The notes beneath the pieces were generated by a model that had not been told where the DNA came from, ran no database searches, and was given only the letters and a program-made list of their open reading frames with translations. From Companilactobacillus allii (GTDB taxonomy: Bacteria > Bacillota > Bacilli > Lactobacillales > Lactobacillaceae): a stretch of DNA of 64,000 nt. The stretch spans positions 1,230,053-1,294,052 of the forward strand of contig NZ_CP019323.1 of assembly GCF_001971585.1 (NCBI RefSeq). The letters are read 5' to 3'. Of the stretch, positions 1 through 64,000 are shown piece by piece. The translations under genes were made by a program, and so were the position numbers. Numbering within the stretch: position 1 is the first letter of the stretch; every line of letters begins with the position of its first letter.

Positions 1-773
1 AAATTCGTACAATTATGGTTCGTCGTGCATATTACACAAATGAAATGATGGTTGTTCTAGTTTCACGTGTTCGCGATGTGTCACATTATAAGGCTATTGC
101 AGAAGAGATAATGGCAAACAAAGAAGTTAAGTCATTGTACTTAAATATCAACTCAAAGGTAACTAATGTAATCTTGGGTAGAGATATGTTGCTTCTTGCT
201 GGTAGTCCTTATATTGACGATGAGATTCTTGGTCATACATACAGAATCTCACCACGCTCTTTCTACCAAGTTAACCCTACACAGACACAACGTTTGTACA
301 AGTTAGCAGTTGATAAGGCTGAATTAACTGGCAAAGAGATTGTTGTGGATGCTTACTCTGGTATCGGAACGATCGGATTGTCACTAGCTGATAAGGCAAA
401 GCAAGTTACAGGTATTGAAATGGTAGCTGACGCTGTTAAAGATGCTAAACAAAATGCTGAAATCAATGATATTAAGAATGCTGACTTCATTGTTGGTAAG
501 ACTGAATCAGTCTTGAATGATTGGGCTAAGGATAAGAAGAAAGTTGATGTATTGATGGTCGATCCACCTCGTAAGGGATTGGACAATTCATTGATTGAAT
601 CAATCAATAATATTAAACCAAAGAAAATTGTCTATATTAGTTGTAACCCTGCTACTTTAGCAAGAGACTTGAAGTTGTTGAGTGATACATACGAAATTGG
701 GGATGCTACTCCAGTTGATATGTTCCCAATGACAAATCATATAGAATCTGTAACAAAATTAACTAGAAAATGA
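1..773 (+). CDS. rlmD: 23S rRNA (uracil-5-)-methyltransferase RlmD/RumA family, C-terminal part (5' end outside window)
   Basis: SAM-dependent RNA methyltransferase that makes m5U in 23S rRNA. The reading frame is open to the left edge (IRTI precedes the first Met at 15), so the N-terminal TRAM and iron-sulfur regions lie outside the window. Visible are the SAM-binding loop DAYSGIGTIGL, the DPPRKG motif and the catalytic loop YISCNPATLARDL with the nucleophilic Cys. The C-terminus VDMFPMTNHIESV is typical of the family. RlmD versus the closely related RlmCD is not separable from this fragment. Confidence 0.9.
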   Translation, partial: IRTIMVRRAYYTNEMMVVLVSRVRDVSHYKAIAEEIMANKEVKSLYLNINSKVTNVILGRDMLLLAGSPYIDDEILGHTYRISPRSFYQVNPTQTQRLYKLAVDKAELTGKEIVVDAYSGIGTIGLSLADKAKQVTGIEMVADAVKDAKQNAEINDIKNADFIVGKTESVLNDWAKDKKKVDVLMVDPPRKGLDNSLIESINNIKPKKIVYISCNPATLARDLKLLSDTYEIGDATPVDMFPMTNHIESVTKLTRK

Positions 774-775
774 TC

Positions 776-820
776 AATAGTGAGATTAAGGCGATATGTC
801 CTTGACCTCACTATTTTTTT
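776..820 (+). terminator. Rho-independent terminator of the rlmD-like gene
   Basis: Nine-bp perfect stem (AATAGTGAG at 776-784 with CTCACTATT at 807-815) followed by a run of T, directly after the stop codon. Confidence 0.85.
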
Positions 821-865
821 ACGTCAAAATGTAGTTATGAGTTAATCCTGAGGGGGGTTACTATT

Positions 866-1063
866 TTGGGTCGTACGTTTATAGCAGTAGGAATGTTGAT
901 TATTGCATTCTGGCAATTATTTGCTTCGATTGGGTATTTTACTGTACCTAAGAAAAGCGTTTCCACAAAAATATCTATATTTGATGTTCTAGCATCTTGG
1001 TTCGGATTTGTTGGCGGATCAATGTTTGTTGGTGCCATTTTGATGCTCATGGAAGTATTTTGA
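866..1063 (+). CDS. Small two-helix membrane protein, unknown function
   Basis: 65-residue protein starting with TTG, preceded by a strong G-rich Shine-Dalgarno (GAGGGGGG, 850-857). Two hydrophobic segments (about residues 5-26 and 43-63) flank a short polar loop KKSVSTK, which suggests a helical hairpin in the membrane. I recognise no family. It sits alone between the rlmD terminator and the convergent histidine kinase. Confidence 0.6.
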   Translation: MGRTFIAVGMLIIAFWQLFASIGYFTVPKKSVSTKISIFDVLASWFGFVGGSMFVGAILMLMEVF

Positions 1064-1099
1064 TTTGCGTTTGATGTAAGCGCTTAACTAAAAGGCAAA

Positions 1100-1123
1100 T
1101 AAAAAAGGAAGCCTAAACTTCCT
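1100..1123 (-). terminator. Terminator of the histidine kinase gene
   Basis: On the minus strand AGGAAG and CTTCCT form a short stem followed by a T run (plus-strand A run 1100-1106). The hairpin overlaps the stop codon of the kinase. Confidence 0.6.
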
Positions 1124-2462
1124 GATTTTGTAGCACGATAAGAGTCATCATAATGTAGTTGTTGACTATTTTGGTATCCATAAATAAATTAGATGAATTA
1201 TCAGTAATATTTGAGACATTAGCTAGACCGTATCCTTGATGGTCACTTTTAGTTGAATATCCAGTTTTGAATATCTGATTAATATTGATTGCATCAGCCA
1301 ATTGATTAGCAATAGTTATTTCAATAGTCTCTGAAGATTTCATGAAGGCACAGGTGAAGTCTTTTTTGTCGATAGTTTGTACGTATTCGATAGCATTATC
1401 AATGAGTATACCAACAATACGAATGATAGAAAGGTCATTTTCCTTAATTTCATAATCAGAATCGTTTAACTCAAAGTGGATATTGATTCCTTTGGACTTA
1501 GCAATGAAAAACTTTTGCGTTAAAAGACTTTGTAGCGGTTTGCTTTTGATGCTTTGTAATTCTCGCAATTTACTAGTTTGGACTATTTTAAAATTGGACT
1601 GTTGATTCATTAATTCATGGTAATATCGTTTTATTTCCTCTGAACTTTGACCATCGACAACTTGTCCCAATGAAAGTAGGATGTTTTGGAAGTCATGTTT
1701 GAACTTTCTTAGTTCTTCATACTGTTGTTGAGATCCAGTTAAATAATCATCTAATTCTTTGATTCTTTCGGTAGCCTCAACTGCTTCTTTTCGCATTGTA
1801 TATGATTGGATCGCAATGATGGTTTGCAAATAGGTGAACATTGTCATAAAGGTGAATGACAAGATCATGCTCATTTTAATTAAGGGGGTTACCTTTTGAA
1901 TATCACTGATAATAAGGATAGTCATGAATATCAACAATAATATAAATAACGATATAAAGATTCTTTTGCCCAATTGATAACGTAAGATATCATTTTGTAT
2001 CTGCATTATTTGTCGATCCAAGATATTGACGATTGAAACTAGTATGAATACAAGGATCAGATTTATAACTAAGACTAACGGCAAGGTGGTATTTTGAAAT
2101 TGACCTAAGTATATATCCCAATATCTGATGTGGAAGTAAACGATGAGGCTGATAATGTAGTTACTTAGATTGAATAATATCAGTTGAATATTCATTGCTA
2201 ATACAATGATGATTCCCTCGTTATAATTAAGACTATGTGGCTTATTTCTAAATATGTGAATAGCAATTAGAAATAATACAAATAATAATAAGAACAAAGC
2301 ATTCACGTAAAGCCCCAATAAAGCAAAGGCAAATGATAGGAAAAAGTCGTTAATTAAATAATAGTATTTGAACTTTTTAATGAAAAAATGGAGTAATTGT
2401 AACGTTACAAACAAAATGAAAAAGTTCTCTATTAGTTCTAAGTTGGTTTTGATATATGGCAT
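1113..2462 (-). CDS. AgrC/PlnB-type sensor histidine kinase (GHKL)
   Basis: 449-residue membrane sensor kinase. About the first 220 residues are a chain of hydrophobic helices (six or seven), as in peptide-pheromone receptors. A helical linker follows, then the phospho-acceptor box FKHDFQNILLSLGQ (His near residue 255), the N box DNAIEYV and the G box HQGYGLANV of a GHKL ATPase domain. It probably acts with the LytTR regulator encoded at 2974-3723 on the same strand, but the XRE gene lies between them in the opposite orientation. No AgrD/AgrB-like genes are next to it, so the ligand is unknown. No strong ribosome site precedes this ATG, so the exact start is uncertain. Confidence 0.85.
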   Translation of the reverse strand: MPYIKTNLELIENFFILFVTLQLLHFFIKKFKYYYLINDFFLSFAFALLGLYVNALFLLLFVLFLIAIHIFRNKPHSLNYNEGIIIVLAMNIQLILFNLSNYIISLIVYFHIRYWDIYLGQFQNTTLPLVLVINLILVFILVSIVNILDRQIMQIQNDILRYQLGKRIFISLFILLLIFMTILIISDIQKVTPLIKMSMILSFTFMTMFTYLQTIIAIQSYTMRKEAVEATERIKELDDYLTGSQQQYEELRKFKHDFQNILLSLGQVVDGQSSEEIKRYYHELMNQQSNFKIVQTSKLRELQSIKSKPLQSLLTQKFFIAKSKGINIHFELNDSDYEIKENDLSIIRIVGILIDNAIEYVQTIDKKDFTCAFMKSSETIEITIANQLADAININQIFKTGYSTKSDHQGYGLANVSNITDNSSNLFMDTKIVNNYIMMTLIVLQNQEV

Positions 2463-2585
2463 AAGATTTAAATGCTAGACCTATTTCTTTCCTATGATTT
2501 TAGTAAATAGTTCGAACGTAACTAAATTATTGTAGGGATATTTTACAACTAAAACAAGATATTAATAATTTTTGTCTAAGATCGT

Positions 2586-2616
2586 TACGTTTATAGGCTA
2601 TAATTTTACGTTTATA
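2586..2616 (+). promoter_or_regulatory. LytTR response-regulator operator: two direct repeats 21 bp apart
   Basis: TACGTTTATA occurs at 2586-2595 and again at 2607-2616, start-to-start 21 bp (two helical turns). This is the spacing and near-consensus sequence of AgrA/PlnC-type LytTR sites in lactobacilli. The right repeat ends 32 bp before a TAATAT -10 hexamer (2649-2654), matching the geometry of plantaricin promoters. A weaker copy, TACGTTTTAA, lies at 2660-2669. Confidence 0.75.
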
Positions 2617-2648
2617 AATTTTTCTCGCAGAGGGAAATAGTTATGAAA

Positions 2649-2654
2649 TAATAT
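2649..2654 (+). promoter_or_regulatory. -10 element of the XRE gene promoter
   Basis: TAATAT about 40 bp upstream of the XRE start with no good -35 hexamer, as expected for a promoter needing activation by a LytTR regulator bound at the 2586-2616 repeats. Confidence 0.5.
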
Positions 2655-2695
2655 AGGTATACGTTTTAATTAGAAGAATAGAATTGAGGTATTTC

Positions 2696-2935
2696 ATGTG
2701 TGAGGATATCCGTATTGGTGGAAACCTACAATTAGGAGACAATTTGAGAATTCTTCGTAAAGAGCGAAATCTTTCAGAACGTGAAGTTTCAAATATGCTG
2801 CATGTTGATATAACAACAATTTCAAAGTATGAACATAATACAAGAACGCCAGATATTTACACGATGATTAAATTCGCTGATGTTTACGATGTCAGTTTGG
2901 ACAAACTAGTAGGTAGAAAACCTAAAACAAAATAA
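2696..2935 (+). CDS. XRE-family (Cro/C1) helix-turn-helix regulator
   Basis: 79-residue DNA-binding protein consisting almost entirely of one HTH_3 domain: LGDNLRILRKERNLSEREV, then the recognition helix region VDITTISKYEHNTRTPD and the C-terminal helix VSLDKLVGRKP. I chose ATG 2696 because GAGG lies at the right distance in front of it; an upstream TTG (2684) has no ribosome site. The gene is inserted divergently between the response regulator and the kinase, and its promoter carries LytTR repeats, so it is probably a target of that two-component system. Confidence 0.85.
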   Translation: MCEDIRIGGNLQLGDNLRILRKERNLSEREVSNMLHVDITTISKYEHNTRTPDIYTMIKFADVYDVSLDKLVGRKPKTK

Positions 2936-2980
2936 ATAAAATAGGAAATCGCTTAATTGTGCGGTTTCCTATTTTATTTT
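2936..2980. terminator. Bidirectional terminator between the XRE gene and the response regulator
   Basis: ATAGGAAATCGC (2941-2952) pairs with GCGGTTTCCTAT (2961-2972), with A-rich and T-rich flanks on both sides, between two convergent genes. Confidence 0.8.
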
Positions 2981-3723
2981 AATTTTTTCTCTAGCGAGTT
3001 CATCAACTCACGACTCTTTCTAAATGAAACTTTACAAGTGGAGTGATCTATAAAGGTCAAGATTCGACTTTTACTGTCGTAAGCTTTGGCGTTGTCTAAA
3101 TTGACTAGGTAACTACGATCACAACGAAACAGATTTGGGTACTTAGTTTCTAGTGAATTAAGAGATTCCATGAATGATCCACGTTGATTCTTTGTAATAA
3201 ACGTTACTCGACCAGGGGAGGTCGTTTCGGTGAACAACATGATCACATCGTCCATTAGGACTGAAAAGAAGCGACTACCAATTTTGTAATTCAAAAGATT
3301 ACGAGAATGATGTACGAAGTTTTCAAAGTAATGTTGGGCTAGAGCAATGTCATTGTTGATACTTTTCTTGATAGAATCCATCCCCTTGTTCTTGATGATA
3401 TAATCCAGTGGCGCAATTCTTCTTTCAAGAGTTATCAAAGTTAGTTCATCATGAGTGGTGATAAAGACTATCTGTGCTAAAGGCATAGCTTGTTTTATCT
3501 TTTCAGCAGCCTCTAGACCAGCAATTTCATTAGCGGCTATTTCCATATCAAGAAAGAATAGTCCCTTTGTTTCATTTTTGCAGGAATTAAATAATTCTTC
3601 AGTTGTATCAGTGGCCAATTTCAACTCCATGTCAGAAGCGTTAATCATTATACTGTTATTTATAAATTCAGAGTAATTGTTTCTTTGGACCTCATCATCT
3701 TCCAACAAATAGATCGGTAACAT
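2974..3723 (-). CDS. AgrA/PlnC-type LytTR response regulator
   Basis: 249 residues. An N-terminal receiver domain has an acidic pocket (EDD at residues 8-10), phospho-acceptor Asp59 in FFLDMEIA and a conserved Lys in YIIKNKG. A C-terminal LytTR DNA-binding domain (about 140-245) includes FRCDRSYLVNLDNA and a basic KVSFRKSRELMNSLE end. The ATG is preceded by AGGAGGTG. It is the likely partner of the kinase at 1113-2462 and the likely binder of the 2586-2616 repeats. Confidence 0.88.
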   Translation of the reverse strand: MLPIYLLEDDEVQRNNYSEFINNSIMINASDMELKLATDTTEELFNSCKNETKGLFFLDMEIAANEIAGLEAAEKIKQAMPLAQIVFITTHDELTLITLERRIAPLDYIIKNKGMDSIKKSINNDIALAQHYFENFVHHSRNLLNYKIGSRFFSVLMDDVIMLFTETTSPGRVTFITKNQRGSFMESLNSLETKYPNLFRCDRSYLVNLDNAKAYDSKSRILTFIDHSTCKVSFRKSRELMNSLEKKLK

Positions 3724-3866
3724 TCTGGCACCTCCTGCTTAAGGCATATCTATAATAGACAATTGTATTCAAGCATAGAATTAAAAACAAGTTTGAATGC
3801 CATATACAGCAGGGAAAGTCAGCTATTTAAGGTATAAAATAACTCTTTTCAACTTGACAAAATCAG

Positions 3867-4772
3867 TTATCTAGTATCTTCTTGCGACTTCTTATTTGAC
3901 TTATCATTGGTATTATTAAGCTTATTTCCAATAATGTACTGGTGAAAAATCGAAATAAACTGATTATTAGCAATCATATCGGAGTGCTGAGCCTTACTAC
4001 CAGTAAGAGTTATGAGGGTGTAACGCTTGATTACTCCTTCATAAATATACTTACCTGCATCCACACTACCAATAGGGACGATACCGTCATCGGTATAGAG
4101 CTGTGTTCCAGCAATTGAGTAATATGTTAAGTTACTTGGCAATTTGGCCTTACTCTTAATAAAGTCGTTCAACATTTGGGTACGGTTGGAACTATTCTTC
4201 TCTTCAAAGTTATATGGAGAGCCGACTGTCAGTAGAGAATCAATGTTGATAGAGGTGTCGTCAAAGTAATGTTCAAGAAAATAAGTCCAGATCAAACCCC
4301 CATTAGAATGTCCAAAGGCATTGAAGGTGTTGAATCTGTAGCGTTCCTTTAGTTGATCAAAGGCAGTGTTGAACCATTTGGCTTGTTTCTTGATATTATC
4401 GTATCCATCTTTGTTATTAATGAATCCAACTACGATAAAGGGACTGTCGTCATTAGCACGAATAGAGCCCTTGTAAGTGATTTTACCGTTAGTTTGAACA
4501 GTTAGCTTCAATAGGCTGTGATGTTCCCCATATCGCTTGTTGATTGTTTTAACGAGATCGTCGAAGCGGTCTGCCGAAGCACTACTTCCTGGGATCATAA
4601 TAATAGGTGCCATTGGTGAATTATATCTACCTGCTAAGGTCGATACATTCTTCTTAGTCCAAATATATGAAGGTATTCCTAAGATAATCAAGATAAGTGA
4701 AAGGATGATTAGATATTTCAAAGATTTTTTTTGAATTGTTTTTTTATTTACACGTTTAGCTCTTTTCATCAT
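3867..4772 (-). CDS. Membrane-anchored alpha/beta hydrolase, DUF915 family
   Basis: About 301 residues. A basic N-terminus and one hydrophobic helix (about 17-37) anchor an extracytoplasmic alpha/beta hydrolase. The oxyanion region is MIPGSSASADRFDDLV, the nucleophile elbow FGHSNGG (Ser), the acid probably TDDGIVP and the His probably AQHSDMI. Substrate unknown; DUF915 proteins are widespread in lactobacilli. ATG 4772 is preferred over GTG 4781 because AAGGTGG stands at proper spacing. The start overlaps the 3' end of the EIIC-like gene, so the two are probably translationally coupled. Confidence 0.8.
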   Translation of the reverse strand: MMKRAKRVNKKTIQKKSLKYLIILSLILIILGIPSYIWTKKNVSTLAGRYNSPMAPIIMIPGSSASADRFDDLVKTINKRYGEHHSLLKLTVQTNGKITYKGSIRANDDSPFIVVGFINNKDGYDNIKKQAKWFNTAFDQLKERYRFNTFNAFGHSNGGLIWTYFLEHYFDDTSINIDSLLTVGSPYNFEEKNSSNRTQMLNDFIKSKAKLPSNLTYYSIAGTQLYTDDGIVPIGSVDAGKYIYEGVIKRYTLITLTGSKAQHSDMIANNQFISIFHQYIIGNKLNNTNDKSNKKSQEDTR

Positions 4773-6105
4773 GGTCGCCACCTTGATCTAAGGCCAAGTT
4801 ATCAATAGTCTTTAGTTTTTCAGCAATTCTTACGAATGGAATATAAATGTAAACTGATACGATCAGGCTAACAAATGAAAAAATCAATGCCTGAAAACTA
4901 CCATTGGTACCAATGAATGATTCCAATAATCCCGGAGTTCCCATCGGGACGGGATAAACACTAGGTGGCATCAAGTGAAGCTGAAGTGTAATAGCCGCCA
5001 GTATCATGCAGGCCAGTGGTGCCAGAATAAATGGGATGATAAAGATAATGTTAAAGAAGACTGGTATCCCAGACATTGCACTACTGCCGATATCGAAGAT
5101 ACTAGGAAGCATTGACCAACGAGCGACTATTTGAAAATCAGGGTCTCTGGATACTAGAAATATAGCAATGATCAAGGCCAAGATCGAACCAGTTCCACCA
5201 AAAGTTGCAAAAGGGTGATAAAGCGTGTTACTAGTGAATAAATGAGGAGCACCCCAAGCAGTATGGTGATTAAGCGCATAATTCAAGTTTTCAACTACTG
5301 AAGCCGTGCTGTCGGGTTTTTCGATCTCTATAGGAGAATAGATACCTGACCAGCCAAAAAAAGATGCAATGATCGTATATAGTGAGAATCCCAAGGTACT
5401 TAATAGCTGAATGAATTGATTATTACTATGGTAATTACTTGCCAGTGAATACATGATATTGTTCGGCAAATCTGAGTAATAAGTTATATTGACTAAAAAA
5501 CTGACAGCAACTGATAGTAACAAAATCAAAGCAATGGCTTTCAGTGAAATAAAGGTACGTTCCAAAATATTGCTAGATAAATGTTTGGCACGATGATTTG
5601 GTGCTGTTGGACTGGTTACCTTAAAGATCCAACCGACTAACATACCTAAAAGAATGGCAAATAATAAGCCACGTATCCCTAGTAGTTCACCGTGAAAGGA
5701 TATAGGTTGAACCCTTGAATAGGTAAAAGAGATTATTAATAGTGAGCTGATACTTGTCAATCCAGCAAGCTGATCATCTCTATTGAAGTATTTGGCAGTG
5801 TATTTTGCCGCGCAAAAAGTTGCCATTACTGCAACAAAACCAAGAGTCAGACTATATAATGCCGTGGCGATGTCATTTATTTGATTAAATATGAAGTCAT
5901 TATTCAATTTGGGGATGACATTGGTGAGAAAACTATCCTTGCCAAGCAGGGTTATTTGTATTATTTTAATGTAGCCACCAAATAATACAAAGGGAAATAT
6001 CATCATGACAGTTCTTTGTATTATTCGATAAAATAATAATTTTTGTAATTTCAAAGTTATCTGAGCTAGTTTTTGTTCAAATTTATTTTTAAATAAATTA
6101 TCCAT
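4756..6105 (-). CDS. Orphan PTS EIIC-like membrane protein (lactose/cellobiose type)
   Basis: 449-residue polytopic protein resembling Lac/Cel-family EIIC permeases. It retains the signature region around WGAPHLFTS and YPVPMGTPG, but the stretch that normally reads like NEPxIFGxPI is replaced by IFDIGSSAMSGIPVFFN. No EIIA or EIIB is nearby. It may be a transporter that has left phosphotransfer or a degenerate component. ATG 6105 is chosen because AGGTG precedes it. It forms a two-gene unit with the DUF915 hydrolase. Confidence 0.75.
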   Translation of the reverse strand: MDNLFKNKFEQKLAQITLKLQKLLFYRIIQRTVMMIFPFVLFGGYIKIIQITLLGKDSFLTNVIPKLNNDFIFNQINDIATALYSLTLGFVAVMATFCAAKYTAKYFNRDDQLAGLTSISSLLIISFTYSRVQPISFHGELLGIRGLLFAILLGMLVGWIFKVTSPTAPNHRAKHLSSNILERTFISLKAIALILLLSVAVSFLVNITYYSDLPNNIMYSLASNYHSNNQFIQLLSTLGFSLYTIIASFFGWSGIYSPIEIEKPDSTASVVENLNYALNHHTAWGAPHLFTSNTLYHPFATFGGTGSILALIIAIFLVSRDPDFQIVARWSMLPSIFDIGSSAMSGIPVFFNIIFIIPFILAPLACMILAAITLQLHLMPPSVYPVPMGTPGLLESFIGTNGSFQALIFSFVSLIVSVYIYIPFVRIAEKLKTIDNLALDQGGDHDEKS

Positions 6106-6165
6106 TTTTAACACCTACGATACTTTCGGGGTTTATGAAATCAAATAGATTATAACGTTAAAAAA

Positions 6166-6196
6166 AAGAAGTCGCCATTATAGCGACCTCTTTTTT
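6166..6196 (-). terminator. Terminator after the amino-acid permease
   Basis: On the minus strand GAGGTCGC pairs with GCGACTTC (one G-U), followed by a long T run. It overlaps the permease stop codon and isolates it from the downstream EIIC-like gene. Confidence 0.75.
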
Positions 6197-7515
6197 TTGT
6201 TATATTGATGTAGATAATAAATCGGTAATCCCAGAAGTGTTATAACGATACCGGTTACCGCCAAAACAGGCTGTCTGAATAAAGTTGATATAACAATATA
6301 AGTACCACCGATGATTGCAATTATTGGCGGTATTGGATAGAAGTTGATCTTATAAGGTCGTTTTAATTCTGGCTCTTTCTTCCTAAGAATAAATACTCCC
6401 ACAAACATCATCAATGAGAAGATCCACATGACAAATACCAACATATCGGTTAAAAAATCAAAACTCCCCATGAATACCATGATGATTGCGATGATAGTTT
6501 GCACCAATCCAGCGTTTGCAGGGATGCTAGTGTGTTTGGTTAATTTAGCGAAGAAATTACTAAAGATGATCTGATCATCAGCACCTAGTACATAACCTAC
6601 ACGAGGTCCAGTCATCGTATATCCATTAACTGCACCAAAGACAGAGACCAAGATACCGATCGTGACGATTTTGCCACCGATATTACCAAAAATATTAATC
6701 GCAGCTTCAGAAGCAGCGTTTTGATTTCCGGGGATCAAATGGAATGGTAATTCTTTGATAAAGACAAAGCTTATCGTTACATAAATAAGTGTGATCAAGA
6801 ATAATCCAATAATTATAGACCGTGATAAGTCCTTTTCCGGCTTCTTCATCTCACCGGCAAGATTTCCAACGTTCATCCAGCCATCAAAAGCAAACATGGT
6901 TGCAAGAAGTCCACCACCTAGTGAAGACCAAAAATCTGGATGACTACCACTTGTTATCGGGAAGAGTGAAATATTATTGCTTGAATGTGTGAATAGGCCG
7001 ACTACGACTATTAGGACAATGGGGATGAGCTTGGCAATCAGTGAGATTGATTGAATAGATCCTCCAACTCTTGCTCCAAGTAAATTTACTAAGTATAAGA
7101 AGACTACTAACGTTATAGCAATCGGTATCTGTAGACTTGCCGATAGGTTACATAGGTTGATGACTTGGGTGGCAAATATAATTGATAAGGCCGATATTCC
7201 AGCAGGGTAGTAAATAACTGATTGTGCCCAAGCCAGCAAGAAGGCTGGGATTTTGCCATAAATATATTCGATATATTTGTAAATACCACCGGCAATTGGT
7301 AGTGCGGCTGCGAGTTCAGCGATTGATAGTCCAGCGTTAATAGTGATGAAACCACTTAACAGCCAAACAAAGATCGTTAAACTAGCAGAACCCGTGGCGG
7401 CTGTTACACTTGATATTTTGAAGAATACACCACCACCGATAACTAGTCCCATCACAGTGGATAAAGCTGGGAAAAAACCTAGTTCTCGCTTTAATTTTTC
7501 TGCTTCATTTTCCAT
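6178..7515 (-). CDS. APC-family amino acid permease (SteT/LAT-like)
   Basis: 445 residues with about 12 membrane helices. The N-terminal helix-1 motif GLVIGGGVFFKIS and the helix-6 region FAFDGWMNVGNLAGEMKKPE are characteristic of the APC/LAT branch that includes the B. subtilis Ser/Thr exchanger SteT. It imports or exchanges amino acids; specificity cannot be read from sequence. The ATG has AGGAG nine bases upstream. Monocistronic, with its own terminator. Confidence 0.88.
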   Translation of the reverse strand: MENEAEKLKRELGFFPALSTVMGLVIGGGVFFKISSVTAATGSASLTIFVWLLSGFITINAGLSIAELAAALPIAGGIYKYIEYIYGKIPAFLLAWAQSVIYYPAGISALSIIFATQVINLCNLSASLQIPIAITLVVFLYLVNLLGARVGGSIQSISLIAKLIPIVLIVVVGLFTHSSNNISLFPITSGSHPDFWSSLGGGLLATMFAFDGWMNVGNLAGEMKKPEKDLSRSIIIGLFLITLIYVTISFVFIKELPFHLIPGNQNAASEAAINIFGNIGGKIVTIGILVSVFGAVNGYTMTGPRVGYVLGADDQIIFSNFFAKLTKHTSIPANAGLVQTIIAIIMVFMGSFDFLTDMLVFVMWIFSLMMFVGVFILRKKEPELKRPYKINFYPIPPIIAIIGGTYIVISTLFRQPVLAVTGIVITLLGLPIYYLHQYNKKKRSL

Positions 7516-7670
7516 AATAAAAACTCCTAAATTTTACCGTAAGATAATATTTTACAACAATTTAGGAACGCTGTAATGTTTTTGGTAGCAATTATTTAGT
7601 TATATAAGTAGAATTATACATAGAGAGTGAAAAAGTCTCTAATTTTCACTAAATTAAATGAGGTGTTTTT

Positions 7671-8669
7671 ATGAGAAATTTAGGTATAATTGGAACAAAC
7701 TGGATCACACAACAGTTTATTGAAGCTGCAGAAGAGACTAAGTCGTTCAAATTAACACAAGTCTATTCTCGCACTGAAGAAAAAGCCCAAGCATTCGTTG
7801 AAAAACTTGGTAAGTCAAATATCAACTTAAGTGATAGTCTTGAAAGCTTCTTTGCAAGTGATGATTTTGACACAGTATATATTGCATCCCCAAATGCTTT
7901 ACACTTTGGCCAAGCAAGACTTGCCATTGAGAATGGTAAGAATGTAATCGTTGAAAAGCCAAGTACATCAAATGTACGTGAATTTGCCATCTTAGATACA
8001 TTGGCACATGCAAAAGGCGTGTATTTGTTTGAAGCTGCTAGACAGATACATGAACCGATCTTTAAGAAGGCTCAAGAGTTTGTAAAGGATAATCAAGATG
8101 AGTTAAGTGGAGCCACACTTTCTTATATCAAGTATTCAAGTCGTTATGATGACTTTTTGGCCGGTAATCTACCAAATATCTTCAATCCCAAATTTTCTGG
8201 TGGTGCATTGTATGATTTAGGTGTATATACGGTCTATGATGCTGTAGTATTGTTTGGAGCACCAAATTCTGTTGACTATGAAGCAGAGATATTGAATTCT
8301 GGTATCGATGGTTCAGGTAGCTTGACTTTGAAATATGATAAGTTTGATGTCAATATCTTAATTGGTAAGACTAAGAACTCATATATGCCTTCAGAAATCT
8401 ACTTTGGTAAGAAGACATTGTTATTGGATAGTGCTGGCGATATTAATCGTTTAACAGAGGCAAATGAAGAGAAAAAATTAACTGAATTACCAACAACTAA
8501 GAGTGATAATCCAATGGATTCAGAGGCAATTGAGTTTGCTAGAATTATGAACGAAAAAGATACTACCTCGTATGAAAAATTATTCGATTATGCTAGAAAA
8601 GTGAATCGAGTGCTAGAACAGGCCAGAACCAGTGCTGGACTTGTTTTTGAAGCAGATAAGGAAGAATAA
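7671..8669 (+). CDS. Gfo/Idh/MocA-family NAD(P)-dependent oxidoreductase
   Basis: 332 residues. N-terminal Rossmann fold with LGIIGTNWITQQF, then YIASPNALHF and the EKPSTSN motif (family EKP lysine). The C-terminal half carries FSGGALYDLGVYTVYDAV, the usual GG(A)xxDxG(x)Y substrate-binding element. Substrate unknown, probably a sugar, polyol or related compound. The helicase gene starts one base after the stop, so the two are likely co-transcribed. ATG is preceded by GAGGTG. Confidence 0.88.
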   Translation: MRNLGIIGTNWITQQFIEAAEETKSFKLTQVYSRTEEKAQAFVEKLGKSNINLSDSLESFFASDDFDTVYIASPNALHFGQARLAIENGKNVIVEKPSTSNVREFAILDTLAHAKGVYLFEAARQIHEPIFKKAQEFVKDNQDELSGATLSYIKYSSRYDDFLAGNLPNIFNPKFSGGALYDLGVYTVYDAVVLFGAPNSVDYEAEILNSGIDGSGSLTLKYDKFDVNILIGKTKNSYMPSEIYFGKKTLLLDSAGDINRLTEANEEKKLTELPTTKSDNPMDSEAIEFARIMNEKDTTSYEKLFDYARKVNRVLEQARTSAGLVFEADKEE

Positions 8670-8670
8670 A

Positions 8671-9900
8671 GTGGAAATACCAAAATTATATCAAGATTAT
8701 TTCAAAGAAAATAAATTTGAGGCACTAACTAAGATACAAGAATCAGTCTATATGCCATTTAAAGAAGGCAAAGACATGATTGCTATGGCACCGACAGGCT
8801 CAGGTAAAACCTTAGCTTTTGCAATGCCGATGATCGAAACTCTCGTACCAAGAGATGGATTACAAGTGTTGATCCTTGAACCATCCCAAGAATTAGCCAT
8901 TCAAGTTAGAAAAGTATTACAACCATTAGCCCAAAATGTTGGATGTAGTGTACAAGCCGTAACTGGTGGCGCAAATCCGCAACGTCAATTAAAGAAGTTG
9001 CGAGAAAAACCTGAAGTATTGGTTGCCACTTTGGGTCGACTGAACGAACTTGTTGAAGCTCGTAAAGTTAAACTAGGCAAAATCCAAACAGTTATTGTCG
9101 ATGAAGCAGATGAAATGTTAAATGAGTCTAAGCTTGAACCAGTTAGAGATACGATCTCTCAAATGCCTCCTGATGTTCAAATGACATTTTTCTCAGCCAC
9201 AGGTAATGAGATATTCAAAGACATGCGTAAGTGGTTTGGACAAGACTTTTTGACGATCGACCAAAGAAGTGATAGCTCATATACTGCAGGTATCAAGCAC
9301 TTCTTCATCAACGCTGCCACTGATAATACTAAGAATGCCTTGATTAGAGAAATGGCACATGATAGAAAATTTAAGGGAATAGTTTTCTTCAATAATTCTC
9401 GTTCACTTCACAAGATCGTTAGTGATTTGCATTATAATAAGACGAATTTCGTTGCTTTGGACAGCAAAATGTCTTCACAACAACGTAAATCTGCATTACA
9501 ATCCTTTGCCAGTAAAAAGGTCAACTTACTGTTGACCACTGATGTTGCTGCCCGTGGTATGGATATTGACGATATTACTACGATCATTAACTACATGATT
9601 CCACGTGATAATAGTGAATATGTTCACCGTGGTGGACGTACTGGTAGAATGGGTAAGGCTGGTAATGTTGTTACATTTGGTAATAGTCATGACTTTAGAA
9701 ACTTGCAAGGATTCACGGATGAAGAAGTCAAAAAAGTGTTCTTGAATCGTGATGGAACATTCTCTGACAAACAGACTTATCGCAAAGAAAAGAAAGAAGC
9801 ACAAAAGCAACAACCTAAAGCAAAACCTAAAAAGCGTCTCCGTGACCAAAAGAATAAGGGTAAGAGACGTGTACCTACAAAGGATAGACAAGCTAAATAG
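8671..9900 (+). CDS. DEAD-box ATP-dependent RNA helicase
   Basis: 409 residues. All core motifs are visible: Q-motif region FEALTKIQ, motif I APTGSGKT, motif II VDEADEM, motif III FSAT, motif V ARGMDI and motif VI HRGGRTGRMG. Motif Ib is VATLGRL instead of TPGRL. The tail is rich in Lys/Arg (KPKKRLRDQKNKGKRR), typical of cold-shock and ribosome-assembly helicases. GTG 8671 is preferred over upstream codons because AAGGAAG precedes it and it leaves no overlap with the oxidoreductase. Confidence 0.92.
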   Translation: MEIPKLYQDYFKENKFEALTKIQESVYMPFKEGKDMIAMAPTGSGKTLAFAMPMIETLVPRDGLQVLILEPSQELAIQVRKVLQPLAQNVGCSVQAVTGGANPQRQLKKLREKPEVLVATLGRLNELVEARKVKLGKIQTVIVDEADEMLNESKLEPVRDTISQMPPDVQMTFFSATGNEIFKDMRKWFGQDFLTIDQRSDSSYTAGIKHFFINAATDNTKNALIREMAHDRKFKGIVFFNNSRSLHKIVSDLHYNKTNFVALDSKMSSQQRKSALQSFASKKVNLLLTTDVAARGMDIDDITTIINYMIPRDNSEYVHRGGRTGRMGKAGNVVTFGNSHDFRNLQGFTDEEVKKVFLNRDGTFSDKQTYRKEKKEAQKQQPKAKPKKRLRDQKNKGKRRVPTKDRQAK

Positions 9901-9949
9901 TCTTTACATTGTAATAAATTGGTGGCACTATTAATAGTAGTGTCATTTT

Positions 9950-10023
9950 GGTCCCTTGGCTCAGTAGGATAGAGCAACTGCCTCCTAAGCAGTAGGTCCT
10001 CGGTTCGATTCCGAGAGGGATCA
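9950..10023 (+). tRNA. tRNA-Arg (anticodon CCU)
   Basis: Full cloverleaf: acceptor GGTCCCT/AGGGATC, D stem GCTC/GAGC, anticodon stem ACTGC/GCAGT with loop CTCCTAA (anticodon CCT), T stem CTCGG/CCGAG with TTCGATT loop, discriminator A. The 3' CCA is not encoded. Confidence 0.95.
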
Positions 10024-10046
10024 TTGAGTTATTTAAATAGTTTATG

Positions 10047-10085
10047 AAAAACCGTAATTCCTGATAAATGTGGATTACGGTTTTT
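10047..10085 (+). terminator. Terminator of the tRNA-Arg transcript
   Basis: AAAACCGTAAT pairs with ATTACGGTTTT around a short loop, followed by T residues. It lies 24 bases after the tRNA. Confidence 0.85.
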
Positions 10086-10235
10086 GTGTATTCATATATT
10101 TGAAGATCTGTATAAATAAAATGAATAAGAGAGTATGATGAAATTAGTTAGTAGTAATAATTTCATTGAGTGTTTTTTCTTTATTAGGAATGAAAATTGT
10201 ATGCGTGTAAATAAAACATATGACAGAGGATATTA

Positions 10236-11000
10236 ATGAAAAAATCAATTAATCTCAAAGCAAAATGCTATATTTTACTTTCACTGCTTTCACTGCTTTT
10301 TCTCATAAGCTGTTCAAAAAATTCGTCAAATAGAATTAAGTCCAGTGACTCAAATAGCTATTATACTGACTCAAGATTAAGAAAAATAAAATCAAATCAA
10401 GTTACATGGAATAAAAATGTTTCTGCTGCTGAAAAGGTTCAATCACTCAAATATACTGAGAAACTACCTTCAGTAGATACTGCACCAAAATCGATAAAAT
10501 CATTTCAAAAGAAAAATACTATTTTAATACAAGGAACGGTAATGAATCTTGAGCAAGGAAATCAGTCAATAATACCAACGACTAAAATAATCATTCATGT
10601 TGATAAAGTATTATCCGGTAATAAAAATCTATTAGATCGTAATGTGAAATATTTTACTGAGGGTGGATTGATTCCTAAAAATAATTACGCTAGTCCAGAT
10701 GCTCAAGATACTGCAAATGATGGACAAATGATATATGTAAAAAAGATGAAGTATCCCTTACCAAGGATTGGTGGGAAGATTATTATTTCATTGAAAAAAG
10801 GAAAAATTGATTATGGTGGAAAAAAAGATCATATAAAGCAATATGATCCGGTAAATGTTGAGGAAGAATATTGGGTTTATAATACTAAGAGAGAAGAATA
10901 TGTAGTAAATAATAAATTGATTCAGGATTTAAAGGGTACTGAAAAAAATGAATTTAATTCCTTATTTAAATTGACCAATGATGTAAATAAGTCAATTTAA
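10236..11000 (+). CDS. Putative lipoprotein, unknown function
   Basis: 254 residues with a lipoprotein signal: charged N-terminus, hydrophobic stretch and lipobox LISC (Cys near residue 26). A Ser/Asn-rich linker follows and then a mainly polar domain with ILIQGTVMNLEQG, IIHVDKVLSGN and EEYWVYNTKREEYVV. It resembles beta-rich extracytoplasmic domains, but I recognise no named family. Flanked by terminators, so monocistronic. GAGG precedes the ATG. Confidence 0.75.
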   Translation: MKKSINLKAKCYILLSLLSLLFLISCSKNSSNRIKSSDSNSYYTDSRLRKIKSNQVTWNKNVSAAEKVQSLKYTEKLPSVDTAPKSIKSFQKKNTILIQGTVMNLEQGNQSIIPTTKIIIHVDKVLSGNKNLLDRNVKYFTEGGLIPKNNYASPDAQDTANDGQMIYVKKMKYPLPRIGGKIIISLKKGKIDYGGKKDHIKQYDPVNVEEEYWVYNTKREEYVVNNKLIQDLKGTEKNEFNSLFKLTNDVNKSI

Positions 11001-11010
11001 ATAATTATTC

Positions 11011-11050
11011 AAAAGAAGTGGACCTCTAATTTAGAGATCCACTTCTTTTA
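11011..11050. terminator. Bidirectional terminator
   Basis: AAAAGAAGTGGA (11011-11022) pairs with TCCACTTCTTTT (11038-11049), with an inner CTCTAA/TTAGAG stem, between the convergent lipoprotein and membrane-protein genes. Confidence 0.9.
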
Positions 11051-11089
11051 CTATATTTCTAACCAACTTAGTTTCACTAGTCCATATAT

Positions 11090-12814
11090 TTACACCCTAG
11101 TATTCCGATTTATTTTAGATAACAAGTATAACTCATAGTTCTGTAGCCTTTTTTCAATTTTTAGTCGATATAACAAGTAAAGCCAAGTTACCAATGACAG
11201 AGCTGCACTAAAGTATATCAAATTATCTTTCTCATAAGTTATCTTAAAGACGGGATGTTTTATTTTATGTTTCATTTTTACTTGAACGGTTCCGTTATTA
11301 CTAGTTTTAAAATGGGTGTTCTTTCCATTCAGACTTAACTTAGTATTTTTGTAACGAATGATGGGGAGTGCTACAACGCTATTTTTTTGAATTTCACCGG
11401 TTTTGATAACTATAGATTCTTTCTTTGATTTGGGGTGGAAGACAACAGGGTGATTATTTATCTTACCAATATTCCAAGTTGTGTCGGCAATATGTTTGCC
11501 AGCAGAAGCAGGTGAATATTGTTCGTAATAGTCCTCATAGAACTTATGTGACTTTATTTGTTTTTCAGTGAGTATATTGTATTTGCTATTAATAAATGGT
11601 TTGCTCTGTGCTATTTGTGCTGATGAAATCCAAAATCCACACAATAATATAGCAAGTAGTGTTGTGATAACCACCTGATATTTCTGGAGATTGAACTCAG
11701 TTATAAACATCTCGACTAACTTAGCAGCAATAATCGATGTCAACAAAGTAGCAATCATTAAGAATCTAAAGGGAAACTGGATAACTTTTATTGGTGTATT
11801 TTGGAATATATACCAAGGGAAAATATCCGTTGCCATAAAGAAGGATAGGAATGCTAGAGTATAGATTCGTTGATATAATGTTGGCAATTTGAAATAAAAA
11901 ATCAACCCCAATATCAAAGCAGCCATCAAGAAAACACCGATGTTGTAAGTATTACCGTCATAACTTTGGACGCTACTATTTAGAAAGCTAGATTGAATCA
12001 TCTTGATAAGTACTTTTCCCTTAAGGATGTAAGGGGATGGTTGAGAGTAAGGCTGATAAGTTATTTCGCTTATAAATGGGAATAAGAAAACTGCACTAGC
12101 ACAAACTGTGGCAACTATAGCCTTGAGTAGGGATTTTAACCTTGATATGAAGTGATTTGACTTAATAATATACAATATCAAAATGAATATGAAAAAGAAT
12201 GCACAGATGACGGTGGATAAAAGGTGTGTCAGTAATAAAGCCGACATGCCAATTGCTAAGAAGCTCCATTTTCTAAAATCGCCAAAGAATACATTGTAGA
12301 ATCCCAAAAAGCAGATCGGCAATATCATCATAGCAATGAATTCCGCAATATCAGCTCTCGGAAGGATCTCTATCAACATATATGTCGATAAATTATAGAA
12401 TAACGAGAAAATAACTGAATTAAGAGTTGATTGTGAGAACTTCTTCATAACAAAATGGCTGATCAAAAAGGAAATGAATAAGTAAATACCCATTCCAGTG
12501 TAAAAAGCTGTGATGGGATTGTTGAAAAGTATGAATAATAAAGCAATAGGGGCAATTGTCACGTAAGGATAGAATAGGTTAATGGCATAACCAATCAGCC
12601 TAAAATTAGAAGTAGAAATAGTGGGTATTAAATTACCATCTTGAAAGGAATGACTAACTGAAACTAGTCTACCAATATGAAAAGTTGCGTCATCACTTCC
12701 CCAAATAATCCCTTTGCTATTGAGTGTCAATGTCATAATGAGAGCTAGTATCGCGTATAAAAGTATTGTTAAAAATAGCGTTAATGGTTTCTTTTTCTTG
12801 TCAAAAATTTGCAT
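11090..12814 (-). CDS. Large polytopic membrane protein, GT-C/YfhO-like
   Basis: 574 residues with about 11-13 membrane helices and a C-terminal extracytoplasmic domain followed by a final helix (about 540-556). The first loop after helix 1 contains GSDDATFHIGRL with acidic residues, the position of catalytic acids in GT-C glycosyltransferases, and PYVTIAPIALLF follows. The arrangement resembles YfhO-like proteins, some of which decorate lipoteichoic or other envelope polymers; that role is inferred. Its promoter is shared with the thioesterase gene across a 22-bp inverted repeat. Confidence 0.65.
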   Translation of the reverse strand: MQIFDKKKKPLTLFLTILLYAILALIMTLTLNSKGIIWGSDDATFHIGRLVSVSHSFQDGNLIPTISTSNFRLIGYAINLFYPYVTIAPIALLFILFNNPITAFYTGMGIYLFISFLISHFVMKKFSQSTLNSVIFSLFYNLSTYMLIEILPRADIAEFIAMMILPICFLGFYNVFFGDFRKWSFLAIGMSALLLTHLLSTVICAFFFIFILILYIIKSNHFISRLKSLLKAIVATVCASAVFLFPFISEITYQPYSQPSPYILKGKVLIKMIQSSFLNSSVQSYDGNTYNIGVFLMAALILGLIFYFKLPTLYQRIYTLAFLSFFMATDIFPWYIFQNTPIKVIQFPFRFLMIATLLTSIIAAKLVEMFITEFNLQKYQVVITTLLAILLCGFWISSAQIAQSKPFINSKYNILTEKQIKSHKFYEDYYEQYSPASAGKHIADTTWNIGKINNHPVVFHPKSKKESIVIKTGEIQKNSVVALPIIRYKNTKLSLNGKNTHFKTSNNGTVQVKMKHKIKHPVFKITYEKDNLIYFSAALSLVTWLYLLYRLKIEKRLQNYELYLLSKINRNTRV

Positions 12815-12833
12815 AATTTCCCCTTGTCCTAAA

Positions 12834-12892
12834 TATTATACCGAATTAATCACTCAGTTGATATTCAGGGGAGTGATTAATTCGGTATAATA
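12834..12892. promoter_or_regulatory. Divergent promoter region made of a perfect 22-bp inverted repeat
   Basis: Arms 12834-12855 and 12871-12892 are exact reverse complements around a 15-bp centre. Each arm ends in TATAAT, one for the leftward membrane-protein gene and one for the rightward thioesterase gene (12886-12891). The repeat could be a shared operator; no regulator of this site is known to me. Confidence 0.75.
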
Positions 12893-12923
12893 AAGGTAAT
12901 TAATTCTACTACGAGGTAAAATC

Positions 12924-13430
12924 ATGGAATCATTAAATGTTTCGCAAACCTTATCTATCAGTAATCATCGAGTATTTTCTTCTGACTTGAATGAACACGA
13001 TACTGTCTTTGGCGGTAAGATTCTTTCTACTATAGATGATAATTCGTCAATCCCAGCTTCTCGAGTGGCCAGGATTGAAACAGTCACTGCATCCATTGAT
13101 CAAGTCAATTTCATTTTGCCATTCAAATTACAAGATTCGATGTGTACAGAATCATACGTCTCAGGTGTCGGTAGTCGTTCAATTGAAGTGTTCACCAAAA
13201 TAATTGGTGAACATTTGAAAACTGGCGAGAGATTTTTGGGCTTGACGTGTTTTTCATCATTTGTCGTAGTTGAGCGTGGAATACAGTTACCAAAGATAGT
13301 CCCTGATACTAGTGAATATAAGTTTGTTTGTCAGGGGTATGAGCAAAGACAAACTGAACGAATGAGAAAATTGAAGAAACAACGAGAATTTAATAATAAT
13401 ATTAGTTTGGAATTTCCTTGGTCAAATTAA
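12924..13430 (+). CDS. Hotdog-fold acyl-CoA thioesterase (YkhA/BFIT-like)
   Basis: 168 residues. The hotdog-fold signature is visible: NEHDTVFGGKILSTIDD, where the Asn/Asp and the GG loop mark the active site, then SIDQVNFILPFKLQD and the beta strands ESYVSGVGSRSIEVFTKI. It hydrolyses acyl-CoA thioesters in the cytoplasm. CGAGG precedes the ATG. It is transcribed divergently from the GT-C-like membrane protein. Confidence 0.85.
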   Translation: MESLNVSQTLSISNHRVFSSDLNEHDTVFGGKILSTIDDNSSIPASRVARIETVTASIDQVNFILPFKLQDSMCTESYVSGVGSRSIEVFTKIIGEHLKTGERFLGLTCFSSFVVVERGIQLPKIVPDTSEYKFVCQGYEQRQTERMRKLKKQREFNNNISLEFPWSN

Positions 13431-13464
13431 AAAAGTTGATTTCTTAACTGAAATCAATTTTTTT
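13430..13464 (+). terminator. Terminator of the thioesterase gene
   Basis: GTTGATTT pairs with AAATCAAT (one G-U) across an 8-base loop, followed by seven T. Confidence 0.75.
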
Positions 13465-13509
13465 GTTTTAAAATATTAGTAAGTCGTATAAATCTGAGAG
13501 GGAACTACA

Positions 13510-13956
13510 ATGACTTTTTATTCGTATGAGCATCTGTATGCTCAAAACCAAGAACCTAATTTTTTGTTTATTTTTGTATTATCTGCTTTATCCATTTCGT
13601 TAATAATTACAGGGGCACTTTATTTTAGAAATCGTAAGGATAATAAGTATCGTGATCTGGCCGTTATTTTTGGCTTTGGTATAGCTTTGTTTATTGGAAT
13701 CAACTATAACAATTATGAAAAACAGATCGACGTCAATAATCAGACCAATCAAACATTAACGCTGATGAATTCGATTGCTAAAGAGAAGAAAATATCTAAG
13801 AAAAAGCTATATTCAAACAGTTCTAGTTTGAGTGAAGGAATGTTGATCAAGAATGGGAAGAATTATTATCGTGTAAGTTTTGATAATACTACTAATAGTT
13901 ACACTTTGAGTAAGGCTAGTATTGTTGACTCCAGTCAAATCAATTTGGTGAAATAG
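13510..13956 (+). CDS. DUF3290-family membrane protein
   Basis: 148 residues with two hydrophobic helices (about 17-40 and 52-70) and a C-terminal extracytoplasmic domain. The arrangement matches DUF3290, which in lactobacilli almost always stands directly before a DUF421 gene, as here (10-bp gap). Function unknown. The ATG has GAGGG upstream. Confidence 0.82.
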   Translation: MTFYSYEHLYAQNQEPNFLFIFVLSALSISLIITGALYFRNRKDNKYRDLAVIFGFGIALFIGINYNNYEKQIDVNNQTNQTLTLMNSIAKEKKISKKKLYSNSSSLSEGMLIKNGKNYYRVSFDNTTNSYTLSKASIVDSSQINLVK

Positions 13957-13966
13957 GAGATAAGTT

Positions 13967-14596
13967 ATGGATCTATCGTATGGTAATTTAGCTTTAAAAC
14001 TAACCATTGGGTTTCTTTTCATGGTTATTCAAATCAATCTTTTTGGTAAGAGCAATATTGCACCAACTAGTGCAATTGACCAATTACAGAATTATGTACT
14101 GGGTGGTATTGTCGGAGGGATGATTTACAATTCTAGTATTACAACTTTTCAATTTACTTTAGTATTGATAATTTGGACGTTGATAGTCTTCATTGCCAAG
14201 TTCTTATCCAATCACAATGTCTACTTTAGAAGAATGATTATTGGTTCTCCTAAGATGATCGTCAAAAATGGCAAGATAGATGTTGATCTAGCCTTACGCA
14301 ATGGCTTATCGGCATCTGATCTGTCATTTAAGTTGCGTACAGCCGGTGTCACTGATATTAGTAATGTTAAACGTGCTGTGTTTGAGCAAAATGGCCAGTT
14401 GACTATTATTATGAATGATGAAGAGAATATCAAATATCCCGTTGTATTAGATGGGAAGATCAATACTGATGAACTAGAGATGATTGGTCGTGATCCACAA
14501 TGGGTCAGCCAAAAGCTTAAAGAGCAGAGTCTAGATGTTTCAGATATTTACTTGGCGAATTATGTTAATGGCAAGATAATCGCCTATACTTATTAA
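13967..14596 (+). CDS. DUF421-family membrane protein (YetF-like)
   Basis: 209 residues: three N-terminal membrane helices followed by the soluble DUF421 domain with IIGSPKMIVKNGKIDVDLA and the SDLSFKLRTAGVTDISNVKRA helix. Function uncharacterised; related Bacillus proteins (YetF, YdfS) are associated with envelope or stress responses. Translationally close to the DUF3290 gene and probably forming a complex with it. Confidence 0.87.
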   Translation: MDLSYGNLALKLTIGFLFMVIQINLFGKSNIAPTSAIDQLQNYVLGGIVGGMIYNSSITTFQFTLVLIIWTLIVFIAKFLSNHNVYFRRMIIGSPKMIVKNGKIDVDLALRNGLSASDLSFKLRTAGVTDISNVKRAVFEQNGQLTIIMNDEENIKYPVVLDGKINTDELEMIGRDPQWVSQKLKEQSLDVSDIYLANYVNGKIIAYTY

Positions 14597-14605
14597 TAAT
14601 TAGAT

Positions 14606-14646
14606 ATCTATTTTAATACTTATGATTAAAGTATTAAAATATAGAT
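14606..14646. other. AT-rich inverted repeat upstream of the multicopper oxidase
   Basis: ATCTATTTTAATACTT (14606-14621) is complementary to 14629-14646 apart from a 2-base bulge. T residues begin 9 bases later, so it may be a weak terminator of the DUF421 transcript or an operator for the oxidase gene. Confidence 0.45.
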
Positions 14647-14691
14647 GATAAATCTTTTTGTATTATAAAAAGAGAATGGAAGGCGAATAAA

Positions 14692-16158
14692 TTGAGTGAA
14701 AAGAAAGTTTACAATGATTATTTCTTTGATGAACCGATATTTGATTTGCATGATGCAGGGTATATTCCTCTTGAAACACACGAGGAGGTACCAGATAAGC
14801 CGTTGAATATTCCAGAATTATTGAAGCCTGAAAAAATTGATGGTAACGATGTCTATTACACATTGACTGCTCAAGAAGGTGAAACACAGATTCTTCCCGG
14901 TAAGAAGACTAAGACTTGGGGATACAGTACTAGTCTGTTGGGGAAGACGATCGTCTATAAAAAAGGTGTTCATTATCATGTTCATCTTGTTAATAAACTA
15001 CCAGAAGTAACGACTTTTCATTGGCATGGATTAAACGTTACAGGGCCTATTGTTGATGGTGGTCCACATGCACCAGTATATCCAGGTGGCAGTCGAGATA
15101 TTGACTTTACGTTGGATCAACAAGCCCAAACTGACTGGCTACATCCACATCCCTGCCCAAATACAGCCCGCCAAGTCTATCGCGGATTAGCTGCTGCAGT
15201 TGTTGTGACTGATGAAGAGGAGTCTAAGTTACCATTCCCAAGAAATTACGGTGTTGATGATATTCCTTTGATTCTTCAAGATAGGAATTATCACGACAAT
15301 CAACTAGACTATGATGCTGACTATGATATGGATGGGACATTAGGTACATATGCCTTGGTCAACGGTACTGTTAATGGTGTGTTTGATGTGTCAACACAAC
15401 GAGTTAGATTACGTATATTAAACGGTGCCAATCGTCGTGAATGGCGTTTACACTTTGATGATGAACATGAATTTACACAAATCGCCTCAGATGGTGGAAC
15501 ACTACCAGAGCCGGTACAGTTTACAAGGTTGATGTTAACCTGTGCTGAACGTGCTGAGGTGATCGTGGACTTTGGTGATAAGAAGCCAGGAGACATTGTT
15601 ACTTTAATGTCAGACAATATTCCAATCATGAAGTTTAGAATCGGTGAATACAAACGTAGTGACGTTGAATTGCCAGAACACTTAACAACAATTCCAACAC
15701 CGATCCCCACAAAGGGAACACAAATAGTTCATACTGTTATGTCAGGTATGGATGATCAAGTTAGACTTGATGGTAAGTTGTTTGATATGCAAAGAATTGA
15801 TAAGAGGCAAAAGATTGGTGATACGGTCCTTTGGGATGTTACCAATACAAATGACATGCACCAAGGAATGATTCATCCTTTCCACATGCATGGTAACCAA
15901 TTCCTTGTTTTAAGTAGGAATGGCAAAGAAGTCTATCCTAATGAACATGGCTGGAAAGATGTAGTCGGTGTGAATGCCGGTGAAACAGTTCGTTTGGCCG
16001 TTAAATTCACCAAGTTTGGTGTTTATATGTATCATTGTCATATTCTTGAACATGAAGATACCGGAATGATGGCTCAAATTGAAGCATATGATCCAAACAA
16101 AGAACACAAGTATCATTTGATTTCTATGGAAGAAATGCATCATCCCAAAAAGGAATAG
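14692..16158 (+). CDS. Multicopper oxidase (CotA/laccase-like)
   Basis: 488 residues with three cupredoxin domains. The copper-binding motifs are all present: HWHG (about residue 110), LHPHP, HPFHMHG and HCHILEHEDTGMM (type-1 Cys-His with axial Met). It would oxidise phenolics, bilirubin-like substrates or Cu(I)/Mn(II) using O2. No signal peptide is visible, so it is cytoplasmic or exported by another route, as with CotA and several lactobacillus laccases. The start is TTG 14692 with GGAAGG upstream. A YczE-like membrane gene follows in the same direction. Confidence 0.92.
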   Translation: MSEKKVYNDYFFDEPIFDLHDAGYIPLETHEEVPDKPLNIPELLKPEKIDGNDVYYTLTAQEGETQILPGKKTKTWGYSTSLLGKTIVYKKGVHYHVHLVNKLPEVTTFHWHGLNVTGPIVDGGPHAPVYPGGSRDIDFTLDQQAQTDWLHPHPCPNTARQVYRGLAAAVVVTDEEESKLPFPRNYGVDDIPLILQDRNYHDNQLDYDADYDMDGTLGTYALVNGTVNGVFDVSTQRVRLRILNGANRREWRLHFDDEHEFTQIASDGGTLPEPVQFTRLMLTCAERAEVIVDFGDKKPGDIVTLMSDNIPIMKFRIGEYKRSDVELPEHLTTIPTPIPTKGTQIVHTVMSGMDDQVRLDGKLFDMQRIDKRQKIGDTVLWDVTNTNDMHQGMIHPFHMHGNQFLVLSRNGKEVYPNEHGWKDVVGVNAGETVRLAVKFTKFGVYMYHCHILEHEDTGMMAQIEAYDPNKEHKYHLISMEEMHHPKKE

Positions 16159-16200
16159 AATGTACTGTAATTTCATATTTTAGAATTAGAGGTTGAATCT

Positions 16201-16854
16201 GTGGGTGATAATAGTTTTAAAAAGCGAATGGGATTCTTGATTTTTGCCATTGTACTAGATGCGGCAGCAAACGCCTTGATGATCGATAGCAACGTCGGTA
16301 GTGCTGTTTGGATGGCATCAGGTGTAAATATATCGCACTTGATAAATGTACCGTATGGAACGACGCTTTTCGTTTACGCTGTCCTAGTAACTGTCGCTAA
16401 TCAAATGTTGATCGGTAAATTCGATGGTCATATTTTCATTTCCAATTTACTATTCTCATTGCCCTTTAGTTATCTAGTTGGATTCTTCTCTAGTTTATAT
16501 TTACCATTACAGTTAGACCATTTGAATATTTTCTTTCGGATAATTTTGGATATTTTAGGGTTAATAGGAGTCTCAGTTGGAACCTCGATATATCAACGCT
16601 GTAACCTTATCCAACATCCCAATGATGAATTAGCATATTTGTTAAGATTCAAATATCTACATGGATCAGCAGGGTGGGGCCAGTTGATCAGTTATACTCC
16701 ACCAGTTACCATCATGATTATTTGTTTTGCTACTACAGGTAGACTATTGTCAGTGGGGATCGGAACGATATTAGCAATATTTATTCAAGGTATAATTATT
16801 GGTATATCAGACAAATTAATATTCCCTTCATTGAAGCATCATTATGTACTTTAA
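16201..16854 (+). CDS. YczE/YyaS/YitT-like membrane protein
   Basis: 217 residues with five or six hydrophobic helices. GFLIFAIVLDAAANALMI, a helix rich in small residues (GLIGVSVGTSIYQRCN) and the NDELAYLLR region fit the YczE-like family of small transport-related membrane proteins; the biochemical function is unknown. It starts at GTG 16201 with AGAGG upstream and probably shares the oxidase transcript (42-bp gap, no terminator seen). Confidence 0.6.
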   Translation: MGDNSFKKRMGFLIFAIVLDAAANALMIDSNVGSAVWMASGVNISHLINVPYGTTLFVYAVLVTVANQMLIGKFDGHIFISNLLFSLPFSYLVGFFSSLYLPLQLDHLNIFFRIILDILGLIGVSVGTSIYQRCNLIQHPNDELAYLLRFKYLHGSAGWGQLISYTPPVTIMIICFATTGRLLSVGIGTILAIFIQGIIIGISDKLIFPSLKHHYVL

Positions 16855-16906
16855 TAACTCATTAAATAAATATTAAAAAGAGTTAACATAATTTGTTCAA
16901 TAGCTA

Positions 16907-16935
16907 TTGCGTCCAAAGTTCATATGTTGTACTAT
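16907..16935 (+). promoter_or_regulatory. Sigma-A promoter in an intergenic region
   Basis: TTGCGT (16907-16912) and TACTAT (16930-16935) separated by exactly 17 bp. The next element downstream is a strong terminator about 70 bases away, not a gene. Confidence 0.5.
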
Positions 16936-16941
16936 TTCAAG

Positions 16942-17009
16942 TAGGGACTACCAGATACAAAAAGACTGATTCCTTCCCGGAGATAAGACTTATGTCTTAT
17001 CTTTTTTTT
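16942..17009 (+). ncRNA. Candidate small RNA of about 68 nt
   Basis: Bounded by the promoter at 16907-16935 and by a terminator with perfect stem AGATAAGAC/GTCTTATCT (16981-17002) and nine T. No start codon with ribosome site lies inside. The short GGGA/TCCC pairing before the terminator suggests a second hairpin. It could alternatively be only the terminator of the upstream operon. Confidence 0.4.
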
Positions 17010-17010
17010 T
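16981..17010 (+). terminator. Strong intrinsic terminator
   Basis: Nine-bp perfect stem, TTAT loop and a long T run, between the YczE-like gene and the toxin-antitoxin pair. Confidence 0.9.
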
Positions 17011-17082
17011 GCCTTTTTTGTGTAAACGTCGATTCTCTCCCATTAGCTAACTGCAAACAAATAATATAAGATTTTGGATTTA

Positions 17083-17111
17083 GTATGTACTAAAGAGTAC
17101 AATGTACATAC
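17083..17111 (+). promoter_or_regulatory. Inverted repeat operator in front of the toxin-antitoxin operon
   Basis: GTATGTAC (17083-17090) and GTACATAC (17104-17111) form a perfect 8-bp inverted repeat with a third GTAC between them, 20 bp before the antitoxin start. This is the position where AbrB-fold antitoxins autoregulate. Confidence 0.55.
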
Positions 17112-17131
17112 ATTGAATGGCGGGGTGACAT

Positions 17132-17386
17132 ATGATTAATCCAGAAGAACTAAACAAAGATGTAAAAATGTTTAAAAACGGGAACTCCTTTGCATTTCGC
17201 GTCTCTAAAAAGGATCGTGATTTTTTGGGGGCAGACGAAAGTACTGAATTTGAGAAGGTCGTATCTCCAGACGGAAAAGCAATTACCTTTAGAAAAGTAG
17301 AGAATGTTCGTCCAGAAATTATGGATATAGCGGATAAATTAATGGATAAACACGCTGATCTCATGCAAAGATTAGAACGACTATGA
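17132..17386 (+). CDS. Antitoxin of a Doc-type TA pair (MazE/AbrB-fold)
   Basis: 84 residues. The N-terminal half (KMFKNGNSFAFRVSKKDRDF) is a SpoVT/AbrB swapped-hairpin DNA-binding domain as in MazE. The C-terminal helix (IMDIADKLMDKHADLMQRLERL) should wrap the toxin. The stop overlaps the toxin start by four bases (ATGA), typical of coupled TA genes. A strong GCGGGGTG ribosome site precedes the ATG. Confidence 0.82.
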   Translation: MINPEELNKDVKMFKNGNSFAFRVSKKDRDFLGADESTEFEKVVSPDGKAITFRKVENVRPEIMDIADKLMDKHADLMQRLERL

Positions 17387-17781
17387 TTTTTCTGAAAAAG
17401 GAAGAACTAATAGCCATAAATAAGAGAGCTTTGACGCGTTCTCACAGTAATTTGATTGGTGTACAGTATCCACAAGGTTTAGATATAGTAATTGAGCAGC
17501 CACAACAGGGCGTTTTTGGCCGTGAGTTGTATCCCAACATTTGGATTAAGGCTGCTTTTATTATTCAAAAAATCACTAAAAAGCATCCATTTATGGATGG
17601 AAATAAAAGGACTGCAATATTAGCTGGTTTAATTTTTTTAGATATAAATGGTTATGAATTGGAATTCACAGCTGATGAAGGTGAAAAAATAATATTGGGT
17701 GTAACTAACAGTGCTGACTCTGAAGAAACGATGGTATCTCTTGCTGAATGGTTAAAAATAAAAGCAGTCAAGAAAGCCTAA
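17383..17781 (+). CDS. Death-on-curing (Doc/Fic) family toxin
   Basis: 132-residue Fic-fold protein. The active-site motif is HPFMDGNKRTA, with the His, phosphate-binding GN and Lys/Arg of Doc. P1 Doc phosphorylates EF-Tu and halts translation; the same activity is inferred here. The motif has G where P1 Doc has A, the Fic-like form, so AMPylation cannot be excluded. It is encoded directly after its antitoxin. Confidence 0.87.
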   Translation: MIFLKKEELIAINKRALTRSHSNLIGVQYPQGLDIVIEQPQQGVFGRELYPNIWIKAAFIIQKITKKHPFMDGNKRTAILAGLIFLDINGYELEFTADEGEKIILGVTNSADSEETMVSLAEWLKIKAVKKA

Positions 17782-17821
17782 TAAATAGATTTTCATACAT
17801 TCTGTAGTAAACATAAAAAAT

Positions 17822-17868
17822 AAAAACAGGTTCAGTTTTCAAGTAATGTGAAAACCGAACCTGTTTTT
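17822..17868. terminator. Bidirectional terminator
   Basis: AAAAACAGGTTC and GAACCTGTTTTT with an inner GTTTTC/GAAAAC stem, between the toxin and the convergent GGDEF gene. Confidence 0.9.
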
Positions 17869-17873
17869 GATTG

Positions 17874-19073
17874 TTATTGAAATTCAACCGTATCACCCTC
17901 AACAGTGAACCTATTCCTACCAGATTTCTTAGACTTATACAGATAAGTATCAACTCGTTTGAATAAGTCCTTGAAGTTACGATCTGATGGGGATAATTGT
18001 GATACACCAAAGGAAATACGTATGTCTAATTTGTTTCCGTTGTAATACAGTGGATTGTTTACTAATTCATCTCGGATGCTTTGAACTATTTTCATGGCAT
18101 CTTTGGAATTAATTCCACGGAAGATTATGACGAACTCTTCGCCACCATATCGGAACAATTGACCACGTGTTGTTCGTTTGAATAGTTGACTGTGGAATAT
18201 CTCGGCAACGTGGCTCAAGACTCGGTCTCCTGCCAAATGTCCGAAGGTATCGTTAAAGTTTTTGAAGTGGTCAATATCAAACATGACCATTGTCAGTGGG
18301 ATGTCTTTTTCTTCACTGTATACTTTGAATATAGCATTGGATACTTCGTCAAAATTACCACGATTTCTGATACCAGTTAATTCATCGTAATTAACTTTTT
18401 CAGACATATTATTGTAGTTGTTAAATGAGTTCCTGATCCATTTGGCAACGAATCTAATTACCCACATATAAATGACGAATACTAATAACATATTGATCGT
18501 ATATAGTAGTGTGAACTTGTAGATTGACCAAATGATCATCCACCAGATACCACCATAAATAACTTGTAATAAGATGTATTTCCATTCCTGATTTATTAAG
18601 CTATTCTTATTTCTAGCGATATAAATAACGGTTAGTGCCAACGCAATGAACGCTGTAATAAATATGGTATTTAAAGTAGTCGATCCATTGGCCAAGTGAT
18701 GTCCAAAAATATAAACTGGCGCTATGATATTGACCAGATCTATAAAGTGGTTTTGCATGGTATACAGCGAATATAACAACAAGGTCATCTGCGTTGTAGC
18801 ATAGAACCAATTGGCGGAACTACCAGCATTGATAGTCTTAAAGATATGTTGAACAACGACCATACTTAAAATAAGCACTGAGGCCTCTATTAGACCTAGT
18901 GCGATATCGTAGTACCATTTTTTGTACTTCCTTGAAATTTCTTCGAAACTATACGACGTGACGGTCAGAATAGTTATCAATCCAATAGTTATCAAACCAA
19001 TGATGATGGCGTTGATATTTGCGTCGACATCTAAGAGTCTTTGAAAAATTCCAGCTTCCAGCTGTATTGGCAT
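17874..19073 (-). CDS. Membrane diguanylate cyclase (GGDEF)
   Basis: 399 residues. About 200 N-terminal residues hold six membrane helices (a sensor-like module). The GGDEF domain follows: DELTGIRNRGNFDE, MFDIDHFKNFNDTFGHLAGD and the active-site RYGGEEF. The residues expected for an inhibitory RxxD site are RTTR, so product inhibition looks absent. It should make c-di-GMP from GTP. It lies downstream of a paralogue with the same layout in one operon. AGAGGTG precedes the ATG. Confidence 0.9.
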   Translation of the reverse strand: MPIQLEAGIFQRLLDVDANINAIIIGLITIGLITILTVTSYSFEEISRKYKKWYYDIALGLIEASVLILSMVVVQHIFKTINAGSSANWFYATTQMTLLLYSLYTMQNHFIDLVNIIAPVYIFGHHLANGSTTLNTIFITAFIALALTVIYIARNKNSLINQEWKYILLQVIYGGIWWMIIWSIYKFTLLYTINMLLVFVIYMWVIRFVAKWIRNSFNNYNNMSEKVNYDELTGIRNRGNFDEVSNAIFKVYSEEKDIPLTMVMFDIDHFKNFNDTFGHLAGDRVLSHVAEIFHSQLFKRTTRGQLFRYGGEEFVIIFRGINSKDAMKIVQSIRDELVNNPLYYNGNKLDIRISFGVSQLSPSDRNFKDLFKRVDTYLYKSKKSGRNRFTVEGDTVEFQ

Positions 19074-19094
19074 TGTACACCTCTAATCTTGAAT

Positions 19095-20297
19095 CTAAAT
19101 ATTATAAAAGTTAATAGTTTTATTTTCAGATGTTAATCTATCTCTTCCGGAATCCTTAGATTTGTAAAGATAGTCATCAACTCGTTCAAACAAATCCTTA
19201 AACGAAGTATCAGTATCTTTGATCTCAGTTATTCCAAAGGAAATACGGATATTCAATTCTTGACCATTGTAATTAAGTGGGTCATTGATTAACTTGTTAC
19301 GAATATCCTCGACAGTTTGCACACTTTGGTCAGCCGTTAAGCCTCTAAAAATGATGACAAACTCCTCACCACCGTATCTGAATAACTGACCACCGGTGGT
19401 TTCCTTAAACAATTGGCGTTCAAAAAGAGTAGCAACATGTGTTAAGACTTTGTCTCCAGCCAAATGTCCATAAGTATCATTGAATCTCTTGAAGTTATCA
19501 ATATCAAACATCGCAATGGATAATGGTACACCAGAATTCTTATGGTAGACCTTGAATACTTCTTGTGATACTTCGTCAAAACTGGCACGATTCCTGATAC
19601 CGGTTAATTCATCGTAATTGACTTGTTTAGAAAGATTACTGTATCTATTAAATGAATCACGAATCCTTTTTGCTAGATAACGTATCAATGACATATAAAT
19701 GATGAATCCGATAACCATAAGGACCGTATAGTAAAGTGCAAACTTACGAAATGGCCAGATGATTATCCACCAAAGGCTACCATATATTGCTTGAACGATG
19801 ATAAACTTCTTCTGAGAAGAAAGTATTTTTTCCATATTATGATATATATAGATGACCGTTAAAGCAAGTAGAATTATTGAAATTGAAAATAGTACTAAGT
19901 AATCATTATAACCGGTCACAGCACGATATCCAAAAATAGATATCGGCGCGACCATGTTGATCAGCTCAATGATATGATTTTGCATCGTATAAAGGCTGAA
20001 CAATAAGATAGTAAGTTCTGTCGCGGTATAAAACCAACTGTGCATATCTCCAGAACTTAACGTCGCAAAGATACGCTGTATCAGGATCAAACTTATTGTT
20101 AAAACGAGACCTTCGATTAATTGTAAGATAAATTTTTGGATCGGCTTGTTGTTATGTCGTACGATACTTTCAAACGAATAAGCCATCAGAGTAATAATGG
20201 TGATTATTCCGATCGTTACTAAGCCAATGATAATTACATTGATACTATTATTGATCAAAAGTGATTGGAAACGGTTAAAGCCATAATTCATTGGCAT
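19095..20297 (-). CDS. Membrane diguanylate cyclase (GGDEF), paralogue of the downstream gene
   Basis: 400 residues with the same architecture as the gene at 17874-19073: N-terminal membrane module, DELTGIRNRASFDE, MFDIDNFKRFNDTYGHLAGD and RYGGEEFVIIF. No RxxD inhibitory site. The two genes are 21 bp apart and clearly arose by tandem duplication. Differences are concentrated in the membrane sensor part, which suggests divergent inputs to the same output. AGAGGTG precedes the ATG. Confidence 0.9.
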   Translation of the reverse strand: MPMNYGFNRFQSLLINNSINVIIIGLVTIGIITIITLMAYSFESIVRHNNKPIQKFILQLIEGLVLTISLILIQRIFATLSSGDMHSWFYTATELTILLFSLYTMQNHIIELINMVAPISIFGYRAVTGYNDYLVLFSISIILLALTVIYIYHNMEKILSSQKKFIIVQAIYGSLWWIIIWPFRKFALYYTVLMVIGFIIYMSLIRYLAKRIRDSFNRYSNLSKQVNYDELTGIRNRASFDEVSQEVFKVYHKNSGVPLSIAMFDIDNFKRFNDTYGHLAGDKVLTHVATLFERQLFKETTGGQLFRYGGEEFVIIFRGLTADQSVQTVEDIRNKLINDPLNYNGQELNIRISFGITEIKDTDTSFKDLFERVDDYLYKSKDSGRDRLTSENKTINFYNI

Positions 20298-20528
20298 CCT
20301 TCACCTCTAAGTAGTGACTTGAAAATCCAAAATTAAAAATTCTTTGGTTATTGGATAATCTTCAATAAGTATAACGCTAATAATACATATTTTGCCTTAT
20401 ACTAGGTAATTCAACAAATATAATAATTTATTTATGAATTTATGTTTATAAGTCGAAATATTGTTTATAAATTTTGTAATTGTTGTATCATTTACAATGA
20501 AAGTATTTTTTATATTGGAGGAATTTTT

Positions 20529-21890
20529 ATGAAAGTTATTGTAGTAGGTTGTACTCATGCGGGAACAGCTGCTGTTGATCAGATTTTACAAGATCATCCT
20601 GGTACAGAAGTAACAGTATATGAACGTGATGATAATATATCTTTTTTGTCATGCGGAATTGCCTTGTATTTAGGACACAGAGTAAAGCGTCTTGAGGATA
20701 TGTTCTATGCCGATCCAGATGATTTGGAGAAGCTTGGTGCAAAGGTCTTTATGAAGCATGATGTATTGAAGATCGATGCTAAGAATAAGAAGTTGATGAT
20801 CGAGGATATTAAGTCAGGTAATGTCTTTGAAGATACTTATGACAAGTTGATCATGACAACTGGTTCTTATGTTCAAGTTCCACCAATTATGGGAATCGAT
20901 AATTCTAAGATTCTTATGTGCAAGAGTTATGCACAAGCTCAAGAGATCTATGATTCAGCTAAGGAAAACAAACACATCACTATAGTTGGTGGTGGATATA
21001 TTGGTGTTGAATTGGCTGAAAGTTACGCTAATACAGATCACGAAGTAACATTGATCCAGTCAGGGGATCAAATCTTGAACCATTATATCGATAAGTCAAT
21101 GTCAGAAAACGTTGAGAAGTTGTTGGTAGATAATGGTGTAAAGGTATTCTTGAATGAACGTGTCAGTGGATTTTCAGGTGATGACCAAGTAGTTATCGAA
21201 ACTGATGTAGGTGAGCACAAGGCTGATCTTGTTATTGTATGTACTGGCTTCATTGCTAATACAGACTTATTACGTGGCCAAGTTGAGATGGATCGTCGTG
21301 GTGCAATCGTCATCAATGATTACGTTCAAACATCTGATCCTGATATTTATGCCGCTGGGGATGCTTGTACAGTTAACTTCAACCCAACTGGTAAACCAGC
21401 CTATATGCCACTAGCAACAAACGCAATTCGTCAAGGTGCATTAGCCGGTATGAATGTGTTTGGAAATGTACAAAAGTATATGGGAACACAAGCAACTTCA
21501 GGGATGGAATTGTTCGAACATACTGTAGCTTCAACTGGTTTGACTTTGAAGAATGCACTTGCTTTGGACTTTGATGCTGATGCAGTTGTTTATCACGACT
21601 ACTACAGACCATCATATATGCCAACTACTGAGATGCTAACAATTCGCCTTGTTTATGATAAGGGAAATCGTAAGATTCTGGGTGCTCAATTCTTCAGTAA
21701 GCATGAAGTAGCCCAATCAGCCAATACGATCTCAGTTATGATTCAAAATAAGAATACGATCGATGATTTGGCCTTTATAGATATGTTATTCCAACCAAAT
21801 TACGACAATCCATTCAACTACTTGAACCTTGTTGGTCAAATGGCTGTGGCTAAAGAACGTGATGAGAAGTTGTCAAAAACGGAAAAATAA
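20529..21890 (+). CDS. nox: NADH oxidase, H2O-forming (Nox family), copy 1
   Basis: 453-residue FAD flavoenzyme reducing O2 to water with NADH. FAD-binding start MKVIVVGCTHAGTAAV with the conserved His10, redox Cys42 in FLSCGIALYLG (cysteine-sulfenic acid), NAD-binding IVGGGYIGVELAES and second FAD motif IYAAGDACTV. CoA-disulfide reductases are close relatives, but GCTHAG and SCG favour Nox. The start is ATG 20529 directly after GGAGG; upstream in-frame codons lack a ribosome site. A close paralogue lies at 27402. Confidence 0.92.
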   Translation: MKVIVVGCTHAGTAAVDQILQDHPGTEVTVYERDDNISFLSCGIALYLGHRVKRLEDMFYADPDDLEKLGAKVFMKHDVLKIDAKNKKLMIEDIKSGNVFEDTYDKLIMTTGSYVQVPPIMGIDNSKILMCKSYAQAQEIYDSAKENKHITIVGGGYIGVELAESYANTDHEVTLIQSGDQILNHYIDKSMSENVEKLLVDNGVKVFLNERVSGFSGDDQVVIETDVGEHKADLVIVCTGFIANTDLLRGQVEMDRRGAIVINDYVQTSDPDIYAAGDACTVNFNPTGKPAYMPLATNAIRQGALAGMNVFGNVQKYMGTQATSGMELFEHTVASTGLTLKNALALDFDADAVVYHDYYRPSYMPTTEMLTIRLVYDKGNRKILGAQFFSKHEVAQSANTISVMIQNKNTIDDLAFIDMLFQPNYDNPFNYLNLVGQMAVAKERDEKLSKTEK

Positions 21891-21902
21891 AAAATTATTA
21901 GG

Positions 21903-21931
21903 TTGCTCTTCTATCGTGAATCAGATATAAT
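21903..21931 (+). promoter_or_regulatory. Promoter of the Mn2+ riboswitch / P-type ATPase transcript
   Basis: TTGCTC (21903-21908) and perfect TATAAT (21926-21931) with a 17-bp spacer. Confidence 0.75.
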
Positions 21932-21937
21932 TTGCTT

Positions 21938-22073
21938 AACAATTTAATGTTTTCATGAGGGAGTAACTAGCAGCTTTGGCTGTAGCAATATCACCAACCC
22001 GGACGGATTATTCTGGTATTGCTATAAATAGTGAGACTTATGTGTGTTTTTACATGCGTAGGTCTATTTTTTT
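21938..22073 (+). ncRNA. yybP-ykoY (Mn2+) riboswitch
   Basis: The conserved parts are readable: GGGAGTA near 21959, a first arm AGCAGCTTTGGCTG, the second conserved block ACCCGGACGG near 21999, and a closing AGCAATA/TATTGCT helix. An expression platform follows: a long hairpin (AGACTTATGTGTG with ACATGCGTAGGTCT) and seven T. AAATAGACC at 22078-22086 can compete for GGTCTATTT and open the terminator. This class senses Mn2+ and usually turns on Mn2+ exporters, consistent with the downstream ATPase. Confidence 0.85.
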
Positions 22074-22109
22074 ACCCAAATAGACCGCGTCAGAAAGGGA
22101 GAAACTATA

Positions 22110-24782
22110 TTGTCAGAACAAAAGAAGCAATTGTCTCAAGCATTCTACTCGCAGGAAAAATCTGAGGTATTAAACAAATTAGATGCGACTAGGGATGGAT
22201 TGACCACCCAACAAGTGGATAGTCGACTCAATGAGTATGGAGCTAATAAACTAGACGATGGTAAGAAAAAGTCCATCGTTCAAAGATTCTTGGAACAATT
22301 CAAGGATCTGATGATCTTGGTGTTACTTGCAGCAGCGGTAATCTCGGCTGTAGTATCTCATGATGTGATCGACTCAGTCATAATCTTGGCCGTGGTAATT
22401 ATAAATGCCGTGCTTGGTGTCTTCCAAGAATCAAAGGCTGAAGCTGCACTAGATGCACTGAAGAATATGTCTACACCACACGCTAATGTACTTCGAAATG
22501 GCGACACTATAACAATTAAGAGTACCGAATTAGTACCAGGAGATATCGTATTACTAGAAGCTGGTGATGTCGTGCCAGCTGATCTTAGATTACTAGAATC
22601 AAATTCGTTAAAAATTGAAGAATCGGCATTGACTGGTGAATCAGTCTCTGTCGAAAAAGAAGTTGGTGTAATAACAGGGGAACAAGTTGGTATTGGAGAT
22701 CGACTTAATATGGCTTTTTCCAACAGCAATGTGACTTATGGTCGTGGAGTTGGTGTTGTAGTTAATACTGGTATGTCCACAGAAGTAGGTAAAATCGCCG
22801 GTATGTTGGCCAATGCAGATGAAACAACGACACCATTAAAGAACAGCTTGAATCACTTAGGTAAGTTCTTGACTATTGCTATTGTGATCATTGCAGTAGT
22901 TATGTATGTTGTGGGAACTTTCTTGAATGGAATGGATCCAATCAAGATGATGTTAACGTCGATCTCTCTAGCTGTAGCAGCAATTCCAGAAGGATTACCA
23001 GCTATCGTTACTATCATATTGGCACTTGGTACACAAGTAATGGCGAAGAGAAATGCTGTTATACGTAAGCTCCCAGCCGTTGAAACCTTGGGATCAACTG
23101 ATATTATTGCATCAGATAAGACAGGTACATTGACTCTGAATCAGATGACCGTCGAGAAAGTCTATACATTTGGTGCACAGCAGTCAGCTGACGCTACCTT
23201 GCCAGATGATAATATGACCTTGAAGATTATGAACTTCGCAAATGATACGAAGATTTCAAAAGATGGTACGATGATAGGAGATCCAACTGAAACAGCACTG
23301 ATTACTTTTGGTGAGAAGCACAATTTCAACTTGGATGAAAAACTAAAGCAACAACCACGAGTAGCAGAACTACCATTTGACTCTGATCGTAAGTTAATGT
23401 CCACTGTTCATAAGAATCCTGATGGTAAGTTCTTGGTTGCCGTCAAAGGTGCGCCTGATATTTTATTGGAACGTATAACTAAAATCCAAACAGAAAATGG
23501 AATCAGGGATATTACTGACGAAGATAAGGAACAGATCCTCCAAAATAACAATGATATGGCAAAACAAGCCCTACGTGTTTTGGAGATGGCCTATAAGTAT
23601 ATTGATAAAGTCCCTGATGAACCTAGTTCTGAACAACTTGAGAGTGATTTGATATTTGCAGGACTGATTGGGATGATTGATCCTGAAAGAAGTGAAGCCG
23701 CACAGGCTGTTCGTGTAGCTAAGTCTGCTGGAATTCGACCATTAATGATTACAGGGGACCATAGTGTAACTGCAGAAGCAATCGCAGTTAGGTTAGGTAT
23801 TATTGAAAAGGGTGATGACGAGGCTGTTCTAACTGGTGCACAGTTAGATAAAATGTCGACTAAAGAATTCGATAAAAAAGTTAAGAATTATTCAGTCTAT
23901 GCTCGTGTTTCACCAGAACACAAAGTAAGAATCGTTAAAGCATGGCAAAAGGCTGGTAAAGTTGTCGCCATGACAGGGGACGGAGTTAATGATGCACCAG
24001 CTTTGAAACAAGCAGATATTGGTGTCGGAATGGGTATTACAGGTACTGAAGTTTCAAAAGGTGCTTCCGACATGGTATTGGCCGATGATAACTTTGCAAC
24101 AATCGTTGTAGCGGTCGAAGAAGGTAGAAAAGTCTTCTCTAATATTCAAAAGGCCATCCAGTATTTACTGGCAGCCAATTTGGGTGAGGTATTAACATTG
24201 TTCATTGCCACATTGTTGGCATGGGATACGATGCTTCCGATTCACTTATTGTGGATCAACTTGGTAACTGATACTTTCCCAGCGATTGCACTTGGTATGG
24301 AACCGGCTGAATCGAACTTAATGGATCATAAACCAAGAGGTAAGAAGTCTAACTTCTTCTCGGGTGGAGTATTGAGTAGTGTGGTATATCAAGGTATCCT
24401 TGAAGCCGCAACAGTATTACTTGTTTATGCCACAGCTATTTTTTGGCCAGTTCATTCAGGATATGACGCAATTCACGCTGATGCTTTGACGATGTCGTTT
24501 GCAACATTAGGCTTGATCCAATTGTTCCATGCCTTCAACGTTAAGTCAGTTCATCAGTCAATTTTCAAAGTTGGATTGTTTAAGAATAAGACCTTCAATT
24601 GGTCGATTCTCTTATCCCTTGTTATGATGATGGTCATCATAGTTGTACCTGGATTAAATGATGCCTTTAAAGTTGCACATTTGGATATTCACCAATGGTT
24701 GATAGTACTTGGATCATCATTTGCGATTATTCCAATTGTTGAAATAGTTAAGTTTGTTCAACGAAAATTCGGTAAAGCATAA
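22110..24782 (+). CDS. P2-type cation ATPase, probably Mn2+/Ca2+ exporter
   Basis: 890 residues of P-type ATPase: actuator TGES, membrane motif PEGLPAIVT, phosphorylation site [12 protein letters not shown], nucleotide-domain KGAPD and hinge [15 protein letters not shown], ten predicted helices. The PEGLPA helix groups it with SERCA/PMR1-like type IIA pumps. The upstream yybP-ykoY riboswitch argues for Mn2+ efflux, as for Lactococcus YoaB. The start is TTG 22110 with AAAGGGAG upstream. Confidence 0.9.
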
Positions 24783-24817
24783 AATATTTAATATTATGTA
24801 ACAGAAATGTAATAAAT

Positions 24818-24853
24818 AAGTCCACTAATTGTAATGATTAGTGGGCTTGTTTT
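24818..24853 (+). terminator. Terminator of the P-type ATPase gene
   Basis: AAGTCCACTAAT pairs with ATTAGTGGGCTT (one G-U), then a short T-rich tail. Confidence 0.75.
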
Positions 24854-24896
24854 GGTGTTAGGCTGTAATAGGTAATTAGAAAGTGGGGGGATTATT

Positions 24897-25832
24897 ATTA
24901 GGAAAAGAAATATAGTTTTATTGGGGCTATTGATGGGCTTTTTTGCCTTTTTGTTCAATGGATATACGGTTGAAGCTGCGTCTTCAATCAACAATGATAT
25001 CATCAACGGAAAAATTCAGCCGGCAACTATTCAATATAGAGAAGGTACTTTCAGCCATTGGAACGCATATGAAAATGGTGTTGGTAAGCCTGAAGGTGTA
25101 GTTGTTCATGAAACAGCAGATCCACATACTACAGCTAATGCTGAAAACGAGGCTTCTTATTTTAATAATAATTGGTCTACCATATATACATATGTTCATG
25201 CATTTGTAGATGATAAGGAAACAATCAATATTCATGATACAGATTATGGTGTTTGGGGAGCCGGACAAACAGCTAATGCTAAGTACGTGCAAGTTGAATT
25301 GTGTGAAGTTCACTCATATGCTGCATTCACTAAGTCATTATCAAATGATGCCTTCTATGTGGCTTCTAAATTGATTCAATATAATTTGCCTGATGTTCCA
25401 GGACAAACTGTAGTGTCACATGATCAAGTAAGTAAGATGTATAAAGAAACTGATCATACAGATCCAACTGGATACTTTGCTACTTGGGGTTATAGTATGG
25501 ATCAATTCAATGAGTTGATCAGCTATTACTATAATAATCTCAAGAGCTCTGGCTCTGTTTATGGTGGTAATGGATCAAGTACAAATACTAATACTAATAC
25601 TAATACTAATACTAATACCAATACTAACAAGAATGTTATTAATGTTAATAACTCAAATGGCTATTATGTACCTATCGTTGCATTCCAAAGTGACGGTTCT
25701 ATTAAGACAGTAAGAAACCGTGCCTTGATGAATAATACTCCTTGGGTAACTGACAAGACTAAGGATTATAATGGAGTGACATATCATAGAGTCGCTACTA
25801 ACGAATGGGTAAGCAGTGAATATATTGTATAA
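24897..25832 (+). CDS. Secreted N-acetylmuramoyl-L-alanine amidase with C-terminal SLAP domain
   Basis: About 311 residues. A signal peptide (RKRNIVLLGLLMGFFAFLF, cleavage after VEAA) precedes an Amidase_2 domain with zinc-type residues in VVHETADPHT, AGQTANAKYVQVELCE and VVSHDQVSK. A (Asn-Thr)7 linker and an SLAP cell-wall-binding domain ending RVATNEWVSSEYIV follow. The best start is an ATT codon at 24897, six bases after a G-rich ribosome site (24884-24890), because it supplies the charged n-region. The first ordinary candidate, TTG 24921, lacks both a ribosome site and these charges. It cleaves peptidoglycan in cell-wall turnover or autolysis. Confidence 0.88.
   Translation: MRKRNIVLLGLLMGFFAFLFNGYTVEAASSINNDIINGKIQPATIQYREGTFSHWNAYENGVGKPEGVVVHETADPHTTANAENEASYFNNNWSTIYTYVHAFVDDKETINIHDTDYGVWGAGQTANAKYVQVELCEVHSYAAFTKSLSNDAFYVASKLIQYNLPDVPGQTVVSHDQVSKMYKETDHTDPTGYFATWGYSMDQFNELISYYYNNLKSSGSVYGGNGSSTNTNTNTNTNTNTNTNKNVINVNNSNGYYVPIVAFQSDGSIKTVRNRALMNNTPWVTDKTKDYNGVTYHRVATNEWVSSEYIV
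25584..25625 (+). repeat. In-frame hexanucleotide tandem repeat (AATACT)7 coding for Asn-Thr
   Basis: Seven units of AATACT, one with C in the last position. They encode a 14-residue NT linker between the catalytic and wall-binding domains. Unit changes keep the reading frame, so linker length could vary between strains. Confidence 0.9.
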
Positions 25833-25842
25833 ATTAGTTTGA

Positions 25843-25891
25843 AAAAAATAGACTCAACAAAATCTTAATTGATTTTGTTGAGTCTATTTTT
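25843..25891. terminator. Bidirectional terminator
   Basis: AATAGACTCAACAAAATC pairs perfectly with GATTTTGTTGAGTCTATT, with A and T runs outside, between the amidase and the convergent EAL gene. Confidence 0.95.
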
Positions 25892-25899
25892 CCTAATTA

Positions 25900-26592
25900 T
25901 TATTTTTCATCAAAGACATCATCATCGTCTTCTATTTTCAACAAATGAGGTTTGCCATAATAATATCCTTGGCGAAGATCAATCTGTAATGAATCAGCTA
26001 ACTTGTCATCTTCTGCGTTCTCAATTCCTTCAAGAATCAAGCGAAGATTATGTTCTTTAGCATAGTCACGCCAAAAAACAACTTTACTTTCAATGTCAGG
26101 ATCTCTGAATTTTTCTTTGAAATTCTGTAAGGCAAACTTGATTTCTTTTGCCATAGGAACAAGTGGTTTGATGTGGTCTAACTTATTCTCTCCAGTGCCG
26201 ACATCGTCTAGACTAAAGTCCATTCCATAATCGATGAATTGATTGATCAATGGAATCATCTCTTCGTTAGTCCATTTCTCATCACCAGGTTCCTCGGTTA
26301 ACTCGACTACTAACTTGAGTGGACGTAGTTGAAGTTGAGACTTTATAATGGCCTTTCTTACTTCAGGATTCATTAGTTGTGTTCTGTTGATATTGACAGA
26401 AACAGAACCGATCTTAAGTGAAAGTCTCAAAGTAGTTGCCATTAACACTTCAGCCATTATGTGAGAAGGTATGTCTGAGAAGTGAAGTGGAGGACGCCAA
26501 CCTTCTGGTGTTTTCTTCTTCATCAACAATTCATACCCGATAAGTGTATTTGTATATTTATTTAACTGTGGTTGGATGAAATATCTGTACAT
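25900..26592 (-). CDS. EAL-domain c-di-GMP phosphodiesterase
   Basis: 230-residue stand-alone EAL domain. The catalytic set can be traced: GYELLMKK (EAL-equivalent Glu), VNINRTQL (Asn), VVELTEE (Glu), DDVGTGENKLDHI (paired Asp and loop 6), KEIKFAL (Lys), ILEGIEN (Glu) and RQGYYYGKP (Gln). The set appears complete, so c-di-GMP hydrolysis is likely. No signal or membrane segment; cytoplasmic. An acidic C-terminal tail (IEDDDDVFDEK) is unusual. It probably opposes the two GGDEF proteins at 17.9-20.3 kb. GGGGGA precedes the ATG. Confidence 0.85.
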   Translation of the reverse strand: MYRYFIQPQLNKYTNTLIGYELLMKKKTPEGWRPPLHFSDIPSHIMAEVLMATTLRLSLKIGSVSVNINRTQLMNPEVRKAIIKSQLQLRPLKLVVELTEEPGDEKWTNEEMIPLINQFIDYGMDFSLDDVGTGENKLDHIKPLVPMAKEIKFALQNFKEKFRDPDIESKVVFWRDYAKEHNLRLILEGIENAEDDKLADSLQIDLRQGYYYGKPHLLKIEDDDDVFDEK

Positions 26593-26637
26593 ATGTTCCC
26601 CCTAAAATAATATCTATCATATATTATACAATAATGA

Positions 26638-27087
26638 TCAATAATTATCGCCTAATGTAAGTTTCATGTCGTGATGCAGGATACCAGCTTCGGTATACTG
26701 ATCACCAATGACTTTAAATCCAAGCTTTATATAGAACTCTTGGGCATGATCTTGAGCACCAAGAATAATATATTTATAATTATTGGAATTCTTTTTTATT
26801 TTTGTAATCATATCAGTTAATAAGTTTGTTGCCAAGTTTTTGTGCCTGTACTCTTTTAGAACGGCAACTCTTTGAATGTGTATACCATTGTCATCAGTCA
26901 CAAAAAAACGCGCTGTGGCCACTGCTAAGCCATCACTATAAAGTGTTACATGCTCGCACTTATCTTCATCACTGATCTCAAGAGATTCGCTTACACCTTG
27001 TTCTTTAATGAAGACTTGTTTACGAATGTTTAAGCCATCTTGATAAGATTTTGAATTCAAATCAGTGGTATATTTAATTTCTTGCAT
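26638..27087 (-). CDS. GNAT-family N-acetyltransferase (YjcF/ElaA-like)
   Basis: About 149 residues of GNAT fold. The acetyl-CoA-binding region is HIQRVAVLKEYRHKNLATNL, and the end FYIKLGFKVIGDQYTEAGI resembles YjcF/ElaA-type proteins. Substrate unknown. The start is uncertain: ATG 27087 and TTG 27105 are in frame and neither has a clear ribosome site. Confidence 0.82.
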   Translation of the reverse strand: MQEIKYTTDLNSKSYQDGLNIRKQVFIKEQGVSESLEISDEDKCEHVTLYSDGLAVATARFFVTDDNGIHIQRVAVLKEYRHKNLATNLLTDMITKIKKNSNNYKYIILGAQDHAQEFYIKLGFKVIGDQYTEAGILHHDMKLTLGDNY

Positions 27088-27155
27088 AAATTGGCCAACT
27101 TTCAATATCGAATTATTGCTATTTTACTATTAATTAGATGATTTTTGTAGAATCA

Positions 27156-27193
27156 TTTGAAATTCTGCCATATAATAATGGAATAATTTCAAA
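27156..27193. other. Inverted repeat in a 300-bp intergenic region
   Basis: TTTGAAATT (27156-27164) and AATTTCAAA (27185-27193) with inner CCAT/ATGG pairing. It sits between the divergent acetyltransferase and second nox genes and may be an operator. The rest of 27194-27400 shows no further structure I can name. Confidence 0.35.
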
Positions 27194-27401
27194 ATTCCAA
27201 AAACGTATCCAGATTATGATAAATGAATTTATCTATTCTGATGGTCACTACCAATTGAATTAAATTATAATTCTCCATGAAAGTGAATACATTGAATGGA
27301 CAATCTAGTAAACTTATATAGGTAAGTGTGATATTTTAATATCATAGGCTTTGGATAGATTTGGGTAAAAGTTATTACGATGTCCTATAGGGAGGCACAT
27401 A

Positions 27402-28751
27402 TTGAAAGTTATTATTGTCGGTTGTACACACGCCGGAACCGCTGCTGTTGAGCAGATTTTGAAGGATCATCCTGATACAGATGTCACTGTATATGAGCGT
27501 GAGGATAATATTTCATTCTTATCATGTGGGATTGCGTTGTATCTTGGTCGTATTGTAGATAATCTTGAGGAGATGTTCTATGCTGACCCAGATACTTTGG
27601 AGTCACTCGGAGCTAGCGTTAAGATGCAACATAGTGTTGAGAGTATTGATGCTAAAAGTAAATCAATGGTTATTAAAGATCTTACTACTGGTAAGGAATT
27701 CACTGACAGTTACGATAAGCTTATCATGACGACTGGTTCTGTTGTAAGTACTCCAAATATGCAAGGAATCAACAATCCTCGTATTTTGTTCTGCAAGAAT
27801 TATGAACAAGCTAAGACTATTTATGAATCAGCTAAGAATTTCCAAAGTATCGCTATTGTTGGTGGTGGATATGTTGGTGTTGAATTGGCTGAAAGCTACG
27901 CTAATACCGTACATGAAGTTACGCTTATTCAATCAGGTGGCCAGATTCTAAAGAATTATGTCGATAAGCCATTGTCTGATAAGATCATTGGTTTATTAAA
28001 GGAGCACTATGTTAACGTTTATCTAAATGAACGTGTACAAAGTTTTGAAGATGGTAAGGAACTTACTATTAATACAGACAAGGGTACACATAAGGCTGAC
28101 TTAGTTATCATGTGTACAGGATTTGATGCTAATACTGGTCTATTAAAGGGACAAGTTGATATGGATGATCGCAATGCTTTGATCATTAATGACTATGTTC
28201 AAACATCAGATCCAGATATTTACTCAGCTGGGGATGCTTGTGCTGTTAACTTTAATCCAACACAAAAGCCACTATATATTCCTCTAGCATCTAATGCAGT
28301 TCGTCAAGGTGCTTTAGCAGGTAAGAATGTCTTTGGCGATATCCAAAAGTACATGGGAACACAAGGTTCAACAGGTATGGAGCTATTTGAACATACTTTG
28401 GCTTCAACAGGTATCACGTTACATAATGCCTTAAGTGCTGGACTCAACGCTGATCAAGTTGAGTATCATGCTAATTATCGTCCAGACTTTATGCCAACCA
28501 ACGCCTTGATCCAGATATTCTTAGTTTATGATAAGGATTCTCGTAAGATATTGGGTGCTCAATTATTCAGTAAGCATGAAGTAGCTCAATCCGCTAATGC
28601 AGTCTCGATAGCAATTCAAAATAACAATACAATTGATGATCTAGCTTTTGTTGATATGTTGTTCCAACCAAACTATGATAATCCTTGGAATTATCTTAAT
28701 TTGGTAGCTCAAATGGCAATTGATAAACTTGATTATGAAGTTGCAAAATAA
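27402..28751 (+). CDS. nox: NADH oxidase, H2O-forming (Nox family), copy 2
   Basis: 449 residues, collinear with the protein at 20529: MKVIIVGCTHAGTAAVEQIL, redox Cys42 in FLSCGIALYLG, IVGGGYVGVELAES and IYSAGDACAVNF. All catalytic residues are kept, so both copies should be active. The start is TTG 27402 behind AGGGAGG. A roughly 300-bp upstream region and its own terminator indicate independent control from copy 1. Confidence 0.9.
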   Translation: MKVIIVGCTHAGTAAVEQILKDHPDTDVTVYEREDNISFLSCGIALYLGRIVDNLEEMFYADPDTLESLGASVKMQHSVESIDAKSKSMVIKDLTTGKEFTDSYDKLIMTTGSVVSTPNMQGINNPRILFCKNYEQAKTIYESAKNFQSIAIVGGGYVGVELAESYANTVHEVTLIQSGGQILKNYVDKPLSDKIIGLLKEHYVNVYLNERVQSFEDGKELTINTDKGTHKADLVIMCTGFDANTGLLKGQVDMDDRNALIINDYVQTSDPDIYSAGDACAVNFNPTQKPLYIPLASNAVRQGALAGKNVFGDIQKYMGTQGSTGMELFEHTLASTGITLHNALSAGLNADQVEYHANYRPDFMPTNALIQIFLVYDKDSRKILGAQLFSKHEVAQSANAVSIAIQNNNTIDDLAFVDMLFQPNYDNPWNYLNLVAQMAIDKLDYEVAK

Positions 28752-28762
28752 AAATAAGTACA

Positions 28763-28802
28763 AAAAAACCTCCTGGAATGGCAAAATTTCAGGAGGTTTT
28801 TT
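28763..28802 (+). terminator. Terminator of the second nox gene
   Basis: AAAACCTCCTG pairs with CAGGAGGTTTT, followed by T residues. Confidence 0.9.
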
Positions 28803-28853
28803 ACATAGGGGATAATTCTTAAAACTGTGGGGGATATTTCAATAAATTGTACC

Positions 28854-28954
28854 GTTATCCACGTTTGTTAGGGAGGAGCCTTTCGACGGAAAGTAAATCC
28901 AACGTGAATAACATTGTTGAGTATACCAATATTATTTAAGGACCTCCTTTTTTT
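28854..28954 (+). ncRNA. Candidate structured RNA in a gene-free stretch
   Basis: GTTAT-CACGTT (28854-28866) pairs with AACGTG-ATAAC (28901-28912), enclosing a CTTTC/GAAAG hairpin with GACG loop. CCTCC (28943-28947) before a seven-T run can pair back with GGAGG (28872-28876), so a terminator and the first fold share bases. No gene follows on this strand. The remaining 28955-29177 shows nothing I can support. Orientation and promoter are not certain. Confidence 0.4.
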
Positions 28955-29177
28955 CGAGAATGTTCTCTCTTTATGCCATGATTATATCAGGAATATACTC
29001 ATTTCACAATATGTAAATGGCCGTGAAAATATTATTCACAACTAGTAACAACTAATATGACTGATACAACAATGAATATGTGAATAAAAAAACTGAAAAA
29101 TACTCTTTTTTAACTTCACAAGAGAATATTTTTCAGTAAATATAATTATTAACCATACCAATTCGACTCATCGAGCT

Positions 29178-29462
29178 CTAAAGCATCTTCAATGGACCAC
29201 CATCGATACCCTTAGTAAGTGTCATTTCGGTCTTTGGATCAATGTTAGTTTCAGAAGTTAATATGTAAAAGAGGTGACGTTTCAAATCGTCTTCTTCCAT
29301 TTTTGACTTTAAGTGCCAAGCGTCATGTAGACCGTTGCTTGAAATTGTACCTAATTTGTCTATGCCTTTTAAGTTCTTAGGATCAATTAAGTTCTCAGGG
29401 GATGTCTTTATCTCAATGAAGTAGTTAGTGTACCAATCAAAAAATTTCAAAAATTCTTGCAT
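29178..29462 (-). CDS. Hypothetical protein, 94 residues
   Basis: Small soluble acidic protein (MQEFLKFFDWYTNYFIEIK at the N-terminus, ETNIDPKTEMTLTKGIDGG near the C-terminus). ATG 29462 is preceded by GGAGG at good spacing, which supports a real gene. I recognise no family. It lies downstream of the aldolase gene on the same strand but behind the aldolase terminator. Confidence 0.6.
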   Translation of the reverse strand: MQEFLKFFDWYTNYFIEIKTSPENLIDPKNLKGIDKLGTISSNGLHDAWHLKSKMEEDDLKRHLFYILTSETNIDPKTEMTLTKGIDGGPLKML

Positions 29463-29533
29463 GGGTTCCTCCATAAATGCTTTGATACTACTATCATAGG
29501 TTACTTTGAGTCATTTTGATATATTTTTGGGCA

Positions 29534-29570
29534 AAATAAAAAGTCGAAAGCGAAAGCTTTCGACTTTTAA
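29534..29570 (-). terminator. Terminator of the aldolase gene
   Basis: AAAAGTCGAAAGC and GCTTTCGACTTTT form a 13-bp perfect stem just after the aldolase stop (minus strand), with T residues on both sides. Confidence 0.9.
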
Positions 29571-29583
29571 ATTATCAATCAGA

Positions 29584-30450
29584 CTAGATTGAAGGTGTAC
29601 CGAACCATTGGATACGTTCTTTAGTTGTATCTGTAATAGCTTTTGTACCAGGTGCAAGTAACTTACGAGGATCGTAACCTTTAGCATCGATATCTTGATC
29701 ATGACCAGCTTCGATATATTCACGTGTTGCTTTGGCAAATGATAATTGTAATTCAGTATTAACATTAACCTTTGAAATACCCATTGAGATAGCCTTAATG
29801 ATTTGTTCCTTAGGGATACCTGAACCACCATGAAGAACAAGTGGTGTTGAGATTTCAGCAGCAAGTTCTTGTAGACGGTCAAAGCTTAAGCCTTTCCAGT
29901 TGTCAGGGTAAACACCGTGAATGTTACCAATACCAACAGCAAGGTAGTCAACGCCAGTAGCGTTAAGTGTCTTAGCTTCTTCAACATCAGCTAATTCACC
30001 AAGACCAGTAATACCATCTTCAGTACCACCAATTGAGCCAACTTCGGCTTCAACAGAAATACCTTTAGCATGTGCTAATTTAACGATTTCCTTTGTCTTT
30101 TCAAGGTTTTCGTCAAATGGCAAGTCATGGCCATCAAACATAACAGAGTTGTAACCAACTTCGATACATTCCTTGGCAGCTTCATAGTTACCATGATCCA
30201 AGTGCATAATAACTGGAACTGTGATACCCATAGCTTTGATTGTGTCTTGTACTAGGTGTAAGCAAAGTTCGTAGCCACCCATGTACTTAGCAGCACCCAT
30301 TGATGTTTGAACCAAGACAGGTGTGTTTGTTTCTTGAGCTGCAGCTAAAATAGCGCGAGTCCATTCCAAGTCGTTGATGTTAAATGCACCAACAGCGTAT
30401 TTGCCTTTACGGGCGTTGTTGAAAATTTCGTTACCGTTTGTTAAAACCAT
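29584..30450 (-). CDS. fba: Class II fructose-bisphosphate aldolase
   Basis: 288-residue zinc aldolase of glycolysis, cleaving fructose-1,6-bisphosphate. Zinc and catalytic motifs: MHLDHGN, SVMFDGHDLPFDEN, EAEVGSIGGTEDG, GNIHGVYP and LVLHGGSGIP. Class II aldolases acting on tagatose-bisphosphate are similar, but a single-gene context in a lactic acid bacterium favours Fba. ATG 30450 (MVLTNGNEIF) is chosen because GGAGG precedes it. Confidence 0.93.
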   Translation of the reverse strand: MVLTNGNEIFNNARKGKYAVGAFNINDLEWTRAILAAAQETNTPVLVQTSMGAAKYMGGYELCLHLVQDTIKAMGITVPVIMHLDHGNYEAAKECIEVGYNSVMFDGHDLPFDENLEKTKEIVKLAHAKGISVEAEVGSIGGTEDGITGLGELADVEEAKTLNATGVDYLAVGIGNIHGVYPDNWKGLSFDRLQELAAEISTPLVLHGGSGIPKEQIIKAISMGISKVNVNTELQLSFAKATREYIEAGHDQDIDAKGYDPRKLLAPGTKAITDTTKERIQWFGTPSI

Positions 30451-30537
30451 CGATAATCCTCCAATAAATTCATCTTTGAATACAATAGTCATTTTAACTC
30501 AAAACGTGGGTAATTAATATGTTTTTTGCAAAAGTAT

Positions 30538-30747
30538 TTACATGAACGGAACTTGATCGGTACTAAAATAGACCAGAAAAGCTATTACATAAAGGATTAC
30601 CAGCCCTAAAAGAATAAACCACCAATATTTCTTGGTGTCAGATTTCATGAACGTATTGTAAATTGCCATTACAAGAAAAAAGGCGAGTAGGGTTGTGAGA
30701 ATGCTGATTAGTATAAGTAAAGGTATGTTTATCATCATGAAACCCAT
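30538..30747 (-). CDS. Small two-helix membrane protein
   Basis: Up to 69 residues with two hydrophobic helices separated by a basic loop (KSDTKKYWW). A perfect TATAAT (30746-30751, minus strand) overlaps the first ATG, so translation more likely begins at ATG 30738 or 30735, practically leaderless. No family recognised. Confidence 0.5.
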   Translation of the reverse strand: MGFMMINIPLLILISILTTLLAFFLVMAIYNTFMKSDTKKYWWFILLGLVILYVIAFLVYFSTDQVPFM

Positions 30748-30851
30748 TATAGCAAGTTTTTCAGAAAATTATTCATAATAATCGTAATTAATGTTTACTA
30801 TATAAAATTGCGTTATTCTGATATAATTTAGAGGTTATTGAGGTGATTAAT

Positions 30852-31994
30852 TTGAAAAAAATCAAAGTTATGACAGTCTTTGGCACAAGACCAGAGGCGA
30901 TAAAAATGGCACCATTGGTTTTGAAGTTAAAACAAAATAGTGATCGTTTTGAGACAATCACAGTAGTTACGGCCCAACACCGTGAGATGTTGGACTCTGT
31001 TCTTGAGATATTCAAAATCACACCAGATTATGATTTGAATATTATGAAAGAACGCCAAACACTTAGTGGAATCACTGGTTTGGTATTAAAGGAACTAGAT
31101 GGTATTATCGAAAAGGAAAAGCCTGATATCGTGTTGGTACATGGCGATACAACAACGACATTCAGTGCAGCTCTTTCAGCATTTTACCATCAGACAAGTA
31201 TCGGCCACGTTGAAGCTGGACTTAGAACTTGGAATAAATATTCTCCATGGCCAGAAGAGATGAATCGTCAAATGACAGATGATTTGGCTGATTTGTACTT
31301 CGCTCCAACAAGTGAGAGCAAGGCTAACTTATTAAAAGAAAACCATAAAGAAGACAATATTTTCGTTACTGGTAATACAGCAATCGATGCATTACGTAGT
31401 ACAGTTCATCAAGATTACCATCATGATATCTTAGATATTATTGATCCTAATAAGAAGATGATACTAATCACAATGCATCGTCGTGAGAATCAAGGCGAAC
31501 CAATGAAACAAGTCTTCCATGCTATGAAGCGAGTTGTTGAAAAGCATGATGACATTGAATTGATCTATCCAGTTCATTTGAATCCAGTTGTTCAAAAAAC
31601 TGCCAAAGATATTCTTGGCGATGTAGAACGTGTTCATTTGATCGATCCATTAGACGTCGTTGACTTCCACAATCTAGCTTCAAAGAGTTACTTCATCATG
31701 ACCGATTCCGGTGGTGTTCAAGAAGAAGCACCATCTCTTGGTAAACCAGTATTGGTATTACGTGATACCACAGAACGCCCAGAAGGCGTAGAGGCTGGTA
31801 CTTTGAAGTTAGTCGGTACCGATTCTGATGTAGTTGAACGTGAAATGAGTCGTTTGATCGAAGATAAGGCCGAGTATGATTGCATGGCAAATGCCAAGAA
31901 CCCTTACGGTGATGGTAAAGCATCTGATAGAATTCTAGATTCTATTAGCTATCATTTTGGACAAACTAAAGATGTACCGGAAGAATTCGAATAG
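30852..31994 (+). CDS. wecB: UDP-N-acetylglucosamine 2-epimerase (non-hydrolysing)
   Basis: 380 residues. It interconverts UDP-GlcNAc and UDP-ManNAc for teichoic acid or polysaccharide synthesis. Motifs: VFGTRPEAIKMAPL at the N-terminus, VHGDTTTTFS, GHVEAGLRT, MHRRENQGEP and TDSGGVQEEAPSLGKPVLV. TTG 30852 is preferred (MKKIKVMTVFG) because GAGGTG lies eight bases upstream; a GTG at 30843 would overlap the ribosome site. Confidence 0.93.
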   Translation: MKKIKVMTVFGTRPEAIKMAPLVLKLKQNSDRFETITVVTAQHREMLDSVLEIFKITPDYDLNIMKERQTLSGITGLVLKELDGIIEKEKPDIVLVHGDTTTTFSAALSAFYHQTSIGHVEAGLRTWNKYSPWPEEMNRQMTDDLADLYFAPTSESKANLLKENHKEDNIFVTGNTAIDALRSTVHQDYHHDILDIIDPNKKMILITMHRRENQGEPMKQVFHAMKRVVEKHDDIELIYPVHLNPVVQKTAKDILGDVERVHLIDPLDVVDFHNLASKSYFIMTDSGGVQEEAPSLGKPVLVLRDTTERPEGVEAGTLKLVGTDSDVVEREMSRLIEDKAEYDCMANAKNPYGDGKASDRILDSISYHFGQTKDVPEEFE

Positions 31995-31996
31995 AG

Positions 31997-32213
31997 CGAG
32001 ACAAAACACGGGAATTTCCGAGCATTAACCTAAATAATTTCGGTATTCACGAAAGTGAATATCGGAATTATTTTTGTTAAGCGGAAGAAATTGTGTTTTG
32101 TCTCGCGTTTCAGCAAGTTTGAGGGATAAGAAAGACAATCTCGAACTTACTAAAGAGTTAAATAAAGTTAAGCGGAAGAAATTGCATTTTGGCACACGTT
32201 CAGCAAGTTTGAA
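31997..32213. repeat. Long hairpin plus partial direct-repeat copy (intergenic repeat element)
   Basis: GCGAGACAAAACAC (31997-32010) pairs perfectly with 32094-32107. Inside, AATTTCGGTATTCAC pairs with GTGAATATCGGAATT around a GAAA loop. GTTAAGCGGAAGAAATTG (32077-32094) and CAGCAAGTTTGA (32112-32123) recur at 32168-32185 and 32202-32213, a truncated second copy. No coding potential. Confidence 0.75.
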
Positions 32214-32258
32214 TTTTTTACTATATGAAGTAATAATATGTTTTAGGAGGAGTTATAT

Positions 32259-32612
32259 ATGATTTGGTTATGGACACATTTGATTACATGGCTGGTAATG
32301 GCCACTTTAGTTTTACTAGTATTATTCACTGATTCTAATACCAAAATCTACGAAATGATTACTAGAGTTTTGTATATAGTAGCCATTGTAAGTGGAATAT
32401 TCTTGTTTGGTCATGCGTGGTCGAACAACCCTGTTTTGTTAATAGTAAAAGTTATTATTGCGATTGCGTTCATTGCAGCAATCGAGATTTCATTTGCTAA
32501 AAAGAATCAAGGAAAGCTGAATATGACTATGGTTACAGTAGTGATATTGTTGTGTCTTGTTGTAGGAATATTAGGAATTATTTTAGCTGGTGGAGTTCCA
32601 ACGATTCACTAG
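32259..32612 (+). CDS. DUF1516 (YisL-like) membrane protein
   Basis: 117 residues, four hydrophobic helices, no charged domain. The start MIWLWTHLITWLVMATLVL and the overall pattern match DUF1516/YisL proteins of Firmicutes, function unknown. AGGAGG precedes the ATG. Confidence 0.75.
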   Translation: MIWLWTHLITWLVMATLVLLVLFTDSNTKIYEMITRVLYIVAIVSGIFLFGHAWSNNPVLLIVKVIIAIAFIAAIEISFAKKNQGKLNMTMVTVVILLCLVVGILGIILAGGVPTIH

Positions 32613-32631
32613 TACACTAAGTTAGATAGAT

Positions 32632-32668
32632 AAAAAAAGAGGCTGAAAAATTATTTCAGTCTCTTTTT
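32632..32668. terminator. Bidirectional terminator
   Basis: AAAAAGAGGCTGAAA pairs with TTTCAGTCTCTTTTT (one G-U), between convergent genes and overlapping the last GtrA codons. Confidence 0.85.
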
Positions 32669-33102
32669 GTGCGATATTTTTTGAAACGTTCAAGTAGGTG
32701 ACGGTTCTTATAATTAAATATCCATTTGGATGAAAAGTAGTTGAATAATCCTACTAATAATTGATCAATAGCTTTGATTATTAAATTATTAACTGGAAGG
32801 AAGAATACGGCTACTATCATAAAGAAGTTATCAAATAATAGTGAAAGTATTCTGGAGACCATAAAGACAGAGCCCTCTTTGATCAGCTTTTTATAGCTAC
32901 TTACTTCTGTTTTAAATACATAGAACTTGGTCATAAAAAATGAGAATACGTTTGATATGAACCAAGCGATAGTATTAGCTATCCACAAAGTAATATTGAA
33001 GTTATTGTGTGATAGGTTAAATATTGCAATATTTAGGAGTGACGCTAGGAAACCAAATAAACAATACACCAAAAAGTCGCGATGCTTTCTGAGAAAATCC
33101 AT
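32656..33102 (-). CDS. GtrA-family membrane protein
   Basis: 148 residues, four helices. FGFLASLLNIAIFNL and NTIAWFISNVFSFFMTKFYVF are characteristic of GtrA, a family linked to flipping of polyprenyl-linked sugars for glycosylation of envelope polymers. It follows the flavodoxin stop by two bases, so the two are co-transcribed. Confidence 0.88.
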   Translation of the reverse strand: MDFLRKHRDFLVYCLFGFLASLLNIAIFNLSHNNFNITLWIANTIAWFISNVFSFFMTKFYVFKTEVSSYKKLIKEGSVFMVSRILSLLFDNFFMIVAVFFLPVNNLIIKAIDQLLVGLFNYFSSKWIFNYKNRHLLERFKKYRTKRD

Positions 33103-33104
33103 AA

Positions 33105-33560
33105 TTAGTCATCCATTTCTTTAGCTTTGGCTACCAATTCTTCAGCGAATTTATCAAGGTGATCGATGTCATCTTGTTCTGGATCCAATTCAACTCTCAC
33201 TGGTTCGGCTCCTTTGGTTGCACCAACTTGTTCAAAGATAGTTGAGAATTCATCGACTGCGCGACAAAAATCCTCGTAGAAATGATCCCCTGAGCCACAA
33301 GTTCCATAAACTTTACCATTCAAGTCAAGATCTTGCATATCATCATAAAAATCGAGTGCTTCCTCAGGCACGACTCCTTGATCATATGTGTAACTAGCAA
33401 CTACACAGATATCAGTGTCCTCAAAGTCGGAGGCGTCAGTTTGTGAGACCTCACTCATATCTACATCCATCCCCAAGTCCTCAAACTTTTCTGTTAGAAC
33501 GTATGCGATATCCTCATCATTACCTGTGATACTTGCGTAAACGATTTTTACTTTTGTCAT
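33105..33560 (-). CDS. Flavodoxin
   Basis: 151-residue FMN-binding electron carrier. FMN phosphate loop YASITGNDEDIAYVL, aromatic loops ASYTYDQGVVP and the TCGSGDHFYEDFCRAVD region. Strongly acidic, as usual for flavodoxins. The start ATG 33560 (MTKVKIVYAS) has GAGAGG upstream. Confidence 0.9.
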   Translation of the reverse strand: MTKVKIVYASITGNDEDIAYVLTEKFEDLGMDVDMSEVSQTDASDFEDTDICVVASYTYDQGVVPEEALDFYDDMQDLDLNGKVYGTCGSGDHFYEDFCRAVDEFSTIFEQVGATKGAEPVRVELDPEQDDIDHLDKFAEELVAKAKEMDD

Positions 33561-33673
33561 TTGACTGCCTCTCATTTTTCAATCTTGAGATATTATAGCA
33601 AAAATAGACAACTATCTAAATGGATAACCGTGACAATGTTATAATATTAATGACTTTATTTTTTTGAAGGGAT

Positions 33674-34480
33674 ATGCAAAAGTTGATTACATTAAAATCT
33701 GCACGAGAAATAGAAGGTATGAGAAAGTCGGGAGAACTATTAGCCAACGTTCATATCGGATTACGAGATATTATCAAACCAGGAATTTCTTCAATGGAGA
33801 TTGAAGACTTTGCTGATAAATATATAACTGAACATGGTGGGAGACCATCTGAAAAGGGCTTTGAGGGATATAAGTATGCAACTTGTGTCTGTGTTAACGA
33901 CGAAGTTGCCCATGGTATTCCAAGAAAAGGCTTGATCTTGAAGAGTGGGGATGTCTTAAAAGTAGACATGACCGTTAACTTAGATGGATATGAGAGTGAT
34001 TCTTGCTGGACATATGCTGTTGGTGAATTATCCGAGGAAGATAAGCACTTGATGGATGTTACACACAAGGCATTGTACTTAGGTATTGACCAAGCTGTAA
34101 TTGGCAATCGTTTGGGAGATATTGGTTACGCTATTCAACATTATGTTGAAGATGAACAACACATGGGAGATGTTCGTGACTTAATAGGCCATGGTATTCA
34201 GCCTACAATGCACGAAGCTCCAAATGTTCCACACTATGGTGAACCAGGTCAAGGACTTCGTTTACGTGAAGGTATGACAATCACTATTGAACCAATGGTC
34301 AACCTTGGAACATGGGAGATCTCAGACAAGTTTGTTAAAGCAGACGGCTGGGAATACTTTGTTTCAGCTGATGGATCTGATTCAGCACAATATGAACATA
34401 CAATTGCTATTACAAAAGACGGCCCTAAGATTTTGACATCACAAGATCCAGAGTTCGACGCTAAATATCTATTGAAATAA
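33674..34480 (+). CDS. map: Methionine aminopeptidase, type I
   Basis: 268 residues (265 from the alternative start). It removes the initiator Met from nascent proteins. Metal ligands lie in VDMTVNLDGYESDS, GHGIQPTMHEAP, TIEPMV and QYEHTIAIT. ATG 33674 stands only two bases after GAAGGG; TTG 33683 gives the usual family start (MITLKS) with longer spacing, so the true start may be there. Confidence 0.92.
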   Translation: MQKLITLKSAREIEGMRKSGELLANVHIGLRDIIKPGISSMEIEDFADKYITEHGGRPSEKGFEGYKYATCVCVNDEVAHGIPRKGLILKSGDVLKVDMTVNLDGYESDSCWTYAVGELSEEDKHLMDVTHKALYLGIDQAVIGNRLGDIGYAIQHYVEDEQHMGDVRDLIGHGIQPTMHEAPNVPHYGEPGQGLRLREGMTITIEPMVNLGTWEISDKFVKADGWEYFVSADGSDSAQYEHTIAITKDGPKILTSQDPEFDAKYLLK

Positions 34481-34491
34481 TGGTGGGGTAA

Positions 34492-35460
34492 ATGGACGAA
34501 AATAAGAACAAATCAATACCCATATTTAAACAACCCATTTCCCGAACCCAAAAATTGATTGGGTTTATAAAATGTGTTGCTCAAGCTGTGGGTGATGCTA
34601 ATATTCCAATGGCTTCAAAGGCCGTTACTTATTATCTTTTGTTGTCTTTGTTTCCGGCCTTCATTATTGTTGGAAATTTAATTCCATTATTACGCTTAGA
34701 TAGGCCAACTGTGGTTTCTTACATTGAATTTATCTTACCGGAGAATTTGCACGAGTATTTCATACCAGTAATTGAGAAGGTTATAACTAGCTCTAACACG
34801 GGGATTTTGTCAGCTGGTATTGTTGTTGCCTTATGGGCCATTTCTCGAGGCCTTAATACGGCACAATTGTCGATGAATCAAGCCTATGGATTAGACATCA
34901 ATAGTTTATTTGCAAATCAGACTTTTTTGAACTATATAATAAGACGTGCCTTGGCATTTATCATGACGTTTTTCTTGATCGTGATTGCTGTGGTAGTTAT
35001 TATAGCGTTCACTTTTGGTCAGATATTCTTGAATTGGTTAATAAGTTTAATTGAACTTCAGGCACTACAAACCGTCTTGGATGAATTTATGAGATGGAAA
35101 TGGCCGTTAGCTATTGTTATAATATTCTTGATTGTTTTTGCTTTATTTTATTTTTTACCTAATGTCCATCTGAAGCTTCACTATATACTTTTGGGCTCGA
35201 TTATCGCTACAACAGGCATGCTCGCGTTATCTCAAATTTTTTCTTACTACTTAAAGTATTTTGGATCAGCTTGGGATAATTATGGAACTATTGGAGCCAT
35301 CATTATTTTCCTTTTATGGATTAATATGTCGGTGACAATATTTTTGTTTGGGAATGCTGTGAACGTTGGATTTGCGGAAGCTAGTCAGGGTCCATATTTG
35401 CGTAAAAACACTGGGCGTTTGAGTACGTACTTGAAGTTGCATGAAATAAATAAAGGATAG
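34492..35460 (+). CDS. YihY/BrkB-family membrane protein
   Basis: 322 residues with six helices. MASKAVTYYLLLSLFPAFI, LWAISRGLNTAQLSMNQAY and WDNYGTIGAIIIFLLWINMS are signatures of the YihY (formerly RNase BN) family. Role unknown. It lies between map and galU in the same direction with a 11-bp gap to map. Confidence 0.88.
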   Translation: MDENKNKSIPIFKQPISRTQKLIGFIKCVAQAVGDANIPMASKAVTYYLLLSLFPAFIIVGNLIPLLRLDRPTVVSYIEFILPENLHEYFIPVIEKVITSSNTGILSAGIVVALWAISRGLNTAQLSMNQAYGLDINSLFANQTFLNYIIRRALAFIMTFFLIVIAVVVIIAFTFGQIFLNWLISLIELQALQTVLDEFMRWKWPLAIVIIFLIVFALFYFLPNVHLKLHYILLGSIIATTGMLALSQIFSYYLKYFGSAWDNYGTIGAIIIFLLWINMSVTIFLFGNAVNVGFAEASQGPYLRKNTGRLSTYLKLHEINKG

Positions 35461-35495
35461 GGGATGCCTTATCTGTATATTAAAGGAGATCAGTA

Positions 35496-36407
35496 ATGAA
35501 AGTAAGAAAAGCTATTATTCCAGCAGCAGGATTGGGTACAAGATTTTTACCAGCTACAAAGGCACTTGCCAAAGAGATGTTACCAATTGTTGATAAGCCA
35601 ACAATTCAATTCATCGTTGAAGAGGCTAAGGCATCAGGTATCGAAGATATCTTGATTATCACTGGTAAGAATAAGCGTTCCATCGAAGACCATTTTGATG
35701 CCGCACCTGAGCTAGAACAAAACTTGGAATCAAAGAACAAGACAGATCTACTAAAAATAGTTCAAGGAACAACTGACTTAGGTGTCAATTTGTACTATAG
35801 TAGACAAGCTCATCCAAATGGCTTGGGTGATGCTGTTGAACAAGCACAATCATTTATTTCAGGTGAACCATTCGTTGTCATGCTGGGTGATGATCTGATG
35901 ACTGACAAGATCCCATTGACTAAGCAATTGATCAATGATTATGAGAAGACACATGCTTCAACAATCGCTGTTATGAAAGTTCCTGAAAAAGATGTTTCAA
36001 AATATGGTGTAATCGAACCAGATGGAGAACATGCTCCAGGACTATACAATGTTAAGAACTTTGTTGAAAAGCCAAGTGTTGAGGAAGCACCAAGTAATCT
36101 AGCTATTATTGGTCGTTATCTATTAACTCCTGAGATTTTTGATCTATTAAGAACTCAAAAACCAGGTGCTGGTAACGAAATCCAACTAACTGATGCAATT
36201 GATCGTATGAATAAGATCCAACGTGTATTTGCACATGAATTCAAAGGTCAAAGATACGATGTCGGTAATAAATTTGGATATGTTAAGACAAATATTGAAT
36301 ACGGATTAACTCATCCAGAAGTTAAGGATGAACTTAAAAAATATATTTTAGATTTAAGCAAGAAACTTCAAGCCGAAGATAATAAAGGCAAGAAGCCTAC
36401 TAAGTAG
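35496..36407 (+). CDS. galU: UTP-glucose-1-phosphate uridylyltransferase
   Basis: 303 residues. It makes UDP-glucose for glycolipids, teichoic acids and polysaccharides. Nucleotide-binding [20 protein letters not shown], then [27 protein letters not shown] and [16 protein letters not shown] precedes the ATG. Confidence 0.94.
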
Positions 36408-36692
36408 TTAACCTAATAAAATACGATCATCGCTGACTCTGAATCCAAAGAGTTGGTGATGATCTTTTTTTGTGTCAAAAAATATGGGCAGTTCATAATA
36501 TTCTTTTTTATTAATAAGTAAAAGAAATTCCCAGTTTTTAATACCGTTTAATTTACTTGAAGTCTTCAAATAAACACCGCTTGATTCTATCTCAAGATCT
36601 ACGACGGAGTAGTTTTGTTTGTTATCTTCAATAAATATTCGATTATTTCTGTTAAAATCATTTAACAATAAGATTAAATCAATGATTCGCAT
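36408..36692 (-). CDS. Hypothetical protein, 94 residues
   Basis: Small protein of mixed character (MRIIDLILLLNDFNRNNRIF at the N-terminus, HHQLFGFRVSDDRILLG at the C-terminus). GGAG lies eight bases before the ATG, so it is probably translated. The last part of the gene coincides with the galU terminator on the opposite strand, which constrains both. No family recognised. Confidence 0.6.
   Translation of the reverse strand: MRIIDLILLLNDFNRNNRIFIEDNKQNYSVVDLEIESSGVYLKTSSKLNGIKNWEFLLLINKKEYYELPIFFDTKKDHHQLFGFRVSDDRILLG
36425..36471 (+). terminator. galU terminator, inside the 3' end of the convergent gene
   Basis: GATCATC and GATGATC ends with inner ACTCT/AGAGT pairing, followed by seven T on the plus strand. 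Confidence 0.75.
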
Positions 36693-36788
36693 AAGTTAAA
36701 CTCCATAGTTTTTGATTGTAATTATTTATCAGTTAAATTACTATTAAGTCTTAGAGTAATTCTACCAAATATGAGAGGGTACTAAAAA

Positions 36789-37943
36789 ATGAATCCAGTT
36801 GTAATTATAGATGCAAAAAGAACTGCAATTGGCAAGTTCCGTGGTGAATTTGCTGACGTTTCAGCAGTTGAATTAGGAACGCAGTTAGTAAAAAAAATGC
36901 TAAAGAAAAATAAGATCGATCCAAAATCTGTCGATCAGTTCATTTTTGGTAATGTATACCAAGCAGGAGCTGGGCAAAACCCCGCTAGACAAGTCGCACT
37001 CAACGCTTTGGGTAGTGTTGAATCCACAGCAATGACGATCAACCAAGTCTGCGGTTCAGGCTTGAAGGCTATCCATGAAGCTACAAACGCATTACTTTTG
37101 GGTGATGCAGAGATCATCGTGGCAGGTGGTATTGAAAGCATGTCAAATGCTCCCTTTTACGCCAAACGTGTTGGTAAATTGGAAGCCAGTGAGAATAAGG
37201 GTGATACTTTATTCCGCGATGGTTTATGGGATGCCTTTAATAATCAACATATGGGTATTACAGCCGAAAATGTAGCCCAAAAATATGCGGTAACTAGACA
37301 GCAACAAGATCAATTCGCCTATGCTTCACAACAAAAGGCCGCTTCATCAATTGATGAATTATCAAAAGAAATTATCCCTATTGATGTAGATGGTGAAGAG
37401 ATCACTAAAGATGAGTCAATCAGGCCCAATACCACTTTGAAGAAAATGTCAGAATTAAAACCAGCTTTTGAGGAGAATGGAACTGTCACAGCAGGTAATT
37501 CATCTCCACTAAACGATGGTGCCGCTGCTTTGATCATGATGAGAAAAGACTTGGCCGATAGTTTAGGATTAGATTATATTGCTGAGATCACTGGCTATAC
37601 CGAAGTAGGAATCAATCCTAACTTCATGGGATATGCACCATATTTTGCAATTAAGAAGTATGCTGAAAAGTTCAAGGTAGACTTAGATGATATTGATTTA
37701 TATGAAATAAATGAAGCTTTTGCATCACAGGCCTTTGCTGTGACTCGTGACCTCAATCTTCCAGCTAAAAAAGTGAATATCTATGGTGGCGGAATTGCTT
37801 TGGGTCATCCACTTGGTGCAACCGGTGCTAGATTAATTGTCTCACTGATCAATGCATTACAAAATACTAATCAACAAACAGGTATCGCTTCGTTGTGCAT
37901 TGGTGGCGGAATGGGTATGGCACTAGGAATAAAATTGCCATGA
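36789..37943 (+). CDS. Acetyl-CoA acetyltransferase (thiolase), first step of the mevalonate pathway
   Basis: 384 residues. It condenses two acetyl-CoA to acetoacetyl-CoA. Nucleophilic Cys in NQVCGSGLKA, NEAFASQAFA, GGGIALGHPLGATGAR (His) and the second Cys in SLCIGGGMGMALG. It heads a three-gene operon with mvaA and mvaS; its stop overlaps the mvaA start. GAGAGGG precedes the ATG. Confidence 0.93.
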   Translation: MNPVVIIDAKRTAIGKFRGEFADVSAVELGTQLVKKMLKKNKIDPKSVDQFIFGNVYQAGAGQNPARQVALNALGSVESTAMTINQVCGSGLKAIHEATNALLLGDAEIIVAGGIESMSNAPFYAKRVGKLEASENKGDTLFRDGLWDAFNNQHMGITAENVAQKYAVTRQQQDQFAYASQQKAASSIDELSKEIIPIDVDGEEITKDESIRPNTTLKKMSELKPAFEENGTVTAGNSSPLNDGAAALIMMRKDLADSLGLDYIAEITGYTEVGINPNFMGYAPYFAIKKYAEKFKVDLDDIDLYEINEAFASQAFAVTRDLNLPAKKVNIYGGGIALGHPLGATGARLIVSLINALQNTNQQTGIASLCIGGGMGMALGIKLP

Positions 37944-39175
37944 AATTATACGAAATGTCCGATGACCAACGCATCCAATATCTAGTTAATAATAACTATA
38001 TCGACTTGGAGCAAGCACTTTTATTAAAGTCACGAAATCCCTTATCTAGAGATTTATCTGATAGCTTGAGTGAGAATCAAGTTGGTCTATTTGGTTTGCC
38101 TTATGGATTTGCGAGTGATTTTTTGATCAACGGCAAGGACTATCTGGTACCTATGTCTATTGAAGAGCCTTCAGTTATCGCTGCGGCTTCAAATGGAGCG
38201 AAACGAATCAAAAATAGTGGCGGATTTACGGTCACATCAAGTCAACACATTGTGTATGGCCAAATTGTCTTGGAGAATACGTCAAATACGCTAGATATTC
38301 TGGAGAGCAAACGGGATGAAATACTACAAATAATTGATAATGCTCATCCCAGTTTAATAAAACGTGGTGGCGGTAGTCGTTCACTAGAATTCATTGATTA
38401 TGGAGATATGCTAGAAATAGAAATAGGCATTGATACAGTGGATGCAATGGGAGCTAATCTAGTTAATACTATTCTTGAAGTAACGAGCTCTGAGGTATCC
38501 AAAATGACCTCGTGTGACGTATTATGTAGTATCTTGTCCAATAGTGGAGCTGGTCAAGTAGTTGAAGTACAAGCTGATGTATCATTTGACCAATTAGCTA
38601 CTAAACAAATGTCTGGTAGTGAAGTTGCTGACAGGATCATACGGTTGAATAAATTTGCCAAAAGATCGATCAAACGTGCTGTCACTCACAATAAAGGCAT
38701 TATGAACGGAATCGATGCTGTCGTAGTCGCTAGTGGGAATGACTTCCGTGCTCAAGAGGCCGCAAGTCATGAGTTCGCATCACAAAGTGGCAAGTATCAA
38801 CCCTTAAGTGAGTGGAAGCTAGTCGATGATCATCTGCATGGTAGTTTAACGATTCCAATCGAGGTTGGAAGTGTTGGTGGAGCAGTCAGCTCAATGCCCA
38901 TGGCACAACTTAGTTTGTCTATAATGAAAATAAAAAATAGCCAAGAATTACGTTTTGTGATTGGCTCAGTGGGTTTAGCCAACAACTTATCTGCACTAAG
39001 AGCACTAGTTACAACGGGAATACAGGCTGGTCATATGAGCCTTCAAAGTAAGTCTTTGGCTATTTCTGCTGGAGCTATTGGAGAAGAGATCGAAAAAGTA
39101 GCCACTGAATTAAATAAACAGAAGAATTATTCACTTGCTAATGCAAAAAAGATTCTTAAAGAATTGAGGAATTAA
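37940..39175 (+). CDS. mvaA: Hydroxymethylglutaryl-CoA reductase, class II
   Basis: 411 residues. It reduces HMG-CoA to mevalonate. Catalytic Glu in EEPSVIAAASNGAKR, DAMGANLVNT, Lys in HNKGIMNG, Asp in GNDFRAQEA and the late catalytic His in GIQAGHMSLQ. ATG 37940 overlaps the thiolase stop (ATGA), showing translational coupling. Confidence 0.93.
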   Translation: MKLYEMSDDQRIQYLVNNNYIDLEQALLLKSRNPLSRDLSDSLSENQVGLFGLPYGFASDFLINGKDYLVPMSIEEPSVIAAASNGAKRIKNSGGFTVTSSQHIVYGQIVLENTSNTLDILESKRDEILQIIDNAHPSLIKRGGGSRSLEFIDYGDMLEIEIGIDTVDAMGANLVNTILEVTSSEVSKMTSCDVLCSILSNSGAGQVVEVQADVSFDQLATKQMSGSEVADRIIRLNKFAKRSIKRAVTHNKGIMNGIDAVVVASGNDFRAQEAASHEFASQSGKYQPLSEWKLVDDHLHGSLTIPIEVGSVGGAVSSMPMAQLSLSIMKIKNSQELRFVIGSVGLANNLSALRALVTTGIQAGHMSLQSKSLAISAGAIGEEIEKVATELNKQKNYSLANAKKILKELRN

Positions 39176-39177
39176 TA

Positions 39178-40335
39178 ATGGATATTGGTATTGATAGACT
39201 TGGTTTTTATGTACCCCAAAAATATATTGATTTAGTTGAATTGGCGAATGAACGTGATGTTGATCCAAATAAATTCACAATTGGAATTGGACAGAGTAAA
39301 CAAGCGGTACCTGATTTATATCAAGATGCTGTGACTATGGCACTTGAGTCTGCAGATCAAGTAGTAAATGAGGACAACCGAGAAGATATTGGTTTGGTGA
39401 TTGTTGGAACAGAGAGTAGTGTTGATGAATCAAAGGCTAGTGCTACTTATTTGGTTGATCTGTTAGATCTTCCAGAAGATGTTAGAGCCTTTGAGATTAA
39501 AGAGGCCTGCTATGGCGCTACTGCAGGATTACAAATGGCATATAATTTTGTTGCCATGAATCCAGATAAAAAAGCTCTAGTCGTTGCCAGTGACATTGCA
39601 CGCTATGGCATCAATACTCCCGGTGAAGTCACTCAAGGTGCTGGTTCTGTGGCAATGTTGATCAGTAAAGATCCACATATTTTAAAACTTGATAATAAGT
39701 CAGTTTATATGACACGTAACGTTGGTGATTTCTGGCGTCCAGTATTTTCTAAAACCGCCTTTGCTCGTGGCAAGTATTCAAACGAAGTGTATGTCGACTT
39801 TTTCAAAACGCTTTGGGAAAAATTCCAGACTAAGTATGATATGACTGTCCAAGATTTTGATACGATGTTATTTCATATTCCTTACACTAAGATGGGACTT
39901 AAGGCACTACGTACATTGGATGGGAATATTCCTGATGCTAAATATAAAGAGTTGGAAGAACATTATCAATCAAGTATTGAGATCAGTCGTAACGTTGGTA
40001 ATCTGTATACCGGTTCATTGTATTTGGGATTGATATCTTATTTGATCAATGGGGATGTTAAACCAAATGAACATCTAATGTTATTCAGTTACGGATCAGG
40101 TGCTGTTGGTGAAATATATAGTGCAGAAATCAAGTCTGATTATAAAAAGTATTTGGATATTGAATATATTAAGAAAGAATTAAATGATAGAAAAAAAATA
40201 AGTATTTCTGATTATGAAGATATTTTTGAAAAAGAAGTCGAAAACGGCGATGTGACAGCAATCTCTGATGTTCATGACAAGTTTTATTTAAGTGAAATCA
40301 AAGAAAATGAAAGACTCTATAAAAAGTTAGAGTAA
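39178..40335 (+). CDS. mvaS: Hydroxymethylglutaryl-CoA synthase
   Basis: 385 residues. It condenses acetoacetyl-CoA with acetyl-CoA. Nucleophile Cys in EACYGATAGLQMA, His in FHIPYTKMG, N-terminal DIGIDRLGFYVP. The gap to mvaA is two bases. Last gene of the mevalonate operon, supplying isoprenoids for undecaprenyl phosphate. Confidence 0.94.
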   Translation: MDIGIDRLGFYVPQKYIDLVELANERDVDPNKFTIGIGQSKQAVPDLYQDAVTMALESADQVVNEDNREDIGLVIVGTESSVDESKASATYLVDLLDLPEDVRAFEIKEACYGATAGLQMAYNFVAMNPDKKALVVASDIARYGINTPGEVTQGAGSVAMLISKDPHILKLDNKSVYMTRNVGDFWRPVFSKTAFARGKYSNEVYVDFFKTLWEKFQTKYDMTVQDFDTMLFHIPYTKMGLKALRTLDGNIPDAKYKELEEHYQSSIEISRNVGNLYTGSLYLGLISYLINGDVKPNEHLMLFSYGSGAVGEIYSAEIKSDYKKYLDIEYIKKELNDRKKISISDYEDIFEKEVENGDVTAISDVHDKFYLSEIKENERLYKKLE

Positions 40336-40339
40336 AATG

Positions 40340-40368
40340 TTGCAAACGATTACATTAGATGGTATATT
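40340..40368 (+). promoter_or_regulatory. Promoter overlapped by a cre (CcpA) site
   Basis: TTGCAA (40340-40345) and TATATT (40363-40368) with exactly 17 bp between. The sequence 40340-40354 matches the cre consensus WTGNAANCGNWNNCW at every position and covers the -35 box, which would give catabolite repression. Confidence 0.75.
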
Positions 40369-40374
40369 AAAGAC

Positions 40375-40781
40375 GTGGTAAAGATGAAATGCCTGGAACT
40401 GTAGCCCTAAAAGATTTGATGCTAATTAAAAATTTTTAACTGTTTCCGTTAGGAGGCTGGTAGGATTAATAAAGAGCAACGAAGAATTAGAGTAGTACGG
40501 TTCAACGGCATTTTGGGACTAGCAACAAAAGTTAATATAAAATCGACTTAAATTTAGTAGTCGCGCAAGCTCAATACATGATTTGCTAGGATCCTTAGTT
40601 GAACAACAAGTGTTAGTAGTAAGATTTGTTTTACGGTAGCAAGATTCAGATTCAGGTTTATGTGAAAGTACATGGTACATAAGTATTACATGATAAATTA
40701 AGAAGTTGATGAAAACTACAGTGGATTTCATCTTACCACTTCAAATGAATTTGACCCCGTCAGTTGGACGGGGTCTTTTTC
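40375..40781 (+). ncRNA. Candidate large structured non-coding RNA (about 400 nt)
   Basis: Starts about 7 bases after the TATATT box and ends at a strong terminator. The ends close by a long helix: 40375-40390 with 40725-40739 (15 bp, one bulged A), continued by ACTGTAG (40398-40404) with CTACAGT (40716-40722). Further helices inside: CCTAA/TTAGG (40406-40410/40449-40453), CTAGCAA/TTGCTAG (40519-40525/40583-40589) and CGACT/AGTCG (40544-40548/40559-40563). No open frame with a ribosome site on this strand. It lacks the conserved cores of RNase P, tmRNA and SRP RNA; I do not recognise the class. Confidence 0.65.
40753..40781 (+). terminator. Terminator of the ncRNA candidate
   Basis: Nine-bp perfect GC-rich stem GACCCCGTC/GACGGGGTC with a five-base loop and five T plus further pyrimidines. 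Confidence 0.92.
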
Positions 40782-40863
40782 TTTGCTCTATTTAGATTTT
40801 AGGTAATATGTGAGTCATATGATAGAATTAAATTGGATTAAATAAAGGCAGAGGAGCATTAAT

Positions 40864-41544
40864 ATGAAGAAAAGAATAATGGCTATTGTTTTTGCAATGG
40901 CAATGATTCCAACTAATATAGGTGTAGTACAAGCCTCCAGTGAAACTAATTCAACTACTGGTAATATGTGTCGTACTAATACTAGGGATAATATGAGAAG
41001 TAATCATATGAATTTAGCCAAGTATGATGGGAAAGATGTAGTTATAGTTGAAAATGATCCTAAATCTGACAGTAGAACTGTTGGATTATATAAAAAGGAA
41101 AATGGCAAGCTAGTTTATACTGGCAAGAGAGTCAATCAGGTAAAGGGGAAGTCTATGCAACTATGGAAGGCTGATAAGGTCAGCATTAATGGTAAGACTT
41201 GTTGGCAAATTGGTGATAATCTTTACTTGAAATCTTCACGTGTTGCAAAAATTAATATGGATAAAATGAAGGGATATGGACAAGAGGCTAGTAACTTTGG
41301 TAATTATCCAGAGACTAATACAGCTTCTGAAAGTGACACTGTTCATGTTAACAATTTGAATGGAGATTATGTACCAGTGATGACTCTTCAAAAGGATGGA
41401 TCATTCGCTGAGTCGATTAATCGAAGTCTTGAAAATGATACTGATTGGCAAACTGATAAGGTTAGAAAATATAACGGTAATATTTATTGCCGTGTTGCTA
41501 GTAATGAATGGGTTAATGCTACGGATTATGTTGTTACGGAATAA
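40864..41544 (+). CDS. Secreted SLAP-domain surface protein
   Basis: 226 residues. Signal peptide (MKKRIMAIVFAMAMIPTNIG, cleavage near VQASS) followed by two wall-binding repeats: KENGKLVYTGKRVNQVKGKS with ICW-like strands, and a clear SLAP repeat ending YCRVASNEWVNATDYV. That repeat matches the C-terminal domain of the amidase at 24897. No catalytic domain is visible, so it is probably a non-covalently bound surface protein. GAGGAG precedes the ATG. Confidence 0.8.
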   Translation: MKKRIMAIVFAMAMIPTNIGVVQASSETNSTTGNMCRTNTRDNMRSNHMNLAKYDGKDVVIVENDPKSDSRTVGLYKKENGKLVYTGKRVNQVKGKSMQLWKADKVSINGKTCWQIGDNLYLKSSRVAKINMDKMKGYGQEASNFGNYPETNTASESDTVHVNNLNGDYVPVMTLQKDGSFAESINRSLENDTDWQTDKVRKYNGNIYCRVASNEWVNATDYVVTE

Positions 41545-41565
41545 ATTTAATTGAATTTTTGAGTA

Positions 41566-41606
41566 CAAAAATAGCGCTACTATCAGGGAGGAAAGGGCGC
41601 TTTTTG
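41566..41606 (+). terminator. Terminator of the SLAP protein gene
   Basis: AAAATAGCGC and GCGCTTTTT ends around an 18-base loop; moderate strength. Confidence 0.5.
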
Positions 41607-41626
41607 TTTGTTTATTATTTTGAAAT

Positions 41627-41866
41627 GAGCTGCAAAGCGACAAACCTCTGCGCTTACTACGAATAATAAATGCACTAACTTCGTTAGCACAATTATTAAT
41701 CTAGGTAATGCTCAAGGTTTACCCGTCACTTTTCCGCTCTCTGGTTGAAACGAGCTGCAAAGGCCAGATTCCTGCGCCTGCTACGAATAAGAACTGCATC
41801 GCTTCGCGCTACATTCCTTATTCTAGGCAGTGCTCAGAATCTCCCGGCCTTTTCCGCTCTCTGGTT
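41627..41866. repeat. Two tandem diverged ~120-bp palindromic repeat units
   Basis: Unit 1 begins at 41627 and unit 2 at 41752. Both start GAGCTGCAAAG, share TACGAATAA, TTATTCTAGG/TTAATCTAGG and TGCTCA, and end CTTTTCCGCTCTCTGGTT. Each folds on itself; in unit 2 GAATAAG-ACTGCA pairs with TACATTCCTTATTC around a GCTTCGCG turn. The second unit touches the stop codon of the 3D-domain gene. No coding potential. Confidence 0.75.
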
Positions 41867-42666
41867 TAGCCTAGCACTTCAACTGTAACGTTTTGGCGTC
41901 CGAATGATAATGCTTGTGAGTTAGGCATAGCAATGTCCAATTGGTTAGGGTTGCTGTATGCGAATGAGCCTGTGTCATTAACTACACGATCGTAAACTGT
42001 ACCATTACTTGCTGTGATTCTTAAGTGTGTGCCTTTTGGATATTTTGATAGGTTGGCGGCAACTCCGCTGTAACCCATGTTTGATCCAAGTACTGCTGGG
42101 TCATATGCTGTGGCGTTCATTGTAATTGTTTCTTTAACATTGTCATCTGACATGTATTTACCATTGATCCATTGGCTTCCACCTAAGTCATACCAAACTT
42201 GACCAGATGCATCAGTTGTTTGGGCATAAACTGTGTAACCTGAACCACCGGCAACTGTATTACCAGTGAAATAGCCACCATTTGCTGAACTGTAAAGATT
42301 TACACTACCACTGGCACTAACGTACATCATCTTGTTAACTGATGTTGTAGGTGCTGTTGTTGAGATATCTGAAGAATTGATCCATTGATTCTTACCAACG
42401 GCATAATAAACTGTGCCATCAATGTTAGCTGTTTTACTAATAGCCCATGCAGTGTTATCAGCAAGTCTATTACCTGTATCACCAACAGCACCGTTTGAGT
42501 TAGGTGTTGTATAAATTGCAGCGCCATTAGCGTTTTTAATATAAATTACACCTGATGTTGATTCATATGAAACTGTAGCAGCTTGAACTACTGAAGTTGA
42601 GCCCAATGTTACAAGTGCAAGTGAAGCAACTGTTAGTACTGATGCAGCGATATTTTTGATTTTCAT
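41866..42666 (-). CDS. Secreted protein with SLAP-like repeats and a C-terminal 3D domain
   Basis: 266 residues. Signal peptide ending VVQAA (about residue 30). Two SLAP-like repeats (YYAVGKNQWINSSDI and WYDLGGSQWINGKYM) anchor it to the wall. A 3D (Asp-Asp-Asp) domain follows: NATAYDPAVLG, GTVYDRVVNDTGSF and QLDIAMPN carry the three conserved Asp. The domain is related to lytic transglycosylase MltA/YabE folds, so a peptidoglycan-active role is likely. ATG 42666 is chosen because it begins a proper signal peptide behind GGGGGA. Confidence 0.85.
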   Translation of the reverse strand: MKIKNIAASVLTVASLALVTLGSTSVVQAATVSYESTSGVIYIKNANGAAIYTTPNSNGAVGDTGNRLADNTAWAISKTANIDGTVYYAVGKNQWINSSDISTTAPTTSVNKMMYVSASGSVNLYSSANGGYFTGNTVAGGSGYTVYAQTTDASGQVWYDLGGSQWINGKYMSDDNVKETITMNATAYDPAVLGSNMGYSGVAANLSKYPKGTHLRITASNGTVYDRVVNDTGSFAYSNPNQLDIAMPNSQALSFGRQNVTVEVLG

Positions 42667-42868
42667 TATAAGATATATCCCCCGTAGAATATGTATGTTT
42701 ATTTTTTTTATATTTATGAGTATCAATTAACCTGGCAGTTAGTTGTATACTCCAATTTTTTCTAACCGAGAAATATCATATAACGTATGGTACAAAAAAA
42801 GTTGAATATAACCTAAACGTAAATTAGGTATAATCCAACTGTAAAGTTCATGTAACACTATTGAAACA

Positions 42869-43342
42869 TTAGAGATACTTTTTAACTTCAACTAGAAGTT
42901 TGTCGACAGTGTTGATAACAATACCATTCATCTTAATAAGACCGATGGTGTAGTTATTGATGTAGCCAAACGGATTCTCACCGATACCTTTGACAGCTTC
43001 AAGTTTTTGGGGATTGTTGAAGCCATGTTGACGCAAATCAGTCCATAGTCCAACAATAGGAATTTCTTTACCAAAGGCCAATCCGATCTCAGTTGCAACA
43101 CCGTCATCCATAGTATCACCATCTAACACAGCAACTATTAAATCAGATGAAAGAAGCTCTTTGTTATCTTCTTGAGCAATTTTGATTGAGTCAGCGTAGT
43201 TCATCTTGTCGTTTATATCGCCATTTTCTTGAGGCAGATATATTTCAATGTCACTAGACATGTCACGTAACTTTTTAACCACCATGTCATTGTACATACG
43301 ATCGGCTTCTGAAAATAACCCGTTAGCAAAATAAATCTTCAT
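42869..43342 (-). CDS. Nucleoside 2-deoxyribosyltransferase
   Basis: 157 residues. It exchanges bases between deoxynucleosides for salvage, typical of lactobacilli. N-terminal IYFANGLFSEADR, catalytic region DLIVAVLDGDTMDDGVATEIGLA (Asp and Glu), C-terminal IVINTVDKLL. Monocistronic. Confidence 0.88.
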   Translation of the reverse strand: MKIYFANGLFSEADRMYNDMVVKKLRDMSSDIEIYLPQENGDINDKMNYADSIKIAQEDNKELLSSDLIVAVLDGDTMDDGVATEIGLAFGKEIPIVGLWTDLRQHGFNNPQKLEAVKGIGENPFGYINNYTIGLIKMNGIVINTVDKLLVEVKKYL

Positions 43343-43386
43343 TTAAAAATCCTTCTCTCATGTATATTATGATTAGTTTAGCATGA

Positions 43387-43645
43387 AAGACTTATTTATT
43401 TAAAGCTAATCAAAATAAACGAATCCTTTTCTTGGAACTTGGCGTTGGACGTATGACTCCAATGTTTATCCAACAACCATTTTGGAATTTGACATTTAAT
43501 TTACCACAAGCTTCCTAATGTTAATATAAATCCCAAAGATGCTTTAACGCATCCCAAAATTGAGGACAGGTCATTAGTGATTCATGATGATATTAATACT
43601 GTGCTTGCTGACATTGTTGGAAGCGAAAGTGAAATATACAAATAG
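43387..43645 (+). pseudogene. Remnant of a SIR2-like NAD-dependent deacetylase gene
   Basis: No start codon. Frame 1 (43387-43518) reads KRILFLELGVGRMTPMFIQQ and on to LPQAS before a stop. Frame 2 then continues from 43514 with PNVNINPKDALTHPKIEDRS to DINTVLADIVGSE and a stop at 43645. Together they match the C-terminal part of SIR2-family proteins of lactobacilli, so the 5' two thirds are deleted and one frameshift has occurred. Family match is from memory of the motif. Confidence 0.6.
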
Positions 43646-43679
43646 GGGAACCAGCAATTTGCTGGTTCTCCTATTTTTA
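43641..43679 (+). terminator. Terminator following the SIR2-like remnant
   Basis: AATAGGGGAACCAGCA pairs with TGCTGGTTCTCCTATT (one G-U) and is followed by T residues. It was probably the terminator of the lost gene. Confidence 0.85.
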
Positions 43680-43871
43680 CTATTCTGTATTTAAAATTGA
43701 TATATTAAAATATCGTTTTACCAGTTAGAACATTAAAGTGATAACTTATCACAAATACATCATTTTTTAGTAAGAATATAATTAATGTTTAGTAGAGTAT
43801 TGATTTTTTTCATAAAAGAGGCAAACTAATATTGTAAACGTTTTTATAAATAGAGTGATGGAGGGAAAACT

Positions 43872-44192
43872 ATGAAACTAGGAATAATTTTGGAAACAAA
43901 AGAGGCTGAGAAGTCGTGGAATGCTTTTAGATTTGCTATTGCGGCTTTAAAAAAAGGAAATAGCGTGAAGATGTTCTTATTAGGAGAGGCTGTAGAGTGT
44001 GAGAATATTGAAGATAAAGAACATGATACCCCTACTTTAATGAAGGAATATAAGGCTAACGGTGGAGAGATTCTTGCTTGTGGTACTTGTATAAAGGCAA
44101 GACATCTGGAAGATACAACTAGTTGTCCAATATCAACAATGAACGATTGTGTTGATATTGTTGAATGGTCAGATAAAATGGTTACATTTTAA
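43872..44192 (+). CDS. DsrE-like sulfur-metabolism protein, first gene of the ydj/ynj-like cluster
   Basis: 106 residues of DsrE/DsrF fold (LGIILETKEAEKSWNAFRFA, then SVKMFLLGEAVEC). A conserved Cys pair lies in GGEILACGTCIKAR, where sulfur-carrying DsrE proteins bind persulfide, and more Cys occur near TTSCPISTMNDC. Cytoplasmic. It precedes a secreted rhodanese by 32 bp, so a role in handling sulfane sulfur or an analogue is inferred. GGAGGG precedes the ATG. A near-cre sequence (43832-43846, one mismatch) lies upstream. Confidence 0.78.
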   Translation: MKLGIILETKEAEKSWNAFRFAIAALKKGNSVKMFLLGEAVECENIEDKEHDTPTLMKEYKANGGEILACGTCIKARHLEDTTSCPISTMNDCVDIVEWSDKMVTF

Positions 44193-44224
44193 GATTTTTA
44201 AAAATTATCCAGGGGGATATATTA

Positions 44225-45271
44225 ATGAAAAAGTTTAGGAAATCTTTATTAGTAATTGTTACTTTGATTTTATCCATTTCTGCTTTTACGCTTTTTACTA
44301 ACGAAACAACTGTTAGTGCAAAATCGTATTACGCTCAAAAGGATGATACAGAGAAGACTGAGGGACCACGTGTTTTTGTCAGTCCACATTGGGTAAACAA
44401 AGTGGTAAACAAGAAAACTGACGTAAAGGATTATAAAATTTTTGAGGCATCATATGGTAACGATAGTAAGTTCAAAAAAGGTCATATACCTGGCGCCATT
44501 CATATAAATACTAATTCTGTTGAATCAGAGAAAAATGAATGGAATCTTGTATCTGCAAATAAGATCAAAAAATTATTATTAAAAAATGGTGTTACAAGTA
44601 ATACTACTTTGATTGTATATTCTACAGATATAAATGCGGCATCTCGTGTTGCATTTGCTGCATTTTGGACAGGAGTTAACAATATAAAAGTTGTTGATGG
44701 CGGATACAATGGCTGGAAACAATCAGATTATAAAATTCAAAAAGGCAAATCTAAGAGTGTTAAAGCAGCAGCTGACTTTGGTACAGACGTACCTGCCAAT
44801 GCAAAATATGAAATTAAAACACCTGCTAACTTTTTGGCACAACAAAAAGACGATCCTAATGTCATTTTAGCAAGTACACGTTCATGGAAAGAATTTACTG
44901 GTAAAACTAGCGGTTATTCTTATATCAAAGAAAAAGGTGAACCAAAGGGTGCAGTTTATGCTAAAACAAGTAAAACTAGTGCAGATTCAGCATATTTATT
45001 GAATAAGAACGGAACTGTAAAATCCATTAGTCAGATTGCACCAACATGGAAGAAATGGGGAATTGAGCCTACAAGTAACATTGATTTCTACTGTGGTACA
45101 GGTTGGCGCGCAACAACAGCATTTTTCATTGCCTATCAAGGTGGATGGAAGAATGTCCATGTTTATGATGGTGGTTGGTATGCCTGGAATAAAGCTCATA
45201 AGAAAGATCCATCTAAATACCAAGTACAAGTAGGTAGTCCACGTTCTAAAAATGTTAAAATTTTGAACTAA
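44225..45271 (+). CDS. Secreted two-domain thiosulfate sulfurtransferase (YnjE-like rhodanese)
   Basis: 348 residues. Signal peptide (hydrophobic core VIVTLILSISAFTLF, cleavage near VSAKS). Rhodanese domain 1 (about 48-175) has FKKGHIPGAIHINT and TLIVYSTDINAASR with no Cys, so it is inactive. Domain 2 (about 195-330) has the active loop FYCGTGWRAT. This CGTGWR loop and the extracytoplasmic position resemble E. coli YnjE. It transfers sulfane sulfur to an unknown acceptor outside the membrane. Confidence 0.85.
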   Translation: MKKFRKSLLVIVTLILSISAFTLFTNETTVSAKSYYAQKDDTEKTEGPRVFVSPHWVNKVVNKKTDVKDYKIFEASYGNDSKFKKGHIPGAIHINTNSVESEKNEWNLVSANKIKKLLLKNGVTSNTTLIVYSTDINAASRVAFAAFWTGVNNIKVVDGGYNGWKQSDYKIQKGKSKSVKAAADFGTDVPANAKYEIKTPANFLAQQKDDPNVILASTRSWKEFTGKTSGYSYIKEKGEPKGAVYAKTSKTSADSAYLLNKNGTVKSISQIAPTWKKWGIEPTSNIDFYCGTGWRATTAFFIAYQGGWKNVHVYDGGWYAWNKAHKKDPSKYQVQVGSPRSKNVKILN

Positions 45272-45313
45272 AGCTTCTATTATCAATGAGTTGTTAGTTA
45301 TAGGTAGTAAAAA

Positions 45314-45979
45314 ATGAGGGGTAAAAAAATGAAAAATAAACGAATTTTCTTTGGAATTTTAATGGGATTTTTATTGATGGTTGGCATGACATTTGCTGCA
45401 CCAACTGAGAGTCAAGCTGCTGCAAAATCTTCAACTGCTGGATTAACGTCCAGCAAGCCAATTAAATATAATAAGAAGAAAAAAGAAATCACAATTCTTA
45501 CAACTGTTAATGGAACTTATTTTACACAACCAACAAGACATGTAATTGTTAATGTAGATGGTTCTAATGGAAATAAGTCATTGTTGAAGACTAACGCTAC
45601 ACCCAAAGAATTTTATAATGATCTAAAAAAAGTTGGTGCTAAGGCAGGTAACAATTTAACAAAGGATTCTAAAGCCGGAAAGAAGGTCAAGGGAACTAAA
45701 TTATCTGTTTATTTTGTAATTAATGGTAAGAGAGTCAAGGCAGAAAAGGCTGTTCAAGTTAATAAAAAGAATGTTAAAAATCTTGATTTCAGATTTGGTG
45801 GAAATATGAAGACTAATAACAAAATGAAAACAGGTTGTGTCCTTTGCTTTGATAGTTGTCCAGTAGGTATTGCTTCTGGTGCAAAATATGGTTTCCAATA
45901 TGGAGAACACTTCACGGGTAAATCCAGTGTTATGCCAAAAGATGGAACAAAGATGGCAGTTGTTGTTAAGGTCAAATAA
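45314..45979 (+). CDS. Secreted YdjY-like protein with a Cys-rich motif
   Basis: 221 residues. Signal peptide (GILMGFLLMVGMTFAA, cleavage near SQAAA). A beta-rich domain (ITILTTVNGTYF, TRHVIVNVDGSNG) resembles the E. coli YdjY family, followed by MKTGCVLCFDSCPVGI with CX2CX3CP spacing. That could bind a metal or Fe-S cluster or carry sulfur. A second M (MKNKR) is a possible start; the first ATG lies after ATGAGGGG. Assignment rests on the motif, length and neighbours. Confidence 0.6.
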   Translation: MRGKKMKNKRIFFGILMGFLLMVGMTFAAPTESQAAAKSSTAGLTSSKPIKYNKKKKEITILTTVNGTYFTQPTRHVIVNVDGSNGNKSLLKTNATPKEFYNDLKKVGAKAGNNLTKDSKAGKKVKGTKLSVYFVINGKRVKAEKAVQVNKKNVKNLDFRFGGNMKTNNKMKTGCVLCFDSCPVGIASGAKYGFQYGEHFTGKSSVMPKDGTKMAVVVKVK

Positions 45980-45998
45980 ATGAAGAGGAAAAGAGATT

Positions 45999-47141
45999 AT
46001 GAGAACTAGACTGAGGGTCCTTTATAACGGAATTGTGATTGGAATCTTTTGTTCTCTTCTAGCATGGAAGTCACCTTGGCTACAGATGAGGATACCACTT
46101 GGCTGGATAATACCAGTGGTCGCAATAGTTGTATACGTATGTTACATGTTCTATGGAAAACATCTCGAACAGAACTGGGCAATATTCAGATTTTCAGAAA
46201 CATCAATAATTTCTGCAGTGGTAGTTATATTATTAATACTAATATATGGTTTAAATTCCCTAGTTACGATATTTGGAGCAACAATTAGAGAGATGTTCAA
46301 TGCTGAATGGTCATTGCCTATTACGGCTGGACTGATTTTTGGGATTTTAGTTATTTGGTTCATAGCACTGGGAATTGACAGTTATTTACATCCGGTTGCT
46401 AAGATAGTTTCTGGAGATAAAATAAATAAACTAACACTTCAAAGTAAAATCAGTTTGGTTGTAACAATCACTTTCCTTGTTCTTTTAGTGGTTGGGTACT
46501 ATGTGATTCCTGGTTATCATGACTTTATTAATAAAATGAGTGTTATGTTGGCAAAATTGGATATTAAGGCCATTCGTGACTATATTGAGAGTTTTGGTGT
46601 TTGGGGGCCATTGATTTCAACATTTCTAATGATTTTTCAATCAATTTTGGCACCATTGCCGGCGTTTATTTTGACCTTTGCTAATGCATATCTGTATGGC
46701 TGGTATTTTGGAGCTGCATTATCTTGGTTCAGTGCAATGCTAGGTGCATTACTATGCTTTTATATTGCTAGAGGTGTTGGACGTCCCTTTGCTGAAAAAA
46801 TTGTTACAAAGAATGCACTTGCAAAAATGGATGGATTCTTTGATGAGTATGGAAACTATACAATAATTATTTTAAGGTTATTACCTTTCGTATCTTTTGA
46901 TGAAGTGAGTTATGGGGCTGGTTTTACAGATATGAAGGTTGGCAGTTTTCTAATTGCCACTGGGATTGGCCAATTACCAGCTACTATAGTATATTCATTT
47001 GTAGGTGGTAGTCTTGGTGGAAATAAAATGATGATGTTCATAGCTTTGATATCATTCATAATTTTGATTGTTGTATCATTGGTTGCTCGTAAAGTATTAC
47101 AAAATAGACAGGCAAAGCAAAAAATTAATGTCTCTAAATAA
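45999..47141 (+). CDS. TVP38/VTT-domain membrane protein with extra N-terminal helices (YdjX/YdjZ-like)
   Basis: 380 residues. The first 190 hold five hydrophobic helices of no known family. The C-terminal half is a VTT (SNARE-associated/DedA-like) domain: PLPAFILTFANAYLYGWYFG, then GALLCFYIARGVGRPFAEK and RLLPFVSFDEVSYGAGFTDM. VTT proteins act as lipid scramblases or transporters. It stands where E. coli has ydjX/ydjZ beside ydjY. Confidence 0.82.
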   Translation: MRTRLRVLYNGIVIGIFCSLLAWKSPWLQMRIPLGWIIPVVAIVVYVCYMFYGKHLEQNWAIFRFSETSIISAVVVILLILIYGLNSLVTIFGATIREMFNAEWSLPITAGLIFGILVIWFIALGIDSYLHPVAKIVSGDKINKLTLQSKISLVVTITFLVLLVVGYYVIPGYHDFINKMSVMLAKLDIKAIRDYIESFGVWGPLISTFLMIFQSILAPLPAFILTFANAYLYGWYFGAALSWFSAMLGALLCFYIARGVGRPFAEKIVTKNALAKMDGFFDEYGNYTIIILRLLPFVSFDEVSYGAGFTDMKVGSFLIATGIGQLPATIVYSFVGGSLGGNKMMMFIALISFIILIVVSLVARKVLQNRQAKQKINVSK

Positions 47142-47169
47142 TAATACTCATTAAAGTCGAGGTTTGAGT

Positions 47170-47823
47170 ATGAAAAAAGTTATAACATTTTTTGCCGTGA
47201 TCGTTATAGGAATAGTTATTTTTTATCAAACAGGATTAATAGATGAGTTGCAAAATGTTTCCTCATTGCAAAAGACTTTTCAAGGTATGGGATTTATGGG
47301 CTATTTTGCTTTTATTATCCTGTGTATTGTTACGGCCATTTTCATGTTACCTGGTGGACTTTTGGCAATAGTTGCTGGGATTGTTTATGGAGGCTTTTTG
47401 GGAGGGCTGCTAACTGTAATTGGTAGTACTCTAGGTGCAAGTATTTCATTTGTGTTGGGTAGAACTTTGTTAAAAGATGTAATTATTAACAAATATGGAG
47501 ATCAGCCAACCTTTAAAAAAATTATGCATGGAGTTGATGAAAACGGGGTTTCATTTTTAATTCTTACAAGGCTTGTTCCAATTTTTCCATATGCCTTACA
47601 AAGCTATGCATATGCATTGACACCAATGAAATTTTTGCGATTCTCAGTTATTTCTGGAATTACCATGTTACCAGCATGTTTTATATATGCGTATATGGCG
47701 TCTGATATATTAACACAAGGATTAACGTTATCGTTATCAATTAAATTTACGATTATGGGAATAATTCTGTTTCTATTGACGTATATACCCAAGAAAATAG
47801 GGCGACATAAAAAAATGATTTAG
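47170..47823 (+). CDS. TVP38/TMEM64-family membrane protein (YdjX/YdjZ-like)
   Basis: 217 residues, a compact VTT protein: MLPGGLLAIVAGIVYGGFLG, STLGASISFVLGRTLLKDV and LILTRLVPIFPYALQSYAYA. It is shorter than and diverged from the preceding VTT protein, so the pair mirrors ydjX and ydjZ. ATG 47170 has CGAGG at usual spacing; TTG 47164 is less likely. Confidence 0.85.
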   Translation: MKKVITFFAVIVIGIVIFYQTGLIDELQNVSSLQKTFQGMGFMGYFAFIILCIVTAIFMLPGGLLAIVAGIVYGGFLGGLLTVIGSTLGASISFVLGRTLLKDVIINKYGDQPTFKKIMHGVDENGVSFLILTRLVPIFPYALQSYAYALTPMKFLRFSVISGITMLPACFIYAYMASDILTQGLTLSLSIKFTIMGIILFLLTYIPKKIGRHKKMI

Positions 47824-47837
47824 AGAGGAATAGTACT

Positions 47838-49076
47838 ATGAGGGGGAAAAAAATAGTAGCATTATTACTTTTACTAGTACCATTTTTGATTTTAGGTGGA
47901 TGCAATAAGAAAGAATCAAAATCAACTGATTTGCCAACTAGTTATAGTAAAGCTTTAAAAGATGCCAAGGGACAAACAGTTACTTACTATGGATTTGGAG
48001 GAACAGAGACACAAAATCGATGGATTGATGATGTTGTTACTCCAATGATGAAAAAAAAGGGAATCACTGTAAAACGTGTACCTATGGATATTGATGATAT
48101 TCTTAAAAAATTAACAACTGAAAAAGAAGCAAACAAGAAGACAGGTAATATCGATGTTGTCTGGATAAATGGAGAAAATTTTTATACTGCAAAAAAATTG
48201 GATTTATTAGCTGGTCCACTGGACAGCAAATTAATTCCAAATATGAAAACTTATATTTCTTCCAATGATCCAGATGTAAAGCGTGATATGGGAACCTCCA
48301 TTGATAAATTGGAGGTTCCATATGGAAATGCTCAGTTGGTAATGATTGGTAGCAAACAAATGTTTAATGGTGATTACCCAACCAGTGCTGAAAAAATGAT
48401 GGACTGGGCAAAAGAGAATCCAGGTAAATTAACATATGTTGCACCACCTGATTTTACAGGTAGTGCCTTTATTAGAAATATTATTTATGAAACCGTCGGA
48501 TATGACGCTATAAATAAGGCTCCAGCTACAAAAAAGGGAATTTATAAAGTAATCAAGCCTAGTCTTGATTATCTAAATGAATTAAAACCGTACCTTTGGG
48601 AGCAGGGTAAAACCTATCCTAAGACGACCGCTCAAATGGATAAGATGTTTGCAAATCATCAAATTGCATTAGATTTTTCATATAATCAAATGTATGCTGC
48701 CACACAAAGATCGGATGGTAAATTTACAGATGATGCACATTCATTTGTTTTTGATAAAGGAACAGTTGGTAATTACAATTATTTAGCTGTACCAAAAACA
48801 TCCGCAAATAAAGCTGCAGCCGTTGTTTTGATTAATACGATGCTAAGTAAAGAGGCACAAACACAAAGGCTTAAATTAAAATATGGTGCCGTTGTTCCTC
48901 CATATTCAGAAGGAAAAACACCACAGAGTATTACTGATAAGTTGGATGATGCTTCTAATAAGTATGGAACCGTTCCAATGGATACTTTATCCAAAAAGAG
49001 AATACCTGAAATATCAGGTAAGAAGATTCCAATTATTGAGGATCTATGGAAGGAATATGTCCTAAATGCTGACTAA
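47838..49076 (+). CDS. ABC transporter substrate-binding lipoprotein (YnjB-like)
   Basis: 412 residues. Lipoprotein signal with lipobox LGGC (Cys near residue 22), then a type II periplasmic-binding fold: GQTVTYYGFGGTETQNRWID, DVVWINGENFYTAKK, TYVAPPDFTGSAFIRNI and NYNYLAVPKTSANKAAAVV. The length and features fit the YnjB family, distantly related to polyamine and thiamine binders; ligand unknown. Its stop overlaps the first permease by 11 bp. Confidence 0.85.
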   Translation: MRGKKIVALLLLLVPFLILGGCNKKESKSTDLPTSYSKALKDAKGQTVTYYGFGGTETQNRWIDDVVTPMMKKKGITVKRVPMDIDDILKKLTTEKEANKKTGNIDVVWINGENFYTAKKLDLLAGPLDSKLIPNMKTYISSNDPDVKRDMGTSIDKLEVPYGNAQLVMIGSKQMFNGDYPTSAEKMMDWAKENPGKLTYVAPPDFTGSAFIRNIIYETVGYDAINKAPATKKGIYKVIKPSLDYLNELKPYLWEQGKTYPKTTAQMDKMFANHQIALDFSYNQMYAATQRSDGKFTDDAHSFVFDKGTVGNYNYLAVPKTSANKAAAVVLINTMLSKEAQTQRLKLKYGAVVPPYSEGKTPQSITDKLDDASNKYGTVPMDTLSKKRIPEISGKKIPIIEDLWKEYVLNAD

Positions 49077-49944
49077 AAGAAAGATTCTTTTATTACTTAG
49101 TCCGTTTTATGTATTCTTCCTACTGTTCTTTGTAAGTGCAATTGTTAAATCATTTGTGACCAGTTTTGGCTATTATCCGTTAATGGGGATGAAAAATTTC
49201 AACTTGCATTATTATTTTGAAGCTTTTAAAATGCAATCATTTCTTAAAATCTTTGAACGTACATTTTTGTTTGCACTTTTTAGCGCTGCATTGGCGTGTT
49301 TTATCGGGATGTGTCTTGCTTTACTGTTTGATAAACGAAATGATAATATTTCAAAGTCGTTTTTTAAGATTGCACAATTGCCGGTAATGTTGCCACATAT
49401 TTTTATTGTTTTAGCATTATTACAACTAATAAGTCAAACAGGTCTTATTCCTAGCTTGTTATTGAAATTAGGAATCATTTCAAAAGATACTAATTTTCCA
49501 TTATTGGTTAATGATCCTTTTCAAATAGGAATTATTTTAACCTATTTGTGGAAAGAAATTCCATTTGTAATAGTTTCCTTGGTTTTGGTTTTGAGACAAT
49601 TGGATAATAGATATCGCTTAGTTGCTAAAAATTTAGGAGCATCAACGTGGCAAACATTTTGGCACATATATTTGCCATTGATTCAACCGGCATTAATGAA
49701 TGCATTTATAATTAATTTTTCGTTTAATTTTGGTTCTTATGAGGTACCTTATCTTTTAGGAAGTCAACGTCAAGAACTTCTCCCTGTATATATTTATGAT
49801 TTATATGTGCAAGGCGACTTTTCACAGTTACCGTTAGTTATGAGCTTGAATTTGATTTTGTCGTTATTCGCAATTGCATTTGCAGGATTAATTATATTTA
49901 TTAGTCACCATATTTCAGGCGGACATAATGGAGGGGTTAAATGA
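49066..49944 (+). CDS. ABC transporter permease 1 (YnjC N-terminal-half-like)
   Basis: 292 residues, six helices, with the inner-membrane EAA loop KNLGASTWQTFWHIYLPLIQ that contacts the ATPase. E. coli YnjC is a fused double permease; here the two halves are separate genes, overlapping by four bases (ATGA). Confidence 0.9.
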   Translation: MLTKRKILLLLSPFYVFFLLFFVSAIVKSFVTSFGYYPLMGMKNFNLHYYFEAFKMQSFLKIFERTFLFALFSAALACFIGMCLALLFDKRNDNISKSFFKIAQLPVMLPHIFIVLALLQLISQTGLIPSLLLKLGIISKDTNFPLLVNDPFQIGIILTYLWKEIPFVIVSLVLVLRQLDNRYRLVAKNLGASTWQTFWHIYLPLIQPALMNAFIINFSFNFGSYEVPYLLGSQRQELLPVYIYDLYVQGDFSQLPLVMSLNLILSLFAIAFAGLIIFISHHISGGHNGGVK

Positions 49945-50732
49945 AAAAATCGAGCAGATTATTTCCCTTCCTATTGTTCGTGATATTGGTTTTGATGCCT
50001 CTGTTAGTTATTGTCATGTTGTCCGTTGGAAGAAACTGGAATTACCCACAATTGTTACCTAGACAAATTAGTCTGTCATATTTCATTGAGCTCTTGTTTG
50101 ACAATAAGGAATTACTTGACTCACTTGTAACCAGCATAGTGCTTGCACTTGGTACGATAGGATTAACGGTAATTATTGCTTATCCTACTGCAATTGCTTT
50201 AGGATATTATGATTTTCGTGGGAAAAAGTTATTAAATATTTTAGTTTATTTACCATTAATAATTCCTAGTACTGCATTGTTAACAAATATGGATTTTGTA
50301 ATGATTAAGTTCGGATTAAATGGTAGTTACTTCGGAGTTATCAGTGTGCATGCGTTATTTTGTCTACCCTATGCAATAAAACTATTGGTAGACAACCTTT
50401 CTTTAATAAATGATCGATATGAAATAGTTAGTAGAAATATGGGAGCATCAGCAATACAAACCTTTTTTCATATAACTCTACCTTTAAGCAGAAGCGGTTT
50501 ACAGGGAGCTGTCATGATGACTTATATTGTATCTATGACACAATATTTATCGACTCTTTTGATTGGTGAAGGTAATTATATAACTTTGTCGGTAAGAATG
50601 TTTCCATTCACTCAGGATGGTAAATATCAAATAGCAGCAATCTATGGAGTTATATTTATGCTGTTCACGTTAATACCGTTATACTTGATTGATTTTTATA
50701 TATCCCATAGTGGAAGGAGAGTTATTAGATAA
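49941..50732 (+). CDS. ABC transporter permease 2 (YnjC C-terminal-half-like)
   Basis: 263 residues, six helices, with EAA loop RNMGASAIQTFFHITLPLSR. It overlaps the first permease by four bases and ends one base before the ATPase start, so the importer is made from one coupled mRNA segment. Confidence 0.9.
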   Translation: MKKSSRLFPFLLFVILVLMPLLVIVMLSVGRNWNYPQLLPRQISLSYFIELLFDNKELLDSLVTSIVLALGTIGLTVIIAYPTAIALGYYDFRGKKLLNILVYLPLIIPSTALLTNMDFVMIKFGLNGSYFGVISVHALFCLPYAIKLLVDNLSLINDRYEIVSRNMGASAIQTFFHITLPLSRSGLQGAVMMTYIVSMTQYLSTLLIGEGNYITLSVRMFPFTQDGKYQIAAIYGVIFMLFTLIPLYLIDFYISHSGRRVIR

Positions 50733-50733
50733 T

Positions 50734-51729
50734 TTGTATTCATTAAATAATATTTCCCAAGTAAAGGGTAAACATCAAATTCTTGATGATATTAATTTAA
50801 AGATTGATGATGATAGCATTTTTGCAATTTTGGGTCCTTCAGGTGGTGGTAAAACTACACTTCTGAATATTTTGGCACGAATAGATATTCCGACAAGTGG
50901 TAGCTTTTCTAGTGATGAAGATCAAAATCCTAAAGGAATTATGGTCTTTCAGGATTATCGTCTATTTCCACATATGACAGTATTTAAAAATATTGCCTTT
51001 GGTTTGAAAGTTAATGGTGAAAAAAAAGAGGATATCAGAGTAAAAACTAATGAAATTATGAAGACTATGGAAATCGTTGAATTATCAAAGAGATATCCAG
51101 ATGAGCTCTCCGGTGGTCAACAACAAAGAGTCGCATTAGCTAGAGCCATGGTTTTAATGCCCAAATTACTGTTGATGGATGAACCGTTTTCTAGTTTAGA
51201 CGAGGGATTAAGGATAGAAATGTTGAATTTTGTAAAAAAATTACAACATGAATTTCATTTAACCATTATTTTTGTCACGCATTATAAAATGGAAGCTTAT
51301 ATGTTATCCAATAAGATTGCAGTTTTAATTAATGGGAAAATAATGCAAGTTGATAAACCCCGTAATTTGGAACTTGAACCTGTTAATTTGTCAGTAGCAA
51401 AATTTTTGGGACAAGCCAATTTCGTTGAAGGTAAGTTTGCCAGTGAATTCACATCAAAGGTTTATTCAGGAATGGTTAAATTTAAAGGTGAAATCGCTGA
51501 TAAACCTAATTTTTTATACCTGCCATATGATAATTCCATTCAACTTGAAAAAAGTGATTATTTAGCATTTTATGGAAGAATAAGTGACAAAATTTGGATA
51601 AGTAAAACTGAAGTAAGAGTTACTGTTGAAGTAAATCGGGTCCTATTACAGTTTAATTTACCAATGAATAGTGTAGAGGAAAATCAAAGTTATCAATTTT
51701 ATTTTGTTAACTTACCGGTGGTGTATTAA
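50734..51729 (+). CDS. ABC transporter ATP-binding protein (YnjD-like)
   Basis: 331 residues. Walker A GPSGGGKTT, Q loop VFQDYRLFPHM, signature LSGGQQQR, Walker B LLLMDEPFSSLD, switch His in VTHYKMEA. An extra C-terminal part of about 110 residues looks like a TOBE regulatory domain, which the short E. coli YnjD lacks. The start is uncertain: TTG 50734 follows AAGGAG by 14 bases; GTG 50710 and ATG 50689 are in frame but overlap the permease. Confidence 0.88.
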   Translation: MYSLNNISQVKGKHQILDDINLKIDDDSIFAILGPSGGGKTTLLNILARIDIPTSGSFSSDEDQNPKGIMVFQDYRLFPHMTVFKNIAFGLKVNGEKKEDIRVKTNEIMKTMEIVELSKRYPDELSGGQQQRVALARAMVLMPKLLLMDEPFSSLDEGLRIEMLNFVKKLQHEFHLTIIFVTHYKMEAYMLSNKIAVLINGKIMQVDKPRNLELEPVNLSVAKFLGQANFVEGKFASEFTSKVYSGMVKFKGEIADKPNFLYLPYDNSIQLEKSDYLAFYGRISDKIWISKTEVRVTVEVNRVLLQFNLPMNSVEENQSYQFYFVNLPVVY

Positions 51730-52397
51730 TGTGGTTAACGATAATAATTCCAATCTATCATGATGATGCTGCGTTGAAGCACCTTATTAAGAGACTGTCA
51801 TCTTGGGATTTGTCTGGCATTGATGTATTGATAATTGATGGAGAAAATCGAGATAGACCAGATTTTTTGCCCAAATTTGTAAAATATTTAAATAGTGTTC
51901 CCAATCGTGGTAAGCAGTTACATTTAGGTGGAAGTGTTGCGAGAACTAACAAACTACTTTTCCTACATGCTGATTCAAAATTCTCCACAGCACCAATTTC
52001 ACTATTGAAGTCGACAAAAGTGAATGTTGGATTTTTTACACTGAGATTTGATGATAATTCTACTTTTTTCAGTATATTGGCATTTATGTCTAATTTGCGA
52101 GCTAAAAAATTCAAACTAATTTTTGGGGACCAGGGATTTTTCGTAACAAAATCGCTTTATTCAAAAGTTGGCGGTTTTCCTGAACAACCATTAATGGAAG
52201 ATTGGGAATTAAGTAAACGATTATCTAAAGTTGAATCAGAATTTGTAGAATTTCCCATTTCTATTTATACAAGTTCTAGAAAGTATATAAATGAAGGAAA
52301 AGTTAGAACTTTTTTTAAGATGCAGCTTATAAAGATTCTGTATAAAAGCGGAATGAAACCAAGCGCTTTGAGTAAAGTATATTATAGAAGGAGATAG
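51729..52397 (+). CDS. Family 2 glycosyltransferase, TIGR04283-type
   Basis: 222 residues of GT-A fold: IIIPIYHDD at the N-terminus, SVPNRGKQLHLG, the DxD-like FLHADSKF, FGDQGFFV and PLMEDWELSKRL with TSSRKYINEG. These are the marks of the transferase family first named for linkage to rSAM/selenodomain proteins. Donor and acceptor unknown. The ATG overlaps the ATPase stop by one base (TAATG). Confidence 0.8.
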   Translation: MWLTIIIPIYHDDAALKHLIKRLSSWDLSGIDVLIIDGENRDRPDFLPKFVKYLNSVPNRGKQLHLGGSVARTNKLLFLHADSKFSTAPISLLKSTKVNVGFFTLRFDDNSTFFSILAFMSNLRAKKFKLIFGDQGFFVTKSLYSKVGGFPEQPLMEDWELSKRLSKVESEFVEFPISIYTSSRKYINEGKVRTFFKMQLIKILYKSGMKPSALSKVYYRRR

Positions 52398-52399
52398 TA

Positions 52400-53401
52400 T
52401 TGGCAGAACAGATTCTAGACAAAATTGAAGTATATTTAAATGATAATAAAATAATGGAAAAGCTTGGTTTATTACCAGCACAAAGTATTTCATTTTTGGC
52501 TCAAGGTGAATACAATAAAAATTTCTTAATTACTGATCAATCAGGATATAGTGTGGTATTTAGAATTAATTATGGGTCTCAGATTAATGTTGCAAAACAA
52601 TCTCGTTATGAATATCAAGCTTTACAAATACTTTATAAAAGTAAACACACACCTAAACCGCTTTTTCTTGATGATACTCGCAACTTTTTTAAGCATGATA
52701 TTTTGATTGAGGAATTTCTACCTGGTAAGCCTTTAATTTATCATCGTGATTTGAAGATGTCTGCCAAAATATTGGCATCTGTTCATAATTTAAACTTGGA
52801 TTCTAAGGCTTATCAGAATTTGAAAGTGGAAACTAATATTTGTACTGACAGATTGGAAGAGGCTAATCAGCTATTAGAACCCGTTGTTAGCAGTACCAAG
52901 TTGAAAAAGGAACAAATAAATGTACTTATTTCGTTAAAAAATTGGTGTGAAGAAAATAATGCTGATAAATATTTCTCTGGTCAACCGTTATGTTTAGTTA
53001 ATACGGAGGTTAATTCCAATAACTTTTTAATAACTGATAATTATGGATACTTAATTGACTGGGAGAAACCAGTTATTAGCAATGCTGTTCAGGATCTAAC
53101 TCAGTTTATGGTTGAGACTACAACACTTTGGAGAACAACCGAAGTGTTAAATTCAAAACAAGTTGAAGTGTTTTTAACTGAGTATTCTAAAAGAACAAAT
53201 CAATCATCAGATTTATTAATGGAAAATATAAATAAATATATGCCATTTATGTTACTTAGAGCCTTATCATGGTGTGCCATGTTAGTTGCTACGTATGATG
53301 ATAAACCAATAAAAAATGTTGAGATACTACATAGATGTCAATCCTTTTTGAAATTAGATTTTATGGTTCCATTATTAAATAAGTATGGGGTGACTTTTTG
53401 A
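52400..53401 (+). CDS. APH/choline-kinase-fold phosphotransferase, altered catalytic loop
   Basis: 333 residues of aminoglycoside-phosphotransferase/choline-kinase fold. Nucleotide-binding SFLAQGEYNKNFLIT and RINYGSQ (Lys position taken by Arg), then ILIEEFLPGKPL. The catalytic loop that usually reads HxDxxxxN is VNTEVNSNNFLI, so His is Asn and Asp is Glu. The metal motif is IDWEKP. It could phosphorylate a small hydroxylated metabolite or be a binding pseudo-kinase. It is three bases after the glycosyltransferase. Confidence 0.75.
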   Translation: MAEQILDKIEVYLNDNKIMEKLGLLPAQSISFLAQGEYNKNFLITDQSGYSVVFRINYGSQINVAKQSRYEYQALQILYKSKHTPKPLFLDDTRNFFKHDILIEEFLPGKPLIYHRDLKMSAKILASVHNLNLDSKAYQNLKVETNICTDRLEEANQLLEPVVSSTKLKKEQINVLISLKNWCEENNADKYFSGQPLCLVNTEVNSNNFLITDNYGYLIDWEKPVISNAVQDLTQFMVETTTLWRTTEVLNSKQVEVFLTEYSKRTNQSSDLLMENINKYMPFMLLRALSWCAMLVATYDDKPIKNVEILHRCQSFLKLDFMVPLLNKYGVTF

Positions 53402-54024
53402 CTAAAGAAGCATATATCATTTTTTCTAAAATTCCAGAACCAGGATATGTTAAGACACGTTTACAGCCTGATTTGTCAGCTGAAGAATCAGCACGAGTAC
53501 AATTGATCATGTTAAATAAGCTAATTAGAAATAGTAAAGAATTATCAAAATCAATGACAATATTTTTTGCTTATCAAGGATTTGATAATTTGATAACTAG
53601 TCGATTCTTGAGTGGTTTACCAAGTTTTATTCATACTTTTCCACAAAAACAGGGTAGTTTAGGTATGAAAATGAGCAGTGCTATTCAAAATGTTCAGGAT
53701 CAAGGATTTGGTCATGTGATTTTGACTGGAAGCGATGTTCCACAACTGAATTCTGAGATCATTTATAAAGCTAATGAATCACTAAATACAAATAATATTG
53801 TTTTAGGTCCTACCTATGATGGTGGATATTATTTGTTTGGAACTAGTATTTATAATGTGGATCCTTACTTAAATACAGATATTTCTTGGAGTACATCAAG
53901 TGTTTTAGACACAACGATTAATTTAATACATGAATCGAATCAAAAATTGTATCTGATGCCAACTATGGTAGATGTTGATTTTAAAGCTGATCTAAATAAG
54001 GTTAAAGAATATGTTGAGGAATAA
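53398..54024 (+). CDS. DUF2064/TIGR04282-type nucleotidyl- or glycosyltransferase
   Basis: 208 residues. The N-terminal FSKIPEPGYVKTRLQP and internal GSLGMKMSSAIQ, ILTGSDVPQL and LGPTYDGGYYLFG are diagnostic for DUF2064. The fold is GT-A/nucleotidyltransferase-like and activates or transfers a sugar. It commonly neighbours TIGR04283 proteins, as here. It overlaps the kinase-like gene by four bases. Confidence 0.82.
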   Translation: MTKEAYIIFSKIPEPGYVKTRLQPDLSAEESARVQLIMLNKLIRNSKELSKSMTIFFAYQGFDNLITSRFLSGLPSFIHTFPQKQGSLGMKMSSAIQNVQDQGFGHVILTGSDVPQLNSEIIYKANESLNTNNIVLGPTYDGGYYLFGTSIYNVDPYLNTDISWSTSSVLDTTINLIHESNQKLYLMPTMVDVDFKADLNKVKEYVEE

Positions 54025-54902
54025 TGATGAAGTTAATTTATGATTGTGATAATACAATTGGATTGCATGGAAAAGATGTTGATGACGGATTAACATTACT
54101 TTATTTATACCAACAATCTAATATAGATATACTTGGAGTTACTCTAACCTATGGTAATGGTACTGTTCAGGAGGTAAAGGAACAGACAGAACAACTGTGT
54201 TCACTATTTTCTTTAGATGTAGATACATACGTGGGTAAAGGAAAAGACGATTCAGATGTTTCCGTGTCTATGGCTGCTAAATTCTTAGTTAAAATGGTTA
54301 AAAAGTATCCTCATCAGATAGTTGTTTTGGCAACTGGAAGTATGGCAAATTTGTATGAGGCATATAAAATAGAACCGTCATTTTTTAAACTATTAAAAAA
54401 AGTTGTAATTATGGGTGGTAGATTTGAGGAAATGTTCATTAATTCAATCCCGATTGGTGAATTGAATTTGTCAATTGCTCCGGAAGCGGCCCATGCCGTT
54501 ATTACCAGTGAAATACCAATGACAATTGTGAGTGGACAATATATTTCTGGAGCGTTATTAGGACGTGATGATTTGCATATGCTCGATAATGATGGATCAA
54601 AACGGTTTAAATGGCTGAGCGGAGTTATTTTGGATTGGATGCAATATACAGAAGATAATTGGAGTGTTCCCGGATTTATCAATTGGGATACAATCACAGC
54701 TTTATCCTTGACCGAACCAGATCAATTTGAATTTGAAGATGTATATTTGAGTTCAAGTGTAGAAGGTTTAAAAACTGGGTTAATGGAGAAAAAGCAAAAT
54801 GGTAATCAAAAAGTCGAAATTTTAACTTCTATTAAGGATTTGTCACATTTGAATAATATAGTTTTAAAGACTTTAAATAATTATTTTATTGAGGGTAATT
54901 GA
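54024..54902 (+). CDS. Inosine/uridine-preferring nucleoside hydrolase family
   Basis: 292 residues. The Ca2+-site motif is present as DCDNTIGLHGKDVDDGL, longer than the usual DxDxGxDD. VVLATGSMANLYEA, VVIMGGRF and the late metal-binding NWDTITALSL support the family. It would release ribose or deoxyribose from a nucleoside. Its placement next to two sugar transferases suggests it supplies or trims a sugar in the same pathway. The start overlaps the previous stop (TAATG). Confidence 0.78.
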   Translation: MMKLIYDCDNTIGLHGKDVDDGLTLLYLYQQSNIDILGVTLTYGNGTVQEVKEQTEQLCSLFSLDVDTYVGKGKDDSDVSVSMAAKFLVKMVKKYPHQIVVLATGSMANLYEAYKIEPSFFKLLKKVVIMGGRFEEMFINSIPIGELNLSIAPEAAHAVITSEIPMTIVSGQYISGALLGRDDLHMLDNDGSKRFKWLSGVILDWMQYTEDNWSVPGFINWDTITALSLTEPDQFEFEDVYLSSSVEGLKTGLMEKKQNGNQKVEILTSIKDLSHLNNIVLKTLNNYFIEGN

Positions 54903-54903
54903 T

Positions 54904-55332
54904 TTGAAATTATTTAATAGATTGATGGCAATGCTATTTATTGTTGTTCAATTAGTACTATTATGGATACCATTTGAATTAGATTATCTTTACAACACTC
55001 GACTGGGATTTATGAGGCAAATTTTATTCATGAATGAAACATATAATCTTTATTTAATTTCATGGATATTTTGGATTATTGTGATCGTATCAATTTTAGT
55101 TACTTTGTTTTTAATAATTAATAAAAGTAAGGAAAAATATATTAGAATTATTTGGTTAGTAATTCTGTTGCTTATAACGATATTTTTAAAAATTAATATT
55201 GGACGAAACGCGCCACTTTATTATTATGATTTAGCTTGTTTTTGTTTAGTAATATTAATTCAATTAGTTATTGTTAAAAAAAAATTTCAAAAAGGGGAAT
55301 TTAATTATGTCAATTTTCACAAAAATAGATAA
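54904..55332 (+). CDS. Small membrane protein of the ydj/ynj-like cluster
   Basis: About 142 residues, four hydrophobic helices, basic C-terminus (VKKKFQKGEFNYVNFHKNR). No family recognised. TTG 54904 is chosen because GAGGG lies nine bases upstream. It overlaps the following rhodanese by 26 bp. Confidence 0.65.
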   Translation: MKLFNRLMAMLFIVVQLVLLWIPFELDYLYNTRLGFMRQILFMNETYNLYLISWIFWIIVIVSILVTLFLIINKSKEKYIRIIWLVILLLITIFLKINIGRNAPLYYYDLACFCLVILIQLVIVKKKFQKGEFNYVNFHKNR

Positions 55333-55615
55333 TATTTCGATTGCTGATTTTAAAAAGATTTTACCTAACCATCCTAATGTTATAGATGTTCGTCGGGTTG
55401 ATGAATTTAATGAAGGACATATTATTGGAGCTGCCAGTGTACCATACAAAACAATTAATCAATATAAACCAGTTGGTAAGACGTATATAATCTGTCATTC
55501 AGGTGTTAATAGTAGAAAATCTGCCAAAAAATTAACTGCAAAGGGTTACGATGTTGTTAATATTCTTGGTGGTATGATCGAATGGGATGGAGAAGTAGCT
55601 AAGGGAAACAAATAA
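55307..55615 (+). CDS. Single-domain cytoplasmic rhodanese
   Basis: 102 residues. NVIDVRRVDEFNEGHIIGAA and the active loop ICHSGVNSRKSA (Cys persulfide). No signal peptide, so it acts inside the cell, complementing the secreted rhodanese at the other end of the cluster. ATG 55307 follows AAGGGGA. Last gene before a terminator. Confidence 0.87.
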   Translation: MSIFTKIDNISIADFKKILPNHPNVIDVRRVDEFNEGHIIGAASVPYKTINQYKPVGKTYIICHSGVNSRKSAKKLTAKGYDVVNILGGMIEWDGEVAKGNK

Positions 55616-55634
55616 GAATTTGTTATTAATATAA

Positions 55635-55683
55635 AAAAGCAATCCACTTAATAGAACTCTTATTGTGGGTTGTTTTTTTTTAA
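55635..55683 (+). terminator. Terminator of the ydj/ynj-like cluster
   Basis: AAGCAATCCAC pairs with GTGGGTTGTTT (G-U pairs allowed) across a 14-base loop, followed by nine T. Confidence 0.75.
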
Positions 55684-55703
55684 TAAAAATATTTATTAAT
55701 TAT

Positions 55704-55718
55704 ATGAAAGCGCTATCA
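55704..55718 (+). promoter_or_regulatory. cre site (CcpA) upstream of the peptide-use operon
   Basis: ATGAAAGCGCTATCA matches the cre consensus WTGNAANCGNWNNCW at all positions, about 145 bp before the pepI start. Confidence 0.7.
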
Positions 55719-55864
55719 ATAAATGAACTTATGTAGTAAGATGACATTGATTAGACGTTCCCTAACGAATGTTATTTTTTTGTAACCATTTGTGAAAAAA
55801 ATAACAAAATTTATGGATGTCAAAATCAACGATTAAAAATAATTGTAGGAGGGAAAAGATAGTT

Positions 55865-56746
55865 ATGAAAGTACAAGAAGGATATATGCCTTATAAGGGA
55901 TATAAGACCTATTATCGGATTGTTGGAGAGAGTGGTGGGGACAAGAAGCCCTTAGTTTTACTACATGGAGGTCCAGGTTCAACACATAATTATTTTGAAT
56001 TATTGGATGATCTGGCAGTTGGTGGAAGGCAATTGATTATGTATGACCAGTTGGGATGTGGCAAGTCTGCCGTACCATCAGATCCATCACTCTGGAAGAA
56101 AGAGACTTGGGTGGATGAATTAATTGAATTAAGAAAATATTTAAATTTAGATGAAATTCATTTAATGGGTCAATCGTGGGGAGGAATGTTGGAACTTATT
56201 TATATTTGTGATTATAACCCTAAAGGCATTAAGAGCATGATTCTTTCAGGAACATTGCCTTCTGCAAAACTATGGGCACAAGAACAACATAGAATGATTA
56301 AATTCATGTCGCAAGAAGATCAACATGCTATTGCTGAGGCGGAAGCCAGTGGGAATTATGAGGCGCCAGAATATTTGGATGCAAATGATCGTTACATGGT
56401 AAGTCATGCAACAGCAACACCAACGATTGATTCACCAGAGCCATTACGACGTAAAAAAGTTTCGGGTACCGAAAGCTATATTACAGCTTGGGGCCCCAAT
56501 GAATACTCTCCAATGGGTACTTTACATGATTATGATTATACGGATCAATTAAAAGATATTAGTTTTCCGACATTAATTACCAGTGGGACCAATGATTTAT
56601 GTACACCGCTTATTGCAAAGACAATGTATGACCGTATTCCTAATTCAAGATGGGAATTATTTGCTCATAGTCGTCACATGCCATTTGTAGAAGAGAATAC
56701 GGAGTATGAAAGTCTTCTTAAGAACTGGTTGGATGAACATGATTAA
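55865..56746 (+). CDS. pepI: Proline iminopeptidase (alpha/beta hydrolase, S33)
   Basis: 293 residues. Oxyanion motif LLHGGPGSTHNYFE, nucleophile elbow MGQSWGGML, late Asp in SGTNDLCTP and His in SRHMPFVEE. It releases N-terminal proline from peptides. ATG 55865 (MKVQEGYMPYKG) is chosen with AGGAGGG upstream. First gene of an apparent four-gene peptide operon. Confidence 0.88.
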   Translation: MKVQEGYMPYKGYKTYYRIVGESGGDKKPLVLLHGGPGSTHNYFELLDDLAVGGRQLIMYDQLGCGKSAVPSDPSLWKKETWVDELIELRKYLNLDEIHLMGQSWGGMLELIYICDYNPKGIKSMILSGTLPSAKLWAQEQHRMIKFMSQEDQHAIAEAEASGNYEAPEYLDANDRYMVSHATATPTIDSPEPLRRKKVSGTESYITAWGPNEYSPMGTLHDYDYTDQLKDISFPTLITSGTNDLCTPLIAKTMYDRIPNSRWELFAHSRHMPFVEENTEYESLLKNWLDEHD

Positions 56747-56770
56747 TTATATTTAGAGGAGATGATTTTT

Positions 56771-58123
56771 ATGGAAGCAGCAGAAAAAAAGCGTAAGCCT
56801 TTTGGCTTTTATGTATGTTCATTAGGTTTCACATTTGAACGTATAGCTTTTTACACTGTTAAATATATGCTGGCGGTATGGATAGCAACAAAGGTTGGTA
56901 AGGGTGGTTTAGGGTTAACAGATGTTAAGGCCGCATCAATGGCAGCCGTTTTCATCGCCATGACATATATCACACCTGTCGTTGGTGGATATATAGCTGA
57001 TTACTGGATAAGCCCTAGGATTTGCGTTCCAGTTGGAATGTTATTGATGGCAATTGGCTACCTATTCACTTGGAAAGCTAATTCCATTGCCTTTGTGTGG
57101 ATTATGATTATTTTAGTATCAGTGGGAACAGGTTTATTTAAAGGCAATCTTTCTGGAATAAATGGATTATTATTTGACGATGAAAAAGAATTAAACGAAG
57201 CATTTTCGGTTCAATATACTTTTGTCAATATTGGTTCATTTATTGGTACTACATTTATTGTGTTACTTATTCCCATTATAGGGTTTAACAATGTTTTCTT
57301 AATTTGTTCATTATTCTTATTCTTAGATTCACTATGGTTCATTTTTAATAGGAAAACATTAGGTGATGCTGGTAGTAAACCATTTAAAGTGGATCAGCGT
57401 CAATTTCAATCAGCTGGTGAGAAGGAAAAAGGTGAAGATTCTTCTTTAACAGCAGGTGATAAAAAACGTATTATCGCAATTATTTTGGTTACATTGTTCT
57501 CAGTTATTTTTTGGATGGTTTGGTATTTGGCATACATGCCAGTATATTATTACTTTGGTCACGGAGATGGTGCAGGATTTTTAAACCGCGCTAATTGGAT
57601 GATTGGCAGTTTTAATATTCCTACTTCTTACTTTGATTCAGTTAACGCTTTAACATGCATAGTTTTAGGACCTGTTTTGGGTAAACTATGGACTAAACTA
57701 GCCCTTCGTCCACAAGGCGATTTGAGTATGTTTAAAAAGACGGCACTGGGAATGATCTTTATTGGAATTTCCTATGTTGTCATGGTATTTGCTGATTTTG
57801 TAGGTAACGGGAATACATCATTTCTTTGGATTGTATTAATTGGTTTCTTTATGTCAATTGGTGAAATGGTTTTCTCTCCTTTAGGAAATTCCTTCATTAC
57901 TAAGATGGCTCCTGCCAAATTTATGGGTCTTTTGCTAGGCTTTTGGCCTATTGCTGTTTTTGTAGCAACATTAATTTATCCAAAGGTTTATGCGCTATTA
58001 AAAACTGATGTGCCATCTAAGTTTCAAAAAGGATATGGTATTTTAGCAATAATCATTATTTTATTAGGACTGGTACTTTGGTTCTCAAGTAAGAAGTTGG
58101 ATAAATTAGAAGATGTGGATTAG
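56771..58123 (+). CDS. POT/PTR2-family di/tripeptide:H+ symporter (DtpT-like)
   Basis: 450 residues, about 12-14 helices. LGFTFERIAFYTVKYMLAVW is the helix-1 ExxER region with the first Glu replaced, GGYIADYWISPR the family cytoplasmic motif and GLFKGNLSGINGLL the PTR2 signature. It imports short peptides for the flanking peptidases. ATG 56771 has AGAGGAG nine bases upstream. Confidence 0.85.
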   Translation: MEAAEKKRKPFGFYVCSLGFTFERIAFYTVKYMLAVWIATKVGKGGLGLTDVKAASMAAVFIAMTYITPVVGGYIADYWISPRICVPVGMLLMAIGYLFTWKANSIAFVWIMIILVSVGTGLFKGNLSGINGLLFDDEKELNEAFSVQYTFVNIGSFIGTTFIVLLIPIIGFNNVFLICSLFLFLDSLWFIFNRKTLGDAGSKPFKVDQRQFQSAGEKEKGEDSSLTAGDKKRIIAIILVTLFSVIFWMVWYLAYMPVYYYFGHGDGAGFLNRANWMIGSFNIPTSYFDSVNALTCIVLGPVLGKLWTKLALRPQGDLSMFKKTALGMIFIGISYVVMVFADFVGNGNTSFLWIVLIGFFMSIGEMVFSPLGNSFITKMAPAKFMGLLLGFWPIAVFVATLIYPKVYALLKTDVPSKFQKGYGILAIIIILLGLVLWFSSKKLDKLEDVD

Positions 58124-58153
58124 TTAATTTAATGAATGAAGAGGATGTTTATC

Positions 58154-59224
58154 ATGATGAATGAAACAAAAATTCGTGAATATATGGAGGGGGAAAACCT
58201 TGATGCATTTTTTATTGCAAAGCGAGTTAATATTCGTTTTGCAAGTGGCTGGACAGGTGACGACTCCTATATACTTCTAACCAAGAATCAACAATTCTTT
58301 TTAACGGATCCTAGATATATTGAACAGGCTGAAATTGAACTTCCAGACTACGAAATTATTAATTGGCGATTGCCAGACAAAACTGTAGGCGATAGTATCG
58401 CTGAATTAACTGATAAGTATAAGATTAAGACTATTGCTTTTGAAGATGATTATTTAACATACGACATGTATGCTGATTTTAATAAAAAAGTTAAAGCAAC
58501 GCTATTCCAGGCTGGTCAGATAATTGATGCCATGCGTGTTGTTAAGTCTCCAGAAGAAATTGCCTATCTACGTATTTCTTGTGAAATTGCTTGCCGTGCT
58601 TTTAATAGAATCGTTAAAGATATTCGTGTTGGTGTAACTGAGAAAGAACTTGCAGCAAAATTATCACTTTATATGGTGGAAGAGGGTGCTGATACACAAC
58701 CTTATGGAAACATTCTGATTTCAGGTAAGACCACATCTCTTTTACATGGAATACCTTCCAGTAAGGCTGTTGAGTATGGGGACTTTGTTTTAATGGATTA
58801 TGGTTGTCAATATCATGGATATATGTCAGATATGACTAGAACTGTTGTCGTTGGGAAACCTACAGCTAAGCAAAAAGAAGTATATGAATATGCAAAGAGA
58901 AGTCTAGAAGCATCAGAAGCCGTTATTAAGGCTGGAATTTCTACTAAAATTGTTTATCCAGCATCTTTAGAGCCACTTAAGGGAACAGAATATACTAAAT
59001 TAACTTACGACAAAATTGGCCATAGCATAGGATTGTTTGTTCATGAATATCCATATTTGGCTGAAACATTTGACGATATTATTGAAACTGGAACTGTTCT
59101 AACGGTGGAGCCGGGTATTTATATTCCTAATTGGGGTGGAGTAAGGATTGAAGACCAAATTCTTGTTACAGATGATGGTTATGAGAACATGATTAGTGTT
59201 CCACACGATTTAATTGAATTATAG
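58154..59224 (+). CDS. M24-family Xaa-Pro peptidase (PepP/PepQ type)
   Basis: About 356 residues. A creatinase-like N-terminal domain is followed by a pita-bread metallopeptidase. Metal ligands lie in MDYGCQYHGYMSDMTR (two Asp), GHSIGLFVHEYPY (His), TVEPGIYIP and GVRIEDQILV (two Glu). Whether it acts on dipeptides (prolidase) or longer peptides cannot be decided. Several in-frame ATG precede; 58154 fits GAAGAGG best. Confidence 0.87.
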   Translation: MMNETKIREYMEGENLDAFFIAKRVNIRFASGWTGDDSYILLTKNQQFFLTDPRYIEQAEIELPDYEIINWRLPDKTVGDSIAELTDKYKIKTIAFEDDYLTYDMYADFNKKVKATLFQAGQIIDAMRVVKSPEEIAYLRISCEIACRAFNRIVKDIRVGVTEKELAAKLSLYMVEEGADTQPYGNILISGKTTSLLHGIPSSKAVEYGDFVLMDYGCQYHGYMSDMTRTVVVGKPTAKQKEVYEYAKRSLEASEAVIKAGISTKIVYPASLEPLKGTEYTKLTYDKIGHSIGLFVHEYPYLAETFDDIIETGTVLTVEPGIYIPNWGGVRIEDQILVTDDGYENMISVPHDLIEL

Positions 59225-59274
59225 ATTTATTACTTATCGTAGTTTAAATATATTATTTAAGGAGTGTAATAATT

Positions 59275-60684
59275 ATGGAAAAAGTATTTCGAGGTTCTTG
59301 TACAGCAATGTTAGTTGGTAAGGATGCAACAATCGATGGATCTACAATGATTGCTAGAGATAACGATGCTCACGGTTCTATAGAACCTCAAAGATTTATT
59401 GTTATCAAACCAGAAGATCAAAAGAAAAATTATAAGTCAGTAATTACTGGATTAGAGCTTGAATTACCTGACAATCCTATGAAATATACCTTAACTCCAA
59501 GATCTATTTTGACGGAAGGAATCTGGGGAGCTTCTGGAATAAATTCTGATAATGTAGCAATGTCAGCAACTGAAACAATTACCACTAATTCGAGAATACT
59601 CGGTGTTGATCCTTATAATATGGCAGGTATTGGTGAAGAAGATTTGGAAGTTATTGTATTGCCATATATTCATAGCGCACGTGAAGGTGTTGAGAGATTA
59701 GGAAGCCTACTTGAAAAGTATGGTACTTATGAACCAAATGGTATTTCATTTGCAGATAAAGATGAGATTTGGTGGCTTGAAACAATAGCTGGCCATAACT
59801 GGGCAGCTATAAAGATTCCTGATGACGCATATGTCGTAGCACCAAATAGAATGAACATTGATGACTTTGATTTTGATTCAGAAGATACTCTGTGTTCAAC
59901 AGGTTTGAGAGAATTGATTGATGAGTATCATCTAAATCCTGACAAGGATGGTACTAACCTGCGTCATATTTTTGGTAGTTCAACCATAAGAGATTCAGAA
60001 TATAATAATCCACGTGCATGGTATATTCAAAAGTGCTTTAACCCAGAAATTGAACAAGACCCAAGAGACCAGGATTTACCATTTATTTGTCATTCAAATA
60101 AGAAATTATCTATTGAGGATATAAAGTTTGCGTTAGGAACTCATTATGAAAACACTCCATATGATGCTTATGGATTAATGGGTACAGATGAAGAAAAGAA
60201 GATGTTTCGTCCAGTTGGAATAAATCGTAACCACAGTCTTCATATTTTACAGATTAGAAACAATGTTCCTGAAAGCATTGCCGGTATACATTGGTTAGCA
60301 TTTGGAGTTAATACATTTAACACAATTGTTCCGTTCTATGCCAATGTTAACGATACGCCACCAGTATATAGAGACACACCAACTGTTTTCAATCCAAACT
60401 CCATTTATTGGTTAAGCCGTGCCATGGGATTGTTAGGCGATAATAATTATGATTTATATCAAGATTCTCGTAATACTTTTGAGTTAGAGGCCGTTGCTAA
60501 ATTTAGAAATATTCAAATTGAAACTGATAAGGGGATTGGTAGTCAAGACAATATAGCTGATTACTTAACAGCCGCCAATGATAAAATTGCTACTGAAGCA
60601 ATGAATAGAACAATAACGTTGTTTGGTAACATGATTGAATTAGGTTCACCAGAAATGAAATTACATTTTGATTTAAAAGGATAA
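59275..60684 (+). CDS. pepD: Dipeptidase, peptidase family C69 (PepD)
   Basis: 469-residue Ntn-hydrolase. The N-terminal FRGSCTAMLVGKDATIDGST contains the nucleophile Cys (residue 9) after a short propeptide, and IARDNDAHG follows. Middle motif DEIWWLETIAGHNWAA is typical of C69. Broad-specificity dipeptidase, completing the chain from imported peptides to amino acids. GGAG precedes the ATG. Confidence 0.9.
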   Translation: MEKVFRGSCTAMLVGKDATIDGSTMIARDNDAHGSIEPQRFIVIKPEDQKKNYKSVITGLELELPDNPMKYTLTPRSILTEGIWGASGINSDNVAMSATETITTNSRILGVDPYNMAGIGEEDLEVIVLPYIHSAREGVERLGSLLEKYGTYEPNGISFADKDEIWWLETIAGHNWAAIKIPDDAYVVAPNRMNIDDFDFDSEDTLCSTGLRELIDEYHLNPDKDGTNLRHIFGSSTIRDSEYNNPRAWYIQKCFNPEIEQDPRDQDLPFICHSNKKLSIEDIKFALGTHYENTPYDAYGLMGTDEEKKMFRPVGINRNHSLHILQIRNNVPESIAGIHWLAFGVNTFNTIVPFYANVNDTPPVYRDTPTVFNPNSIYWLSRAMGLLGDNNYDLYQDSRNTFELEAVAKFRNIQIETDKGIGSQDNIADYLTAANDKIATEAMNRTITLFGNMIELGSPEMKLHFDLKG

Positions 60685-60720
60685 TTAAGTTAATAGAATA
60701 TTATTAATAAAGTTTATGTT

Positions 60721-60774
60721 GAAGTGCTCCCTGATTGTTAGACAATAAATCTAATGATTATGGAGCACTTTTTG
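60721..60774 (+). terminator. Terminator of the peptide operon
   Basis: AAGTGCTCC pairs with GGAGCACTT over a structured loop, followed by T residues. Confidence 0.85.
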
Positions 60775-60840
60775 TATTGTTAAATAAATAATTCGTAATG
60801 TTATAGGGTATCTAAAATTCCATTCAAAAATTAAGCATGC

Positions 60841-60902
60841 AAAAATCCCTTCATAGTTGCCAGACAAAATAATACAATTCATCTGATAATTATGAAGGGA
60901 TC
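60841..60902 (-). terminator. Terminator of the DUF318-type permease gene
   Basis: On the minus strand ATCCCTTCATA and TATGAAGGGAT form an 11-bp perfect stem followed by TTTTT. Confidence 0.8.
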
Positions 60903-60934
60903 ATAACGAACTTTAATCTATTTCTGAAATATGG

Positions 60935-61993
60935 CTATAAAATAAATGCACCAACTAATCCGGCTACTAGACCGAAGGCAAAGACGCTGGCCGCAGTAAT
61001 ACCTAAACTCTTCCAGCTAAAAACTGGTTTTAGTAATGCTAATGAAACAATACTTACGGCTGGTAAGGTCATTAAAAGTGCTGCGGTAGGTCCAGCAGTT
61101 AAGCCCAATGCCATTAATGCTTGGATGATTGGAATCTCTCCAGCAGTTGGAATAACGAAGATTGTTCCGACAAGTGCAAATAAGATAACAGCACCGACAC
61201 CTCCACTAAGTCCACCTTGGATTGCTGGGAATAATACACCTTCAAAGGTTCCTAAGATGAAAACAATAACTACGTAGGCAGGGATGCTATCAATTACTAA
61301 TACGTAAAATGCTTTCCACCAACGTTTGAGTAATCCTTCAGGATTTTCTTCCACTGGGTCGAAATCGACACCATTTGGGACTTCAACCTGTTTTTTAGTG
61401 CTTAAACGTCCTACTAAAGTAGCGATACCAAGTACCATAAGGATACCAAATACAATTCTAAAAAATGTGAACTTCCAACCTAATACCAATCCCATAAAAA
61501 TCAATGTGGCTGGATTAAGTAATGGATTTGCTAGGAAAAAGGCCATAATACTATTTACTGAAGCCTTTGATTTAGCTAGTCCAACAGTAACAGGTGCAGA
61601 ACAGCAAGTGCACATCATGGTAGGAACACCCATTAATGTTCCAATTAGTGTATTTCTGAACTTTGTACCACCCAGATAACGACGAATCCAACGTACAGGC
61701 AATAATACTTGTACTAATGAACCAACGATAAGTGCAACAACAAGTGCTTTCCAAACAGATAAGAAATAAGCAATAGTAAATGAAAATCCAGTTTTTAGTG
61801 ATACCCCTCCAGTGGCAGTACCAACTCCTGCGATAATTGAGTCACCAACTGAATGTGTTGAAGCAGCGGCAATTGCTTTTAGGTAATATGGCCACCATTT
61901 GACATAAGATATACCGGCAATTAAAATTGCAAAAAATAAAATAGTGAAGATTAGTTGCTGTTTGTTTCGATTATGCGAGATATTCGTATCCAT
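60935..61993 (-). CDS. DUF318/ArsP-like permease (YraQ-like)
   Basis: 352 residues, about nine helices. The two family half-repeats are visible: PTMMCTCCSAPVTVGLAKSK with NPLLNPATLIFMG, and FVIPTAGEIPIIQALMALG. Related proteins export trivalent organoarsenicals or other soft species. The CTCC motif suggests thiol chemistry; substrate here unknown. Monocistronic. Confidence 0.83.
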   Translation of the reverse strand: MDTNISHNRNKQQLIFTILFFAILIAGISYVKWWPYYLKAIAAASTHSVGDSIIAGVGTATGGVSLKTGFSFTIAYFLSVWKALVVALIVGSLVQVLLPVRWIRRYLGGTKFRNTLIGTLMGVPTMMCTCCSAPVTVGLAKSKASVNSIMAFFLANPLLNPATLIFMGLVLGWKFTFFRIVFGILMVLGIATLVGRLSTKKQVEVPNGVDFDPVEENPEGLLKRWWKAFYVLVIDSIPAYVVIVFILGTFEGVLFPAIQGGLSGGVGAVILFALVGTIFVIPTAGEIPIIQALMALGLTAGPTAALLMTLPAVSIVSLALLKPVFSWKSLGITAASVFAFGLVAGLVGAFIL

Positions 61994-62091
61994 GCATCTT
62001 TCCTTCTTCCCTCAAAGAATATGTAAGCCCTTACACGTAATTATTATAAACTTCTTAACTTTATCTTTAAAGATGATTTGGGATGCAACTA

Positions 62092-62132
62092 AAAAAAGTT
62101 AGACAAAATGATTTTGTCTAACTTTTTTTTAG
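62092..62132. terminator. Terminator of the prolyl-tRNA synthetase gene
   Basis: AAAAGTTAGACAAAAT pairs with ATTTTGTCTAACTTTT, with A and T runs on both sides. Confidence 0.9.
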
Positions 62133-62153
62133 TGTACTTAATATTAAATCAGA

Positions 62154-63593
62154 TTAATATGCCCGAGCAATCCAAACTGTATATTTAGCAGGTTTACCAC
62201 TGACAATATCAATCTTTTTTTCTATTGGTGGATTGAAGGGGATGTTTCTAGTCGTGAATCCAGTTTCTTCTTTTATTTTAGCCTCTGTCTCAGCTGTACC
62301 ATCCCATCCGATTAAAATAAATCCAGGTGTATTATTTTCTTCTTTCTTTTTTTCAATATGTTTTTTAAGATCTTCTAGCGTATCGATATTATAATATTCG
62401 TTTTCTTTATTGCGTTTGCGAGCTGATTCTAATAAACGTTTTTGCATTAATTTTAGTTGATTGGAAATATAATCTTCAATTTCTAGGATAGGTGTAGTTT
62501 CTTTATCATTCAAATCACGCAATTTAATAGTTACTTGATTATTTTCAAGGTCTCTTGGTCCGAATTCAATACGAATAGGTACTCCTTTTGATTCCCAATC
62601 ATTGAACTTGAAACCAGGTGAAGAATCAGAGTCGTCTAATTGTACCCTAATATTCTTATCCTTGAGTTTTTGCTCAATATTGTTCAATTGTTCTATAATT
62701 TTAGGATTCTTTTGCCATGGGCCTACGGGAACTAATATAACTTGTGTTGGTGCAATTGCAGGGGGTAATACAAGTCCTTTTTCATCACCATGTTCCATTA
62801 TCATTGCACCTATTAATCTGGTTGAACTTCCCCATGATGTTGTGAATACATATTTATGTTTGTTATCTTTATCAAGAAACTTAATATTAAATGATTTCGC
62901 AAAATTATTACCTAAGTAATGTGAGGTACCGGCTTGAACTGCTTTACCATCTCTCATCATTGATTCAATAGAGTAAGTATCAACAGCTCCAGCAAAACGT
63001 TCTGAAGGAGTCTTTTGACCTTTATAAGCAGGTATGGCCAAAAAATTTTCGATTAAATCTGCATAGGCATCTAGAACATTCATAGTTCTATTACGAGCAT
63101 CCTCTTCACTTGCATGTGCAGTATGTCCTTCTTGCCATAAAAATTCAGATGTTCTTAGAAATGGGATAGTTTTTTTCTCCCAACGAAAGACGTTAGCCCA
63201 TTGATTAACCTCATATGGTAGATCACGATATGATTGGATCCAATCGCTGAAGGAAGAACCGATTATTGTTTCAGATGTTGGACGTAGTGCAAGTGGTTCC
63301 TCAAGCTTTTCATCACCGACTTGAGTTACCCAAGGTAATTCCGGAGCAAAGCCCTTAATATGGTCTGCTTCTTTTTCAAAGAAATGTTTAGGGATAAGTA
63401 GTGGGAAATAGGAGTTTCTAATTTTCTGTGTTTCTAGATACTTATTGAACTGCTTTTGAATTCTTTCCCATAGTTCATAACCATCTGGTTTAAAGATAAT
63501 ACATCCGCGAACTGGAGAGTATGACATAAGATCAGCATTTTGAATAGTTCTCAAATACCATTTTGAAAAATCTTCTTTTTGTAAGTTTGACAT
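62154..63593 (-). CDS. proS: Prolyl-tRNA synthetase, archaeal/eukaryotic-type (ProS type 3)
   Basis: 479 residues. Class II motifs: motif 2 VFRWEKKTIPFLRTSEFLWQ, motif 3 region, and LALRPTSETIIGSSFSDWI. It lacks the long insertion domain of the usual bacterial enzyme (about 570 residues) and has the archaeal-type C-terminal extension ending KPAKYTVWIARAY. Lactobacilli usually carry the bacterial type, so this may be a second or acquired copy. A T-box leader with a proline specifier controls it. AGGAGG precedes the ATG. Confidence 0.9.
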   Translation of the reverse strand: MSNLQKEDFSKWYLRTIQNADLMSYSPVRGCIIFKPDGYELWERIQKQFNKYLETQKIRNSYFPLLIPKHFFEKEADHIKGFAPELPWVTQVGDEKLEEPLALRPTSETIIGSSFSDWIQSYRDLPYEVNQWANVFRWEKKTIPFLRTSEFLWQEGHTAHASEEDARNRTMNVLDAYADLIENFLAIPAYKGQKTPSERFAGAVDTYSIESMMRDGKAVQAGTSHYLGNNFAKSFNIKFLDKDNKHKYVFTTSWGSSTRLIGAMIMEHGDEKGLVLPPAIAPTQVILVPVGPWQKNPKIIEQLNNIEQKLKDKNIRVQLDDSDSSPGFKFNDWESKGVPIRIEFGPRDLENNQVTIKLRDLNDKETTPILEIEDYISNQLKLMQKRLLESARKRNKENEYYNIDTLEDLKKHIEKKKEENNTPGFILIGWDGTAETEAKIKEETGFTTRNIPFNPPIEKKIDIVSGKPAKYTVWIARAY

Positions 63594-63620
63594 TGTGCAA
63601 CCTCCTAATTTTTTGAAAAT

Positions 63621-63846
63621 AAAAAAACTGCCTCATCCATAAAAGGACGAAACAGTTTTCCGTGGTACCACCTTAATTAATCTTAATATAAAGATTCACT
63701 CAAATCGATAACGCTGAAACGCGTACCATCATTGCAATGGTAAAAATCATCTAGTAGGTTCGTAATTGATGTCAATACTTGTATTTCAGCTAACAACAAG
63801 TTCTCTGCAATTGATCAGATTACTATTAATCCAGATGTATATTCTC
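63621..63846 (-). ncRNA. T-box leader, proline specific
   Basis: Read on the minus strand: Stem I, a specifier loop GAACCTACTAG with CCU (Pro; 63756-63758) followed by A, the T-box sequence AAGGTGGTACCACG (63660-63673), then a terminator stem AAAACTG/CAGTTTT with seven T (63621-63660). Uncharged tRNA-Pro should stabilise the antiterminator and induce the synthetase. Confidence 0.88.
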
Positions 63847-63852
63847 AAGGGT

Positions 63853-63881
63853 ATAATATAAAGAATTTAATATTTTGTCAA
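63853..63881 (-). promoter_or_regulatory. Promoter of the T-box/proS transcript
   Basis: TTGACA (63881-63876) and TATTAT (63858-63853) on the minus strand, 17-bp spacer. Confidence 0.8.
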
Positions 63882-63930
63882 GGTATTAATTATGGAAAAT
63901 TTTGTTATTTAGTTTAACAATTTCATTCAC

Positions 63931-63973
63931 AAAAAGAGACTATATCAAGTACTTCTGACATAGTCCCTTCTTT
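63931..63973 (-). terminator. Terminator of a leftward gene beyond the right edge
   Basis: On the minus strand AAGGGACTAT and ATAGTCTCTT form a stem followed by TTTT. The gene it serves lies outside the window. Confidence 0.6.
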
Positions 63974-64000
63974 AATTTTTAGTTTTGAATTGTTTTTAAC

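Follow-up and report, generated by a model that had tools for sequence, protein, structure and literature searches.

The window, by which we mean the whole 64,000-nt stretch of DNA analysed (G000:C1:1230053-1294052, from a genome of 2.53 Mb in two contigs), contains a gene for an XRE regulator situated between those for a response regulator and a histidine kinase, as a first-pass annotation of this DNA had it. The XRE gene (2696..2935, + strand) codes for a product of 79 aa with a single HTH_3 domain (Pfam HTH_3, E 1.7e-13 as scored on a longer frame that starts from 2684). The response regulator (2974..3723, - strand; 249 aa) consists of a receiver and a LytTR domain (Response_reg, E 7.6e-08; LytTR, E 8.7e-18), with PF00072 and PF04397 both above cut-off, and a terminator-like hairpin (2934..2979, no strand assigned; z -7.8) separates this gene from the convergent XRE gene. 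The AgrC/PlnB-like kinase (1113..2462, - strand; 449 aa) has a multi-helix membrane N-terminus and a GHKL domain; its AlphaFold model (mean pLDDT 68.8, pTM 0.47) served solely as a rough helix count.

Upstream of the XRE gene, the 10-mer TACGTTTATA occurs at 2586-2595 and again at 2607-2616, which confirms the repeat and the start-to-start distance of 21 bp noticed at first pass. Each copy includes a LytTR half-site, TACGTTTAT (2586..2594 and 2607..2615, + strand), the second situated 12 bp past the first. According to PMC2714321, the target of PlnC, located immediately before its promoters, consists of two 9-bp repeats of consensus TACGTTAAT separated by a 12-bp spacer; the repeats at the XRE promoter match this arrangement in both consensus and spacing, so the PlnC-type geometry proposed for them holds. 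As for the -10 box that had been placed 32 bp away, TAATAT does occur at that distance from the second 10-mer (2649-2654); a perfect TATAAT is absent from the XRE promoter region in the window, and a putative extended -10 (TGA-AATAAT, 2644..2652, + strand) has its hexamer 30 bp past the second 10-mer. A putative Shine-Dalgarno sequence, GAGG (2686..2689, + strand), precedes by 6 nt the ATG at 2696, which is more likely to be the start codon than the TTG at 2684 because relatives have the same arrangement of both elements. A putative kinase promoter (TTGTTT-17-TACAAT, 2529..2557, - strand) diverges from that of the XRE gene.

The pair of repeats lies in AT-rich intergenic DNA, where a fortuitous duplication might be suspected, and a third copy of TACGTTTATA does occur at 874-883, inside a small ORF; this copy is not kept in any of the four relatives with that ORF and is thus taken as chance. 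Nevertheless, the pair is the sole one in the window with up to three mismatches, against 0.01 expected and a single occurrence in 100 shuffles, and the same search over the whole genome returned two matches (this one, exact, and another with three mismatches) versus one in the reversed control. Its position in register is moreover conserved in 21 out of 21 loci, as described below, so that we regard a chance repeat as a practically negligible explanation.

The locus was compared across 36 Companilactobacillus genomes, own genome included; these genomes are related and hence non-independent samples, so that counts across them carry kinship. Orthologues of the XRE gene (E < 1e-27, with the next best match at 1.4e-14) are present in 21 of the 36, among them C. 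hulinensis (G012), C. nodensis (G024) and C. jidongensis (G014), and orthologues of the response regulator (at least 54% identity) in 20, counting the window's own. The discrepancy is due to G013, whose regulator probably falls in an assembly gap, because its contig ends 0.2 kb past the XRE gene and another contig of the same genome starts with DUF915. Identity to the window proteins is 70-90% for XRE (20 others), 55-84% for the regulator (19 others) and 36-71% for the kinase (20 others).

The first-pass annotation had set a comparison of homologous loci for missing repeats as a refuting test; one repeat pair was found in each of the 21 XRE loci, just upstream of the XRE gene and in line with it, in a search allowing at most one departure from a pattern that was widened after the promoters had been read. 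Half-site 1 reads WACGTTWAT at the same place in all 21 loci, and half-site 2 shows one departure from WACGTTNAT in G001, G010 and G011. The 12-bp spacer is identical in the 21 loci, although the pattern itself fixed it at 12; when half-site pairs 12-40 bp apart were sought on both strands of 334,012 bases of loci, 20 of the 22 found were at 21 bp, one was at 16 and one at 37. Additionally, the sequence TGAAATA (TAAAATA in one locus) starts 27-29 nt past half-site 2 in every one of the 21.

In the 15 genomes without the XRE gene, its orthologue, the regulator, the kinase and the repeat pair are all absent from the corresponding stretch, whereas the neighbouring DUF915-EIIC genes are retained in all 15 and TrmA in 14 (it was not seen in the fetched stretch of G021); G034 has a 34% XRE-domain match, which lies outside the block. 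These results come from searches of the cassette-free TrmA-DUF915 gaps (up to about 4 kb in some genomes) with the window proteins plus one short ORF, and window proteins also served to map the genes of the 20 relative loci. A functional link to the adjacent PTS EIIC and DUF915 hydrolase genes was considered and discarded: EIIC occurs in 36 of 36 genomes, and the adjacency says little because it is also found in the 15 genomes lacking the cassette. Six flanking proteins, each available from 30-35 of the 36 genomes, were used for a FastTree tree, which has several weak backbone nodes and groups the window genome with G012. On it, presence and absence of the unit require four changes, or seven when nodes below 0.9 are collapsed, versus a mean of 11.7 and a minimum of seven when the presence labels were shuffled on the full tree. 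Best supported is the loss in G034, whose sister is the carrier G023 (support 0.999). The parts of the unit therefore seem to have been kept or lost together in evolution. Beyond the genus, a profile of the XRE protein (cut at E 1e-16) found it in 14 of 378 genomes of the family, all of them Companilactobacillus (one of 40 genera), in a sample drawn evenly that holds fewer than all 21 carriers, and the DNA fetched for 17 regulator loci of other genera (L129-L134, L136-L146) contained no relative of XRE at E 1e-3.

The genome scan for the same pair that had been suggested at first pass identified 25 exact matches to WACGTTNAT-N12-WACGTTNAT in the 36 genomes, versus one in the reversed control. 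Eighteen of these belong to XRE promoters, the corresponding pairs in G001, G010 and G011 being one base off the pattern, and the remaining seven are in G000 (before a paralogous two-component system), G010, G011, G019 (two), G020 and G023. Thus, no exact pair besides that of XRE exists in 16 of the 21 carriers, the exceptions being G000, G010, G011, G020 and G023. Together with synteny, this supports the prediction that the output of the system would be a transcription factor. With up to two mismatches, the window's genome yields 26 pairs versus 58 in the reversed control, so weaker true sites are indistinguishable from noise and a regulon larger than XRE alone is possible.

The own genome also encodes a paralogue of the regulator (51% identity) whose promoter carries its own consensus pair, TACGTTAAT-N12-AACGTTAAT, which makes cross-talk possible. 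It could even be argued that such a paralogous, bacteriocin-type regulator controls the repeats and that the neighbouring two-component system acts elsewhere; yet this is very improbable, because four carriers (G002, G015, G016 and G032) have the local regulator as their single match at E 1e-3 and all four retain the repeats, and the repeats and this regulator are jointly missing from the 15 non-carriers. Directly observed are the repeats themselves and their conserved register, the association of the pair with the XRE promoter, and the fact that the parts occur, or are absent, jointly. Conserved promoter pairs, this joint distribution, the scarcity of other exact sites and the retention of repeats in carriers with a single match to this regulator at E 1e-3 suggest that activation of the XRE gene is most likely due to the LytTR regulator.

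The order of genes seen in the window is not the common one. In 16 of the 21 loci, kinase and regulator genes are adjacent and convergent with the XRE gene, whereas in G000, G012, G013, G014 and G024 the kinase is on the other side of XRE. The first-pass annotation took the XRE gene to have been inserted into the two-component system; this is not supported, given the uninterrupted kinase-regulator pair of the 16 loci. Only one clade, of five genomes, has the divided order, a state that changes once on the tree, which indicates that it was the kinase gene that moved. The regulator of the window is preceded by a putative promoter, TTGTTT-17-TACAAT (3762..3790, - strand), that resembles the kinase promoter of relatives with unmoved gene order and is the same in the four moved-clade loci with an assembled regulator (4/4). 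The presence of this kinase-like promoter suggests that the kinase gene once lay there and left that position. At its new position, the hexamers of the putative kinase promoter are the same in three of four relatives of the clade, the fourth having TTGTCA.

No repeats were found before the kinase or regulator genes in the 16 unmoved loci. In the five moved loci the repeat pair lies in the region common to the divergent kinase and XRE genes, so that the pair might also serve the kinase in those loci. The start of the kinase gene follows the arrangement TTGNNN-17-TACAAT-N6-ATG in all 16 unmoved loci (L067-L082), which suggests a leaderless kinase mRNA there; the arrangement is missing in the five moved kinases. 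In G016 (L072:8712-10224), the XRE and regulator genes are separated by two additional genes, whose products look by eye like a flavodoxin-like dehydrogenase and a MerR-like regulator, and XRE retains its repeats.

Kinases of the AgrC/PlnB type are generally regarded as receptors of peptide pheromones, in connection with bacteriocins or virulence. We weighed a diverged peptide quorum-sensing system, with the pheromone produced from another part of the genome and with a distant set of bacteriocin or competence genes under XRE control. In its favor, the kinase and the regulator match the AgrC and AgrA models (E 1.7e-33 and 8.7e-35), albeit under the cut-offs of these Staphylococcus-centred equivalog models (116 of 500 and 120 of 400 bits, respectively); the closest outside regulators found are from Lactiplantibacillus, Pediococcus and Paucilactobacillus, which we take to be PlnC-type; and the same repeats are situated near ORFs that look by eye like bacteriocin genes in G019 and G023. 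Nevertheless, AgrB (PF04647) was not found over cut-off in any of the 36 genomes, own one included (four had weak partial matches), nor in 14 control genomes, which leaves the sensitivity of this search uncertain. A C39 peptidase is present in 11 of the 36, comprising nine of the 21 carriers and two of the 15 others; it is absent in 12 carriers and lies in short frames (93 and 156 aa) in two, G000 and G030.

Within the window, we recognised no pheromone, exporter or bacteriocin genes beside the two-component system, and inspection by eye of ORFs of at least 20 aa at 770-1140, 2440-3000 and 3700-3900 revealed no AgrD-like or double-glycine peptides. This agrees with the first-pass observation that genes like agrB and agrD are not adjacent. 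The non-canonical or distant signal proposed at first pass is one possibility; a pheromone with another export route is a second. A small ORF beside TrmA was considered as a pheromone and rejected: seven of the 15 loci without the cassette also contain a related short membrane ORF, whose presence thus does not depend on the two-component system. A 65-aa ORF of the window matches this TrmA-adjacent ORF weakly (E 0.03 or worse).

Sequence variation along the kinase also bears on the nature of the signal. Mean identity is 50.9% for the sensor part (residues 1-215) versus 58.3% for the core. At core identities of 35-45%, the sensor parts are 37.0% identical (33 pairs) versus 21.6% (40 pairs) among 11 outside kinases, with a smaller gap at core identities of 45-55% (41.8%, 85 pairs, versus 33.8%, 7 pairs), in a comparison that sets orthologues against mixed systems and in which pairs are related. 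Because sensor identity exceeds that of the outside kinases at equal core identity, these results suggest that the kinase reads one conserved ligand rather than diversifying pheromones. With no AgrB match over cut-off and the patchy C39 exporter, they leave diverged peptide quorum sensing as a conceivable but rather doubtful explanation.

The XRE protein could be modeled as a helix-turn-helix fold of five helices (mean pLDDT of the five models 83.8, 82.7, 78.3, 53.8 and 51.6; fold taken from the first), like the DNA-binding domains of ImmR, SinR and P22 c2. The similarity is highest for the DNA-binding domain of ImmR (7t8i; TM 0.93 by target length, 31% identity, sequence match E 6.6e-09), and ImmR and a Listeria regulator are the closest solved sequences. 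The XRE protein shares the fold of this domain with ImmR, SinR, CylR2 and other small XRE proteins; unlike these, it has a single domain, without a partner domain, and its expression is apparently set by a two-component system.

This repressor-type fold would also suit a protein working mainly in feedback, whereby the regulator activates XRE and XRE in turn represses the kinase and regulator genes or its own promoter, in a self-limiting loop without outside targets. Two further features agree with feedback: wherever the regulator is assembled (20 loci), its gene and the XRE gene converge, and a dyad-like element extends from the -10 to the Shine-Dalgarno sequence of the XRE gene in several relatives, by eye. 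We nevertheless consider this unlikely, since no common operator emerged: the conserved leader word AAGAATTGAGGNA showed no consistent second site across the 36 genomes and is absent from several carriers, and the dyads noticed by eye in the leader and in the -35 region are not the same from clade to clade. Furthermore, conservation is higher for XRE (70-90%) than for the regulator (55-84%) or the kinase (36-71%), which would not be expected of a protein serving local self-control only. In the XRE leaders of L067-L082, also by eye, AATATT/AATGTT at the -10 tends to vary along with AATATT/AACATT near the start codon, like a dyad or hairpin spanning the leader.

Taken together, we consider it probable that kinase, LytTR regulator and adjacent XRE gene constitute a dedicated two-step signalling unit. 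The AgrC/PlnB-type membrane kinase would phosphorylate its LytTR response regulator, a dimer of which would then bind the two 9-bp direct repeats 21 bp apart and switch on transcription of the adjacent XRE gene; phosphorylation, binding and activation are predicted steps. The XRE product, as a small single-domain protein with a repressor-type fold, would pass the signal to targets of its own. From its sequence, the unit can be described as a genus-restricted, rewired variant of the PlnBC/AgrCA kind; what is new is the wiring, the parts being already known. A bolder reading, which we advance only tentatively, is that of a former bacteriocin-type quorum-sensing pair which has lost its pheromone, exporter and effectors and now serves one genus-specific transcription factor, with a non-pheromone, chemically conserved cue for the kinase and with XRE acting as a global second-tier switch in Companilactobacillus.

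A transcription factor below a LytTR regulator has a counterpart in streptococci, where the LytTR regulator of ComDE feeds a second-tier factor, ComX. In that system a known peptide is the signal and the second tier is a sigma factor, whereas here the second tier would be an XRE protein. The AgrBDCA system resembles the unit in the profiles of its kinase and regulator, although the window proteins score far below the AgrC and AgrA cut-offs and AgrB is missing over cut-off from the 36 genomes. The unit also resembles PlnABCD of Lactiplantibacillus plantarum, which likewise uses LytTR regulators (the activator PlnC and the repressor PlnD): in the 21 loci, repeats near TACGTTAAT have the same 12-bp spacer and the same place before a promoter as described in PMC2714321. 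However, PlnABCD controls several operons in L. plantarum, whereas 16 of 21 carriers lack an exact pair beyond that of XRE; it has repeats before its own regulatory operon, allowing autoregulation, unlike the two-component genes of the 16 unmoved loci; and it includes the pheromone, exporter and bacteriocin genes not recognised beside the two-component system of the window. In having one named target gene each, the LytTR-type systems BtsSR and YpdAB of enterobacteria are comparable, as described in PMC5552118; their targets are transporters and their kinases of LytS type, in contrast to the transcription-factor target and AgrC-like kinase found here.

Titles and abstract openings among the literature matches listed, mostly non-subscription papers, contained no description of a kinase-LytTR-XRE unit. 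The unit, compact and present in food-associated bacteria, offers a route to ask what AgrC/PlnB-type kinases sense beyond peptides and how signalling pairs come to be rewired, since it has an apparent one-gene output and no peptide machinery was recognised beside it. It also provides a clean promoter and an XRE regulator that has orthologues at one place in 21 of the genus's 36 genomes.

Other sequences resembling LytTR pairs were noted during the scans. A multi-copy terminator-like palindrome, near G000:C1 953218, 965733, 972132, 1195781, 1454269 and 2364787, mimics a degenerate pair, TTCGTGAAT-N12-TACGTTAAT; it accounts, at these six places, for seven of the 26 loose pairs in the window's genome, which we disregarded as noise. 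The paralogous kinase-regulator pair of the same genome (G000:C1:709138-711681; L032, L216) has consensus repeats of its own and is followed by a short frame with a partial C39 peptidase; it is apparently a decayed bacteriocin-type system. In G023, whose LytTR pair, like those of G019, has bacteriocin-like ORFs nearby, short ORFs with double-glycine-like leaders occur beside the pair on contig C11 (L159) with a C39 exporter close by, and this is likely an ordinary bacteriocin system.
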